Shown: piece by piece, positions 1-64,000 of the stretch
Position numbering within the stretch: position 1 is the stretch's first letter
Layout: the number at the start of each line of letters is the position of its first letter
Made by a program: the position numbers and the translations under genes
Notes under the pieces: model-generated
Database searches by the model: none
What the model was told of the DNA's origin: nothing
The model's input: only the letters and a program-made list of their open reading frames with translations
DNA from: Thiobacillus sp.
Lineage (GTDB): Bacteria > Pseudomonadota > Gammaproteobacteria > Burkholderiales > Thiobacillaceae
Length of the DNA: 64,000 nt
Direction: 5' to 3'
Assembly: GCA_024708885.1 (NCBI GenBank)
Contig: JANJXT010000063.1
Location: 62,001 to 126,000, forward strand

Positions 1-2532
1 CGGCAGGTAGGCGGCGGCGGCTTCGCACAGCCAGGCGTAGAAGGGCAATTGCACGGCTTCGTCGGGCGCCTTGAGTTTCTTTTTCAGGCCTTGCGCGGCG
101 CCGGTCTTGTAGTCGATCACGTAGCGGGCGTCGCCTTTTGCATCGACGCGGTCGACGCGACCGTGCAGGGCGATGTCGCCGAGGCCCGCCACGGTCCGGG
201 TCACCGAAAAACCGGTTTCGCCGGACTCAAAGCGCCAGCCGGCGGACGCATGCGCCAGCCAGGCGTCGACGTAGGCGGGCTGGATGCCGTCCCACTGGCT
301 TGCCCAGGCGGCGGCGGTGTACGCGGGCAGGGCGGCGAATTCGGCGGCGGAGCAAGCGCGCAGCTGCGCCAGTGCGGCGTCGCGTTCGAGCGGCGGGGCG
401 CCGTCGTGAAAGGCCTTGAGGATGCGGTGCAGGGCGTTGCCGTAGTCGCTCTTGTCGAGCGCGTCGTCGGCCTCGTCGAGTTCGCGGATGCCGAGCACGC
501 TTTTCACGAAAAACCGGTACGGGCAGTCGAGCAGGGTCTGGTAGGCGGTCGGCGCATAGCGTCGCGGCAGGTGTGCGGCCGGGGCGGTCGGCGCGGGCTG
601 CACGCAGGCGGCGGGCAGCGGGCTCGTCTGCGTGGGCGGCGTGCCGGGGGCCTGGGTCGGCAGCTCGCTGTTCCACGCGGCCCGGTGCAGCGCCTGCAGC
701 CGCAGCACCAGCGGCGAGGCGGGATTGGGCTCGTCGTCGTGCCAGGCCTGCCAGCTCAGCAGCGCGGGCCCCTGGACCAGCAGCTGCATGAGATCGGCGG
801 TGGCCGCCTCGGCCTCGGCGGCGGCGGTGGGCAGGCCCAGCTGCGCGCGGGTGGACTGGGAGAACAGCCCGGGCGCCGGACGCGGCGGCAGGCGGCGGGC
901 GTCGGCGCCGATCACCGCGACGGCGTCGAACAGGCGTCCGCGCGCGGCGGGCAAGGACGTCAGGACGATCGGGCTGACGATGCGGGGGTCGGTGAAGCTG
1001 GCCGACTCGAGCGCCAGGTTGAGCCAGCGCCGCCATTCGCCGAAGCCGTATTTTTCCGTGTCTTCGGACAGGTCGCGGCGCAGGTCTTCGAGTGTTTCGA
1101 GCACGCCGGCGCCGGCGGCATCGGCCGCGAGCGGCGCGACGGCATCCAGTTTGGCGAGGCTGTCGCCCAGACGCGCGAGCCAGGTCGCGAGCGGCGCGCG
1201 CGTCTGGGCAAAGCCCTGACGCGCGTCGAAGAGCGCAGCCAGCCACGCCGGCAGGGCGCCGAACTCGGCATGCGCCAGCCGCTGCATGTCGGCCATGCCC
1301 TGCGCCACGCCCTGCCGCCGCAGCGCAAGTTCGAACCGCAGCACCTGGCGCTCGCGCGCCGCAGGATCCCCGAGCAGGAAGGGCGATTTCAGCAGGTCGA
1401 GCAGCTCGACGTGCGGGAAGTCGCCTGCCACGCATTCCAGCCAGCGGTCGACGACCGCGGCGGCGGCAGTGGTCGACAGCGTCCAGCCGGTTTCGTCGGC
1501 CACCAGCACGTCCATGCGTTCGAGCAGCGCACGCACCCGGCGCGCCGTTTCGCGGTCGAGTGCGATCAGCGCAAGCTCGCGCCGGCCGGCGTGCAGCTGC
1601 GCCGCCACCCAGGCGGCGACCGCGCGCGCTTCGGCCTCAAGATGCGGTGCCGGGCCAAGCGTGATGCATGCCTGCAGCGACGAGCCGGAAACCTCGCGCG
1701 CCAGCAGGGCGGCGCGGTCGCGCAGGGGCGGTTCGGTGCATTGCCAGGCCTGACGCAGGGCAAAGCGCACGGGGTCGCCGGGCGCGGCGGACGGCTCGAA
1801 CAGTTCGAGCGGGACGCGTTCGCCGCACCGCTCGAGAAACCGCTTTTCGACGGCGGTCAGGGTGCCCAGCGCGTAGCCGTAGATCGCCTTGGGCCCAGCG
1901 CTCGCTTCCCCCCCAATTTTGGGGGTGGGTCGGGGCGAGGGCGGTTGCGGCGCCGTCCCCATCCGATCGAGCAGCCGATCGAGCGCGCGTGCGTAGTGCG
2001 CCGCGGGATCCTGCCCGTCGCGGTTCATCGTCTGCCACACCGCCTCGATCAACGCCGTTTCACGCTCAAGTGCGGCGCGGCCGGGCGCATCGGCGTGCAG
2101 TGCCCGCATCCGGGGGGCGATCCCGTCGCCCAGGCGGGCGGCGGAGAGCTCGTCGGCCAGTTGCAGCAGTTCGCCGGCGAGCGCCCAGCGGTCGACGTCG
2201 CCCAGCCAATCGACACGCCGCAACACGCCATGCAGGCGTGCCAGCCGCCGCGCCTGCGGTTCGGCGCGGCCGTCGGCCACGCTTTCGGCCCAGGCCTTGA
2301 GGGGGATGATGTGCGGCGGAACCAGCGCGGCACGGCCGGCTTCGCGCGCCAGCGTGCGCGCGAAATCCTGCCCGGCGCGGTGATTGGGGACGAGCACGAC
2401 GATGCCGGACAGGTCCGGCAGGCTGTCGGCGTGACGCTCGAGCAGGCGGCGCGCGACGGCCCGCGGCAGCGACGCGCCGGCGAGCGGAATCAGCGTTCCA
2501 GGTATTGGCGCTTGTCCTTCACCTTGGCCCAT
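1..2532 (-). CDS. RecB/AddB-like PD-(D/E)XK nuclease-family DNA repair protein (partial, runs off left edge)
   Basis: Continuous minus-strand frame; N-term ...[47 protein letters not shown]-terminal part contains [12 protein letters not shown] and [12 protein letters not shown] typical of PD-(D/E)XK nucleases. Start ATG at 2532 overlaps fdxA; start uncertain. Confidence 0.8.
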
Positions 2533-2813
2533 TCGTCGGCATCCGCCAGCGGCTCCTTCTTCTCGACGATGACCTTCCACTGCTTGGCCAGTTCCGCGTT
2601 GAGCGCGATGTAGGCGCGCTGGTCATCCGGCACGTCATCCTCCGCATAGATGGCCTCGACCGGGCACTCGGCGACACACAGGGTGCAGTCGATGCACTCC
2701 TCCGGATCGATGACGAGGAAATTCGCGCCTTCGTGGAAACAGTCGACCGGGCAGACGTCGACACAGTCGGTATATTTGCACTTTATGCAGGCTTCGGTGA
2801 CAACATAGGTCAT
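2490..2813 (-). CDS. fdxA: 7Fe ferredoxin FdxA
   Basis: [29 protein letters not shown]... two Cys clusters. Confidence 0.95.
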
Positions 2814-2979
2814 TTGCGCGTATCCTTTTCCGTTATAAAGGGGGGCCCCGGGGGTTGCTTGCGAGGGGTGGTTTTGATGTAGCATATCGGCACAAAACCG
2901 AATTTTCCAGCCTTACCGTCTTCCATCCGACCCCTCCGGGCCCGAACGCCCCACCGCCTCTCACACTAGGAGCTTCCCG

Positions 2980-3306
2980 ATGAGCGAGCATGTTCATTAC
3001 ATTTCCGACGATTCCTTCGAGCAGGAAGTCTTGCAGGCCGGACTGCCGGTGCTGGTGGATTACTGGGCGGACTGGTGCGGCCCATGCAAGATGATCTCGC
3101 CGATTCTCGACGAAGTGGCCAAGGAATACGCCGGCAAGCTCAAGGTGTGCAAGCTCAACATCGACGAGAACCAGGCCACCCCGCCGAAATTCGGCATCCG
3201 CGGCATCCCCACCCTGATGATCTTCAAGAACGGCAACGTCGAAGCCACCAAGGTCGGCGCCCTGTCCAAGTCGCAACTCACTGCCTTCGTCGACAGCAAC
3301 ATCTGA
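2980..3306 (+). CDS. trxA: thioredoxin
   Basis: 108 aa, [15 protein letters not shown] active site. Confidence 0.97.
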
Positions 3307-3422
3307 ATCAACGCCCCGCTGCCCGGGCGGCTTCTGTCGACAGCCCTCTGCTGGCGACGCCGTCCGGCTCCACCCGCTTCCCACATCCGGCGCTTTCAAT
3401 CGCGCCCATCCAGGTCCATCCC

Positions 3423-4682
<1,260 letters not shown>

Positions 4683-4763
4683 CGCAGGGACGAATCGCCT
4701 CCCTGCCGCGCCCGCTGCGGGGTCGCACGTGCCGAGGCTCCGCCCTCCGCGGGCGCACACTCC

Positions 4764-4842
4764 GGCGATGGAATTCCTCCTCGACAAGATCCGCGCCGCC
4801 AAGAACAACGCGGAATTCTTCGACTCGATGCGCCGGGGTTAA
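4764..4842 (+). repeat. partial duplicate of the rho 3' end
   Basis: 79 bp matching 4604..4682 with 4 differences; encodes [24 protein letters not shown]-stop. Confidence 0.95.
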
Positions 4843-4982
4843 AGGCCTTCTCCGCGAATGTGTTCCTTGGTTTTCCTTCGCGCTCCTTCGCGTTCCTTCG
4901 CGGATAAAAATGTTGTTGCCTGCCGCGGCCAGGCCCGCTATAATCTCGCGTTCTCCGAATTCAACCCGTTTAAGGAATTGCC

Positions 4983-5189
4983 ATGAAAGCCGGCATTCAT
5001 CCCGATTACAAAGAAGTTGCCGTGACCTGCTCCTGCGGCAGCACGTTCGTCACCCGTTCGACGCTGGGCAAGGACAAGCTGCACGTCGAGGTCTGCGCCG
5101 CCTGCCATCCGTTCTACACCGGCAAGCAGAAGATCGTCGACACGGCCGGCCGCGTCGAGAAGTTCCGCCAGCGCTATGGCATGAAATAA
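4983..5189 (+). CDS. rpmE: 50S ribosomal protein L31
   Basis: 68 aa [22 protein letters not shown]...[21 protein letters not shown]. Confidence 0.97.
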
Positions 5190-5205
5190 GCGCGCCCTGC
5201 GCAGT

Positions 5206-5233
5206 GCAAAAAGCGGCTTCGGCCGCTTTTTGC
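5206..5233 (+). terminator. Rho-independent terminator after rpmE
   Basis: GCAAAAAGCGGC-TTCG-GCCGCTTTTTGC hairpin followed by TTTT. Confidence 0.9.
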
Positions 5234-5320
5234 TTTTCTGCGGTGTCGCAACGGTATGATTCCGGGTTCATGCCGACCTGCGGTCTGTTGGATAATCCGG
5301 GCCTATACATTCCACGCAAA

Positions 5321-5505
5321 TGAACCTGGAAAAAGCACTTGAACCACAGAGACACAGAGACACAGAGACACAGAGAACGGCGAGCAAGAACATGCGCTTG
5401 CATTCCTTCCGTGGCTCACCCAATGGATGAGTGGGAAAAAACGCGGGGAATCCCTGTTTTTCGGGTTTCTCTGTATCTCTGTGTCTCTGTGGTGCGGAAT
5501 GTAGG
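5321..5505 (+). repeat. dispersed element family A, copy 1
   Basis: TGAACCTGGAAAAAGCACTTGAACCACAGAGACACAGAGA ... TCTCTGTGTCTCTGTGGTGCGGAATGTAGG; terminal inverted repeats; shared with 20200..20354 and 48886..49049. Confidence 0.9.
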
Positions 5506-6966
5506 ATGAACGACGTGTATCCGAAGACGCTTCGCCGTATCGTTGCCGCCCTCGCCGGCGTGCTGGCGCTGAGTCATTGCGCGCAGAACCCGGTCACCGG
5601 CGACAAGGATTTCGTGCTGATGTCCGAGGCGCAGGAAATCCAGATGGGCCTGCAGGCCCACAAGGACGTGCTGAAGGAATATCCGGCGCTGGACAACGCC
5701 GCGCTGCAGGCCTACGTGACGGAAGTGGGCCAGCGCCTGGCGCAGCAGAGCCATCGGCCGCAGCTGCAATGGCATTTCACGGTGGTCGACAGCCCGGACG
5801 TCAACGCCTTTGCGCTACCCGGCGGCTACGTCTACATCACGCGCGGCATCATGGCCTATCTGAATTCGGAGGCCGAGCTCGCCGGGGTGATCGGCCACGA
5901 GATCGGGCACGTCACCGCGCGCCACGGGGTGCGCCAGCAGAGCGCGCAGACGGCGGCGGGGCTGGGGGCGGTGCTCGGTTCGGTGCTGGTGCCGGGGCTG
6001 GGCAATCAGGCCGGTGCCAACCTGCTGCAGACCCTGGCGCAGGCGTGGACGGCCGGCTACGGCCGCGAGCACGAGCTGGAATCGGACCGTCTGGGGGCAC
6101 AGTATCTCGCGCGCACCGGTTATTCGCCGCAGGCGATGATCGACGTCATCGGCGTGCTGAAAAACCAGGAATTGTTCGCCGCGGACGAGGCCCGGCGGGA
6201 CGGACGCCAGCCGCGCAGCTATCACGGCACCTTCGACACCCACCCGAGCAACGACACCCGCCTGAAGCAGGTGGTCGGCGAGGCGGAAAAATACACGGTA
6301 CAGGCCCCCCGCGAGGGCCGCAACGAATACCTGCAGCAACTGGCAGGCGTGGTGTTCGGCGACAGCCCGGCGCAGGGGCTGATCCGCAACAATCAGCTGC
6401 TGCACCCGGTGCTGGGTCTCGCCATGCAGTTCCCGCCCGGCTGGCGGGTGGACAACCGGCCCGACCGGGTTGTCGCGCTGAGCCCGAAGGGCGATGCACT
6501 GGTGGAACTGCAACCGGGCCCGCGCAACGACCAGCCGCTGGTAACGCTGCAGAAGGGTCTCAAGCTCGACGCCGGCGCGCGCTACGACACCGGCCAGTTG
6601 AGCGGCCACCCCGCGGCGTTCGCTGCGGGCGCGCAGCAGGGCAAGCCGGTCCTCGTCGCCGCCGTGGTCTTCAAGGGCGCCCAGTATCTCGTCGCCGGCA
6701 TGGCGAAGGACAAAGCGGCCTACGACCGCGAGCGCGCCACGCTGCGCAACGCGCTCAACAGTTTTCGCGCGCTCACCCCCAGCGAAGTCCGCGACGCACG
6801 CCCGTACCGGCTGCAGCTGACGACGGCGCAGCCCGGCACGACCATGGCGGCGCTGGCGCGGCAGTCGCCCCTGGGCGCCACGGCCGAAAGCCAGTTGCGC
6901 CTGATGAACGCACTGTATCCCGGCGGCGAGCCGCACGCGGGACAGCGCCTGAAAATTGTCCAGTAA
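5506..6966 (+). CDS. M48 family metalloprotease (BepA-like)
   Basis: LSHCAQNPVTGDKDF..., HEIGHVTARHG zinc motif. Confidence 0.9.
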   Translation: MNDVYPKTLRRIVAALAGVLALSHCAQNPVTGDKDFVLMSEAQEIQMGLQAHKDVLKEYPALDNAALQAYVTEVGQRLAQQSHRPQLQWHFTVVDSPDVNAFALPGGYVYITRGIMAYLNSEAELAGVIGHEIGHVTARHGVRQQSAQTAAGLGAVLGSVLVPGLGNQAGANLLQTLAQAWTAGYGREHELESDRLGAQYLARTGYSPQAMIDVIGVLKNQELFAADEARRDGRQPRSYHGTFDTHPSNDTRLKQVVGEAEKYTVQAPREGRNEYLQQLAGVVFGDSPAQGLIRNNQLLHPVLGLAMQFPPGWRVDNRPDRVVALSPKGDALVELQPGPRNDQPLVTLQKGLKLDAGARYDTGQLSGHPAAFAAGAQQGKPVLVAAVVFKGAQYLVAGMAKDKAAYDRERATLRNALNSFRALTPSEVRDARPYRLQLTTAQPGTTMAALARQSPLGATAESQLRLMNALYPGGEPHAGQRLKIVQ

Positions 6967-8509
6967 GCCACTCTCCCCGACGCAGGCGGGCCTGCTGCTG
7001 CTGTGCGCGGCCTGGATCGTGCCGGGGCTGATCGGCCACGCGCCGTGGAAGGGCGGCGACGGCGATCATTTCGTGACGCTGTGGCTGTGGCTGCAGCGCG
7101 GCGTGCCGCTTGGCGACGCACCGCCGCTGTATTTCTGGACGGCCGCGGCCACCGCCTGGCTCACTTCGCCCTTTCTGGCGCTTGCCGACGGCGCGCGCCT
7201 CGCCTCGGGGGTATTCGTCGCGCTGGCCCTGTGGTTCACCGCCCGGGCCGCACAGGCCCTGTACGGCGCCGAGCACCGCTGGGCCGCGGCGCTGGTGCTG
7301 ATGGGCAGCGTCGGCCTCCTGGTGCGCGGCCACGAACTCAACGCGTACACTGCACAGTTCGCCGCCGCGGCGATCATGCTGGACGGCGTCGCGCGCCTGC
7401 CGCAGGGACGCAGCGGCGGCGGCCTCGTCGCGCTGGGCGCGGCCTTGCTGCTGCTGGCCGGCGGTGCTGCCGAGGCCGTGCTGTTCCTGCTCCTGGCCGT
7501 GGCGCTGGCCGCCGCGGTCCCCGCACACCGCACCCCGGCCGCGCGTCGTGCGCTGGCGTGGGGCCTCACGGGCGCACTGGCTTTCGCAGTGGTCTGGATC
7601 GTCTGGCTCACTGCGCGGCAGGCCACGCTGTCCGCAGCACTCGGGCTGGATCGCTGGATGGGTTCCGCGAGCCTGCGGCCGCTGTACTACCCCGGCATCC
7701 TCGGCTGGTTCGCGTGGCCGGCCTGGCCGCTCGCGGCATGGGCGCTGTACCGTGGCCGCCGCCAGTGGCGCACGGCCGCAATCGGCCTGCCATTGCTGGC
7801 GTGTGTCGGCCTGCTGCTGCTGTATGCGTTCGTGGTGCGCCCGGGGGAAGAGCGCGGTCTCATCCTGCTCCTGCCGTTGAGCCTGCTCGCTGCGGCCGGG
7901 GTGCTCACCCTGCGCCGCGGCGCGGCGAACGCGCTGCTGTGGTTCGCGGTGATGCTGTTCGGCTTCATCGGCCTGCTGTTCTGGGTGTACTGGAGCGCGC
8001 ACGATCTGGGCACGCCTGCCCGGCTGGCACAGCGGCTGGTTCGGCTCGGCGTACCCGACGTCGGCACGCTGCGCCCGTGGGCACCGGCGCTGGGCGCACT
8101 CCTCACCCTCGCGTGGATCGGGTTTCTGTCGCGGACAGCACGCTCGCCCTTGCGCCCCGCGCTGGTGTGGGCGGCCGGCATGACCTTCATCTGGACCCTG
8201 CTGCTGGCACTGTTTCTCGCGCCGCTCGACCGCCGCCTGTCGTACGTGAGCGTCGCGGAAGAACTGGTCGCCCGTGTGCCCCCCGGCGCGTGCATCCAGA
8301 CCCACACCGTGCGCAGCACGCAGCGCCTGCTGCTTGCGTACCACAGCGGGCGCACGCTGGCGCCGGCCGACCTCGACTGTAGCTGGCTGCTGCTGGAAAC
8401 CCGCAGCCGCGGCATCGAACCGCACGTGCCGGACACCTGGATCAAGCAATGGGACGGCGCCCGCCCAGGCGATCGCTCCGACCGCTTCCATCTGTATGTC
8501 CGTCGCTGA
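6956..8509 (+). CDS. polytopic membrane protein, putative glycosyltransferase (ArnT-like)
   Basis: 517 aa, TTG start, many TM segments, PWKGGDGDHF-type N-term region; family by resemblance only. Confidence 0.6.
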   Translation: MSSKPLSPTQAGLLLLCAAWIVPGLIGHAPWKGGDGDHFVTLWLWLQRGVPLGDAPPLYFWTAAATAWLTSPFLALADGARLASGVFVALALWFTARAAQALYGAEHRWAAALVLMGSVGLLVRGHELNAYTAQFAAAAIMLDGVARLPQGRSGGGLVALGAALLLLAGGAAEAVLFLLLAVALAAAVPAHRTPAARRALAWGLTGALAFAVVWIVWLTARQATLSAALGLDRWMGSASLRPLYYPGILGWFAWPAWPLAAWALYRGRRQWRTAAIGLPLLACVGLLLLYAFVVRPGEERGLILLLPLSLLAAAGVLTLRRGAANALLWFAVMLFGFIGLLFWVYWSAHDLGTPARLAQRLVRLGVPDVGTLRPWAPALGALLTLAWIGFLSRTARSPLRPALVWAAGMTFIWTLLLALFLAPLDRRLSYVSVAEELVARVPPGACIQTHTVRSTQRLLLAYHSGRTLAPADLDCSWLLLETRSRGIEPHVPDTWIKQWDGARPGDRSDRFHLYVRR

Positions 8510-9065
8510 GCGGGTCGCCGCGGTCATTCTCGCCGGTGGCCAGGGCCGCCGCATGGGTGGCGCCGACAAGGGACTGCTGGACTACCGCGGACGCCCGCTG
8601 GTCGAATGGGTGCTCGACGCGCTGGCACCACAGGTCGCAGAAATCCTGATCAGCGCCAACCGCAATCTCGATCGCTACGCACGGTATGGCCGACGCGTGC
8701 TGCCCGATGCCCTGCCCGACTTTCCCGGGCCGCTTGCCGGCGTGCTGGCCGCGCTCGACGCGGTCGACACCGAGTGGCTGCTCGCCGTGCCGTGCGACAC
8801 GCCCCACCTGCCCGCCGACCTTGTCCTGCGCCTGCTCGGCGCTGCGCAGTACGAGGAGGTGCCGCTGGCGGTCGCGGCGGACGAAGCGCGGGTGCACCAT
8901 TCCTGCTTTCTCGTGCGCACCGACCAGCGTGAACAGCTGACCGCCTATCTCGCCCGCGGCGAACGCGCGGTGCGCCGCTGGCATGCGGAACTCGCCTCGG
9001 TGCAGGTGCGTTTCGCGGCCGCCGCGTTCGTCAATTTCAATCAGCCTGACGACCTGCAGCATTAA
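8496..9065 (+). CDS. mobA: molybdenum cofactor guanylyltransferase
   Basis: AVILAGGQGRRMGGADKGLLDYRGRPL..., PCDTPHLP. Confidence 0.92.
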   Translation: MSVAERVAAVILAGGQGRRMGGADKGLLDYRGRPLVEWVLDALAPQVAEILISANRNLDRYARYGRRVLPDALPDFPGPLAGVLAALDAVDTEWLLAVPCDTPHLPADLVLRLLGAAQYEEVPLAVAADEARVHHSCFLVRTDQREQLTAYLARGERAVRRWHAELASVQVRFAAAAFVNFNQPDDLQH

Positions 9066-9469
9066 CTGGCGACGTCCTTCGGGACGGTGTTCCGCCGAGG
9101 CAAAAAACAAGCAGGAACCAAGTATTGTACGGACAAGCCGACGGCCCGCCACTGCACGAATGGCGGAGCCCGAGCACTGGCGGGAGGCGAAAAAAGCGGT
9201 CAGCGGCGCTTTCAGCAAGGCCTGTTCACCGACGCCACGCAGCACTGCTGCCCTCTCGCTCAATTTCCCATAGCGAGGCCATCTGGAAAACAATTTTTCT
9301 CTCAACCCATTGTTTTTACGAATACTTATCTATTTTTTGAAGTTGCTTTCCGAAGGCTCTGGAAAATAACCCAAAACTGCGCTCAGCACCCGGCTCTCTC
9401 TCGAACAAGCCCGCTTCTCAGAGTTAAAGAAAACAACCTGCCATGTATGAGCTTGATTAACAAGAGATT

Positions 9470-10975
9470 TTAGGTGCTGTCACCGTTGTTTTCTTCCAGT
9501 CCGGATAACAAACTGGGCTGCTCGCCAGCTTGCGACGGCTTGGTATAGGCCATATTGCGCTTGCCCCGATCCGGTAACGGTTCGAGGAGGCCCTGTTCCA
9601 CCCAGGCGCCCAGCATCTTCGATGCCTTGAGCGTTTCCACCCCGGCGATCTTGCACAGTTCGGCATTGGCAATCGAGCCCTTTCGGTCGATCCAGCCGCT
9701 CACTTCATCCCATGCGCTGGGACGTTCCAGATTTAGCAGTGTCACTGTCACGCTTTCCACCGCGGCTTCGGTGTTCTGGCTGTATTGTGGCGGGTAGAGT
9801 TGGGCAGCCGACATCTCGGCGAACATCATTTTGACTCCCTCGCCAGCGTCGATGTTGGGCGCCACCGGAAACTCCCGCAGGTTTTGTGCGATCAGGGGAT
9901 TGCGCGCCTTGGAACCGGCGCGGCCGATGTTGGCTGGGGTGATGCTGCCAGGAAACACGCCGGGGCTTTCCACCTCGATGCGATCGTCGAAGATACGGAT
10001 GAAAATGTCGCGATTGAGCCGGTAATCGCGGTGAATCACCGCGTTGACAATGGCTTCCTTGACCACCCGCTCCGGGTACACGTGGCGCGTCTTGAAACCG
10101 CTGCCGGAGAGTGTCAGCCCCTGGGCCAGTTCATCGAGCACGGTTTTGACTGCCTCATCGATCTGGTCGATCAGCGGGCCGCGTATCGTCTTGGCGGACT
10201 TCTTCAGGTTGGGCGTGGCGCCATGCAGCGGCGTCCTGCCGTCGTACACCATCAGGCGGATGTCTGCGCGCGTGTCGTAAGCGGCAAGCAGACTGCCCGG
10301 TTCGTCGGCAAACAGCAATACTGCCGCGCGCGTGGGCTGCACCGCCGCCCCCGCTTTGATGGCCAGGCCAATGCGCTGCAGTTGCTCGGCAAACGCGCCC
10401 GATTTGAGCCCTCTTGCGGCTACAAAACGCTTCCAGGCATCCGTTTCCAGCAGCTCCAGCGCCACCGGCACCGGCTCGCTCACGGCACTGCGCACCCCGC
10501 GCCGGTAATGCAGGTCGGCAATCTCGGCCGCGTTCATCTCGCGGTTGCTCGCATCCATGCGTGTCCAGGTGCCGTCGCTCACCACGGAGTGCACCCGCTC
10601 GCTCTTTTCCACCTGCAACAGCACGATATGGCCCGGCTGGCCGTCGTGAAGCACACACGGCAGGCGCAGCCAGTGCAGGCGCTCGATCGGGGGCGCAAAG
10701 CGCTCCATCACGTGCCGGCGAAGGTCGTCGAAGCCTTCGGGGTTTTCCTCAATGCCGAACAGGCGGCTTTCGGGTTTGGCGCCGGGTTTCAGGTCTTTGG
10801 CGTCGCCCACACCGATGACCAGCAGGCCCCCTTCGCTGTTGGCAAAGGCGCAGATGGTTTCGATGATCCGACCATGCTTGCTGCTGATGCGCTTGAAATC
10901 GAGGGCGCGGCTTTCCGGTGCAGCCAGCAGGGCGGCGATGCGGTCGGCAGCCTGGGTTGGGGAAAGATCAATCAT
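9470..10975 (-). CDS. AlbA_2 (Schlafen-type) domain ATP-binding protein
   Basis: 501 aa; ALDFKRISSKHGRIIETICAFANSEGGLLVIGVGDAK; C-terminal NAVIHRDY ... region. Confidence 0.82.
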   Translation of the reverse strand: MIDLSPTQAADRIAALLAAPESRALDFKRISSKHGRIIETICAFANSEGGLLVIGVGDAKDLKPGAKPESRLFGIEENPEGFDDLRRHVMERFAPPIERLHWLRLPCVLHDGQPGHIVLLQVEKSERVHSVVSDGTWTRMDASNREMNAAEIADLHYRRGVRSAVSEPVPVALELLETDAWKRFVAARGLKSGAFAEQLQRIGLAIKAGAAVQPTRAAVLLFADEPGSLLAAYDTRADIRLMVYDGRTPLHGATPNLKKSAKTIRGPLIDQIDEAVKTVLDELAQGLTLSGSGFKTRHVYPERVVKEAIVNAVIHRDYRLNRDIFIRIFDDRIEVESPGVFPGSITPANIGRAGSKARNPLIAQNLREFPVAPNIDAGEGVKMMFAEMSAAQLYPPQYSQNTEAAVESVTVTLLNLERPSAWDEVSGWIDRKGSIANAELCKIAGVETLKASKMLGAWVEQGLLEPLPDRGKRNMAYTKPSQAGEQPSLLSGLEENNGDST

Positions 10976-10996
10976 GGTCGCCAGTCACTTGCTCGC

Positions 10997-11848
10997 CTAG
11001 CCCGCCGGCTTGGTGGTGCGCAGCCACTCGCGAATCGGCGACAAGTCGTCCCAATCCACCGCCATACCGAGGCTGCCATCGTCGTTGATCACTTTGAGCG
11101 TGCTCTGGTCCTTGGTCAGAAACAGAACTTTCCCATAGCCTTTCGGCGTTCGCCGTGCCTTGCGGGCGGCGTCCTTCACGTTTTCCTTTGTCTCGATCAG
11201 TCGCACGCCCGGCGTATCGCCGGGTACGTGCGAAAGGCATGCCACGAAGTCCGGGTAGAAATAATTCTGGTGGTCGCCACGCACCAACCTCACCGCATAC
11301 GGCTTGCGATCGGGATTGCGATGCCACCATCTCTGCCGGGAATGAAACACCATTTCGTGCAATCAAATCCTCCATCGTTTCGGTTCGAACATCCTTGTTG
11401 ATCGACACCAGGATCACGCCGTCGGGCGTGAGCAGGTCGCGCGCAAGCATCAACCGCCGATAAAGGTCCAGCCACTGCGAATGGCACCAGCGGTCGTTGG
11501 TGCCGACGTAGCGGTCATTGTAGACCCAGTCCTTGTTGCCGGTGTTGTAGGGCGGGCGATGTAGATGACGCGGATCTTGCCGCGGTGCGTGGCACGCAGC
11601 AGGCGCAGGCTGTCGAAGTTGTCGCCTTCGATGACGAGGTTGCGCGCAGGCGCGTGCCCGAGATTGCAGCTCCAGTCCGCATGCAGGCGCGGCAAGACGA
11701 TGTCGGCGTTGAGCGCGGCGTCGCGCTCGATGGCGCTGGCCTCCCAGTAGAGGCCGAGTTTCTGCTTGGTGAGATGTTCGACCAGCAGGCGGCGCAGTTG
11801 CTGTTCGTTCAGTCCGTCGAGTTGAGCCAGGAGGGAATCGGAAGCCAT
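10997..11848 (-). pseudogene. decayed type III R-M locus: frameshifted Mod N-terminus joined to Res C-terminus
   Basis: N-term MASDSLLAQLDGLNEQQLRRLLVEHLTKQKLGLYWEASAIERDAALNADIVLP...RVIYI then frame change to PPYNTGNKDWVYNDRYVGTNDRW...; Res-like tail WHRNPDRKPYAVRLVRGDHQNYFYPDFV... Confidence 0.85.
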
Positions 11849-11857
11849 CCGGCGATT

Positions 11858-13096
11858 TTACATGGACGGTTGCAGAGCCTCGTCGAGCAGTTCCACCCAG
11901 TGCAGCACAGGCAGCGAAGTGCCCGACTGCAAATGGGCGAGGCAGCCGATGTTGGCGGTGACGATGCGTTCGGGCGCGCCGGCCGTGAGGTGGCCGAGCT
12001 TGCGCGCCTTCAGCTGACCGGAAATTTCCGGTTGCAGGATCGAATAGGTGCCGGCCGAGCCGCAGCACAGGTGCGGTTCCGCCACCTGAGTGAGCTCGAA
12101 GCCGGCATCGGTCAGCAAGGCTTCGACGCCGCCGCTGAGCGTCTGCCCATGCTGCAGAGTGCAGGGGGGGTGGTAGGCGATTTTCTGCGTGAGGGGTGAG
12201 CGGTGAGCGGTGAGTGGTTTCAGTGCGTCGCGCTCGGCGACGAGGATTTCCGAAATGTCGCGGGTGGCGGCCGCGACGCGGGCGGCTTTCGCGGCATACG
12301 CGGCGTCGTGGCGCAGCAGCCAGCCGTAGTCCTTGACCATCGCCCCGCAGCCGGAGGCGGTCATCGCGATGGCTTCCACCCCGGCGTCGAGATACGGAAT
12401 CCAGGCGTCGACGTTGCGGCGTGCGGCGGCGAGGCCATCGTCGCGGTCGTTCAGATGATGCGCCAGCGCGCCGCAGCAGCCGGCTTCGTCTGCGGCACTG
12501 AGGGAAATGCCCAGCCGGTCGAGCACGCGCGCGGCGGCGGCGTTGATGTTGGGCTTCAGGCCAGGCTGCACGCAGCCGGCGAGCACCAGCATGCGGCGCG
12601 CGTGGCGCGGTGCGGGCCAGATACCCGCGTTCTCGGCGCGCGGGATGCGCGCCGCGACGAATTCCGGCAGCGTGCCGCGCACCGCCCGGCCAAGCTTCAA
12701 TGCGCCATTGAACAGCCAGGGCGTGGCGAGGCTGGTTTTCAATGCGGTGCGCGCGGCGGTGGCGAGCGGGCTGCGCGTGACTTTTTGGTCGACGAGCTGG
12801 CGGCCGATGTCGAGCAGCTTGCCGTATTCGACACCCGAGGGGCAGGTGGTTTCGCAGTTGCGGCAGCTGAGGCAGCGGTCGAGGTGCAGCTGGGTCTTCG
12901 ACGTCGGTGTCGCGCCCTCGAGCACTTGCTTGATCAGGTAGATGCGGCCGCGCGGCGAGTCGAGTTCGTTGCCGAGAATCTGGTAGGTGGGGCAGGTGGC
13001 GAGACAGAAACCGCAGTGCACACAACTTCGGAGAATGTGCTCGGCGGTCTCGCCGTCGGGGGTGCCGCGCAGGGATGCGGCGAGTTCGGTCTGCAT
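11858..13096 (-). CDS. glcF: glycolate oxidase iron-sulfur subunit GlcF
   Basis: CVHCGFCLATCPTY, CLSCRNCETTCPSG, CCG motifs; 412 aa. Confidence 0.93.
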   Translation of the reverse strand: MQTELAASLRGTPDGETAEHILRSCVHCGFCLATCPTYQILGNELDSPRGRIYLIKQVLEGATPTSKTQLHLDRCLSCRNCETTCPSGVEYGKLLDIGRQLVDQKVTRSPLATAARTALKTSLATPWLFNGALKLGRAVRGTLPEFVAARIPRAENAGIWPAPRHARRMLVLAGCVQPGLKPNINAAAARVLDRLGISLSAADEAGCCGALAHHLNDRDDGLAAARRNVDAWIPYLDAGVEAIAMTASGCGAMVKDYGWLLRHDAAYAAKAARVAAATRDISEILVAERDALKPLTAHRSPLTQKIAYHPPCTLQHGQTLSGGVEALLTDAGFELTQVAEPHLCCGSAGTYSILQPEISGQLKARKLGHLTAGAPERIVTANIGCLAHLQSGTSLPVLHWVELLDEALQPSM

Positions 13097-13097
13097 G

Positions 13098-14243
13098 TCA
13101 GAAGTCCGGGTACATGCGGCCGCGGTTGAGAATCCCACGCGGGTCGAAGCGCTGTTTGAGCGCGTACTGGACGGTGCGCATGGCCGGCGACAGCGGCGCG
13201 AACACGCCGTCATGGAGCGCAGCAAAGCGCGCGTTTGCCGCGGCGCCCGCATGCGGCGGGGCGCCGTAGAACAAGGTGGCGTGGCCGCCGGCCGCGTGGG
13301 CCGCCGCGCGCAGCGTCGCGGCCGGAAGATCGCTGGCGAGCCAGCGCAGCGCGCCGCCCCATTCGATCCACTGCGCGTCGCCGAGACGCAGCGGCGGCGT
13401 GCTCGATTTCACCGCCAGACGCCACAGCGGGCGTGTGCCGAAGAAGGGCGTGGCATGGTCGCGCAGGCGCTGCCAGAATGCGCCGCCGTCGGGCAGGATC
13501 TCGCCACCGAGCTTCGCCTGCGCAGCGCACACCGCCGAGGCGGCGCCGGAGAGCCGCAGCGTCAGCACGCCGGCGTGCCAGGCGCTGGCCGACTGCGGCA
13601 ACGGCAGACCGGCCCATTCGTTCATCCTCCCGATCGCGGCCGTCTCGTCCAATTCGAACTGGAGCGTGGTTTCCGCGGCGGGTCTGGGCAGCACCTTCAG
13701 CGAGACCTCGGTGATGACGCCCAGGGTGCCGAGCGCGCCGACCATCAGGCGCGACACGTCGTAGCCGGCGACGTTCTTGATCACCTGGCCGCCGAAGCGC
13801 AGCGGCTGGCCGGTGCCGTCGACGATGCGCACGCCGAGCACGAAGTCGCGCGCGGCACCGGCGTAGGGCCGGCGCGGGCCGGACAGTCCGGCGGCAACCG
13901 CGCCCCCAAGCGTGGCATTACTCGGTTTGGGCGCACGCAGCGCGTCGTTTGCCCCCTCGCCCGCGTGCGGGAAATGGTTGCCGCCGAAATGCGGCGGCTC
14001 GAACGCCAGCATCTGGCCGTGTGCGTCGAGCAGCGCTTCGATCTCGGCAAGCGGCGTGCCGGCGCACGCGGTCAGCACCAGTTCCGTCGGCTGATAGTCG
14101 ACGACGCCAGCGAGGCCATGCGTCGACAGCACTTCCCCCTCGTCGGCATTGCCGTAGAAGCCTTTGCTGCCGCCCCCCTGGATGATGAGTGGCGTCTCCT
14201 CGGCGTATGCGGCGCGGATGCGCTCGATGATCGTGTCGGGCAT
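13098..14243 (-). CDS. glcE: glycolate oxidase FAD-binding subunit GlcE
   Basis: FAD_binding_4-like; GGQVIKNVAGYDVSRLMVGALGTLGVITEVSLKVLPRP. Confidence 0.93.
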   Translation of the reverse strand: MPDTIIERIRAAYAEETPLIIQGGGSKGFYGNADEGEVLSTHGLAGVVDYQPTELVLTACAGTPLAEIEALLDAHGQMLAFEPPHFGGNHFPHAGEGANDALRAPKPSNATLGGAVAAGLSGPRRPYAGAARDFVLGVRIVDGTGQPLRFGGQVIKNVAGYDVSRLMVGALGTLGVITEVSLKVLPRPAAETTLQFELDETAAIGRMNEWAGLPLPQSASAWHAGVLTLRLSGAASAVCAAQAKLGGEILPDGGAFWQRLRDHATPFFGTRPLWRLAVKSSTPPLRLGDAQWIEWGGALRWLASDLPAATLRAAAHAAGGHATLFYGAPPHAGAAANARFAALHDGVFAPLSPAMRTVQYALKQRFDPRGILNRGRMYPDF

Positions 14244-15694
14244 CAGAACCTCGGCAGCTCTGGATGCGGCAACTGGCCGCCGTGCACGTGCATCGCGCCC
14301 CATTCGGCGCAGCGGTGCAGCTCGGGCACGGCCTTGCCGGGATTGAGCAAGCCCGCCGGGTCGAACGCGGCCTTCACCGCGTGGAAGCGCGCCAGTTCGG
14401 GCGCGGCGAACTGCGTGCACATCTGCCGGATCTTCTCCAGGCCGACGCCGTGTTCGCCGGTGATGGTGCCGCCGACCTCGACGCACAGTTCGAGGATCCT
14501 GCCGCCGAAGGTTTCTGCCTGGTCGAGTTCGCCCGGCCGGTTGACGTCGTAGAGGATGAGCGGATGCAGGTTGCCGTCGCCGGCATGGAACACGTTCGCC
14601 ACGCGCAGTCCGAATTCCGCGCTCATTTCGCGGATGCGCTGCAGCACGTGCGGCAGCTGCGCGCGCGGGATGGTGCCGTCCATGCAGTAATAATCGGGCG
14701 CGAGACGCCCGACCGCGGGAAACGCGGCCTTGCGCCCGGCCCAGAACTTGAGGCGTTGTTCCTCGCTGTCGGCGGTGCGGATCTCGGTCGCGCCCGAGGC
14801 TGCAAGCACGTCGTGTACGGTCCGGATGTCGTCCGACACTTCCTCGTTGACGCCATCGACCTCGCACAGGAGCAGTGCCTCGGCCATCGGGTAGCCCGCG
14901 TGGACGAAGGCTTCGGCGGCCTCGATCGCGAGGCGGTCCATCATTTCGAGGCCCGCCGGAACGACACCGGCGGCGATGATGTTGCCGACCGCGGCGCCGG
15001 CTTGTGCGACGTCGTCGAACGCGGCGAGCACCACCTGCGCACGCTCGGGGCGCGGCAAGAGCTTGACCGTGACCTCGGTGATCACCGCCAGCATGCCTTC
15101 CGAGCCGGTCAGCAAGGCGAGGAGGTCGTAGCCCGGCGCGTCGAGCGCGTCGCTGCCGATTTCCAGCAATTGGCCGTCGATGGTCCACGCGCGCAGCTTC
15201 AGGATGTTGTGCACGGTCAGTCCGTATTTCAGGCAGTGCACACCACCCGAGTTTTCGGCGACGTTGCCGCCGATCGAGCAGGCGATCTGCGACGAAGGGT
15301 CGGGCGCATAGTAGAGCCCATGCGCCGCGGCGGCCTCGGAGATGGCGAGGTTGCGCACGCCGGGCTCGACCACCGCGGTGCGCGCCAACGGATCGAGCGA
15401 CTTGATGCGCTTGAGCTTCGTCAGCACCAGCAGCACCGCGCCGTCGATGGGCAGGGCGCCGGCGGCAAGGCCCGTGCCGGCGCCGCGTGCCACAACGGCG
15501 ATCTTCTCCGCATGGCACAGCCGCAGGATCGCCGCCACCTGCGCCTCGTTCTCCGGCAGCGCCACGACGTCGGGTACGTTGCGGTACGCGGCGAGGCCGT
15601 CGGATTCGAAGGGCGCGAGATCCTCGCGCTCGTGGAGTACGCAGTGGGCGGGCAGAATGCCACGCAGCTTGGAAAGGAAGGCGGGGCTCAGCAT
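14243..15694 (-). CDS. glcD: glycolate oxidase subunit GlcD (FAD-linked)
   Basis: ENSGGVHCLKYGLTVHNIL; GTITGEHGVGLEK. Confidence 0.95.
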   Translation of the reverse strand: MLSPAFLSKLRGILPAHCVLHEREDLAPFESDGLAAYRNVPDVVALPENEAQVAAILRLCHAEKIAVVARGAGTGLAAGALPIDGAVLLVLTKLKRIKSLDPLARTAVVEPGVRNLAISEAAAAHGLYYAPDPSSQIACSIGGNVAENSGGVHCLKYGLTVHNILKLRAWTIDGQLLEIGSDALDAPGYDLLALLTGSEGMLAVITEVTVKLLPRPERAQVVLAAFDDVAQAGAAVGNIIAAGVVPAGLEMMDRLAIEAAEAFVHAGYPMAEALLLCEVDGVNEEVSDDIRTVHDVLAASGATEIRTADSEEQRLKFWAGRKAAFPAVGRLAPDYYCMDGTIPRAQLPHVLQRIREMSAEFGLRVANVFHAGDGNLHPLILYDVNRPGELDQAETFGGRILELCVEVGGTITGEHGVGLEKIRQMCTQFAAPELARFHAVKAAFDPAGLLNPGKAVPELHRCAEWGAMHVHGGQLPHPELPRF

Positions 15695-15711
15695 GACAAA
15701 AACGGAAGCAG

Positions 15712-17046
15712 TCAGGCCGCGAGTGTAGCCGGGCTCGCGTGCGCGTGCGAGGGCGCGAGCCGCCGGTAGGCTGCGGCGAGTGCGCCGTCGTCGCCGACGT
15801 TGCCGGGGAAGATCACCACGGGAAGCCGTGGCAGGCGATGATCGGCAGGCGTCTGCACCACCGTGACGCCGGGGAGTAGCTGGCCCAGCACGCGCGCGGC
15901 AGCCAGCTCCAGACCGCTCGACAGCACGTCGTTGGACGTGATGCCGCCCTTGCTGACGAGGAAGCCGAGCGTCGCGGGCAGCCGCTTCACGATGTCCATC
16001 AGCGTGCCGGAGACGGTCTCGCCGAAGGCCAGGCGTTCGGCCGCGCTGGCAAATTTCAGTTCGCTGCGGCTGGTGAAGATCACCGGAGTCAGGCCCTGCG
16101 CGTGCGCATGCGCGATGCTCGCCGTGAGTTCGCCGACGACGGCGGCGCGCGCGCCCGGCAGATGGGCGACGTCGAGCGGCAGGCCGATCACGCCGCGTTC
16201 CTTCAACAGCGCGCTGAGCTGCGCAGTGGTCTTGGCCACGTGCGAGCCGACCACCACCGCACCGGGGCGAGCGTCGCGCACCCGAGTCACGAAGGCCTCT
16301 GCAGCGACCGGCTGCGGCGGCAGCTTCGCCAGTGCCGTGAGCAGCGAGGCGGCGCTGCGGAACAGCAGGCGGCGGCCCCCAGCGGCCGCCTTCAGCGCCG
16401 CGTCGGCGAAGATGCGGTAGTCGTCGGGGGTTTCGCCGTCGACCGCACCGACAGCGTCGTTCGTAAGCGAAGCGAGCCACGCACCGGCCTTGCCGGCGCG
16501 CAGGTCGGCGAGCGTCAGGCGCGCGACGGCGGTGGCGGCAACGCGCCCCCCGGTTTTTTCGGCGACGTAGTCGGGCAGGAACGCCGTCGTGTAGCCGAAC
16601 ACCGAATCACGCGCGAATTCCGTTTCGTGCGTCGGCACCGGCGTGCCGTCGACGATCAGATAATGCGTGCCGTCGCGCGTGATGCGCCCGCCCTCGAAGA
16701 ACGCCGGGGTCAGCAGGGTTGCATCGAACGGCCCGAGGACCGCGTTCATCGCGTCGGTCTCCACCGGATAGTGGCCGCGCAGCGTCGAGTCGGAACGCGA
16801 TACGAACAATACCGGCCCGGCGTAATCGGCGAGCGCCGTCTTGAGGTTGCCGCACACCTCGCGCGTCACCGCGGCGGCGCGTGCTGCATCCATGCCGCGC
16901 GTGTTGGTGAGCACGAAGAACAGCGGCGCCGCGTCGGCCAGCGCCGTCTTCAGCGTGGCGACGTCCCAGCGCGTCAGCAGCAGGCAGGAATGCACCGTCT
17001 GCGAGCCGGTGGGGTCGTCGTCGAGAACGATGATTTTCGGGTTCAT
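15712..17046 (-). CDS. four-carbon acid sugar kinase family protein (DUF1537/OtnK-like)
   Basis: DDDPTGSQTVHSC; SRSDSTLRGHYPVE; SKGGITSNDVLSSGL. Confidence 0.9.
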   Translation of the reverse strand: MNPKIIVLDDDPTGSQTVHSCLLLTRWDVATLKTALADAAPLFFVLTNTRGMDAARAAAVTREVCGNLKTALADYAGPVLFVSRSDSTLRGHYPVETDAMNAVLGPFDATLLTPAFFEGGRITRDGTHYLIVDGTPVPTHETEFARDSVFGYTTAFLPDYVAEKTGGRVAATAVARLTLADLRAGKAGAWLASLTNDAVGAVDGETPDDYRIFADAALKAAAGGRRLLFRSAASLLTALAKLPPQPVAAEAFVTRVRDARPGAVVVGSHVAKTTAQLSALLKERGVIGLPLDVAHLPGARAAVVGELTASIAHAHAQGLTPVIFTSRSELKFASAAERLAFGETVSGTLMDIVKRLPATLGFLVSKGGITSNDVLSSGLELAAARVLGQLLPGVTVVQTPADHRLPRLPVVIFPGNVGDDGALAAAYRRLAPSHAHASPATLAA

Positions 17047-17063
17047 GGGGAAAACCTTTGTTT

Positions 17064-19319
17064 TCAAGCCGCCGCGCGCTCCAGCATCGCCAGCGCCCGC
17101 TCGGCCATCGCCTGCGCGTTCATGCCGTTGAAGTCGAACAGCTGCTGCGGGCTGGCGGTGGTTTCGCCGCGTTTCCAGCAGAACACGTCGCGCTCGCTGG
17201 CCTGGCTGCGCAGCAGAACGGGTTCCAGCGGTGCCGACGGACCGCCGCTGACGCCGATCAGCACGTCGCCGTGGAACATCGTCTTGAACGCGGCGTCGTC
17301 CATGAAGCGGCCGTCGGGTTCCGACACGCTGTCCCACGGCACGTCGCCCGGGCGGTACAGGCGGCGGGGGTTGACCACGGCGACGATGCGCGAGCCGATG
17401 CCGGCCTCGGCGAGCTTGTCGGCGGCGGCAAGCACCGGGCCCAGCACCATGTCGCCGGTCACCGCGAACACGACGGTGTGCGCGCCTGTCGTTTCCTTCA
17501 GCACCATCGCGCCCTCGTCGATCGCCTGGCGGCTCTGCGCCATGGTGGCATGGATCGGCAGCGGCGACTTCGAGGCGGTGATGACGATGCCCTTGTTGTG
17601 TTGCTTCAGGGCCCAGTCGTAGCTCGCCTGGATCATGTTGGCGTCGACCGGGAACAGCGGGTAGACGTTGCCGTTGCGCATCATCGCGGCGAAATAGCTT
17701 TCGATTTCGGGGCGCTGATGGGTCCAGCCGTTGCGGCCCTGCTCCAGCGCGCCGGCGGTGAACAGGCACACCGTCGCCGGCGTCGGGCGGCGCAGCTCGG
17801 CCATCGCCTGCGTCACCGTCTGCCAGATCGGCAGGCCGTTGATGGCGAAGGACTCGTAGCTGCACCACAGGCTGCGGCCGCCGAACAGCGCGACGCCCAC
17901 CGCGAGGCCGGCGCAGGCGTCCTCGTTGAGCGGCTCGTACACTTGCCCCGACGGCCCCTGGAAGTAGAGCGCGTCGGCGGTCGGATGGCGGATCGTCAGC
18001 GCCTGGTTGATGTTGGCCATGCCCGAGGCCTCGTTGCCGTCGGCGTTGGTGACGACGAACAGCGGGTCGCGGCGGCCGACTTCGGCGACCACGTGGCCGA
18101 AGGCGGTGGTCGGCACGTGGTTCTCGCCGACCGCGAACTCGTTGAGCGGCAGACCGTCGAGACTGGGCAGCGCGCGCACGCTTTCGGTCACCGCGACCTT
18201 GGCGGCGGGGCCGCCGCCGGCGTGGCGGAAGTTCTCGCGCGTCACCTTCCACGCCTGGATCGGCAGCGCACGGCGCTGCAATCCATCCTTCACGTCGTCG
18301 GAATCGAGCGTGTGGTGCGCGTAGAGGTTGTGCGACTTGGCGCCGGTGGCGTGCACGCCCGCGCCCTTCAACTGCTTGACAATGAGGCAGGCGCGGCGGC
18401 CGCCCAATGCACTTTTCGCGGCGGCGTCGGCGGCCTTGAGGATGGCGGCGGTAAAAGCCATGCGCGCGGCGAAGCCGAAGGTCGTGGAGTCGGCGTAGGC
18501 CGACATCGTCGGCCCCTGATCAGGGTAGCCCGGGGCGTCGGGCGTGTCGGCGAACTCGCGGGCTTCGACGAGATGCACCTCGTCGAAGCCGTGCGCGCGC
18601 CAGTAGGCGGTCATGCGCGCGTTGTCCCACAGCGACACCATGCTGTGGTGCTCCTGCGAGTAGCCGTTCCACACCAGCACCGGCAGATAGTTGGTGACGT
18701 CCGGATACGCCGTGGCGAAGTGCTGGAACGCGCTCATGATGTAGGGTTCGCCCAAGCCGCCGTCGCCGATGGTGACCGGGAACAGTTTGTCGCGGTGCAG
18801 GTAGGCGCCGGCCATGGCGAAGTGCTGGCCCTGGCCCAGGGGGCCGGCAGGGGCCAGCAGGCCGGGGATCGCGCCGGAGAGGTGGCCCAGCAGGCCGTGG
18901 CGCTCGCGGAAGCGCGCGCGCATCTCGGCCACGCTATGGATGCCCATGGCTTCCAGCGAGGAGTCGAGGAACATCGCCGAGTAGAAGCCCGGCGCGTGGT
19001 GGCCGACCTCGGTCACCATATTGCGGTGGCCCAAGAGATGCAGCGCGGCGACGGCGTCGGCGCTCGAGGCGAAGCCGCCCGGGTGGCCCGACGACTTGCT
19101 GCCGGTGACCTGCAGCGTCAGATAGCGCAGCGCGTCGGCGGCGAGCAGGGTCTGGTAGACGGATGCCTCGCTGGTGACGTCGGGCAGCGCGGGTTGCGTG
19201 GGGCCCAAGAGCGGCGCGGCACCCAGGCGGTCGATTTCAGGGAAGCTGTCGGCAAAATACTGGATGCCCTCGCAGAAGGCGGGCGGGGTTTCAAGGGCGG
19301 ACTGCAACTGGGCACTCAT
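17064..19319 (-). CDS. TPP-dependent phosphoketolase/transketolase-like enzyme
   Basis: 751 aa; TGSKSSGHPGG (transketolase-like), GDGGLGEPYIM, NGWTHQRPEIESYF and PVDANMIQASYDWAL (phosphoketolase-like). Confidence 0.8.
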   Translation of the reverse strand: MSAQLQSALETPPAFCEGIQYFADSFPEIDRLGAAPLLGPTQPALPDVTSEASVYQTLLAADALRYLTLQVTGSKSSGHPGGFASSADAVAALHLLGHRNMVTEVGHHAPGFYSAMFLDSSLEAMGIHSVAEMRARFRERHGLLGHLSGAIPGLLAPAGPLGQGQHFAMAGAYLHRDKLFPVTIGDGGLGEPYIMSAFQHFATAYPDVTNYLPVLVWNGYSQEHHSMVSLWDNARMTAYWRAHGFDEVHLVEAREFADTPDAPGYPDQGPTMSAYADSTTFGFAARMAFTAAILKAADAAAKSALGGRRACLIVKQLKGAGVHATGAKSHNLYAHHTLDSDDVKDGLQRRALPIQAWKVTRENFRHAGGGPAAKVAVTESVRALPSLDGLPLNEFAVGENHVPTTAFGHVVAEVGRRDPLFVVTNADGNEASGMANINQALTIRHPTADALYFQGPSGQVYEPLNEDACAGLAVGVALFGGRSLWCSYESFAINGLPIWQTVTQAMAELRRPTPATVCLFTAGALEQGRNGWTHQRPEIESYFAAMMRNGNVYPLFPVDANMIQASYDWALKQHNKGIVITASKSPLPIHATMAQSRQAIDEGAMVLKETTGAHTVVFAVTGDMVLGPVLAAADKLAEAGIGSRIVAVVNPRRLYRPGDVPWDSVSEPDGRFMDDAAFKTMFHGDVLIGVSGGPSAPLEPVLLRSQASERDVFCWKRGETTASPQQLFDFNGMNAQAMAERALAMLERAAA

Positions 19320-19345
19320 GGCCTATCCTCTCACAATGTGAAATT

Positions 19346-19364
19346 GTTTCGCGCCATGCGAAAC
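19346..19364. promoter_or_regulatory. candidate IclR-family operator
   Basis: GTTTCGC-GCCAT-GCGAAAC perfect 7-bp inverted repeat in the divergent intergenic region. Confidence 0.6.
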
Positions 19365-19426
19365 GATGGGCGTATTGAAGCAGTAAACTACGGTCAATTT
19401 CGTATCGCGTGATAAATTTTCACTTC

Positions 19427-20191
19427 ATGAAAAACACCAGCTCGTCGATCCAGGTCCTCGACCGCGCCATGGCACTGGTCGGCATTCTGTCGCGCGCACC
19501 CGGGCCGATGGGGCTGACCCGGCTCGCCGGCGAGGCCGGCCTGCACACCGCCAGCGCACACCGCATCCTCGGCGCGCTGACGGCGCACGGCCTGGTCGAG
19601 AAGACCGGCGCCGGCGAGTACGATCTGGGCGTGCGCTGGCTCGAAGTGGGCAATCGCTTACGGGCACGGCTGAACATCCGCCAGGTGGCGATGCCGGTGA
19701 TGCAGCAACTCGCCGAGGCGACCGGCGAGACGGTCAATCTGATCGTCCGGCGTGGCGACGAAGCGGTCTACGTCGAGCGCGTGTCGTCCGGCCAGACCCT
19801 GATCCAGGTGGTGCAGGTGGTCGGTGCGCATGCGCCGCTGCACGTGACCGCGGTCGGCAAAATCTTCCTCGCCGAGGACAGCGCCAGCGGCGTCATGGGC
19901 TATGCCGAGCGCACCAAGCTGCCCGCCTACACCGCCAACACGCTGGTGACGCTGGATGCGCTGCGCGGCGAGCTGGACACCATCCGCCGCGACCGGCTCG
20001 CCTACGACCGCGAGGAAGCCGAGCTCGGCGTCGCCTGCATCGGCGCGCCGATCCGCGACGCGGAGGGCAAGCTCGTCGCCGGCCTGTCGATCTCGGCCCC
20101 GGCCGAGCGCCACAAACCAGACTGGGCCGAAGCGCTACGCGAGGCCGCCGCCCGCATCGGCGCCGCGCTGGGCTATTCCGGCGACGCCTGA
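19427..20191 (+). CDS. IclR family transcriptional regulator
   Basis: N-term HTH SIQVLDRAMALVGILSRAPGPMGLTRLAGEAGLHTASAHRILGAL plus effector domain. Confidence 0.93.
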   Translation: MKNTSSSIQVLDRAMALVGILSRAPGPMGLTRLAGEAGLHTASAHRILGALTAHGLVEKTGAGEYDLGVRWLEVGNRLRARLNIRQVAMPVMQQLAEATGETVNLIVRRGDEAVYVERVSSGQTLIQVVQVVGAHAPLHVTAVGKIFLAEDSASGVMGYAERTKLPAYTANTLVTLDALRGELDTIRRDRLAYDREEAELGVACIGAPIRDAEGKLVAGLSISAPAERHKPDWAEALREAAARIGAALGYSGDA

Positions 20192-20199
20192 ACTTCGCA

Positions 20200-20354
20200 T
20201 GAACCTGGCAGTTCAACCACAGAGACACAGAGAACAGCGCGCAAAACCATAAGCCTGCATTCCCGCCGTGACGCACCCGATGGATGAGCGGGGAAACGCG
20301 CGGAGTTGCCCTGTTTTTCGGGTTTCTCTGTGCCTCTGTGTCTCTGTGGTGCGT
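20200..20354 (+). repeat. dispersed element family A, copy 2
   Basis: TGAACCTGG...CCACAGAGACACAGAGA ... TCTCTGTGCCTCTGTGTCTCTGTGGTGCG. Confidence 0.9.
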
Positions 20355-20398
20355 AAAAACCCTTGCCGGGCATCGGCTTTGTTGGCATCGTGGCGGCC

Positions 20399-21421
20399 AT
20401 GAGCGCGCGTCCTTCCGTTTCCGTCACCCGCCACCAGATCGCTGCCTGGGTGCTGATGGGCGCCGGGCTGGTTCTCACCATGGCGCTGCACCTGCTGCCT
20501 GCGCTGCTGGCGGCCCTGCTCATGGTGCAACTGGTGCATCTCCTGGCGCCGCGCTTCGTCATCGGCCGGCTCAACCACACCTGGGCCAAGGTGCTGGTGG
20601 TCTCGCTCGTCATCCTCATCGTCCTCGCGCTGCTCGGCGGGCTCGTCACCGGCGCGGTGCTGTACCTGCGCAGCGAGGGCGGCCTGACCGGCCTGCTGGC
20701 CAAGATGGCGGAAATCATCGAGAACTCGCGCGAACTGCTGCCCCCCTGGGCCGCCGAATGGCTGCCGCAGGGCGACGACTCGGTGATCCGCGCCGGTCTG
20801 GTCGAGTGGCTGCGCACCCACGCGCTGGAGTTGCGTCGCTTCGGCGGCGACGCCGGACGCGTCCTGCTGCTGATCCTGCTCGGCCTCATCATCGGCAGTT
20901 TCGTCGCACTGCGCGAGGCGCGTCCCCATAACATCCTGCCCCCCTTCGCGCAGGCACTCGCCGAGCGCGCGCACCGCCTCGGCGACGCCTTCGGCCGGGT
21001 GGTATTCGCCCAGGTGCGCATCTCCGCCCTGAACGCGTTTCTCACCTGGCTCTACCTGAGCGTCGCACTGCCCGCATGCGGTGTGCACCTCCCCTTCGTC
21101 AAGACCATGGTGCTGGTGACCTTCATCGTCGGCCTGCTGCCGGTGCTGGGCAACCTCATCTCCAACACGGTCATCGTCATCATTTCGCTGTCGCACTCGC
21201 TCGCCGTGGCCGGGGGCTCGCTCGCCTTCCTGGTGGTGATCCACAAGCTCGAATATTTCGTGAATGCCCGTATCATTGGCGGGCAGATCAAGGCGCGCGC
21301 CTGGGAACTCCTGATCGCCATGCTGGTGATGGAGGCCGCTTTCGGCATCGCGGGAGTCATCGCCGCGCCCGTGTTCTACGCCTACCTCAAAAAAGAACTG
21401 TCTGACCAGGGACTCATCTGA
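20399..21421 (+). CDS. AI-2E family transporter (membrane permease)
   Basis: hydrophobic protein, GLLPVLGNLISNTVIVIISL and HKLEYFVNARIIGGQI motifs. Confidence 0.9.
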   Translation: MSARPSVSVTRHQIAAWVLMGAGLVLTMALHLLPALLAALLMVQLVHLLAPRFVIGRLNHTWAKVLVVSLVILIVLALLGGLVTGAVLYLRSEGGLTGLLAKMAEIIENSRELLPPWAAEWLPQGDDSVIRAGLVEWLRTHALELRRFGGDAGRVLLLILLGLIIGSFVALREARPHNILPPFAQALAERAHRLGDAFGRVVFAQVRISALNAFLTWLYLSVALPACGVHLPFVKTMVLVTFIVGLLPVLGNLISNTVIVIISLSHSLAVAGGSLAFLVVIHKLEYFVNARIIGGQIKARAWELLIAMLVMEAAFGIAGVIAAPVFYAYLKKELSDQGLI

Positions 21422-21422
21422 C

Positions 21423-21962
21423 ATGTCGCACGAATCCGAATCGCTCGTCATCACCGCCAGCGGCGAAGACAAAATCGGCTTGGTGGAAGGCTTCACCCGC
21501 CGCCTCAACGAAGCCGGCTGCAACATCGAGGAATCACGCATGGCCGCCCTCGGCGGGCGTTTCGCGCTGCTGATGCGCGTCACCGGCAGCTGGGACGCGC
21601 TCGCCAAGCTGGAGTCGCGCCTGCCCGCGGTGGGCGAGGAGCTCGGCCTGTCCATCATCCAGCAGCGCACCCGTGCCAGCCGCCCGGAAAAACCGCTCAT
21701 TCCCTACATGGTCGAAGTCAGTGCGCTCGACCAGCCGGGCATCGTCAACAGCCTCGCCAACTTCTTCGCACGTCTGCACATCAACATCGAGACGCTCGAC
21801 ACCGAGACCTATGCCGCGCCGCACACCGGCGCGCCGATGTTCGCCGTGCGCATGACGCTCGGCATCCCGGCCGACGCGCACATCGCCACGTTGCGCGGCG
21901 ATTTCCTCGATTATTGCGACGACCAGAACCTCGACGCGACCTTCGAGCCGGTGCGCGGCTGA
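21423..21962 (+). CDS. gcvR: ACT-domain glycine cleavage system transcriptional repressor-like protein
   Basis: two ACT-like repeats: LVITASGEDKIGLVEGFTRRL... VSALDQPGIVNSLANFFARLHINIETLDTETY. Confidence 0.8.
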   Translation: MSHESESLVITASGEDKIGLVEGFTRRLNEAGCNIEESRMAALGGRFALLMRVTGSWDALAKLESRLPAVGEELGLSIIQQRTRASRPEKPLIPYMVEVSALDQPGIVNSLANFFARLHINIETLDTETYAAPHTGAPMFAVRMTLGIPADAHIATLRGDFLDYCDDQNLDATFEPVRG

Positions 21963-22091
21963 TGCGCATCCGCCTCCACGCCCTCGCGCGCGCCCACTCA
22001 AAGCCCTTATCGCATGCTGGTCATGACACGCCAATTGCGGTAGCGTTAGCACCGTGCTGAACCATTCGTCAGCCTGGCAAGCGCCGAGGCC

Positions 22092-22107
22092 AGCCAGTCG
22101 ACTGGCT
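22092..22107. repeat. 16-bp perfect palindrome AGCCAGTCGACTGGCT
   Basis: read directly from sequence. Confidence 0.9.
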
Positions 22108-22227
22108 GAAACTCGCGAAGCGAGCCTTGTTCCCCCTCGCCCGCTTGCGGGACAGGACGTCGTGGGAAAGGGAAACGTTCAGGGCGCGCGTCGTTTCATG
22201 TTCTGGGGCGGCGAATCGCCATGAACG
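22104..22227 (+). repeat. dispersed element family B, copy 1
   Basis: CTGAAACTCGCGAAGCG...CCCGCTTGCGGGACAGGAC...TTCATGTTCTGGGGCGGCGAATCGCCATGAACGTT; related to 23032..23130. Confidence 0.6.
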
Positions 22228-22373
22228 TTGGCCCGGGTTTCGACGCACGCCGGAACGACAATGATCGAAGGGTTCTGCACGTGCTTGACATGACAGCGCG
22301 GTATCGCCTCCAGGCTCCCAGGCGCCGCGGCTGGCTGGCTTTTGACACATCCATCACCCAACAGGAGGATTCC

Positions 22374-22961
22374 ATGCAAAAAACCGTGACCACCCTCGCC
22401 GTTCTGGCCCTGCCCGCGCTGTTTGCCGGCTGCGCGAGCGGCCCCACCGCCGAGGAGCAGGCCGCGCTGGTGGCCGACGCACGCAAGGCGTCCGGCGCAC
22501 TGATCCAGAAACTCGGCGGCGAACTGCAAGCCGCGATCAAGGAGAAAGGGCCCGCCGACGCCATCAGCTTCTGCAAGGAACGTGCGCCGCAGGTGGCGGC
22601 CGAGATTTCCAAGCAGTCCAACTTCGACGCGAAGCGGGTCAGCCCGAAGAACCGCAACCCCGCCGGCGTGCCCGACGCCTGGGAAGCCGAGGCGCAGGCC
22701 GGACTGGAGAAGCGCCTCGCCGCCGGCGAGGATCCGAAGACGCTCGACACCTGGCAGATCGTCGACACGCCCTCCGGAAAGATGTTCCGCTTCGCCAAGG
22801 CGCTGCCGGTGCAGCCGCTGTGCCTGACCTGCCACGGCGACCCCGCGACCATCCCCGAACCGGTGAAGGCGCGCCTGGCCGCGGAATACCCGCAGGACAA
22901 GGCGACCGGCTACGGGCCCGGCACGGTACGCGGCATCATCACCATCAAGCGCGCGCTGTAA
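22374..22961 (+). CDS. DUF3365 (Tll0287-like) heme-binding lipoprotein
   Basis: signal peptide with LFAGC lipobox; CLTCHGDP heme motif. Confidence 0.88.
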   Translation: MQKTVTTLAVLALPALFAGCASGPTAEEQAALVADARKASGALIQKLGGELQAAIKEKGPADAISFCKERAPQVAAEISKQSNFDAKRVSPKNRNPAGVPDAWEAEAQAGLEKRLAAGEDPKTLDTWQIVDTPSGKMFRFAKALPVQPLCLTCHGDPATIPEPVKARLAAEYPQDKATGYGPGTVRGIITIKRAL

Positions 22962-23031
22962 GCACGGCCGGGAAATTTCCGCGAGACGCCCTTCAGTCTC
23001 GCGCGCCGCAGCCGTTATATCGAATCGTTAA

Positions 23032-23130
23032 GCCGAAACCTCGCGCAGCGTTTCCGTGTCCCGCTCGCGGGAGAGGGACACGCGCAGCGCCGGTTTCAGG
23101 GTCTGGGGTGGCAAGACGCCATGCCCGTTA
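23032..23130 (+). repeat. dispersed element family B, copy 2
   Basis: CCGAAACCTCGCGCAGCG...CCCGCTCGCGGGAGAGGGAC...TTCAGGGTCTGGGGTGGCAAGACGCCATGCCCGTT. Confidence 0.6.
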
Positions 23131-23161
23131 AGCACACGATCGATTTCAAGGAGGCTGCGGC

Positions 23162-24514
23162 GTGCTGAACCGTCTCGTAGGAATGCTCTCTGGCAATCAG
23201 AAACCGGCGCCGGCCGAGCCGGCGCCTGCTGCGCGCGCGCCCAGGGCGGTCGAAGCGCCCGCGGCTGCCAAATCATCCGAAAAACACCATTCGGTGATGC
23301 GCCGCGAGGCCATGCTCGGACGCGACCAGCGCGTGGCCGCGTACACCTTCATGCTGCGCCGTGACAGCGGCGAACGCGACGAGACCCTGCCCGAAGTACG
23401 GCAGCTGATCGACGAGACGCTGCTCGACAACCTGCGCAGCATGGATATCGCGCGGCTTCTCGGCCAGCGCAAGGCTTTCGTGCCGCTTCGGCCCGCATCG
23501 CTGACGCATCCGCTGATCGAGGACTGGCCGGCAGCCGGTACCGTATGGACGCTGAAAATCACCAGCGCCAACCCCCCGGACGAGGCGCTGCTTGCGCGCA
23601 TGAGCGAACTCAGGGCACGCGGCTTCCACTTCGCCATCGACGCCGAGGCCGCGATGCGGCCGGACTGGCAAAGCCTGCTGCAGCACGCGGACTACGTGCT
23701 GGTCGGCATCGCCCATGAGGACATGTCTGCCGTCACCGCACAGATGGCCGGGGTGTCGCGCCTGGCGACCGGCAAGCAGTTCGTCGCGACCGAGGTGCAG
23801 ACGCTGGAAGCCTTCCACATGTGCCACAAGCTGCAGTTCGCCTTTTTCATGGGGCCGTTCATCACCCGCCGCGAAAAACTCGACCAGCCGGTGGTCGGAC
23901 CGTCGCGCGCCAAGGTGCTGAGCCTGATGAACCGGGTGCGCACCGGCGCCGAGCTGCCCACACTGGCCGAGCAGTTCCGCCACGATCCGGCCCTCTCGGT
24001 GCGCCTGCTGCGCTACGTCAACTCGCCCGGCATGGGTCTGCAGAACAAGATCGGCGGCATCGAACAGGCGCTCATGGTGATGGGCCAGGACAAGCTGTAT
24101 CGGTGGCTCACCATGATCCTGTTCACCGGCGGCAAGACGCAGGATCTCGACCATGCGGTGCTGGAAAACGCGCTGGCCCGCGGCCGGCTCGCCGAGCAGC
24201 TCGCCGGCCGCGCGCTGTTCGCCAAGGCGCGCGATGAAATTTTCGTCGCCGGCCTGTTCTCCATGCTCGACGTGGTGATGCGCGTGCCAATCGAACAGGC
24301 CCTGCAGCAGATCAGCCTGCCGGCCGAGATCAGCGAAGCCATCCTGCACCGGCGCGGCCCCTATGCGCCCTACCTGGCGCTGGCCATCGCCTGCGAAGAG
24401 GACGATCAGCAGAGCATCGAGACGCTGGCGAAATCGATCGACCGCGAGGTCGCCGAAATCAACGCCGCGCACATGGACGCGCTCCTGTGGGCGCAGCAGA
24501 TGGCCGAGGAATGA
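23162..24514 (+). CDS. EAL/HDOD-domain signalling protein
   Basis: [18 protein letters not shown]... N-terminal EAL-like; [33 protein letters not shown] start. Confidence 0.85.
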
Positions 24515-24774
24515 CCGGGGCGGCCTGGTTCGTCTACATCCTGCGCTGCGCCGACGGCACCCTCTACACCGGCATCACCACCGACATCGCCCGCCGCCTC
24601 GCCGAACACAACGGCGAAGCGGGCGGCGGCGCACGCTACACGCGCAGCCGCCGCCCGGTCGTGCTCGCACACCTGGAGCCCAGCGCCGACCGTGCCGCCG
24701 CCGCGCGCCGCGAAGCCGCGATTCGACGCCTCGACCGCGCGCGCAAGCTGGCGTTGTGTGCGGCTGCGCCGTGA
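24511..24774 (+). CDS. GIY-YIG nuclease family protein
   Basis: [29 protein letters not shown]. Confidence 0.93.
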
Positions 24775-24844
24775 TGCGGGCCGTCCTGCGCCGCAATCGC
24801 AGCCGCTGGTTTCCCCTCCTATATTGATGGTATAGTTCGGCGCA

Positions 24845-24882
24845 ATACCGCCCAGGCCGGGCTTCGGCCCGGGCGGTTTTCA
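24845..24882 (+). terminator. strong GC hairpin plus T-run in the rnk 5' leader (terminator or attenuator)
   Basis: ACCGCCCAGGCCGGGC-TTCG-GCCCGGGCGGTTTTCATTTTT. Confidence 0.8.
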
Positions 24883-24910
24883 TTTTTGCGCCTTCCCGCA
24901 GGAGATCGCC

Positions 24911-25327
24911 ATGGAAATCAAGACCCGCCCCGCCATCATCGTATCCGAGCGCGACCTGGAGCTTCTCGAAGCCATGCTGGCCGGCCTGGCGGACGAACAG
25001 CCCAGCGTGGACGCGCTGCGCGAGGAGCTCGACCGGGCGCAGATCGTACGTTCCGACGCGATGCCGCCCGACGTGGTGACGATGAATTCGCGCGTGCGTT
25101 TCGTCGTCGAGCCGGCGGGGCGCGAGGTGGAGGTGACCCTGGTGTATCCGCGCGATTTCACCGGCAGCTCCGACCAGCTGTCGGTGACCACGGCGGCGGG
25201 CGTGGCGGTGCTTGGCCTTGCGGTCGGGCAGCAGATCGAATGGGTCGCGCCCAACGGCCAGACGGTGCGCGCACGCATCGTCGGCGTCACCTATCAGCCG
25301 GAGCGCGAGGGCGACTACGAGCGCTGA
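24911..25327 (+). CDS. rnk: nucleoside diphosphate kinase regulator Rnk
   Basis: MEIKTRPAIIVSERDLELLEAML...VTLVYPRDF...LGLAVGQQIEW. Confidence 0.92.
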   Translation: MEIKTRPAIIVSERDLELLEAMLAGLADEQPSVDALREELDRAQIVRSDAMPPDVVTMNSRVRFVVEPAGREVEVTLVYPRDFTGSSDQLSVTTAAGVAVLGLAVGQQIEWVAPNGQTVRARIVGVTYQPEREGDYER

Positions 25328-25340
25328 ACCGGTTCGCGGG

Positions 25341-26231
25341 ATGTCGGTTCCAGCCGCCTATCTCGGCATCATCCTCATCTGGTCGACCACGCCGCTGGCG
25401 ATCCAGTGGAGCGCGCAGGGGGCGGGGTTCAGCTTCGCGGTGATGGCGCGCATGGTGATCGGGCTGGCGTTCTGCCTGGCGCTGCTGCGCGTCACGCGCA
25501 CGGTGATGCCGTGGCACGCTGCGGCGCGGCGCCTGTATGCGGCGAGCGGGATGGCGCTGTGCGCGTCGATGCTGTTCACCTACTGGGGCGCGCTCTACGT
25601 GCCGTCGGGGCTGATTTCGGTGATCTTCGGCCTGATGCCGCTCGCCGCCGGGGTGTTCTCCGCGCTGTGGCTCGCCGAGCGCACGCTGACGCCGCTGCGG
25701 CTTGCGGGGCTGGCGCTCGCGCTCGCCGGCCTGTGGTTGATCTTCGGCCAGCCATGGCCGGGGGCGGAGCGTGCCACGCTCGGCGCAGCGGCCGTGGTGG
25801 CGGGCCTGCTGCTGCAAGCGCTCGGACTGGTATGGACCAAGCGGCTGGGGGTGGGGGTTTCCTCGCTGGCGCTGACCACCGGCTCGCTTGCGGTGGCGGT
25901 GCCGGGTTTCGCGCTGGCGTGGCTGCTGTTCGACGGCGCGCGGCTGCCGGCAGAACTGTCCGCACGAACGGGCGCGGCGATCGTCTACCTCGGCGTCCTG
26001 GGTTCGGTGGTCGGCTTTACGCTTTACTACTTCGTCATCAAGCACCTCGACACCGGGCGCGTCGCGCTGATCGCGCTGCTCACGCCGGTCTCGGCCCTGC
26101 TCCTGGGGCAGACGCTCAACCACGAACGCATCCCGGCGATGGGTTGGGCCGGCATCGCGCTGATCGGTGCCGGCCTCGTGCTGTACGAATGGCGCGCCCT
26201 GCGCCCGTTGCGCCGACCCATTATTTCTTGA
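25341..26231 (+). CDS. EamA/DMT family transporter
   Basis: ten-TM pattern, LGSVVGFTLYYFVIKHLDTGRVALIALLTPV. Confidence 0.92.
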   Translation: MSVPAAYLGIILIWSTTPLAIQWSAQGAGFSFAVMARMVIGLAFCLALLRVTRTVMPWHAAARRLYAASGMALCASMLFTYWGALYVPSGLISVIFGLMPLAAGVFSALWLAERTLTPLRLAGLALALAGLWLIFGQPWPGAERATLGAAAVVAGLLLQALGLVWTKRLGVGVSSLALTTGSLAVAVPGFALAWLLFDGARLPAELSARTGAAIVYLGVLGSVVGFTLYYFVIKHLDTGRVALIALLTPVSALLLGQTLNHERIPAMGWAGIALIGAGLVLYEWRALRPLRRPIIS

Positions 26232-26565
26232 ACAGGTCTTCGGGCGGCGCCGCGGTGTCCGGCTTGGCGGGCGCACCGCCGAACAGCGCATCGAGCGCGC
26301 TGCGGCTCGCCTGCGCCACCGCGACGCCGCCGCCCTTGTAGGCTTCGGGGCGCGGCACGAACCAGCCGCAATCGTTGGCGCGCGTCTTGTCGGCGACACG
26401 CTCGGCGGCGAGTTCGCGGCACTGCCCCGCGCGGTGGGCGTCGTAGTGGCGGCACAGCCGGCACACGTACAGATCGGCACGACAGCTCGGGCAGCTGTCG
26501 CGGCGGCCGAGCGGCAGCGGCATGCCGGCAAGGCTCGCGCCGCATTTCCAGCATTGCAGGCTCAT
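26221..26565 (-). CDS. small zinc-ribbon protein
   Basis: MSLQCWKCGASL...CPSCRADLYVCRLCRHYD; 114 aa; converges on and overlaps EamA by 11 bp. Confidence 0.8.
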   Translation of the reverse strand: MSLQCWKCGASLAGMPLPLGRRDSCPSCRADLYVCRLCRHYDAHRAGQCRELAAERVADKTRANDCGWFVPRPEAYKGGGVAVAQASRSALDALFGGAPAKPDTAAPPEDLFKK

Positions 26566-26591
26566 GCGTTCACCTCGGTGCAGTGCCCATG

Positions 26592-27881
26592 TCAGTGCGC
26601 CGCGGACGGCGGTGGCGTCCCCTGCGCGAAGCGGCCTTCCGCACGCGCGGCGGCATGGGTCTGCTCGACGTGGGCGAACACGCCGGGGGCCGGATAACCG
26701 TCGGCCGGCAGGCCATGCACCACCTGGTAGCGGCGGATGGCCGACTGCGTCAGCGGGCCGAGCAGGCCGTCGGGCGTGCCGGTGTCGAAGCCCAGGTCGG
26801 TCAGCGCCTGCTGCAGTGCGGCGAGCTGCGCCGTGCTGAGCGCGCCGGGCTCGCCGGCGGCGGGGATCCCGGCGCCGCCGGCCAGACGCTCGCCGAGCTG
26901 CGCGACCGCCAGCGCGTAGTTCACCGAGCGGTTCCACTGCATCACCACGTCGAAGTTGTCGAACACCATGAAGGCCGGCCCCTGCCAGCCCTGCGGCAGC
27001 ACGATGGCGGCCCGTCCGGCGACCGCCGGCAGCGCGCCGCCGTCGGCGGCCGTGACGCCGCTCGCCACCCAGTTGGCGAGCGGCTGGCGGTTGGCAACGC
27101 GCGCGCGGCGCCAGTCGAAATCCTGCGGCAGGCGCACGGCGACGGCAATCGGCTCGCCGCTGCGCCAGCCGGCTTGCCGCAGATAGTTGCCGGCCGAGTA
27201 CAGCGCATCCGGCAGCGAGCCCCACAGGTCGATGCGGCCGTCGCCGTCGGCGTCGCGCGCGTAGGCGCGGAAGGTCGTCGGCATGAATTGCATGTGCCCC
27301 ATCGCGCCGGCCCACGAACCCTTCATGTCGGCCGCGGCGACGTGGCCGGCGTCGACGATGCGCAGGGCGTCGAGCAACTGGCGGCGGAAAAACGCGCTGC
27401 GCCGGCCGTCGTGCGCCAGCGTGGCGAGGCTGGCGGGAATGTTGAAACCGCCCATTTGCGCGCCGTAGTGCGTCTCCAGGCCCCAGAACGCGGCGAGCAC
27501 CGTCTTGGGCACGCCATACTGCGCGTCCACCGCGTCGAACAGTCCGGCGTTTGCCGAGAGCGCCGCCTGCCCGCGTGCGACCTGGGTCGCGGTGACGCGC
27601 CGCGCGAGATAGTCGGAGAAGGTTTGCAGGAATTCCGGCTGGCGGCGGTCGAGTTCGATCACGCGCTCGACGGGTTTCACGTCCGCCAGTGCGGCATCGA
27701 GCGTGGCGGCGGAAATGCCCTGCGCGGCGGCGTCCTGGCGGAAGGCGGCGAGCCAGTCGTCGAACGCGACCTGCGCGTGCGCGGGAAAAACCGTCCAGGC
27801 GGCGAGAAGCAGCGCGGTACGCACGGCCCGCTTCCGCAAGCGGGAGCGGGCGCGAACGCCAGGTCCAAACCGATCAACCAT
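26592..27881 (-). CDS. mltB: lytic murein transglycosylase B family with C-terminal peptidoglycan-binding domain
   Basis: GLETHYGAQMGGFNIPASLATLAHDGRR; SWAGAMGHMQFMPTTF; PG_binding_1-like tail. Confidence 0.93.
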   Translation of the reverse strand: MVDRFGPGVRARSRLRKRAVRTALLLAAWTVFPAHAQVAFDDWLAAFRQDAAAQGISAATLDAALADVKPVERVIELDRRQPEFLQTFSDYLARRVTATQVARGQAALSANAGLFDAVDAQYGVPKTVLAAFWGLETHYGAQMGGFNIPASLATLAHDGRRSAFFRRQLLDALRIVDAGHVAAADMKGSWAGAMGHMQFMPTTFRAYARDADGDGRIDLWGSLPDALYSAGNYLRQAGWRSGEPIAVAVRLPQDFDWRRARVANRQPLANWVASGVTAADGGALPAVAGRAAIVLPQGWQGPAFMVFDNFDVVMQWNRSVNYALAVAQLGERLAGGAGIPAAGEPGALSTAQLAALQQALTDLGFDTGTPDGLLGPLTQSAIRRYQVVHGLPADGYPAPGVFAHVEQTHAAARAEGRFAQGTPPPSAAH

Positions 27882-29640
27882 GTTTCTGCAACCAGAATTC
27901 GAGCAGCGCCAGGTGCCACAGCTTGCTGCCCTGGATGCGGGTGTGGTGCTGCTCCGGCGCCGCGAGCAGCGTGTCGACGTAGGCGCGGTTGTAGAGCCCG
28001 CGCGCACGGCATGCGTGCGAATCGAGAATGTCGCGCATGAAATCGAGAAACTCGCCGCGCACGTATTTCAGCGCCGGCATGGGGAAATAGCCTTTCTTGC
28101 GGTCGATCACCGCGTCGGGAATCAGTCCTCGCGCAATCTCCTTCAGCACGTGCTTGCCCTCGGAGGCGAGTTTCAGTTCGGGCGGCATCGCCGCCGCAAG
28201 TTCGACCAGCTGGTGGTCGAGGAATGGCACGCGCGCTTCGAGCCCCCATGCCATGGTCATGTTGTCCACGCGCTTCACCGGGTCGTCGGTGATGAGCATG
28301 GTGGTGTCCATGCGCAATACCTGATCGATGAATTCGTCGGCAAAAGGTTCCGTGAGATGCGCGGCGACAAGTTCGCCGGTGTGATCCGGCCCGCGATACG
28401 CCGACTGCACCATCTCCAGGAATTCGTCGTGGTCGCGGTCGAAGTAATGCTTGCGGAAGCGTGCCAGCGCACTGCCCGTGGTTTCCGCCGCCATCCGTGG
28501 ATACCAGAAATAGCCGCCGAACACCTCGTCCGCGCCCTGGCCGCTCTGCACCACCTTCACCGTCTTGCTCACCTGCTCGGCGAGCAGGTAGAACGCCACC
28601 GCGTCCTGCGCGAACATCGGCTCGCTCATCGCATCGACCGCTTCGGGCAGGCGGCGCAGGACTTCGGCGTTGGGGATGAGGTACTTGTGGTGGCGCGTAC
28701 CGTACATCGCCGCCACCGGGTCGGAATACTCGAACTCGCTGCCGCGCTCCTCCGGCTGGTCCTCGAAGCCGACCGAGAAGGTCATCAGGTCCGGCACGCC
28801 CTGCTCGGCGAGCAGCGCGACCAGGAGGCTCGAATCAAGGCCGCCGGAGAGCAGCACGCCGACCTTGACGTCGGCAATCTCGATACGCTTCTTCACCGCC
28901 TGGCGAAGGCTTTCGTGGATCGCCTCGGTCCATTCGGCCGCACGCTTTGGCATCGCCGGGCGCTGCGCCTTCAGCGACCAGTAGCTGCGCTGCGCGATCT
29001 CGCCGCGCGCGTTCACCTTCATGGTGGCGCCGGGCGCGAGCTTGCGCACGCCCTGGTAGATCGTGCGCGGCGCCGGCACCACGGCATGCAGGGTGAAGAG
29101 ATGATGCAGCGCGACCGCGTCGATGCCGGTGTCGACGCCGCCCGCGGCGATGAGCGCCTGCGGCGTCGAGGCGAAACGGAACACCTGCGGCGTTGCGCTG
29201 AAGTAGAGCGGCTTGATGCCGAGGCGGTCGCGCGCGAGGAAAAGCGTGTCGCGGTTCCGGATGGCGAAGGCGAACATGCCGTGCAGGCGCTCGACGCAGG
29301 CCTCGCCCCACTCCAGCCAGGCGCGCAGGATGACCTCGGTGTCGCCGTCGGAATGGAAGGCGTGGCCGCGCGAGATCAGCTCGGCGCGCAGCTCCGGGTA
29401 GTTGTAGATGGTGCCGTTGAACACCAGCGCGGCGCCGGTCGCGGCGTCGACCATCGGCTGCGCCGAGCGCGGCGACAGGTCGATGATCGCCAGGCGCCGA
29501 TGGCCCAGCCGCAGCGCGCCGTCGGCATGCTGCCCCTCGGCGTCGGGCCCGCGCCGCGCCAGCCGGGCAAGCATGCGCGCCATGGTGTCCGCAGCGGGCG
29601 CCTGGCCGTCGAAACGAAATTCACCTGCTATGCCGCACAT
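27874..29640 (-). CDS. asparagine synthase-family amidotransferase (N-acetylglutaminylglutamine amidotransferase-like)
   Basis: MCGIAGEFRFDGQ... GAT-II N-term plus asparagine synthase domain SGGLDSSLLVALLAEQG; 588 aa. Confidence 0.85.
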   Translation of the reverse strand: MCGIAGEFRFDGQAPAADTMARMLARLARRGPDAEGQHADGALRLGHRRLAIIDLSPRSAQPMVDAATGAALVFNGTIYNYPELRAELISRGHAFHSDGDTEVILRAWLEWGEACVERLHGMFAFAIRNRDTLFLARDRLGIKPLYFSATPQVFRFASTPQALIAAGGVDTGIDAVALHHLFTLHAVVPAPRTIYQGVRKLAPGATMKVNARGEIAQRSYWSLKAQRPAMPKRAAEWTEAIHESLRQAVKKRIEIADVKVGVLLSGGLDSSLLVALLAEQGVPDLMTFSVGFEDQPEERGSEFEYSDPVAAMYGTRHHKYLIPNAEVLRRLPEAVDAMSEPMFAQDAVAFYLLAEQVSKTVKVVQSGQGADEVFGGYFWYPRMAAETTGSALARFRKHYFDRDHDEFLEMVQSAYRGPDHTGELVAAHLTEPFADEFIDQVLRMDTTMLITDDPVKRVDNMTMAWGLEARVPFLDHQLVELAAAMPPELKLASEGKHVLKEIARGLIPDAVIDRKKGYFPMPALKYVRGEFLDFMRDILDSHACRARGLYNRAYVDTLLAAPEQHHTRIQGSKLWHLALLEFWLQKHG

Positions 29641-29661
29641 GTCTTTGCAAAATCGGTTCTA

Positions 29662-29706
29662 TCCGCGAAGGGCGCGAAGCAAAGCATGTGGCGTTCCCTT
29701 CGCGGA
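29662..29706. repeat. inverted-repeat hairpin TCCGCGAAGGG/CCCTTCGCGGA
   Basis: perfect 11-bp arms, 23-nt loop, between srkA and the amidotransferase gene. Confidence 0.85.
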
Positions 29707-29714
29707 CAAGACAA

Positions 29715-30701
29715 TCAAACCACCAGCGGCGGCTCGTCCATCAGCGCGATCTGCTCGCGCAACTCGAGGATACGCGCCTGCCAGTACTGCTGCGTATTGA
29801 ACCACGGAAACGCGGCGGGGAAGGCAGGATCGTCCCAGCGCCGCGCGAGCCAGGCGGCGTAATGCAACAGGCGCAGGGTGCGCAGCGCCTCCACCAGGTG
29901 CAGTTCGCGTGCGTCGAAGTCCATGAAATCCTCGTAGCCCGCGAGGATTTCGGCGAACTGCGCCTGCTGTTGTTCGCGTTCGCCCGACAGCAGCATCCAC
30001 AGATCCTGTACCGCGGGCCCCATGCGGGCGTCGTCGAAATCGACGAAATGCGGCCCGCCCTCCGTCCACAGCACGTTGCCGGCGTGGCAGTCGCCGTGCA
30101 GGCGGATCGCGCGCACGTCGCCGGCGCGCGCGTAGCAGTGCGCGACGCTGGCGAGCGCGTGCTCGACCACGCTGTCCCAGGCGGCGGCGAGGTCGGCTGG
30201 CAGCCAGTCGCCGCGCTTGAGGAAATCGCGCGAGGCGAGGCCAAAACCTTCAAGATCGAGCGTGGGACGGTGCGTGAAGGGCGCTGTCGCACCGACGGCG
30301 TGAATGCGCCCAAGGAAACGGCCCATGCGTTCCAGCGTGCCGGCGCGGTCGAATTCGGGCATGCGCCCGCCCTGCTTCGGATACACGGCGAAGCGAAAGC
30401 CGGCGTGGGTGTGCAGGGTGGCCGCGTGCAACACGAGCGGCGGCACCGCCGGGATCTCGCGCGCCGCCAGTTCAGCGACGAAGGCGTGCTCCTCGCGGAT
30501 CGCCGCATCGGACCAGCGCCCGGGCCGGTAGAACTTCACCACCACCGGCGCCGCGTCCTCGACGCCCATCTGATACACGCGGTTCTCGTAGCTGTTCAGC
30601 GCCAGCAGGCGGCCGTCGGCCTTGAGGCCGGTGCTGTCGAGCGCGTCGAGCGCGACGTCCGGCGTCAGTGCGGCATAGGGATGGGGCGAGGGTGTCGTCA
30701 C
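29715..30701 (-). CDS. srkA: stress response serine/threonine protein kinase SrkA (YihE-like)
   Basis: SYENRVYQMG...VVKFYRPGRWSDAAIREEHAFV; LHGDCHAGNVLW; FVDFDDARMGPAVQDLWML. Confidence 0.93.
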   Translation of the reverse strand: MTTPSPHPYAALTPDVALDALDSTGLKADGRLLALNSYENRVYQMGVEDAAPVVVKFYRPGRWSDAAIREEHAFVAELAAREIPAVPPLVLHAATLHTHAGFRFAVYPKQGGRMPEFDRAGTLERMGRFLGRIHAVGATAPFTHRPTLDLEGFGLASRDFLKRGDWLPADLAAAWDSVVEHALASVAHCYARAGDVRAIRLHGDCHAGNVLWTEGGPHFVDFDDARMGPAVQDLWMLLSGEREQQQAQFAEILAGYEDFMDFDARELHLVEALRTLRLLHYAAWLARRWDDPAFPAAFPWFNTQQYWQARILELREQIALMDEPPLVV

Positions 30702-30746
30702 GAGTCAGGCGAAGCGGCTATGCTCAAAACAGTCGGAGCCCCCATA

Positions 30747-32582
30747 ATGCCTGAAACACCGTTGAGCGGGCCGCGCATGACGACGAACGATCCCTTCCGC
30801 ATGGAGCTTTCCCGCCACGTCTGGGCAACACGCTACCGTGCGCCGGGCGAGGCGGACCTCCGCGCGAGCTGGCGGCGCGTGGCGCGCGCGGTCGCGGCGG
30901 CGGAAACGGCCGACCGCGATGGGTGGGCGGCGCGCTTTGCCGCGCTGCTGGACGGCTTCCGCTTCCTCCCCGGCGGACGCATCCTCGCCGGCGCCGGCAC
31001 CGGCCACCGCGTGACGCTGCTCAACTGCTTCGTCATGGGCCACATCGCCGACACCCTGGAATCGATCTTCGAGGCGCTGAAGGAAGGCGCGCTCACCATG
31101 CAGCACGGCGGCGGCATCGGCTACGATTTTTCCACGCTGCGCCCTGCGGGAACGGTGGCGCACGCGTCCAGCACCATCGCCTCGGGGCCGGTGTCGTTCA
31201 TGCGCATCTGGGACGCGATGTGCGCGACCATGCTGTCGACGGGCGCGCGGCGCGGCGCGATGATGGCGACGCTGCGCTGCGACCATCCGGACATCGAAAC
31301 CTTCGTCGACGCCAAGCGCGACCCGGCGACGCTGCGTCATTTCAATCTGTCGGTGCAGGTGAGCGATGCCTTCATGGCGGCCGTGGCCGCCGACGCCGAC
31401 TGGCCGCTGGTGTTTCCGCTGCGCGCTGACGCGCCCGCCGGCGGTGCGGCGGTCGAGCGCCGCTGGAGCGGCAGTGCGGCGCCAGTGCCGTGCGCGGTGG
31501 CACGCACCCTCAAGGCGCGCGAACTGTGGCAGCGCATCCTGCGCGCGGCCTACGACACCGCCGAGCCGGGCGTGCTGTTCGTCGACACCATCAACCGCGA
31601 CAACACCCTGGCGCACCAGGAGCATCTCAGCGCCACCAATCCCTGCGGCGAGATTCCGCTGCCGCCCTACGGCGCCTGCGATCTCGGCTCCCTCAATCTT
31701 GCCGCCTTCGTCACCGCGCCCTTCGAGGCCGACGCGCGGCTCGACCTCGCCGCGCTCGCCGACGCGGCCGCGCAGGCGGTGCGCTTTCTCGACGACGTCA
31801 TCGACGTGTCGCGCTATCCGCTGCCGGCGCAGGCCGACGAGGCACGGCGCAAGCGCCGCATCGGCCTCGGCATCACCGGGCTCGCCGACGCGCTCATCCT
31901 GCTCGGCCTCGCCTACGACAGCGATGCCGCGCGCACCCTTGCTGCAGCGGCCCTGCGCAGCGTGCGCGACGCCGCGTACCGCGCCTCGATCGCCCTGGCA
32001 CAGGAGAAAGGCGCGTTTCCCGCGTTCGAGTGCGACGCCCATCTCGCCAGCGGTTTCGCCACGCGCCTGCCCGCCGACATCCGCGACGCCATCGCCCGAC
32101 ACGGCCTGCGCAACAGCCACCTGCTGGCGATCGCGCCGGCCGGCACCATCAGCCTGCTCGCCAACAACGTGTCGAGCGGGATCGAGCCGGTGTTCGCGGC
32201 CGAGGCCGAGCGCCGCGTGCTGCATGCGGACGGCGGCTACCGCAGCCATCGCGTCGTCGACTACGCCTGGCAGTGCTGGCAGGCACGCAGCGGCACGGGC
32301 GCGCCGCCGGCCTTCGTCGAAGCGCGCCAGCTCGACCCGCGCGCGCATCTGGCGATGCAGGCGGCGTTGCAGCCTTTCGTCGACAACGCGATTTCGAAGA
32401 CCATCAACGTCGCCGCCGACACGCCGTTCGAGCGCTTCGCCGATCTCTATCGCGAGGCACACGCGCTGGGGCTGAAAGGCTGCACCGTGTTCCGCCCCAA
32501 CCCGGTGACCGGCGCCATCCTCAGCGCGCCGGACGCCGCCGAGCGCGTGCAGTGCTGCGGCATCGAGCGCGAGGCGGATTGA
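30747..32582 (+). CDS. nrdJ: adenosylcobalamin-dependent (class II) ribonucleotide reductase
   Basis: FLPGGRILAGAGT; LLNCFVM; MQHGGGIGYDFS; NPCGEIPL; C-terminal QCCGIEREAD. Confidence 0.93.
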   Translation: MPETPLSGPRMTTNDPFRMELSRHVWATRYRAPGEADLRASWRRVARAVAAAETADRDGWAARFAALLDGFRFLPGGRILAGAGTGHRVTLLNCFVMGHIADTLESIFEALKEGALTMQHGGGIGYDFSTLRPAGTVAHASSTIASGPVSFMRIWDAMCATMLSTGARRGAMMATLRCDHPDIETFVDAKRDPATLRHFNLSVQVSDAFMAAVAADADWPLVFPLRADAPAGGAAVERRWSGSAAPVPCAVARTLKARELWQRILRAAYDTAEPGVLFVDTINRDNTLAHQEHLSATNPCGEIPLPPYGACDLGSLNLAAFVTAPFEADARLDLAALADAAAQAVRFLDDVIDVSRYPLPAQADEARRKRRIGLGITGLADALILLGLAYDSDAARTLAAAALRSVRDAAYRASIALAQEKGAFPAFECDAHLASGFATRLPADIRDAIARHGLRNSHLLAIAPAGTISLLANNVSSGIEPVFAAEAERRVLHADGGYRSHRVVDYAWQCWQARSGTGAPPAFVEARQLDPRAHLAMQAALQPFVDNAISKTINVAADTPFERFADLYREAHALGLKGCTVFRPNPVTGAILSAPDAAERVQCCGIEREAD

Positions 32583-32586
32583 CATC

Positions 32587-33525
32587 ATGAGCACCGCCTC
32601 CCGGCCGCGCATCGGCCTCGTCCTGGGCAGCGGTTCGGCACGCGGCTGGGCACACATCGGCGTCATCCGTGCGCTGGCCGACGCCGGCATCGAGCCCGAC
32701 GCGGTCTGCGGCACCTCGATCGGCGCGCTGGTCGGTGCCGCCTACGCCGCCGGCGAGCTCGACCGGCTGGAGGCCTGGGTGCGCAGCCTGCGCCTGCAAA
32801 CGGTGGTGCGTTTCCTCGACGTGTCGCTCAACGGCGGCCTCATCAAGGGCGAGAAGCTCATCACCTTTTTCCGCGAGCATTTCGTCGACCGCGACATACA
32901 GGAGCTCGGGCGGCCGTTCGGCGCGGTGGCCACCGACCTCGCGCGCGGCGGCGAAGTGTGGCTGCGCGAGGGGGGCGTGTCCGACGCGGTGCGCGCATCG
33001 ATCGCGCTGCCCGGGCTGTTCACCCCGGCGCATCGCAACGGTGTGTGGCTGGTCGACGGCGGCCTGGTCAATCCGGTGCCGGTGTCGCTGGCACGCGCGA
33101 TGGGCGCGGACGTGGTGATCGCGGTCGATCTCAACTCCGACCTGCTCGGACGCCACCTCAAGCCCAAACCCGCGGCGCGCGCGAAGCAGGGCGGCCACGC
33201 AGCGGCCGTCGACAACGTGCTCGCACGCATCCAGTCGGGCATGTCGCAGCTCGGTTTCAACGGCAACGCTTCGGCGGACGAACCCCCACCCCCCATGCTC
33301 GACGTCGTCGCCAGCAGCATCAACATCATGCAGGTGTTCATCACCCGCAGGCGGCTGGCCGGCGAGCCGGCCGACGTGCTGGTGGCGCCGCGGCTCGCCA
33401 GTTTCGGGTTGATGGAGTTCCACCGCGCCGCCAGCGCGATCGACATCGGACGGCGCGCCACCGAGGCGGTGCTGGCCGACCTGCGGACACGGATCGACGG
33501 CAGCGGAACGGCTACGCAGCGCTGA
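32587..33525 (+). CDS. patatin-like phospholipase family protein (RssA-like)
   Basis: GLVLGSGSARGWAHIGV; GTSIGALVGAAYAAG; DGGLVNPVPVSLARAMGADVVIAVDLN. Confidence 0.93.
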   Translation: MSTASRPRIGLVLGSGSARGWAHIGVIRALADAGIEPDAVCGTSIGALVGAAYAAGELDRLEAWVRSLRLQTVVRFLDVSLNGGLIKGEKLITFFREHFVDRDIQELGRPFGAVATDLARGGEVWLREGGVSDAVRASIALPGLFTPAHRNGVWLVDGGLVNPVPVSLARAMGADVVIAVDLNSDLLGRHLKPKPAARAKQGGHAAAVDNVLARIQSGMSQLGFNGNASADEPPPPMLDVVASSINIMQVFITRRRLAGEPADVLVAPRLASFGLMEFHRAASAIDIGRRATEAVLADLRTRIDGSGTATQR

Positions 33526-33550
33526 GCGTCTGCAGGCTCTCGGCCGCGGC

Positions 33551-33619
33551 CTCGCGCCCGGCCGGCTCGACCACGAAGCGCACGCGCGAATTCATCGTCA
33601 CCACGTCGGGCGGCATCGC
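33551..33619 (-). pseudogene. truncated rnk remnant
   Basis: 69 bp matching rnk 25058..25126 with 3 synonymous mismatches: AMPPDVVTMNSRVRFVVEPAGRE. Confidence 0.9.
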
Positions 33620-33640
33620 CTCGGGCCGCGCGAAAAGAAA

Positions 33641-33666
33641 ACCGCCCGAGCCGAGGCCCGGGCGGT
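33641..33666 (-). terminator. GC hairpin plus TTTTC-TTTT (minus strand), homologous to the rnk leader hairpin
   Basis: minus: ACCGCCCGGGCCTCGGCTCGGGCGGTTTTCTTTTC. Confidence 0.75.
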
Positions 33667-33716
33667 GTTGCGAGAGCCTATGGCATCGAAACCCGGGGCG
33701 GGCCGGCCGCCGCGCG

Positions 33717-34382
33717 TCAAAGCGCCACGGCGAAATGCCGCAAGCGCGTTTTCTCGCTGCCCGGCGCCAGGCACGCGTCGTCCGCCCTGACGCTGCCCGC
33801 CGAGAGTAGGCCGTCGTCGATCTTGCGGTCGATTTCGAGGGCGACGTCGCAGGGGACATTGTCGAAAACCAGCACGTTGCGGATCTGCGGCGGGTTGCTG
33901 AACGACACGCCGGCATCGGCCGTGCGCTTGAGGGACACGGCGCCCAGGCGGGTTTTGATCTGCTCGTCCGGGTCGCCGCGGATCAGTCCGGCGCGGATGA
34001 GCTGTTCGCTGGCGCACCTCGACTCGTTTTGCTCGATGTCGCCGTTGCCGTTGCCGCCCCCCGAGCCGCCCCTGCGGCAGTCGCCCCGCACGCCGGGGAT
34101 TTCCGGATGGTTCTTGTCCACCGGAAAATCGCCCGGCAGATAGCGGTAGCGCTGCCGGAACGTCGCCACGGCGGCGCGCAAATCCTTGATCGCGGCAATC
34201 GCCTCGGCGACGGCGGCCCGGTCGAGGACCGTCTGGCTGCGCAGGATCGCCACCGACAGGATGGCGATGACGGTCAGCACGATCGCTAGCTCCACCAGCG
34301 AGAAACCGCGTTCCCGGCCCGGACGCCTCACGCCGCCGCGCCCCTCATTTGCGCAGGGCGCCGATGAACTGCGTGATCGCAT
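33717..34382 (-). CDS. type IV prepilin/pseudopilin-like protein
   Basis: RERGFSLVELAIVLTVIAILSVAILRSQ prepilin motif; exact start uncertain. Confidence 0.85.
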   Translation of the reverse strand: MRSRSSSAPCANEGRGGVRRPGRERGFSLVELAIVLTVIAILSVAILRSQTVLDRAAVAEAIAAIKDLRAAVATFRQRYRYLPGDFPVDKNHPEIPGVRGDCRRGGSGGGNGNGDIEQNESRCASEQLIRAGLIRGDPDEQIKTRLGAVSLKRTADAGVSFSNPPQIRNVLVFDNVPCDVALEIDRKIDDGLLSAGSVRADDACLAPGSEKTRLRHFAVAL

Positions 34383-34545
34383 AGGCGGTGCCGAACGACA
34401 TCAAAAGGCCCCACAGCAACAACCGCGGCACGCCCATCGACGCCAGCAGCGGACTCGACGACAGCGCCAGCACCCACAGCGCCGGCGGGTAGATCGCAAG
34501 CGTGAGGATCAGGCTGAGCTTGAGGCGGGAGAGCGGGGTTTTCAT
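34345..34545 (-). CDS. small two-TM membrane protein (66 aa)
   Basis: MKTPLSRLKLSLILTLAIYPPALWVLALSSSPLLASMGVPRLLLWGLLMSFGTAYAITQFIGALRK; inside the prepilin operon. Confidence 0.7.
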   Translation of the reverse strand: MKTPLSRLKLSLILTLAIYPPALWVLALSSSPLLASMGVPRLLLWGLLMSFGTAYAITQFIGALRK

Positions 34546-34557
34546 GGTGGTGGTGGA

Positions 34558-35862
34558 TTAGGGCGGATCAGGGCAGGCAGAGACGGAAATCCGTGAAAGG
34601 ATTTGGCCGTAGGTAATGTCGATACCTGTCGAGAGCGATATGTCGTCCCCCGACAACGTTATGTCGTCCCCCGGCAACGTGCTGCCGCTACTGCTGTTGT
34701 CTGTTCGGTCGGGGCCCAATGACCATATTTGGAATGCAGGCTCTGTGTATTGATCTTCATCCGAAGCGGACAGCTTTGCGGCTTGGTTGGAGTGATACCG
34801 GATTGGTGAGTCCCACGGATCTGTTAGTCGTTGAAAATATTGGATTGGTGAGCCCGGATATGTTGGTTGTGTCGCGCTGAGTGAGGGCTTCGGGGCGCAG
34901 TTGTGCGCAAGCATTTCCGCAATGGCGAAATCGCGCGCAATCGCCAGTTTCTCCTGTACCAAGGCTTCCGCTGACTTCATCGCCCCATCCTTGATGATCG
35001 GCCCCAGCAGATCATTCGGGCGCAGGACGAGAACGATGTCGTCATAGGCACCGCCGGGGCTCCCTGCATTGTCCGTGTGATCCTTGGTGATGAGTTCGAG
35101 CATTCCCGGCGTCGGACATGTACCTCCACAGCCGGTCAATGCACCCGGCGCCACCCACGCCGGTGGATTCGCTGGCGGCGTGTCGGGCGTGGCGGTACGT
35201 TCGTCCGAGCCGGTGGGGGGTTGCGCAATGCGCGTTCCTTTGAGGGTGAACGCACCCGAGCCGTTTTTCCCGTGCGAAACGATTACGGCAGCGGCAAGGT
35301 TGGCGGCGTTCGTCGTCTGAACGAGCGTCGCCCCGATTCTTTCGGTGATGGAGAAACGGCCTGGATTTCCGACATTGAATCCGGGAACGCCGCTTCTTGA
35401 AGTGAGCGTCCAGTCGGGCTCGCTGTTCATGTTCGCGGCGGTACTTACATAGTAAGTAAAGTAATTGCCGTAGCCGTCCAGTGCTGTATCGCGCGACAGG
35501 CCCAAAGTCTCGAAGGGTAGGGTTCCCCAGAACGAAACGCACCGGGTGGTCGGGTCATTTGGCGTTGTTCGGGTTTCGGTTCCGGTTGGCTGCAATCCAT
35601 CCAATGCGCTTGTCTCGGGACAAGGCAGGCGCTTATGCGTCCTCAAATACGCGATCAGCGCCTCCTTGATGGTTTCCTGTCTTTTCTGCGTCGCGCTCAG
35701 GGCGGTGGCCTCGACCTGTACGCTGAACGCCGCCAGTCCCATGGTGAGCAGGATGCTTACGATCAGCACGGCGATCGTCAGTTCGATGAGGGAAAATCCG
35801 GCGTGCCGGGCGGGCGGCGGCCGGGGCGGCGCGGCGAAACGAAGGGGACGGAAAAGCATCAT
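34558..35862 (-). CDS. large type IV prepilin-like protein (434 aa)
   Basis: ARHAGFSLIELTIAVLIVSILLTMGLAAFSVQ plus long C-terminal globular domain. Confidence 0.85.
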   Translation of the reverse strand: MMLFRPLRFAAPPRPPPARHAGFSLIELTIAVLIVSILLTMGLAAFSVQVEATALSATQKRQETIKEALIAYLRTHKRLPCPETSALDGLQPTGTETRTTPNDPTTRCVSFWGTLPFETLGLSRDTALDGYGNYFTYYVSTAANMNSEPDWTLTSRSGVPGFNVGNPGRFSITERIGATLVQTTNAANLAAAVIVSHGKNGSGAFTLKGTRIAQPPTGSDERTATPDTPPANPPAWVAPGALTGCGGTCPTPGMLELITKDHTDNAGSPGGAYDDIVLVLRPNDLLGPIIKDGAMKSAEALVQEKLAIARDFAIAEMLAHNCAPKPSLSATQPTYPGSPIQYFQRLTDPWDSPIRYHSNQAAKLSASDEDQYTEPAFQIWSLGPDRTDNSSSGSTLPGDDITLSGDDISLSTGIDITYGQILSRISVSACPDPP

Positions 35863-35870
35863 ATATTGAC

Positions 35871-35889
35871 GGTTACTATACCAGTAACC
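35871..35889. promoter_or_regulatory. operator palindrome overlapping a -10 element
   Basis: GGTTACT-ATACC-AGTAACC perfect 7-bp inverted repeat; minus-strand TATAGT at 35875..35880. Confidence 0.75.
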
Positions 35890-35931
35890 AAAGGTTTTCA
35901 AGTGGTTCGGCGGTTTTCGCAGAATGCCGCC

Positions 35932-36324
35932 ATGTCAGAGAAAACCGCATTCAGCCGTCGCCTGTCCGAGGCCCTGCGTCGGGCCGGGCACAGCACGGCC
36001 AGCCCGACCCGGCTGGCGCTGGAATTCAATCTGGTGCACCGTGGCCGTCCGGTCACGGCCCAGGCGGTGCGCAAGTGGCTGCACGGCGAGGCGATTCCGG
36101 CGCAGGACAACGTCGTCACCCTGGCCGAATGGCTGGAGGTGTCGCCGGAATGGCTGCGCTACGGGGATGCGCGCCGGCAGACGGTGGCGCGGGAACTGGC
36201 GGGTTACCAGGCGCAGGATTCGAAGCTGTGGCGGGAGTTCTATGCGCTGAACGAGGAGCAGCGCGACGTCGTGCGCGCCGTGGTCGGCGCGCTGCTGCGG
36301 CGCAGAAAACGCCCGTCGTCCTGA
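35932..36324 (+). CDS. XRE/CI-like helix-turn-helix regulator
   Basis: FSRRLSEALRRAGHSTASPTRLALEFN...VTAQAVRKWLHGEAIPAQDNVVTLAEWLEVSPEWLRYG. Confidence 0.85.
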   Translation: MSEKTAFSRRLSEALRRAGHSTASPTRLALEFNLVHRGRPVTAQAVRKWLHGEAIPAQDNVVTLAEWLEVSPEWLRYGDARRQTVARELAGYQAQDSKLWREFYALNEEQRDVVRAVVGALLRRRKRPSS

Positions 36325-36358
36325 CTGCGAGCGGGTGCGGCCGAAGAATGGACGGCGC

Positions 36359-36814
36359 CTATGCGCCGTTTCCGTCCAGCAGGGATTCCAGCAAGGCGTG
36401 GCGCGGCGCGGCAAAGGGATTCACGACCGTTACGCCGCCCCATGTGAAGCCGTCCTGGAGGTCTTCGGACAGAAGCAATCGGCAACCGGCCTGCGAAGAA
36501 ACGGCGAGGATGACCGCGTCCCAGATGCCAAGTTGGTGATCGGTGGCAAGGTCGGCCGCCGCCAGCATGCCCTCGGGCGCGGTCTCGACGACCGGGAAGG
36601 TGTCGCGCCAGCTCAGAAGCGCCTCGCGGGCCTCGGCCCGCGACCTTCCGGCCTTGCGCGTGAGGACGTTGAACAGTTCTCCAAGCGTCTGAACGGGGAT
36701 GATGGCCGCCTCTTGCGGCAGATTGCGCAGCAGTTCGAGGACGGCATCCCGTTTCCCGATGTCGTTGACGCCCTCCGCATGGGCAAGGATGTTGGTGTCG
36801 AGCGCGACCTTCAC
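36359..36814 (-). CDS. PIN-domain toxin (VapC family)
   Basis: VALDTNILAHAEG...GELFNVL...IWDAVILAVSSQAGCRLLLSEDLQDG. Confidence 0.92.
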   Translation of the reverse strand: MKVALDTNILAHAEGVNDIGKRDAVLELLRNLPQEAAIIPVQTLGELFNVLTRKAGRSRAEAREALLSWRDTFPVVETAPEGMLAAADLATDHQLGIWDAVILAVSSQAGCRLLLSEDLQDGFTWGGVTVVNPFAAPRHALLESLLDGNGA

Positions 36815-37059
36815 CGTTCGTCGTCTTCGTAAAGCGCGTCGCGTGTCCAGCGCCCGGCGTGGACGACAGGCTGACGCTCAAGGCGTGCCAGCAGCGCCGC
36901 GCGCGCGCCGGACACCACGCTTTCGCGTTTGTCGGCGGGAACGATGCGCGCCACGGGCCGCCCGTGGCTCGTCACGACGTAGCTGTGTCCCTCGCGCACG
37001 CTGCGCAGGATGAGGGAGAATTTGCGGTTGGCGTCCGCTGCCGATACGGCTTCTTCCAT
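36811..37059 (-). CDS. Phd/YefM-type antitoxin
   Basis: AADANRKFSLILRSVREGHSYVVTSHGRPVARIVPAD; 4-nt overlap with PIN toxin. Confidence 0.9.
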   Translation of the reverse strand: MEEAVSAADANRKFSLILRSVREGHSYVVTSHGRPVARIVPADKRESVVSGARAALLARLERQPVVHAGRWTRDALYEDDER

Positions 37060-37085
37060 GACAATATCCAATAAGTAGTTATATT

Positions 37086-37098
37086 GCCTACAGTAGGC
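37086..37098. promoter_or_regulatory. candidate TA autoregulatory operator
   Basis: GCCTAC-A-GTAGGC palindrome upstream of the antitoxin. Confidence 0.6.
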
Positions 37099-37187
37099 GG
37101 AAATGAGAGGCTTGGCAAGCGGGCGAATGGGGTCACGGGGTTCAAACGCGCTATCCAGCGATATTCGGCTGGCCCGCAGTCTTGGCC

Positions 37188-37826
37188 CTACGTCGCGCTT
37201 TTCAGCCGTTCCAGGCTTTCCGCCGCGATCTCGCGCACGTCCGCATCCGCGTCGTCGAGCCGCGCTTCGAGCCAGGCGCGGGCGCGGGCGTCGCCGGCGA
37301 GTCCGAGGTAATGGCAGGCGTCGGCGCGCACGCGCGCGTCGTCGTTGCGCGACAGTTCGCCCAGCCGGGGCAGCAGCGCGCGCAACGTATCGGTGCCGGC
37401 GAAGTGCTCCAGCAGCACGCCGGCGCCGAGGCGCACGTTCAGACTCGCCTCGACGTTGCCGACGATCGGCAGCACGGCGGCCAATAAATCCGGTTCGGCC
37501 TCGATCAGGCCCTGCACGCGCGGCAACTGGCCTTCCTTCAGCAGCAGGTGGAACCAGTCGGCGAGGCCCGCTTCGCTGTCGGCCTTGGCGGCCCAGTCGG
37601 CGAGTTCGGCGCGGCTCTGCGCGCCGAGCAGTTCGATGCGGCCGATGCGCGTCCACGGCACCGAGCGCACGCCGAGCGCCTGCGCGACTTCGGGATGCTG
37701 CTCCAGGTTGACCGCTTCGAGCCGGCCGATGGCGCCCTGCTTCAGCAGGTCGGCCAGCGCGGCGAGCACGGCGGGGCAATGCGGACAGTGGGTGGAGAGC
37801 AGCAGCAGGGCGTCGGGCGCGGACAT
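37188..37826 (-). CDS. thioredoxin-fold (CPHC) protein with C-terminal HEAT-like repeats
   Basis: LLLLSTHCPHCPAVLAALADLLKQG... plus VRADACHYLGLAGDARARAWLEARLDDADADVREIAAESLERL. Confidence 0.8.
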   Translation of the reverse strand: MSAPDALLLLSTHCPHCPAVLAALADLLKQGAIGRLEAVNLEQHPEVAQALGVRSVPWTRIGRIELLGAQSRAELADWAAKADSEAGLADWFHLLLKEGQLPRVQGLIEAEPDLLAAVLPIVGNVEASLNVRLGAGVLLEHFAGTDTLRALLPRLGELSRNDDARVRADACHYLGLAGDARARAWLEARLDDADADVREIAAESLERLKSAT

Positions 37827-37852
37827 GGCACGAATGAGGAGATAATCAACCC

Positions 37853-38491
37853 ATGGACTTTATCATTCTCCCCGTCACCCCGTACCAGCAGAACTGTTCG
37901 CTGGTGTGGGACGCCGCCGGCCGCGCGGCGCTGATCGACCCTGGCGGCGAGGCCGAACGCCTGCTGGCCGAAGTGCGGAAACGCGGTCTTTCGCTGGAAA
38001 AAATCCTGCTCACCCACGGGCACCTCGACCACGTCGGCGCGGCGGCGGCGCTGCGCGACGCGCTCGGCGTGCCCATCGTCGGTCCGCAGCGCGAGGAAGC
38101 GTTCTGGCTCGACAGCCTGCCGCAGCAGGCCGAGCTGTTCGGTTTTCCGCCAACGCCGCCGCTGGTTCCCGACCAGTGGCTGGCCGACGGCGATACGGTC
38201 GACGTCGGCACGATCCGCTTCGAGGTGCTGCACTGCCCCGGCCACACCCCGGGACACGTGGTGTTCTACCAGCGCACGGCGGGCCTCGCCTTCGTCGGCG
38301 ACGTGCTGTTCAAGGGCTCGATCGGGCGCACCGATTTTCCGCGCGGGGACCACGCGGCGCTGATCCGCGCCATCCGCGAAAAACTCTTCCCGCTGGGTGA
38401 CGACGTGCGTTTCGTGCCGGGCCACGGCGTGATGTCGAGCTTCGGTCACGAACGGCGCGACAACCCCTTCGTCGGCCTCGGCGCGGATTGA
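37853..38491 (+). CDS. MBL-fold metallo-hydrolase (glyoxalase II-like)
   Basis: LTHGHLDHVGAAAALRDAL; HCPGHTPGHVVFY. Confidence 0.93.
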   Translation: MDFIILPVTPYQQNCSLVWDAAGRAALIDPGGEAERLLAEVRKRGLSLEKILLTHGHLDHVGAAAALRDALGVPIVGPQREEAFWLDSLPQQAELFGFPPTPPLVPDQWLADGDTVDVGTIRFEVLHCPGHTPGHVVFYQRTAGLAFVGDVLFKGSIGRTDFPRGDHAALIRAIREKLFPLGDDVRFVPGHGVMSSFGHERRDNPFVGLGAD

Positions 38492-38494
38492 GGT

Positions 38495-39370
38495 TCACGC
38501 GTCCGGCGCCTGCGGGGCGATGGCATCGACCAGGGCGCCCGCCACGCCGGCGGTGCGCTGGCCATGGTCGCGGTGCGGGTTGTATTCGACGATTTCCATC
38601 GCCACGAAGGCGGGATCGTCGCGCAGCCGGGTCAGCGCCGTCGCCAGCTCCGCGCAGCCGAGCCCGCCGGGAACCGGGGAGCCGATGCCGGGCGCCTCGG
38701 CAGGGTCGAGCGCGTCGAGGTCGATACTGACGCCGAAACCGGCCGTGCCGCGCCGCACGATCGCCAGCGCCTCGTCGAATACGGCCGCCAGCCCGCGTGT
38801 CCGGATCTCCGCCATGTCGAACACGCGCACGCCCAGCCGGTGCAGCAGCGCCGCCTCGCCCGCCTCGAAGCTGCGCACGCCAATGAGGCAGACGTGCTCC
38901 GGGCGCAGCGTCGGCACCGTGCCGGCGAGCGCGGCGTCGCCCTCGCCGAGCAGTGCGGCAAGCGGCATGCCATGGATCTGCCCGCTCGGCGTGGTGGCGA
39001 AGGTGTGGCTGTCCATGTGCGCGTCGATCCACATGAGACCGGGGGGGCCCTGCCCGGCCAGCGCACGGCGCACCCCGTTCCAGGTGCCGATCGCGCAGGA
39101 GTGGTCGCCGCCCACCACCAGCGGAAAATGTCCCGCGCGCAGCACGCGCTCGACTTCCCTGGCCAGTCGCGCGCCCAGTGCGACGACCGCCTCCAGCGGC
39201 AGGCCGCGCCGCGGCACGCGCAGGATGGCGTCCCATTCGACCCGCTGCAGCGGGGAGTCCTGAAACGCACGCGAGCGCCGCAGCGCCGCGGGGCCCGCCG
39301 CGGTGCCCGGATCGGGCGCACCCGCGCCGCTGGCGGCGCCGATGACGACGAGGGTGCGGGCGGCGCTCAG
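38495..39370 (-). CDS. arginase/agmatinase (ureohydrolase) family protein
   Basis: VVGGDHSCAIGTWNGV; MWIDAHMDSH; VSIDLDALDPAEAPGIGSPVPGG; no ATG/GTG/TTG near N-term, CTG at 39370. Confidence 0.88.
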   Translation of the reverse strand: MSAARTLVVIGAASGAGAPDPGTAAGPAALRRSRAFQDSPLQRVEWDAILRVPRRGLPLEAVVALGARLAREVERVLRAGHFPLVVGGDHSCAIGTWNGVRRALAGQGPPGLMWIDAHMDSHTFATTPSGQIHGMPLAALLGEGDAALAGTVPTLRPEHVCLIGVRSFEAGEAALLHRLGVRVFDMAEIRTRGLAAVFDEALAIVRRGTAGFGVSIDLDALDPAEAPGIGSPVPGGLGCAELATALTRLRDDPAFVAMEIVEYNPHRDHGQRTAGVAGALVDAIAPQAPDA

Positions 39371-40245
39371 CGCGCCTCGCCGGTCAGCCGCTCGAGCGCC
39401 CGCATGATCGCCGACGAATCCAGCTCGCTGTCGCCGGCGCCCATCAGCGCGTTCATCTGCTGCGCGATCAGCGCCGCGCCCGGCAGCGGCGTGGCGGTCT
39501 CCTGCGCGTTGTCCATGACGATGGCCATGTCCTTGTGATGCAGCTTCACCTTGAAGCCGGGCTTGTAGTTGGCGTCGAGCATGCGCTGTCCGTGCACGTC
39601 GAGGATGCGGCTGCCGGCAAACCCGCCCATCAGCGCCTCGCGCATCTTCAGCGGGTCGACGCCGTTGCGGCGCGCCAGCAGAATGGCTTCCGCGACGCCC
39701 TCGAACGTCAGCCCGACGACGATCTGGTTGCAGCACTTCACCACCTGGCCGGCGCCGTGCCCGCCGACGTGAACGACGCTCTTGCCGAGAACCTCGAACA
39801 GCGGGCGCACCTTGTCGAAGATCGGCGCCTCGCCGCCCACCATGATCGACAGCGTGCCTTCGCGCGCGCCCCTCTCGCCGCCCGACACCGGCGCGTCGAG
39901 CATGTGCACGCCGCGCTCGGCGAGCGCGGCGGCGATGCGCCGGGTGGCCGAGGGCGACACCGTGCTCATGTCGACGATGGTGTGGCCGGGACGTGCGCCG
40001 TGGATGAGGCCGCGGCTGCCGAGAATGATCTCCTCGACGTCGGTGGTGTCGGAGACGACCGTGAACGTGATGTCGGTCTCGGCAGCCACCTCGGCCGGCG
40101 TGCCCTTGCCCAGCGCACCCATCACCAGGATGGGTTCGATGCGGTCGAAGCGGCGCCCGTACACCGTCAGTTGGTGGCCCGCGCGCAGCAGGTTTTCCGC
40201 CATGGGGCGGCCCATGATGCCGCTGCCGATGAACCCGATCTTCAT
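39367..40245 (-). CDS. garR: 2-hydroxy-3-oxopropionate (tartronate semialdehyde) reductase-like
   Basis: [61 protein letters not shown]. Confidence 0.88.
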   Translation of the reverse strand: MKIGFIGSGIMGRPMAENLLRAGHQLTVYGRRFDRIEPILVMGALGKGTPAEVAAETDITFTVVSDTTDVEEIILGSRGLIHGARPGHTIVDMSTVSPSATRRIAAALAERGVHMLDAPVSGGERGAREGTLSIMVGGEAPIFDKVRPLFEVLGKSVVHVGGHGAGQVVKCCNQIVVGLTFEGVAEAILLARRNGVDPLKMREALMGGFAGSRILDVHGQRMLDANYKPGFKVKLHHKDMAIVMDNAQETATPLPGAALIAQQMNALMGAGDSELDSSAIMRALERLTGEAR

Positions 40246-41198
40246 GTCGCGAATCCTTTCAACACCCATAGCCAGAATGGCAGCGTAAACAATCCGGCCA
40301 GCGTTGACCAGCCCATGATGAGCCCGGCCAGGCGCACGTCGAGGCCGAAGCGGTCGGCCAGCGCGATCACCATCACCATGGTCGGCATCGCCGCCTCGAG
40401 AATGGCGGCCTCGGCGGGCTCGGACAGCGGGCCCGGCCACGCCAGCGCAAGGCCGAGCGCGAACAGCGGCATCAGCGCGAGCTTGATCGCCAGCGCCAGC
40501 ATGACCGTTTTCTGCGGGCGCAGGTCGTGCCACGGAATCGTCAGCCCGAGCACGAACAGCATCAGCGGGATGGTCGGACTGCCCGCCCAGCGCGCCGCCT
40601 CCACCAGCGGATCGAGCCCGGCGCCGGTCAGGTTGACCGCGATGCCGGCGGCGAAGCCCCACACCGGCGGCAGGCGCAGCCACATCGAAAGGAAGGAGGC
40701 GTGCTCGCTGTGGTTGCCGTAGCGGAACGCGATCCACACCCCGAGCGACCACACCAGCGGCGTGGTGGCGAGCATGTCGGCAAAGAACGGGTAGCGCGCG
40801 CCGGCGTCGCCGAACACCGTGGTGAGAAAGGGATAGCCGAAGAACAGCACGTTGCCGAAGCCCGAAGTCAGCAGCAGCGCGCCGCGCGCGGGGTCCGGCA
40901 GGCCGCGCCCCAGCGGCGTGGCGAACAGCGCCAGCGCAGCAAGACCCAGGCCGAACAGGGTGGCCGCGCCGAGGATCAGCGGCAGCTTCAACAGGTTCAG
41001 GTCGACCGTGGCGGTCGCACCGGCGGCGAAGAACAGCATGGGCGCGAAGAAATTCAGCACCAGGCGGTTGATCTCGCCGCGCAGGCCGATGATCGAAACC
41101 CCACTCTGCCAGCGCGGCCAGATGCCGCCCGCGGCGATCAGCAGCGACAGCGGCAGCAGGGTTTTCAGAAGCAGTTGCTGCGCGAGCTCGGGCGACAT
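40242..41198 (-). CDS. AEC (auxin efflux carrier) family transporter
   Basis: [18 protein letters not shown]; multi-TM. Confidence 0.88.
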
Positions 41199-41401
41199 GC
41201 TGGGGCGCGGACGGACGGCGGATCGTTCATCATACCGCCGTGCCCGCCGTCGCCGCCCGTACTCCGTCGAGTTCGTGCCCCGCATCAAAAAAACAGTCCG
41301 AGGCATTGCCGGGGGGCTTGCGCTGCAATAGAATTACTCCCCCTTTTTTTCTTGCGACCTGCCCGACGGACCGGCCGCTCTTTCCCGAGCACAACGGAAC
41401 C

Positions 41402-47351
<5,950 letters not shown>

Positions 47352-47421
47352 CACCGGCGCGGGCACCGGCGTGCCCGCCGAATCGGGGTATGCTGTGCGG
47401 TTTCCATTCCGCACTGTGCGC

Positions 47422-48861
47422 ATGGCTGCCGGTCCCTACTATCCGCGCTCGTTCACCATCCTGGTCATCGTCGCCATGGGCGTGCTGATCGTGCCGCTCG
47501 CCAGCGGCCTCATCAACGTCGTGCACGTGCTGCAGGACGTGGTCGACACGCAGCGCCGGTTCACGCACAACAGCCTCGCCGTCACGCGCGACGTGCGTCA
47601 GGTGGGCGAATCGGTGAGCCAGTTCCAGCGCGCCACCGGCCAGTATCACCTGCTGCGCGATGCCGAATTCGGCGATGCCCTGGAACGCGCCTACGCCGGC
47701 CTGCGCGCGCGCCTGGCGCAGCTCGACGCGCCGCTTCGCGACGCCACCGCGCGTGCGACGCTGGCGCGCCTCGACCGCGGCAGCGCGGCGCTGTACCGTA
47801 CGGTGCACCCTGGCCGCTTTCTCGACAGCGCGCGCTTTCATGCGCTGGAATCCGAATTCGCCGCGCTGCACGCCGACGCCCGCATGCTGCAGGAGCAGGC
47901 CGACGCCGCCGTGCAGGACGAACAGCAGGCACTGGAGGCTGCGATGCAGTCCACCCGCGAGCGCCTGATCGCGCTCGGCCTCGCACTGGTGCCGCTGACG
48001 CTCCTGCTGGCCGCGGTGTTCTCCTGGCTGATCAACCGCCCCATCCGCCAGCTCAAGGCGGCAATCCAGCAGCTCGGGCAGGCCAACCTCGCGCCGCTGC
48101 CGGCGATCAGCGGTCCGCAGGACATGGTCGAGCTGGGACGCGAAATCGACTGGCTGCGCCAGCGCCTGCAGGCGCTGGAAGCGCAGAAGACGCGCTTCCT
48201 GCGCCACGTCTCGCACGAACTGAAGACCCCGCTCGCCTCGCTGCGCGAGGGCGTCGCACTTCTCGACGACGAGCTCGCCGGCCGCCTCAACGCCCGCCAG
48301 CGCGACATCGTCACCATCATGGACCAGGGCAGCCGCGACCTGCAGCGGCGCATCGAGGAACTCATCCGCTACGGCAGCATGGTGCGCGAACCCGTCCGGG
48401 CGGCAACCGCCGAACAACCGCTGGCGGACGTGGCGGACAGCGTGCTGGCGCGCCATCGGCTCGCGCTCGACGCACGCCGCCTCACGGTCGACACGGCGTT
48501 CGACGCCGCCACCGTGTGCGCGGATCGCGCGCAACTGGAAACTGCACTGGACAATCTGTTGTCCAACGCGGTGCGCTTCAGCCCCGAGGGCGGCCGCATC
48601 CTGGTGAAGAGCACGCCGCAGGAGGGCGCAGTCGCGCTGTGGGTGTGCGACATGGGCCCGGGCATTCCCGCCGCCGAGCGTGATCGCGTGTTCGAGCCGT
48701 TTTTCCAGGGTGCGCACCAGCCCGCCAGCGCCGTCAAGGGCAGCGGCCTTGGGCTGTCGATCGTGCGCGAAGCGCAGCTCGCGGCCGGCGGCAGCGCCGA
48801 AGTCGTCGACTGCACGCCGTGGTCGACCTGTTTTTGTTTAACCTGGCCCGCCTTACCGTGA
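47422..48861 (+). CDS. glrK: sensor histidine kinase (GlrK/QseE-like)
   Basis: two TM; FLRHVSHELKTPLASLREGVALLDD; NAVRFSPEGG; GSGLGLSIVREA; linked to qseG/glrR-like genes. Confidence 0.85.
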   Translation: MAAGPYYPRSFTILVIVAMGVLIVPLASGLINVVHVLQDVVDTQRRFTHNSLAVTRDVRQVGESVSQFQRATGQYHLLRDAEFGDALERAYAGLRARLAQLDAPLRDATARATLARLDRGSAALYRTVHPGRFLDSARFHALESEFAALHADARMLQEQADAAVQDEQQALEAAMQSTRERLIALGLALVPLTLLLAAVFSWLINRPIRQLKAAIQQLGQANLAPLPAISGPQDMVELGREIDWLRQRLQALEAQKTRFLRHVSHELKTPLASLREGVALLDDELAGRLNARQRDIVTIMDQGSRDLQRRIEELIRYGSMVREPVRAATAEQPLADVADSVLARHRLALDARRLTVDTAFDAATVCADRAQLETALDNLLSNAVRFSPEGGRILVKSTPQEGAVALWVCDMGPGIPAAERDRVFEPFFQGAHQPASAVKGSGLGLSIVREAQLAAGGSAEVVDCTPWSTCFCLTWPALP

Positions 48862-48885
48862 AACATCGCAAAGCGAGACTTTGTT

Positions 48886-49049
48886 CAACCTATATTCCGC
48901 ACCACAGAGGCGCAGAGAAACCGGAGAAACCGGGATTCTCCGTGCTTTTTCCCCACTCACCCGTCGGGTGAACCAAGGAAAGAATGCAAGCGCATGTTTT
49001 TCTCTCCGTTCTCTGTGTCTCTGTGGTTCAACTGCTTTTTCCAGGTTCA
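48886..49049 (-). repeat. dispersed element family A, copy 3 (inverted)
   Basis: reverse complement begins TGAACCTGGAAAAAGCAGTTGAACCACAGAGACACAGAGAACGG and ends CTCTGTGGTGCGGAATATAGGTTGAA. Confidence 0.9.
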
Positions 49050-49514
49050 ATGAATCCGACGCCCTACCTCCTTGCCGCGGCCTTGTTGCTGGGCGGCTGC
49101 GCCGCCCTCGAGCAGCCCGCGCTTCCGGTCGTCGAGACCCGCCTGGGGCCGGCGACGCTGGCCGGGGAGCTTGCGCGCGTGGCCGCGCTCACGCCTGAAC
49201 AGCGCCGGCGCGAACTCGCCGCGCTGGACGCCGAGCGGCGCCTCGACGACGCCAGGCGCTTTCAGCAGGCCGCCCTCCTGGAGCGCGAGGACAGCGTCGA
49301 CGCCCACGAGCGCGCCCTGAAGAGCCTGGCCGCGATCGACGACGTGACCCCGCGCGCACGCGCGGTGATCGACCTCTTGAAGCGCGGGCTGCGCGCGCGC
49401 ATCGAGCTGCGCCAGCAAAGCGCGCAGGCACAGGTCTTGCAGGAAAAACTCGACCAGATCAAGGCGCTGGAAAAATCCCTGCAGCAGCACAACGCACCGA
49501 CCCGGACACCATGA
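49050..49514 (+). CDS. small lipoprotein (QseG-like)
   Basis: AAALLLGGCAAL lipobox; helical C-term; between kinase and response regulator. Confidence 0.75.
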   Translation: MNPTPYLLAAALLLGGCAALEQPALPVVETRLGPATLAGELARVAALTPEQRRRELAALDAERRLDDARRFQQAALLEREDSVDAHERALKSLAAIDDVTPRARAVIDLLKRGLRARIELRQQSAQAQVLQEKLDQIKALEKSLQQHNAPTRTP

Positions 49515-49533
49515 GCCCACGGAAATCCGCTGC

Positions 49534-50886
49534 ATGAAGAAACCGTCCATCCTCGTCGTCGACGACGATGCGGCGCTGCGCGCGCTGATCACCCTGCGCC
49601 TGGAGGCGAACGGCTTTCGCGTCGACGCCGTCGACGGCGGCGAGGCGGCGCTCGCGCAGCTGGCGCTCGCGCGCCCCGACGCGGTGCTGACCGACATGCA
49701 GATGCAGGGCATGGACGGCATGGCGCTGTTCCGTGCCATCCATGCGCGCGATCCGGCGCTGCCGGTGATCGTGCTGACCGCGCACGGCACCATTCCCGAC
49801 GCGGTCGCGGCCACACAGCAAGGCCTGTTCGGCTATCTCACCAAACCCTACGACGCACCCACCCTCATCGACCTGCTCAAGCGCGCCACGCGGCTCGCGG
49901 GCAGCGCCACCGACGCCGCGGACGACACGTGGCGCAGCGAGATCGTCACCGCCAGCCCGGCGATGGAAACGCTGCTCGCCGAGACGCGGCTCGCCGCGCA
50001 GAGCGGTGCCGCGCTCCTCGTCCAGGGCGAGTCGGGCACCGGCAAGGAACTGCTCGCGCGCGCCATCCACCGCGCCAGCCCGCGCCACGCCCGCCCCTTC
50101 GTCGCGATCAACTGCGGCGCGATTCCGGCCGAGCTGCTCGAATCCGAGCTGTTCGGCCACATGAAGGGCGCCTTCACCGGCGCCGCGCGCGACCACCCGG
50201 GCCTGTTCCAGAGCGCCGACGGCGGCACCGTGTTCCTCGACGAGGTCGGCGACATGCCGCTGCCGCTGCAGGTCAAGCTCTTGCGCGTGCTGCAGGAAGG
50301 GGAAGTGCGCCCGGTCGGCGCCACCGCAGCGCGCAGGGTGGACGTGCGCATCCTCTCCGCCACCCACCGCGACCTCGACGAGGCGATCGCCGAGGGCCGC
50401 TTCCGCGAAGACCTGTATTACCGTCTCAACGTCGTCAACCTCACGCTGCCGCCGCTGCGCGAACGGCGCGAGGACATCCCGCTCCTGGCGCAGCACTTCC
50501 TCGCCACGCTCGCCGCCCGCTACCAGCGGCGCATCCACGGTTTCGCCCCCGACGCCCTCGACATGCTCGCCGCAGCGGACTGGCCGGGCAACATCCGCCA
50601 ACTGCACAACGTACTGGAGCAGTGCGTCGCACTGTGCCCGACTCCGACCATCCCCGCCGCGCTGGTGGCACGCGCGCTGCGCGACAAGCCTGCGGAGATC
50701 CAGCCACTCGCCGAAGCGCGCGCCGGCTTCGAGCGCGACTACCTCATCAGCCTGCTCAAGCTCACCCGCGGCCAGGCGAGCGAAGTCGCGCGGCTGGCCG
50801 GGCGCAACCGCACCGAGGTCTATCGCCTATTGCAGCGTCACGGCCTCGATCCCGCGCTGTTCCGCAACCGCGACGACGCCGGTTGA
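49534..50886 (+). CDS. glrR: sigma-54-dependent response regulator (GlrR/QseF-like)
   Basis: receiver ILVVDDDAALRALI; AAA+ GESGTGKELLARAIH and GAFTGAARDHPGLFQSADGGTVFLDEVGDMP; C-term HTH. Confidence 0.92.
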   Translation: MKKPSILVVDDDAALRALITLRLEANGFRVDAVDGGEAALAQLALARPDAVLTDMQMQGMDGMALFRAIHARDPALPVIVLTAHGTIPDAVAATQQGLFGYLTKPYDAPTLIDLLKRATRLAGSATDAADDTWRSEIVTASPAMETLLAETRLAAQSGAALLVQGESGTGKELLARAIHRASPRHARPFVAINCGAIPAELLESELFGHMKGAFTGAARDHPGLFQSADGGTVFLDEVGDMPLPLQVKLLRVLQEGEVRPVGATAARRVDVRILSATHRDLDEAIAEGRFREDLYYRLNVVNLTLPPLRERREDIPLLAQHFLATLAARYQRRIHGFAPDALDMLAAADWPGNIRQLHNVLEQCVALCPTPTIPAALVARALRDKPAEIQPLAEARAGFERDYLISLLKLTRGQASEVARLAGRNRTEVYRLLQRHGLDPALFRNRDDAG

Positions 50887-50906
50887 AGGCCTCCGCCCCG
50901 GCAATC

Positions 50907-50924
50907 CGTCGCCAGCAGGCGACA
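50907..50924. promoter_or_regulatory. GlrR-type site (1 mismatch)
   Basis: CGTC-GCCAGCAGGC-GACA against TGTC-N10-GACA. Confidence 0.5.
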
Positions 50925-50968
50925 ATTTAAGCCCTTCAAAACAATCGCTTGCGCCGGCTTGCCGTATC

Positions 50969-50986
50969 TGTCGCCGCAGCGCGACA
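50969..50986. promoter_or_regulatory. GlrR-type site
   Basis: TGTC-GCCGCAGCGC-GACA, exact TGTC-N10-GACA. Confidence 0.65.
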
Positions 50987-51071
50987 AAGAACCGCTCGAG
51001 ACACGTCCACGATCCGTCTTCGCGCCGCCCGCCGGCCGGCAAACAATTGATTAATCAAGCAAAAGAGAAAC

Positions 51072-51087
51072 TGGCATGGTTGTCGCT
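51072..51087 (+). promoter_or_regulatory. sigma-54 -24/-12 promoter
   Basis: TGGCATGGTTGTCGCT: GG-N10-GC; upstream of EF-hand gene. Confidence 0.65.
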
Positions 51088-51145
51088 AGACATGCTCCGG
51101 ATGCTGTCGCATTCAACCTCTAGCCTACTCAGGAGATACACCGAA

Positions 51146-51433
51146 ATGAAGCCCGTTTCCCATCACATCCGCAATCTGGTCCTGTTGTGCGCGCTGGGTG
51201 CGTTCGCCGCACCGGCAGCGCTTGCCCGCTCCCCCATGGCCGACTTCAAGACCACGGACGCCAACGGCGACGGCCGCGTCAGCCTGGAGGAATTCCAGGC
51301 CGCCGGCGGCAGCGAAGCGAGCTTCGCTGCAGGCGACGCCAACCAGGACAAGGAATTGAGCCGCGACGAATTCGCCCGCGCCGCCGCGAGCCGCGACCGC
51401 ATGCAGCCCGGCGGGACGACGCAAGGTGAATGA
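51146..51433 (+). CDS. exported EF-hand domain protein
   Basis: signal peptide; DANGDGRVSLEEF and DANQDKELSRDEF. Confidence 0.88.
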   Translation: MKPVSHHIRNLVLLCALGAFAAPAALARSPMADFKTTDANGDGRVSLEEFQAAGGSEASFAAGDANQDKELSRDEFARAAASRDRMQPGGTTQGE

Positions 51434-51434
51434 G

Positions 51435-51689
51435 ATGACTGATACTGACGTCTCCGCCGCGTCCCGGCGCGCCATCATCGGCACGCTCGCCGTGCTCACC
51501 GGGCTGCTGACGCTTCATGGCTGCGACAACGCCGGCCCCATCGATCAGGCGGCGGAACAGGCCGCCCGGCAGGCACAGGACAACGCCGTCGAGCAGGTCG
51601 ACGGCACGGCAGCCGGGCCGGATCCGGCGGCAACCCAGCCGGGATCGGCTCCAGCCGAGGCGGAAAAGGAGGATCCGCACACGCCGTAA
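51435..51689 (+). CDS. small putative lipoprotein
   Basis: RRAIIGTLAVLTGLLTLHGCDNAG lipobox; overlaps or adjoins the EF-hand gene. Confidence 0.6.
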   Translation: MTDTDVSAASRRAIIGTLAVLTGLLTLHGCDNAGPIDQAAEQAARQAQDNAVEQVDGTAAGPDPAATQPGSAPAEAEKEDPHTP

Positions 51690-51744
51690 CCGGGCGCAGG
51701 AGGCCGGGCCCCCATCCTCCCCCGGTCTTTTGCGTGCCGCCCGT

Positions 51745-52902
51745 TCAGAAGCGGTGGCTGGCCATCAACTGCCAGTTGAGCTGGCTGTGGTCGATCACCA
51801 TGCCGCCATTCATCGCCCCCGTCCCCGTCACCGAATGTTCCGGCGCGTAGCTCAGGGCGAAATTGACCTGCGAGCGCATGTCGAAAGCATAGCCAAAACC
51901 CGCCGTATAGTGATGCTCGACCGTTGCCGGCCACAGATAGTTGACGAACGCATCCGGAATCGGATTCTTGCCGTAGTTGTAGCCGATGCGCCCGGTGAGC
52001 GCGTCGCTGAACTTCCAGGCAAGGCCGGCGGACGCGACGACCTGATTGTCCCAGTCCTGCTGGAAGGGCGCCACCGTCATGCCGTTCTGCAGAATGGTCA
52101 CGGTGTTCATGCTCTCGCCCCACAGCACGTCCTTCAGGTCGGCGGCGACCAGCAAGCGCTCGCTCGCCTGCCAGGCAAAGCCGAGTCCGACCATGGCAGG
52201 CATGTCGAAGCCGGTCACCTTGTAGCCCCCGCCCTTGAGATCGGGCAGGTTGCCGGCGCTCTGGTAGACGCCGCCCAGGGTGAGCGCGTCGGCGAGGCGG
52301 TAGGTAAAGCCGAGCTTGGCGGCGAGACTGTAGCCCTTGGCGCGGCCGGTAAAGTCGCTGTCGTCCTTGAAGCTGATGTCCTTGCTGCCGTTGCCATCGA
52401 GATCGGCGACGAGATCCATCCCCCCCCACACGAGGTCGACGCTGCCGCCGATCGTCAGCCGCGGGCTGGCGCGCCAGGCGAGCGGAACGATGACGCGGCC
52501 GACACCGACCTGGGCCATGTCGCCATGGGCGTACTCGGTGCCCATGCCGCCCTGGCCGTAGATGCCGGCGCCCCAGGCGAAGCCGCCCCGTTTCGCCACG
52601 TAGCCGAACGCCGGCATGTAGAAGGCATCCGCGCTGGAGTCGGCGAAGCTGCCGGGCGCCGATACGTCGGGACCGACGTAACCCAGCATCACGTCGATGC
52701 GCCGGCCGTCGGCCATCAGGCCGAGCGTGGCGGGATTGTTCGCCAGCGCCGCGCTGCCGTTGTCGTAGGCAAGTGCGGCGCCGCCCATGCCGGCCGCGAT
52801 GGGGCCGTAGCCTTCCATGATCATGCCGTTGGTGGCGGCGGCAAGGCCGGGCAGACAGGCGGCCGCCGCAATCAGGGCGGTGGCGCGTTTCGGGGTACGC
52901 AT
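51745..52902 (-). CDS. OmpP1/FadL family outer membrane protein
   Basis: ATNGMIMEGYGPIAAGMGGAALAYDNGSAALANNPATLGL; C-terminal WQLMASHRF. Confidence 0.9.
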   Translation of the reverse strand: MRTPKRATALIAAAACLPGLAAATNGMIMEGYGPIAAGMGGAALAYDNGSAALANNPATLGLMADGRRIDVMLGYVGPDVSAPGSFADSSADAFYMPAFGYVAKRGGFAWGAGIYGQGGMGTEYAHGDMAQVGVGRVIVPLAWRASPRLTIGGSVDLVWGGMDLVADLDGNGSKDISFKDDSDFTGRAKGYSLAAKLGFTYRLADALTLGGVYQSAGNLPDLKGGGYKVTGFDMPAMVGLGFAWQASERLLVAADLKDVLWGESMNTVTILQNGMTVAPFQQDWDNQVVASAGLAWKFSDALTGRIGYNYGKNPIPDAFVNYLWPATVEHHYTAGFGYAFDMRSQVNFALSYAPEHSVTGTGAMNGGMVIDHSQLNWQLMASHRF

Positions 52903-53164
52903 TGGGTTCTCCATTGGGGGCAAAAAAAGCAAAGGCCGCCGAGTCTAGCCGAAGCCGCGTTCGAATGGCGGGCGTCATCACGAATAATCGACGGCTTTCC
53001 GCAGAACCCCGGCCCTGTCCGGGCGCCCTCGCCACACACGGTTACACGCCGTTGCACAGGCCACGCACGCCGCTCACACAGCATGCTTGCAGTGCGCCCG
53101 TCACCGGCGCACTGCGTGTGCGCCCTCCGGCACGCCACGCGACTTTTACCTTAAGGAAGCCCTC

Positions 53165-53572
53165 ATGCAAGCCAAATCGATCAAACCTGCCCTGCTCGGC
53201 CTTGCCCTCGCCGCAAGCGCTGCGCAGGCCGACTGGGCCCCTGCCGGCCGCGACGCCTTCGGGCCGGCGCAGGCGCTGAAGCAGAGCCAGCAGTTCAGCC
53301 AGCAGATCGACGCCCGCCAAACCTGGCAGCGATCGCGCATCGAAGCGGGCCTGCGCGACGGCGAATTCAGCCACCGCGAATTCCGTGTCCTCACGCGCCA
53401 GCAGGACGATATCGCCGCGATGAAACGCCAGTTTCTCAGCGACGGCCGGCTCGACTCGCACGAATTCCGCCGCCTCGACGCGGCGCTGGATGAGGCCGGC
53501 CGCACCATGCGCGCGGAAAAATACGACCAGCAGGCACGCTGGTACCGCGACTACCACCCGCGCTACAACTGA
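53165..53572 (+). CDS. small exported protein, unknown function
   Basis: signal peptide; repeated (Q)R-I-x-x-G-L-x-D-G-E-F-S/D-x-x-E-F-x-x-L units. Confidence 0.7.
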
Positions 53573-53738
53573 GCTGCGCGCAGCCGCTGCCGCTCCGTCA
53601 GGCGTGTCGTCGACGGGCGCAAACCGGGGAAGGCGCCCGCCTGTCCGAGTGGACGCGGGGTGCGGCGGCGCGGGCCGGGCGCGGCCAAGCCTGCTAGAAT
53701 CAGGGCTTTGCGTCCCGGCCCGAGCGTGGGCCCGTGCC

Positions 53739-54809
53739 ATGTCCGCCCTGAAAAACGACACCTTCCTGCGTGCGCTGCTGCGCCAGCCGACCGATTACAC
53801 GCCGCTGTGGCTGATGCGCCAGGCCGGTCGCTACCTGCCCGAGTACAACGCCACACGCGCGCGCGCCGGTGACTTTCTCACCCTGTGCAAGACCCCCGAC
53901 CTCGCCACCGAGGTCACGCTGCAACCGCTGGCGCGCTATCCGCTCGACGCTGCGATCCTGTTTTCCGACATTCTCACCGTACCCGACGCGATGGGCCTGG
54001 GACTGTACTTCTCGCAGGGCGAGGGCCCGCGCTTCGAGCGCCCGCTGCGCGACGAATGGGAAATCCGCGACCTCACGGCGCCCGACCCCACCGACAAGCT
54101 CGGCTACGTGATGGACGCGGTGCGCTCGATCCGCCGTGCGCTCGACGGCGCGGTGCCGCTGATCGGTTTCGCCGGCAGCCCCTACACCCTGGCGTGCTAC
54201 ATGATCGAAGGCGGCAGCTCGGACGACTACCGCCACCTCAAGACCATGCTGTACAGCCGCCCCGACCTGCTGCACCGCATTCTCGAGGTCACGGCGCAGG
54301 CCGTGACCGATTACCTCAACGCACAGATCGAGGCCGGCGCGCAGGCGGTGATGATCTTCGATTCCTGGGGCGGCAGCCTGACGCCCCACGCCTACCGGGA
54401 ATTCTCGCTCGCCTACATGGAAAGAATCCTCGCCGGTCTCATCCGCGAGCGCGACGGGCGCGTCGTGCCGAGCATCATTTTCACCAAGGGCGGCGGCAAC
54501 TGGCTGGAGTCCATGGCCGGCATCGGCGCCGACGCCGTCGGGCTCGACTGGACCGTCGACATCGGGGACGCGCGGCGACGCGTCGGCGCCCGCGTCGCAT
54601 TGCAGGGCAACCTCGATCCCTGCACGCTGCACGGCACGCCCGAGATCATCCGCACCGAGGCCGAGCGCATCGTCGACAGCTTCGGCAGCCACCCCGGCCA
54701 CGTCTTCAACCTCGGCCATGGCATTTCGCAGTTCACCGACCCCGACAAGGTCACCGTGCTGGTGGACACGGTGCATCGGCACAGCCGCGCGGTACGTGCC
54801 CGCGCCTGA
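53739..54809 (+). CDS. hemE: uroporphyrinogen decarboxylase
   Basis: [30 protein letters not shown]; 356 aa. Confidence 0.98.
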
Positions 54810-54911
54810 TCCGATCTGCGGTTACATCGAAAATTTCGAACGATCCGCGTACAAAAATCGACTTTTCGTGATGCGGGGAGGTGCCGTAGCATACCCGCGT
54901 TCGCCAACGTC

Positions 54912-55751
54912 ATGGAGCCCCGCGTGAAGACTTTCCTCATCAGCCTGTTCGCCGTTTTCCTCAGTTTCGGCCTCGTCGCGCACGATGCCGAAGCCAAGCG
55001 CCTTGGCGGCGGCAAATCCTTCGGCATGCAGCGCAGCGCGCCGGCCAAGAAGGAAGCCGCCCCGGCGCCGCAGCGCCAGCAGACAACCGGCGCTCCGGCC
55101 CAGGCCGCGCCGCAGAAGCGCAGCTGGATGGGACCGATCGCCGGCCTCGCAGCCGGTCTCGGCCTCGCCGCCCTGGCCTCCCATCTCGGCCTTGGCGAAG
55201 AAATGGCCAGTTTCCTCATGCTGGCGCTGCTGGCCATGGGCGCCTTCCTGCTGTTCCGCATGTTCATGCGGCGCAACGCGCCGCAGCCCGCGATGCAGTA
55301 TGCCGGCGTACCGCAGCGCGCACCGGCCGCGTTCGACGCGACCCCGCTTGCGGGCGGCAGCGGCCACGCCGCGCGCAGCTTCCCGCCCGGCTTCGACGCC
55401 GCCGCCTTCGCGCGTGAGGCGCAGGTCAATTTCATCCGCCTGCAGGCCGCGTTCGACGCCGGCAACCTGGACGACCTGCGCGCCTTTACCTCGCCCGAGG
55501 TGTTCGCCGAACTGTCGATGCAGATCGCCGAGCGCGGGACGGACGCGCAAGGCACCGACGTGCTCAACGTTGCCGCCGAGGTGCTGGAAGCGGTCGACGA
55601 GGACACGCGCCATGTGGTGAGCGTTCGCTTCACCGGTACCGCCCGCGAGGCCGCCAACCCGTCCGCCGAACCCTTCGACGAAGTGTGGCACCTCAGCAAG
55701 CCGGCCGATGGCCCCGGCGGCTGGGTCATCAGCGGCATCCAGCAGGTCTAA
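54912..55751 (+). CDS. Tim44-like domain membrane protein
   Basis: KRLGGGKSFGMQRSAP...; C-terminal FIRLQAAFDAGNLDDLRAFTSPEVFAEL. Confidence 0.88.
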   Translation: MEPRVKTFLISLFAVFLSFGLVAHDAEAKRLGGGKSFGMQRSAPAKKEAAPAPQRQQTTGAPAQAAPQKRSWMGPIAGLAAGLGLAALASHLGLGEEMASFLMLALLAMGAFLLFRMFMRRNAPQPAMQYAGVPQRAPAAFDATPLAGGSGHAARSFPPGFDAAAFAREAQVNFIRLQAAFDAGNLDDLRAFTSPEVFAELSMQIAERGTDAQGTDVLNVAAEVLEAVDEDTRHVVSVRFTGTAREAANPSAEPFDEVWHLSKPADGPGGWVISGIQQV

Positions 55752-55772
55752 CCATCTGTTTTTATACGGTTT

Positions 55773-55794
55773 CGCACCCTCGTTCGAGGGTGCG
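55773..55794. terminator. hairpin after the Tim44-like gene
   Basis: CGCACCCTCG-TT-CGAGGGTGCG; no long T-run. Confidence 0.5.
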
Positions 55795-55827
55795 GCGCAG
55801 CCTCGCGTGCGCCACAGAAGCATTGAC

Positions 55828-55836
55828 TTATACACA
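55828..55836 (+). promoter_or_regulatory. DnaA box TTATACACA
   Basis: matches TTATNCACA. Confidence 0.5.
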
Positions 55837-55863
55837 GTCCGAATTGAATGGGAACTTTTTTTG

Positions 55864-55879
55864 TGTCAAGGGCTTGACA
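55864..55879. promoter_or_regulatory. palindrome TGTCAAG-GG-CTTGACA containing TTGACA
   Basis: perfect 7-bp inverted repeat. Confidence 0.6.
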
Positions 55880-56002
55880 GTTGTAGTGTCTTTATAAATC
55901 TATGATTTATATGAAAACACTGCGTTGCCCGGTTTTTGGTCGCTGACGGATTGTCACGCAGTGGCGGGCTTTGCCGCATTTCGCACCCAACAACCCACAA
56001 AA

Positions 56003-56011
56003 TTATCCACA
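56003..56011 (+). promoter_or_regulatory. DnaA box TTATCCACA
   Basis: perfect consensus; followed by inverted partner GTGGACAA. Confidence 0.65.
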
Positions 56012-56167
56012 GATTCCGTGGACAAGCGGCGATTTCGTTTGCCAAACAGTGGCTTGTCGCATTTTCCGCGACAGGCACTCAATAACCGAAGCTAACACCC
56101 CTGCCCGGGAACACGGACGGATTGGGCATAATGCCCGGTCACGCCCCGCACAGTCCGATCGCGCCGT

Positions 56168-58318
56168 ATGTCCGCCATTCTCCAGGTTGCTCTCGACACG
56201 CCGCTCGACCGGCTGTTCGACTATCGCCTGGCGACAGGCGGTCCGCTGCCGCCGGGCACGCTGGTCGAAGTGCCCTTCGGGCGCACCCGGCAGGTCGGGG
56301 TGGTGCTCGGCGAAACCGCCGCCAGTGCGCACGCCGGCACGCTGCGCGAGGTGCTGCGCGTGCTCGACGACCGCCCCGCGCTGCCGGCGGAACTCCTGCA
56401 TCTGGCGCAGTTCTGCGCCGCTTATTACCACCATCCGCTCGGCGCCGTGCTGCTCGCCGCGCTGCCGCCGCGCCTGAAGAACGCCGCCCCCTTCGCGGCG
56501 GACACGCCCTGGCTCGTGCTGACCGAGGCCGGGCGCGGCGCCGAAGCACCGGCGCGCGCGCGTGCCCAGCGCGCCCTGCTCGAAGCCTTGCGCACCGCGC
56601 CGGCCGCGCGCGAGGCGCTGCGCGCACAGAAGCAGACGCGCCACGCCGCCGCACTGGTGACGGCCGGCTGGGCCGCCTGGACGGCCGCCGCACCCGCCGC
56701 CGCGCCGGCGCCGGACGCCGCCGCGCCCGTCCCCACCGCCGAACAACAGGCCGCGCTGGACAGTCTGCTGCCCGCGCTCGGCCGCTTCGGCGTGCATCTG
56801 CTCCACGGCGTCACCGGCTGCGGCAAGAGCGAGCTCTACCTGCGCCTGATCGAGGCCGTGCTGCGGCAGGGGCGGCAGGCCCTGGTGCTGGTGCCGGAGA
56901 TCGCGCTCACGCCGCAACTGGAACAGCATTTCCGCACACGCTTTCCGGGCCGACGCATCGTCGCCCTGCACAGCGGTCTGGCCGACCGGGCACGCGCGGA
57001 AAACTGGCTCGCCGCACCCGCAGCCGACGTGCTGCTCGGCACGCGCCTGGCGGTGTTCACGCCGCTGCCGCGGCTTGGCGTCGTCGTCGTCGACGAGGAG
57101 CACGACGCCTCGTTCAAGCAGCAGGACGGCCTGCGCTATTCGGCGCGCGACGTCGCCATCGCGCGCGCCAAGCAGCGCGGCGTGCCGGTGGTGCTCGGCT
57201 CGGCCACGCCTGCGCTGGAAAGCTATGCGCGGGCGCTGTCCGGCCGCTACCGCCTGATCGAGTTGAAAGCGCGCGCCGTCGCCAACGCGCGCCTGCCCGA
57301 CATCGAGCTCGTCGACCTGCGCCACCTGCCGCAGGACAACGGCCTCACCCGCCCCGCGCTGACCGCACTCGGCGAAACCCTGGCGCGCGGCGAACAGAGC
57401 CTGGTGTTCCTCAACCGCCGCGGCTACGCACCCACGCTTTACTGCCCGGGCTGCGGCTGGGTCGCGCCGTGCCCGCACTGTTCGGCGCGGCTGGTGCTGC
57501 ACCGCAGCGCGCGCCGCCTCAAATGCCACCATTGCGGCTTTGACGCACGCATCCCCGTGGCCTGCCCCGACTGCGGCAACCCGGACTTGAAGCCCCTGGG
57601 GCAGGGCACGCAGCGGCTGGAGGAAACCCTCGCCGCCTTTCTGCCTGCCGCGCGCATCCGCCGCATCGACCGCGACACCATGCAGCCGCGCGCCTGGGCC
57701 GAACTGGGCGAGGCGGTGCGCGCACGCGAGGTCGACGTGCTCATCGGCACGCAGATGCTGGCCAAGGGACACGACTTCCCGGACATGACGCTGGCGCTCG
57801 TCCTCGATACCGACGGCGCGCTGTACAGCCCGGACTTTCGCGCCACCGAGCGTCTGTTCGCGCAACTGATGCAGGTCGCCGGGCGCGCCGGGCGCGCGGA
57901 AAAGCCCGGCCGCGTGCTGATCCAGACCGCGTTTCCCGACCATCCGCTGTTCCGCTTCCTGCAACGGCACGACTACGCCGGCTACGCGCGCGCACTGCTC
58001 GCCGAGCGCCGCCAGCTCGATCTGCCGCCGTTCACGCGGCAGGTCCTGCTGCGCGCCGAAGCGCCGAGCATGGACGCCGCACTCGCCTTCCTGCGGCGTG
58101 CCGCCGCCGCCGCGCCCGATGCGGCGCGCGTCGGCGTCTTCACGCCGACGCCGGCGCCGATGGCGCGGGTGGCCAATCTGGAGCGCGCGCAATTGCTGGT
58201 CCAGTCCGCCTCGCGCACCGCACTCCAGGCCTTCGTGCGCGACTGGCGGGTACGCGTGGAGGCGATCCGGCCGCGCGTGCCGCGCTGGTCGCTCGACGTC
58301 GATCCGCTGGTGTTTTGA
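56168..58318 (+). CDS. priA: primosomal replication protein N' (PriA helicase)
   Basis: LLHGVTGCGKSELYLRLIE; VVDEEHDASFKQQDGLRYSARDVAI; zinc-binding CPGCGWVAPCPHC. Confidence 0.97.
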   Translation: MSAILQVALDTPLDRLFDYRLATGGPLPPGTLVEVPFGRTRQVGVVLGETAASAHAGTLREVLRVLDDRPALPAELLHLAQFCAAYYHHPLGAVLLAALPPRLKNAAPFAADTPWLVLTEAGRGAEAPARARAQRALLEALRTAPAAREALRAQKQTRHAAALVTAGWAAWTAAAPAAAPAPDAAAPVPTAEQQAALDSLLPALGRFGVHLLHGVTGCGKSELYLRLIEAVLRQGRQALVLVPEIALTPQLEQHFRTRFPGRRIVALHSGLADRARAENWLAAPAADVLLGTRLAVFTPLPRLGVVVVDEEHDASFKQQDGLRYSARDVAIARAKQRGVPVVLGSATPALESYARALSGRYRLIELKARAVANARLPDIELVDLRHLPQDNGLTRPALTALGETLARGEQSLVFLNRRGYAPTLYCPGCGWVAPCPHCSARLVLHRSARRLKCHHCGFDARIPVACPDCGNPDLKPLGQGTQRLEETLAAFLPAARIRRIDRDTMQPRAWAELGEAVRAREVDVLIGTQMLAKGHDFPDMTLALVLDTDGALYSPDFRATERLFAQLMQVAGRAGRAEKPGRVLIQTAFPDHPLFRFLQRHDYAGYARALLAERRQLDLPPFTRQVLLRAEAPSMDAALAFLRRAAAAAPDAARVGVFTPTPAPMARVANLERAQLLVQSASRTALQAFVRDWRVRVEAIRPRVPRWSLDVDPLVF

Positions 58319-58390
58319 TGCCCCGCGCGCGGCGCTTATAATCGCCTGCTTCCGTTCGACACCGGAGACGGCCCCGTCTTCCTGTCCGCC

Positions 58391-60064
58391 ATGTCCAGTA
58401 TCCATCCGCTCAAAGAACAGCTCGCCCTGCTCGTCGGCGCCGCACTCGAAGTCATCGCCCCCGACGCACCGGTGAGCCTGGAAATCGAGCGTCCGAAGAA
58501 CCCCTCGCACGGCGACTTTTCCAGCAATGCCGCGATGCAGCTGGCACGCCCGCTGAAGAAGAACCCGCGCGAGCTGGCGCAGGCCGTGCTCCTCGAACTG
58601 CCGCCATCGCCGCTCGTCGCCAGGGCGGAGATCGCCGGCGCCGGCTTCATCAATTTCCATCTCGCCCCCGCCGCGTGGCACGGCATCGTGCGGCGCGTGC
58701 GCAGCGAGCGCGGCGCCTTCGGCCGCGGCGACGCCGGCGCCGGACAGCACGTGCTGATCGAATTCGTCTCCGCCAACCCCACCGGCCCGCTGCACGTCGG
58801 CCACGGCCGCCAGGCGGCGCTCGGCGACGCCCTCTGCAACCTCTACGCCGCGCAGGGCTGGGACGTGTACCGCGAGTTCTACTACAACGACGCCGGCGTG
58901 CAGATCGCGACGCTTGCCGCGAGCGTGCAGGCGCGCGCCCGAGGCCTGAAACCGGGCGACGCCGGGTGGCCGGAAGCCGCCTACAACGGCGACTACATCG
59001 CCGACATCGCCGCCGATTTCCTGGCGCGAAAAACCGTCAAGTCCGACGACCGCGAAACCACCGCCTCGGGCGACGCCGACGACGTGGAGTCGATCCGCGA
59101 GTTCGCCGTGGCCTGCCTGCGCCACGAGCAGGACCTGGACCTCACGGCCTTCGCGGTGCGCTTCGACAACTACTACCTGGAATCGGGCCTCTACACCGAC
59201 GGCCGCGTCGAGGCGACGGTGGCCCGACTCGCCGCCGCGGGCAGGACCTACGAGCAGGACGGTGCGCTGTGGCTGCGCACCACGGAATACGGCGACGACA
59301 AGGACCGCGTGATGCGGAAGTCCGACGGCAGCTACACCTATTTCGTGCCGGACGTCGCCTACCACATCGCCAAGTGGGAGCGCGGCTTCACGCGCGCGAT
59401 CAACATCCAGGGCACCGACCACCACGGCACCATCGCGCGCGTGCGCGCCGGCCTGCAGGCGGTGGGGCTGGGCATCGCGAACGGCTACCCCGACTACCTC
59501 CTGCACACCATGGTGCGCGTCATGCGCGGCGGCGAGGAAGTGAAGATCTCCAAGCGCGCCGGCAGCTACGTGACGCTGCGCGACCTCATCGAGTGGACCA
59601 GCAAGGACGCGGTGCGCTTCTTCCTCCTGTCGCGCAAGCCGGACACCGAGTACATCTTCGACGTCGATCTCGCGCGGGCGCAGAACAACGACAACCCGGT
59701 GTATTACGTGCAGTACGCGCACGCGCGCATCTGCCGCGTGTTCGAGGAATGGGGCGGGGACGCCGGCACGCTCGACGACGCCGACCTCGCGCCGCTCGCC
59801 GCACCCCACGAGCTCGTGCTGATGCAGCGCATCGCCGAATATCCGGAAATCATCGCCACGGCGGCGAAGGAACTCGCGCCGCACATCGTCGTGCACTATC
59901 TGCAGGGACTGGCCGGCGACTTCCATGCCTGGTACAACGCCGAGAAGTTTCTCGTCGACGACGCGGCGCTGAAACGCGCGCGCCTCGCGCTGGCCGACGC
60001 CACGCGCATAACGATTGTTAACGGCCTTGCCTTGCTTGGCGTGTCCGCGCCGGAGAAAATGTAG
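58391..60064 (+). CDS. argS: arginyl-tRNA synthetase
   Basis: [42 protein letters not shown]. Confidence 0.98.
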
Positions 60065-60069
60065 CCCTC

Positions 60070-60600
60070 ATGGCGAAACCCGCATCCCGTTCCAGCAAGC
60101 GCAGCGGCAGCCCGGTCTTCACCGGCGTCCTGATCGGCCTGACCGTCGGCGCCCTGCTCGCCGTCGGCGTCGCGCTGTGGGCGACCGGCAACAACCCGTT
60201 CCGCTCGGCGAAACCGGCCGCCCCCAGCGCTTCGCTGCCGGTGGCCCCCGCCACGCCGGAACCGGCGCCGAGCTTCGATTTCTACAAGGTGCTGCCGGGT
60301 GGCGAACCGGTCGAACCGCCCACGGCGCCCGCCGCAAAGCCCGCCCCGCGCCTCTACCTGCAGGCCGGCGCCTTCATCAACCCGAACGACGCCGACAACC
60401 TCAAGGCGCAGCTCGCCATGCTGGGCCTGGAAGCCGCCATCCAGACCGCCGACGTGCCGGGCAAGGGCGTGCTGCACCGCGTGCGCATCGGCCCGTTCGC
60501 GAGCGCCCACGACGTCGAGCAGATCCGCACACGCCTGACGCAGAACCATATCGCGGTCACGCTGGTCCGAGAAGAACCCATTTCACAGGAGAGATATTGA
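60070..60600 (+). CDS. SPOR-domain protein
   Basis: single TM; LYLQAGAFINPNDADNLKAQLAMLG...HRVRIGPF. Confidence 0.92.
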   Translation: MAKPASRSSKRSGSPVFTGVLIGLTVGALLAVGVALWATGNNPFRSAKPAAPSASLPVAPATPEPAPSFDFYKVLPGGEPVEPPTAPAAKPAPRLYLQAGAFINPNDADNLKAQLAMLGLEAAIQTADVPGKGVLHRVRIGPFASAHDVEQIRTRLTQNHIAVTLVREEPISQERY

Positions 60601-61250
60601 TGTTCGTCCGCGCCTGGGCCTTGCTGGCCGCCACCCTCCTTTCCCTGTCGGCGTTCGCCGCCGGCCCGGAGGCCTTCGAGGGCCACGACTACACCCGCGT
60701 CAGCCCCCCGCAGCCGGTGGCCACCGGCAGCCGGGTCGAGGTGCTGGAATTCTTCTGGTACGGCTGCCCGCACTGCTACCAGCTCGAGCCGGCCCTCGGC
60801 GCCTGGCTGAAAACCCTGCCCAAGGACGCGCAGGCCCGCCGCGTACCGGCGGTGTTCCGCGACGACTGGATGCCCGGTGCCAGGCTCTTCCACACCCTGT
60901 CGCAGATGAAGCTGCTCGAGCGTGTGCACCCGCAGGTGTTCCGCGCCTACCATGAGGAGCGGATCAACCTCAACGATCCGGCCGTGCTCGGCGACTGGAT
61001 CGCCCGGCAAGGGGTCGACCGCAAGCAGTTCGAACGCATCTACAATTCGTTCACCACCCAGTCGCAGGCGGCGCAGGGCGGGCAGCTCGCGCGCACCTAC
61101 GGCATCCAGGGCGTTCCGGCGTTCATCGTCGACGGCAAGTATCAGACCTCGATGTCGATGACCGGCAGCGAGGCGCGCCTGTTCGAGGTACTCGACCAGC
61201 TCATCGCCAAGGCGCGCGCCGAGCGCGGCGGCAAGAAGGCCGCCCGGTAA
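60600..61250 (+). CDS. dsbA: thiol:disulfide interchange protein DsbA
   Basis: FFWYGCPHCYQLEP; GIQGVPAFIVDGKY. Confidence 0.94.
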   Translation: MFVRAWALLAATLLSLSAFAAGPEAFEGHDYTRVSPPQPVATGSRVEVLEFFWYGCPHCYQLEPALGAWLKTLPKDAQARRVPAVFRDDWMPGARLFHTLSQMKLLERVHPQVFRAYHEERINLNDPAVLGDWIARQGVDRKQFERIYNSFTTQSQAAQGGQLARTYGIQGVPAFIVDGKYQTSMSMTGSEARLFEVLDQLIAKARAERGGKKAAR

Positions 61251-61255
61251 GGCGT

Positions 61256-62020
61256 TTGCGCTCCGCGCCGCGCACGGTCTTCATCACCGGCGCCAGTTCC
61301 GGGCTGGGTGCGGCGCTGGCGCGCCACTATGGCGCCAGCGGCGCCCGCCTGGGGCTTGCCGGACGACGCCTCGACGCCCTGCAGGCCACGGCCGCCGGCC
61401 TCGACGCGAAGCTGTATTCCGCCGACGTGCGCGACGCCGCCGCCATGCAGGCGGCCGCGGCGGGCTTTCTCGCCGCAGTCGGCCCGCCCGACCTGGTGAT
61501 CGCCGCCGCCGGGATCAGCGTCGGCACCCTCACCGAACACGCCGCCGACGCCGCGGTGTTCCGTGCGGTGATGGACGCCAACGTGCTCGGCCTGGTGCAC
61601 ACCTTCCAGCCCTTCATCCCGGTGCTCGCCCGCGACAGCGTGCTGTGCGGCATTTCCAGCGTCGCCGGGGTGCGCGGCCTGCCCGGCGGCGGCGCCTATT
61701 CGGCGTCGAAGGCCGCCGCCACCGTCTATCTCGAAGCGCTGCGCCTGGAAATGCGGGCGCGCAGCGTCGCCGTGGTCACCGTCGCCCCCGGCTACATCGA
61801 CACGCCGATGACCCGCGTCAATCCCTACCCCATGCCGTTTCGCCTCGCCGCCGCCGACGCCGCCGCGCGCGTCGCGCACTGCATCGCGCGCCGCCGCAGC
61901 TACGCCGTCATCCCGTGGCAGATGGCCTGGGTCGCGCGCGCAATGAAATGGCTGCCAAACCCCGTGTTTGATTTATTATTCGAAAAGGCGCCGCGCAAAC
62001 CGCGCGGGCTGCCGACATGA
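61256..62020 (+). CDS. SDR family oxidoreductase
   Basis: TGASSGLGAALARHYG; SSVAGVRGLPGGGAYSASKAA; TTG start. Confidence 0.92.
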   Translation: MRSAPRTVFITGASSGLGAALARHYGASGARLGLAGRRLDALQATAAGLDAKLYSADVRDAAAMQAAAAGFLAAVGPPDLVIAAAGISVGTLTEHAADAAVFRAVMDANVLGLVHTFQPFIPVLARDSVLCGISSVAGVRGLPGGGAYSASKAAATVYLEALRLEMRARSVAVVTVAPGYIDTPMTRVNPYPMPFRLAAADAAARVAHCIARRRSYAVIPWQMAWVARAMKWLPNPVFDLLFEKAPRKPRGLPT

Positions 62021-62057
62021 CGACGACGAAAACAACGCCAAGAACGGAGGAGTTCCA

Positions 62058-62690
62058 ATGCCTGCGCCCCTCAACATCATCCTGATCGACGATCACCCCC
62101 TGCTGCGCATGGGGGTGGCCGGCTACATCCAGCAGGAGCCCGACCTGCGCCTCATCGCCCAGCACGCCAACGCCGCCGAGTTGCGCGCCTGGCTCGCCGC
62201 CGGCAACCGCGCCGACGCCGCGCTGCTCGACCGCTCGCTGCCCGACACCGACGGCCTCGACCTCGTCTCCGACCTGCGCGACCTCGGCATCAAGGTCATC
62301 ATGCTGACCATCGCCGACTCGGACGAGGAAATCTCCGAAGCCATCGCCTCCGGCGTCGACGGCTACGTCATCAAGTCCAGCGACCCCGAGCAGGTGCTCG
62401 CCGCCATCCGCAGCGTGTGCGACGGCCAGAGCAGCTTCCCGCTCAACATCATGCAGAAGATGGCGCGCGGCGAACTCGCCAACAGCGCGCTCGCCTCCCT
62501 CACCGCGCGCGAAATGGAAATCGTCGACCACGTCAAGGAAGGCCTGTCCAACAAGGCCATCGCCTACAAGATGACGCTGTCGGAGAACACCGTGCGCAAT
62601 CACCTGCGCAACATCATGGAAAAGCTCGGCCTCAGAAACCGCGTACAGGTCGCCACCCTGGCGCTGAAGGAAGACCGCAAGCGGCACTGA
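62058..62690 (+). CDS. LuxR/NarL-family response regulator
   Basis: IILIDDHPLLRMGVAGYI; LTAREMEIVDHVKEGLSNKAIAYKMTLSENTVRNHLRNIMEKL. Confidence 0.94.
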   Translation: MPAPLNIILIDDHPLLRMGVAGYIQQEPDLRLIAQHANAAELRAWLAAGNRADAALLDRSLPDTDGLDLVSDLRDLGIKVIMLTIADSDEEISEAIASGVDGYVIKSSDPEQVLAAIRSVCDGQSSFPLNIMQKMARGELANSALASLTAREMEIVDHVKEGLSNKAIAYKMTLSENTVRNHLRNIMEKLGLRNRVQVATLALKEDRKRH

Positions 62691-62787
62691 CCGCGACGCC
62701 TGCCGGTTCCTGGCGGTTCGGTACCACCGACTTGCCCTGGGTTTCGCTGCGCTGCATCCAGGCTACGCTCGCTCTCCCACTCGGCTC

Positions 62788-62924
62788 GCTGCAAGGACAT
62801 TTTTTCGACGAGGGTGGGCCGGCAAAATCCAACTCGCGTAGCCCGGATGGAATGAAATGCAATCCGGGGAAACGGGTCCGAACAGACTTACCCCGGATTT
62901 CGCTGCGCTGCATCCAGGCTACGC
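62788..62924 (+). repeat. dispersed element family C, left copy
   Basis: GCTGCAAGGACATTTTTTCGA...TCCAACTCGCGTAGCCCGGATGGAATGAAATGCAATCCGGGGAAACGGGTCCGAACAGACTTACCCCGGATTTCGCTGCGCTGCATCCAGGCTACGC. Confidence 0.9.
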
Positions 62925-63073
62925 GTGCTTTCGCCCGGCTGGGCCAATCGCAGAAAAGTTGCCAGCTCCTCCACCCAGCGCAGTTTTTCCTTGGCCGATA
63001 GCGCGCGAAAAGCGCGCAGACGTTCGTCGCTGACATAGTAGGTGCGATTACCGCGGTCGCAGGACATGATCAC
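62888..63073 (-). CDS. short hypothetical protein upstream-coupled to the nucleotidyltransferase gene; 3' end lies in repeat
   Basis: MIMSCDRGNRTYYVSDERLRAFRALSAKEKLRWVEELATFLRLAQPGE... ; 4-nt overlap with 63070..63552. Confidence 0.6.
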   Translation of the reverse strand: MIMSCDRGNRTYYVSDERLRAFRALSAKEKLRWVEELATFLRLAQPGESTRSLDAAQRNPG

Positions 63074-63552
63074 GATTCCTTCAAGCGCTTGAGATGTTCG
63101 ATGTCCGCAAGATCAATCGGGCGGCCAACGGCCTGCTTCAACGCAATCATGTCGTCGATGGAAGCGACCACCACGGGCACGTCGCCCGCCTGGAAAGTGA
63201 CTGCGCGACTGCGCATTTGGGCGTAATCAACCGGCGGATAGAGCAACACATCCAGCGTCACGCCAGCCAGGCCGGGGGCGCGCAGCGCAAAGGATTCCAG
63301 ATTGCGTTCACGATGCCACTGCGCCAATTGGTCGAGATCGGTCAACGTGTCGAGCGCAACCGGCAGCACCGGCGTCATACCCAGTTCACGTGCCATCTCC
63401 ACCAGAGACGACAGGTTGTCCGGAGTCATTGCCACGGTCACGTCAATGTCCATTGTCGCGCGCTCGATGCCGTGCAGCGAAATCGCCAGCCCACCGATCA
63501 GTACATAATCGACACGGCGGTCAAGCGCGGAAAAAAGGTCCAGGTAGAACAT
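63070..63552 (-). CDS. nucleotidyltransferase-fold protein (AbiEii/MNT-like)
   Basis: VDYVLIGGLAISLHGIERATMDIDVTVAMTPDNL; 160 aa. Confidence 0.8.
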   Translation of the reverse strand: MFYLDLFSALDRRVDYVLIGGLAISLHGIERATMDIDVTVAMTPDNLSSLVEMARELGMTPVLPVALDTLTDLDQLAQWHRERNLESFALRAPGLAGVTLDVLLYPPVDYAQMRSRAVTFQAGDVPVVVASIDDMIALKQAVGRPIDLADIEHLKRLKES

Positions 63553-63656
63553 GGGGAATTTTTAGATGGGCACTGCTGTCCGGTTGAATCGTGAACAAAT
63601 CCATGGATTGCACGGTGTGCCCTCTGAAGGAATGTACTCGCTGGTCGGAAAGGCTT

Positions 63657-63794
63657 GCTGCAAGGACATTTTTCGAAGATGGTAGCCGACAAAGTCCAAC
63701 TCGCGTAGCCCGGATGGAATGAAATGGAATCCGGGGAAACGGGTCCGAACAGGCTTGCCCTGGATTTCGCTGCGCTGCATCCAGGCTACGCTCG
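63657..63794 (+). repeat. dispersed element family C, right copy
   Basis: same orientation and near-identical to 62788..62924. Confidence 0.9.
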
Positions 63795-63840
63795 CTGACG
63801 AAGCGTGCTCCGCATCGCGGCGCGCCCAGTGTCGACGGAT

Positions 63841-63870
63841 GTCGTGTCGGCTCGGCCAGGCCGACACGAC
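63841..63870. terminator. long perfect hairpin
   Basis: GTCGTGTCGGC-TCGGCCAG-GCCGACACGAC, 11-bp stem, just downstream of the DUF3365-like gene. Confidence 0.65.
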
Positions 63871-63876
63871 GGTGGT

Positions 63877-64000
63877 TCAATCGCTGACAGCGACGGTCAC
63901 GCTCATGAGGCCGATGACGTCTCCGACCTCGAGGCCGTCTTTCTCAAAACCCAGCATGTCGGGCTCGCCTTTCGGCTTGCCGTGGCAGGCAAGACAGGGC
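63877..64000 (-). CDS. C-terminus of a DUF3365-type heme protein (partial)
   Basis: minus strand ...PCLACHGKPKGEPDMLGFEKDGLEVGDVIGLMSVTVAVSD-stop. Confidence 0.7.
   Translation of the reverse strand, partial: PCLACHGKPKGEPDMLGFEKDGLEVGDVIGLMSVTVAVSD

Follow-up and report, generated by a model that had tools for sequence, protein, structure and literature searches.

The window analysed here, a stretch of 64,000 nucleotides, holds a glrK/qseE-like kinase gene, a small lipoprotein gene and a glrR/qseF-like regulator gene in this order, followed by an intergenic region with two palindromic enhancer sites (UAS1 and UAS2), further predicted regulatory elements and a two-gene operon (Table 1). The initial annotation had proposed that a GlrR-type UAS pair and a sigma-54 promoter drive the first gene of that operon. 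The UAS pair, the IHF-like segment, the -24/-12 element and the EF-hand ATG were all recovered base for base, and translation and Pfam confirmed an exported EF-hand product followed by a lipoprotein.

Table 1. Genes and predicted regulatory features of the glrR locus and the downstream operon (positions in the window).
Feature	Position	Strand	Remarks
glrK/qseE-like sensor histidine kinase gene	47371..48861	+	HisKA, HATPase_c, HAMP; start uncertain
Small lipoprotein gene, qseG position	49050..49514	+	lipobox-like LLGGCA; positional analogue only
glrR/qseF-like response regulator gene, sigma-54 activator	49534..50886	+	Response_reg + Sigma54_activat; stop codon 50884-50886
UAS1 CGTCGCCAGCAGGCGACA	50907..50924		one mismatch to TGTC-N10-GACA; kept in relatives
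UAS2 TGTCGCCGCAGCGCGACA	50969..50986		exact TGTC-N10-GACA; kept in relatives
Predicted IHF site	51040..51052	-	CAAACAATTGATT on + strand; exact YAA-N4-TTGATW
Predicted sigma-54 -24/-12 element TGGCATGGTTGTCGCT	51072..51087	+	two mismatches to TGGCACGNNNNTTGCW; near-invariant in relatives
Stem-loop GGATGC-TGTC-GCATTC, predicted transcript 5' end	51099..51114	+	folds in relatives; predicted start ~51098
Exported EF-hand protein gene, 95 aa, signal peptide	51146..51433	+	EF loops DANGDGRVSLEE, DANQDKELSRDE; EF-hand_1/EF-hand_5 above cut-off
Small lipoprotein gene, 84 aa, operon gene 2	51435..51689	+	lipobox LTLHGC; no Pfam family

By sequence comparison, the protein encoded just upstream of the switch is a GlrR orthologue. 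It aligns with E. coli GlrR with 54.5% identity over 442 aa, carries the GAFTGA motif and has a near-identical recognition helix (GRNRTEVYRLLQRH vs GRNRTEFYKLLSRH in E. coli). Its architecture is REC, AAA sigma-54 activator and C-terminal HTH, the latter placed by alignment to E. coli GlrR, as a Pfam search of the regulator returned no HTH match. GlrR was also its best NCBIfam model, with 584.5 bits, which is under the equivalog cut-off of 763 bits. Since no genome among the 184 sampled from this class passed the cut-off and, of 14 controls, only E. coli did, it appears to be tuned to enterobacterial sequences. Lower-scoring matches of the GlrR search (L147-L166), often found beside other genes (e.g. 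for HPt-like proteins) and devoid of sites, were dropped as orthologues. The neighbouring kinase shares 39% identity with E. coli GlrK over 294 aa, and rpoN was found in the genome. The order of kinase, lipoprotein and regulator genes resembles that of the GlrK/GlrR-glmY system of E. coli and other Enterobacterales; however, unlike in E. coli glrK-qseG-glrR, the lipoprotein is not recognisable as QseG, to which it shows no sequence similarity. Between the kinase and lipoprotein genes (48890-49035), we also observed an imperfect inverted repeat, CACAGAGGCGCAGAGAAAC ... TTCTCTGTGTCTCTGTGG. A similar repeat lies elsewhere in the sampled sequences (L083, on G000:C21), so that this element is probably a dispersed repeat.

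The IHF, GlrR and sigma-54 sites are predicted sites, at which binding is presumed from their sequences. Both palindromes, each 18 bp, are better described as TGTCGC-N6-GCGACA, of which UAS2 is the sole exact copy in the 2.56-Mb genome. An exact match to the IHF consensus lies between UAS2 and the promoter, within the AT-rich segment, and the -24/-12 element is separated from the EF-hand ATG by 58 nt. In the window species, UAS1 and the -12 element both deviate from the consensus, which weighs against a GlrR reading. We considered whether the palindromes and the -24/-12 match arose by chance and have no function. Taken alone, TGTC-N10-GACA occurs three times in the window where 0.61 copies are expected, the other two copies being intragenic. 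However, two UAS with at most one mismatch and a suitably placed sigma-54 site did not occur together in any of 20,000 regions simulated as Markov sequences with the length and dinucleotide composition of this one, and of 29 glrR loci in the genus, 27 have the arrangement. These simulations, the controls at other NtrC-family genes described below and, most strongly, the conservation all contradict chance, and we rejected this explanation as having next to no probability.

The sequence downstream of glrR was aligned in a first set of 18 loci from the genus and shows four conserved blocks, namely UAS1, UAS2, the IHF-type motif and the sigma-54 element. UAS2 and the promoter were kept in all 18 and both UAS (with no more than one mismatch) in 17, while nine of 11 same-genus loci added later kept the whole arrangement. 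The spacing is nearly fixed across the genus, with 62-64 bp between UAS1 and UAS2 and 84-86 bp from UAS2 to the -24 element (74 bp in L004). The IHF-like segment of the initial annotation holds an exact YAA-N4-TTGATW. Allowing one mismatch, 12 of the 18 relatives have this motif (seven exactly), mostly at the same distance of 32 bp from the -24 element, whereas roughly one relative in three has a weak motif or none. Judged from these alignments, the post-glrR switch is a conserved and functional-looking sequence.

The same geometry was found with the same script at the E. coli glmY promoter, where TGTCGCTTTCTGGCGACA and TGTCTCTTTTTAGCGACA lie 63 bp apart and 89 bp from TGGCACAGTTACTGCA. These values match those of the genus, indicating that the enhancer geometry is common to both systems, which share TGTC-N10-GACA sites 63 bp apart, IHF and a sigma-54 promoter about 85-89 bp further on. 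QseF together with IHF is reported to bind TGTN12ACA sites at glmY (PMC6075780), TGTCN10GACA is the form of the site given in PMC8745638, and studies in E. coli and Proteus cover this consensus, the assistance by IHF and phosphorylation (PMC6075780, PMC8745638). Phylogenetic footprinting and the glmY geometry together give good support to a GlrR-type UAS pair with IHF and sigma-54 sites before an exported EF-hand gene. The two systems also differ as follows. First, the promoter here would drive genes for an exported EF-hand protein and a lipoprotein instead of the small RNA GlmY of E. coli. Second, the promoter stands after glrR here but before glrK in the glmY system. Third, there are two UAS here and three in E. 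coli. The QseF-activated rpoE P2 promoter of E. coli serves envelope homeostasis via similar UAS (PMC6075780), but its target is a sigma factor, unlike the EF-hand operon. At the gathering threshold, Rfam returned no match to GlmY or any other family across the whole window (GlmY scored 146 bits in the E. coli control), and a GlmY-like RNA was rejected; the only sub-threshold match, to a Burkholderia sRNA, lies inside the EF-hand gene (E 0.11).

The stem-loop at the predicted transcript start folds in 17 of the 18 relatives, with modest covariation, and may possibly provide the EF-hand mRNA with a stabilising 5' end. A stem-loop tendency at the transcript start was also seen at genus promoters of a bactofilin gene and of a gene for a small exported protein (mean z of -1.2 and -2.2; controls 0.6 and -0.1). 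As this tendency was not significant at the DUF1328 and opgG genes, weak outside the genus and missing in most other families, a 5' stem-loop was rejected as a general feature of GlrR targets. The EF-hand operon could also be transcribed mainly from another promoter, either of the sigma-70 type or further upstream, to which the sigma-54 site would add little. At E. coli glmY, a weak sigma-70 promoter indeed exists beside the sigma-54 one (PMC6075780), and read-through from glrR is a possible source of EF-hand transcript. Against this, nothing else between glrR and the EF-hand gene is as well conserved in the same-genus alignment as the sigma-54 element and the enhancers, and the conserved stem-loop begins right at the predicted sigma-54 start. 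We consider such a main promoter unlikely and retain the GlrR-dependent sigma-54 promoter.

The EF-hand product appears to be of the calcium-binding type, as predicted from two loops of 12 residues with D/N at positions 1, 3 and 5 and E at position 12. A signal peptide with two EF loops is also the build of small exported EF-hand proteins (Pfam EF-hand_1/5). In relatives, the operon consists of one to three EF-hand genes followed by a lipoprotein gene of the same type, and EF-hand and BON are fused in one exported protein after a GlrR-type promoter in three same-genus loci (L005, L007, L017) and in L123. Many relatives have a DUF1328 gene between glrR and the EF-hand gene, with its own sigma-54 element and its own UAS, which overlaps the glrR stop; neither the window species nor L003, the nearest relative sampled, has this gene there.

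Scanning genomes for UAS near sigma-54 elements, as the initial annotation had proposed, brought out recurring targets such as bactofilin, but the pattern alone was too noisy. Across the genus genomes, the pattern-only search had a high background, with overlapping counts for true and reversed patterns, and therefore only targets recurring across genomes were retained. Bactofilin genes across the genus have UAS and sigma-54 elements, among them that of the window's own genome (G000:C30: TGTCACATTTCAACGACA, CGTCGCCATTAGGCGACG, TGGCACGGCTGTTGCC); wherever two UAS were detected, they lie 76-88 bp apart. A gene for a small exported Gly/Ala-rich protein has paired UAS 65-66 bp apart in the genus. 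The opgGH genes bear a UAS pair in one same-genus genome only, the other genus opgG copies being without it. In G041, which is 99% complete, no glrR was detected, yet the bactofilin promoter bears UAS; this may reflect an assembly gap at glrR or another activator. Besides the cytoskeletal bactofilin, the predicted function of the targets is exported, small-membrane or periplasmic-glucan. Because the same sites precede bactofilin in this genome and DUF1328 and other genes in relatives, the EF-hand switch would belong to a cell-envelope regulon. Separately, at two loci (L073 on G045:C95 and L074 on G013:C46), a TGTCATGACA-type palindrome is followed by a sigma-54-like site and by a gene for a small exported 'AEAQQ' protein; this palindrome type was set aside, being probably the regulon of another activator.

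Outside the genus, we searched 900 bp after each gene for a UAS with at most one mismatch and a sigma-54 element with at most two mismatches 55-110 bp further. Such a pair was found downstream of 19 of 51 GlrR orthologues but of none of the 50 other NtrC-family genes examined; the reverse complements held none, and the mean in shuffles was 0.0. Exported EF-hand genes stand beside glrR in at least 10 loci outside the genus, not all of them among the 19 (L117, L119, L123, L124, L125, L128, L132, L134, L141 and Wenzhouxiangella sediminis L180; called from the sequence motif alone at L132, L134 and L141). Other glrR loci carry opgH, as read from sequence (Variovorax, Pseudorhodoferax, Pseudacidovorax), opgG (L135, L139) or a BON-looking protein (Herbaspirillum). 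The glrR loci of Halomonas, Kushneria and Neptuniibacter had no such sites, so the arrangement is common and not universal. In L118, L120 and L146, the UAS and sigma-54 element after glrR stand several hundred bases before ybgC, with no convincing ORF between; these promoters could drive an unannotated small RNA, and Rfam found nothing at the three loci.

These distributions also bear on whether the sigma-54 promoter is real but its palindromes are used by another NtrC-family regulator, or shared with GlrR. The GlrR query had 43 matches in the window's own genome, where about 40 activators of the superfamily are apparently present and a paralogue could share the palindromes, and the bactofilin promoter of G041 points the same way. 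However, the sites adjoin glrR in many families and none of the other activator genes tested, and their half-sites and spacing agree with the characterised GlrR sites of E. coli (PMC6075780, PMC8745638). We therefore regard another or a shared regulator as quite improbable. Very probably, this region holds a sigma-54 promoter that depends on GlrR and at which phosphorylated GlrR and IHF activate the EF-hand-lipoprotein operon as part of an envelope regulon.

From sequence, conservation, spacing and orthology, we infer the following order of events. GlrR, encoded just upstream, would receive its phosphate from the neighbouring GlrK-type kinase and, once activated, bind the two TGTCGC-N6-GCGACA sites. 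By bending the AT-rich stretch that separates UAS2 from the promoter, IHF would bring GlrR into contact with RNA polymerase-sigma-54 at TGGCATG-N4-TCGC. Transcription would start near 51098 and yield the exported EF-hand protein and the lipoprotein, with a presumed role in the envelope or in calcium binding.

To our knowledge, almost all that is known of GlrKR/QseEF comes from enteric bacteria and concerns the glmY and rpoE targets. Our literature search, a few co-mentions aside, found no link of GlrR/QseF to EF-hand proteins, bactofilin or opgGH. The EF-hand operon had been annotated as a possibly rewired target; read as a lineage-specific rewiring, this view did not stand: promoters of the predicted GlrR and sigma-54 type precede exported EF-hand, BON, OpgGH and other envelope genes in many families outside Enterobacterales. 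Since EF-hand cargo is frequent there, 'rewired' is unsupported as stated, and it may just as well be the glmY wiring that is derived. On a broader reading, to which we give an even chance, GlrKR outside Enterobacterales would be a widely distributed envelope regulator, with exported EF-hand, BON, OpgG/OpgH, DUF1328 and bactofilin genes under the control of its conserved enhancer-promoter cassette. A number of these transcripts would start with a 5' stem-loop, and E. coli glmY would be one cargo on an older cassette. A deeply conserved cassette with the same geometry and different, envelope-directed cargo would offer a testable answer to what GlrKR does elsewhere, with the EF-hand operon and bactofilin as ready experimental targets in free-living bacteria.
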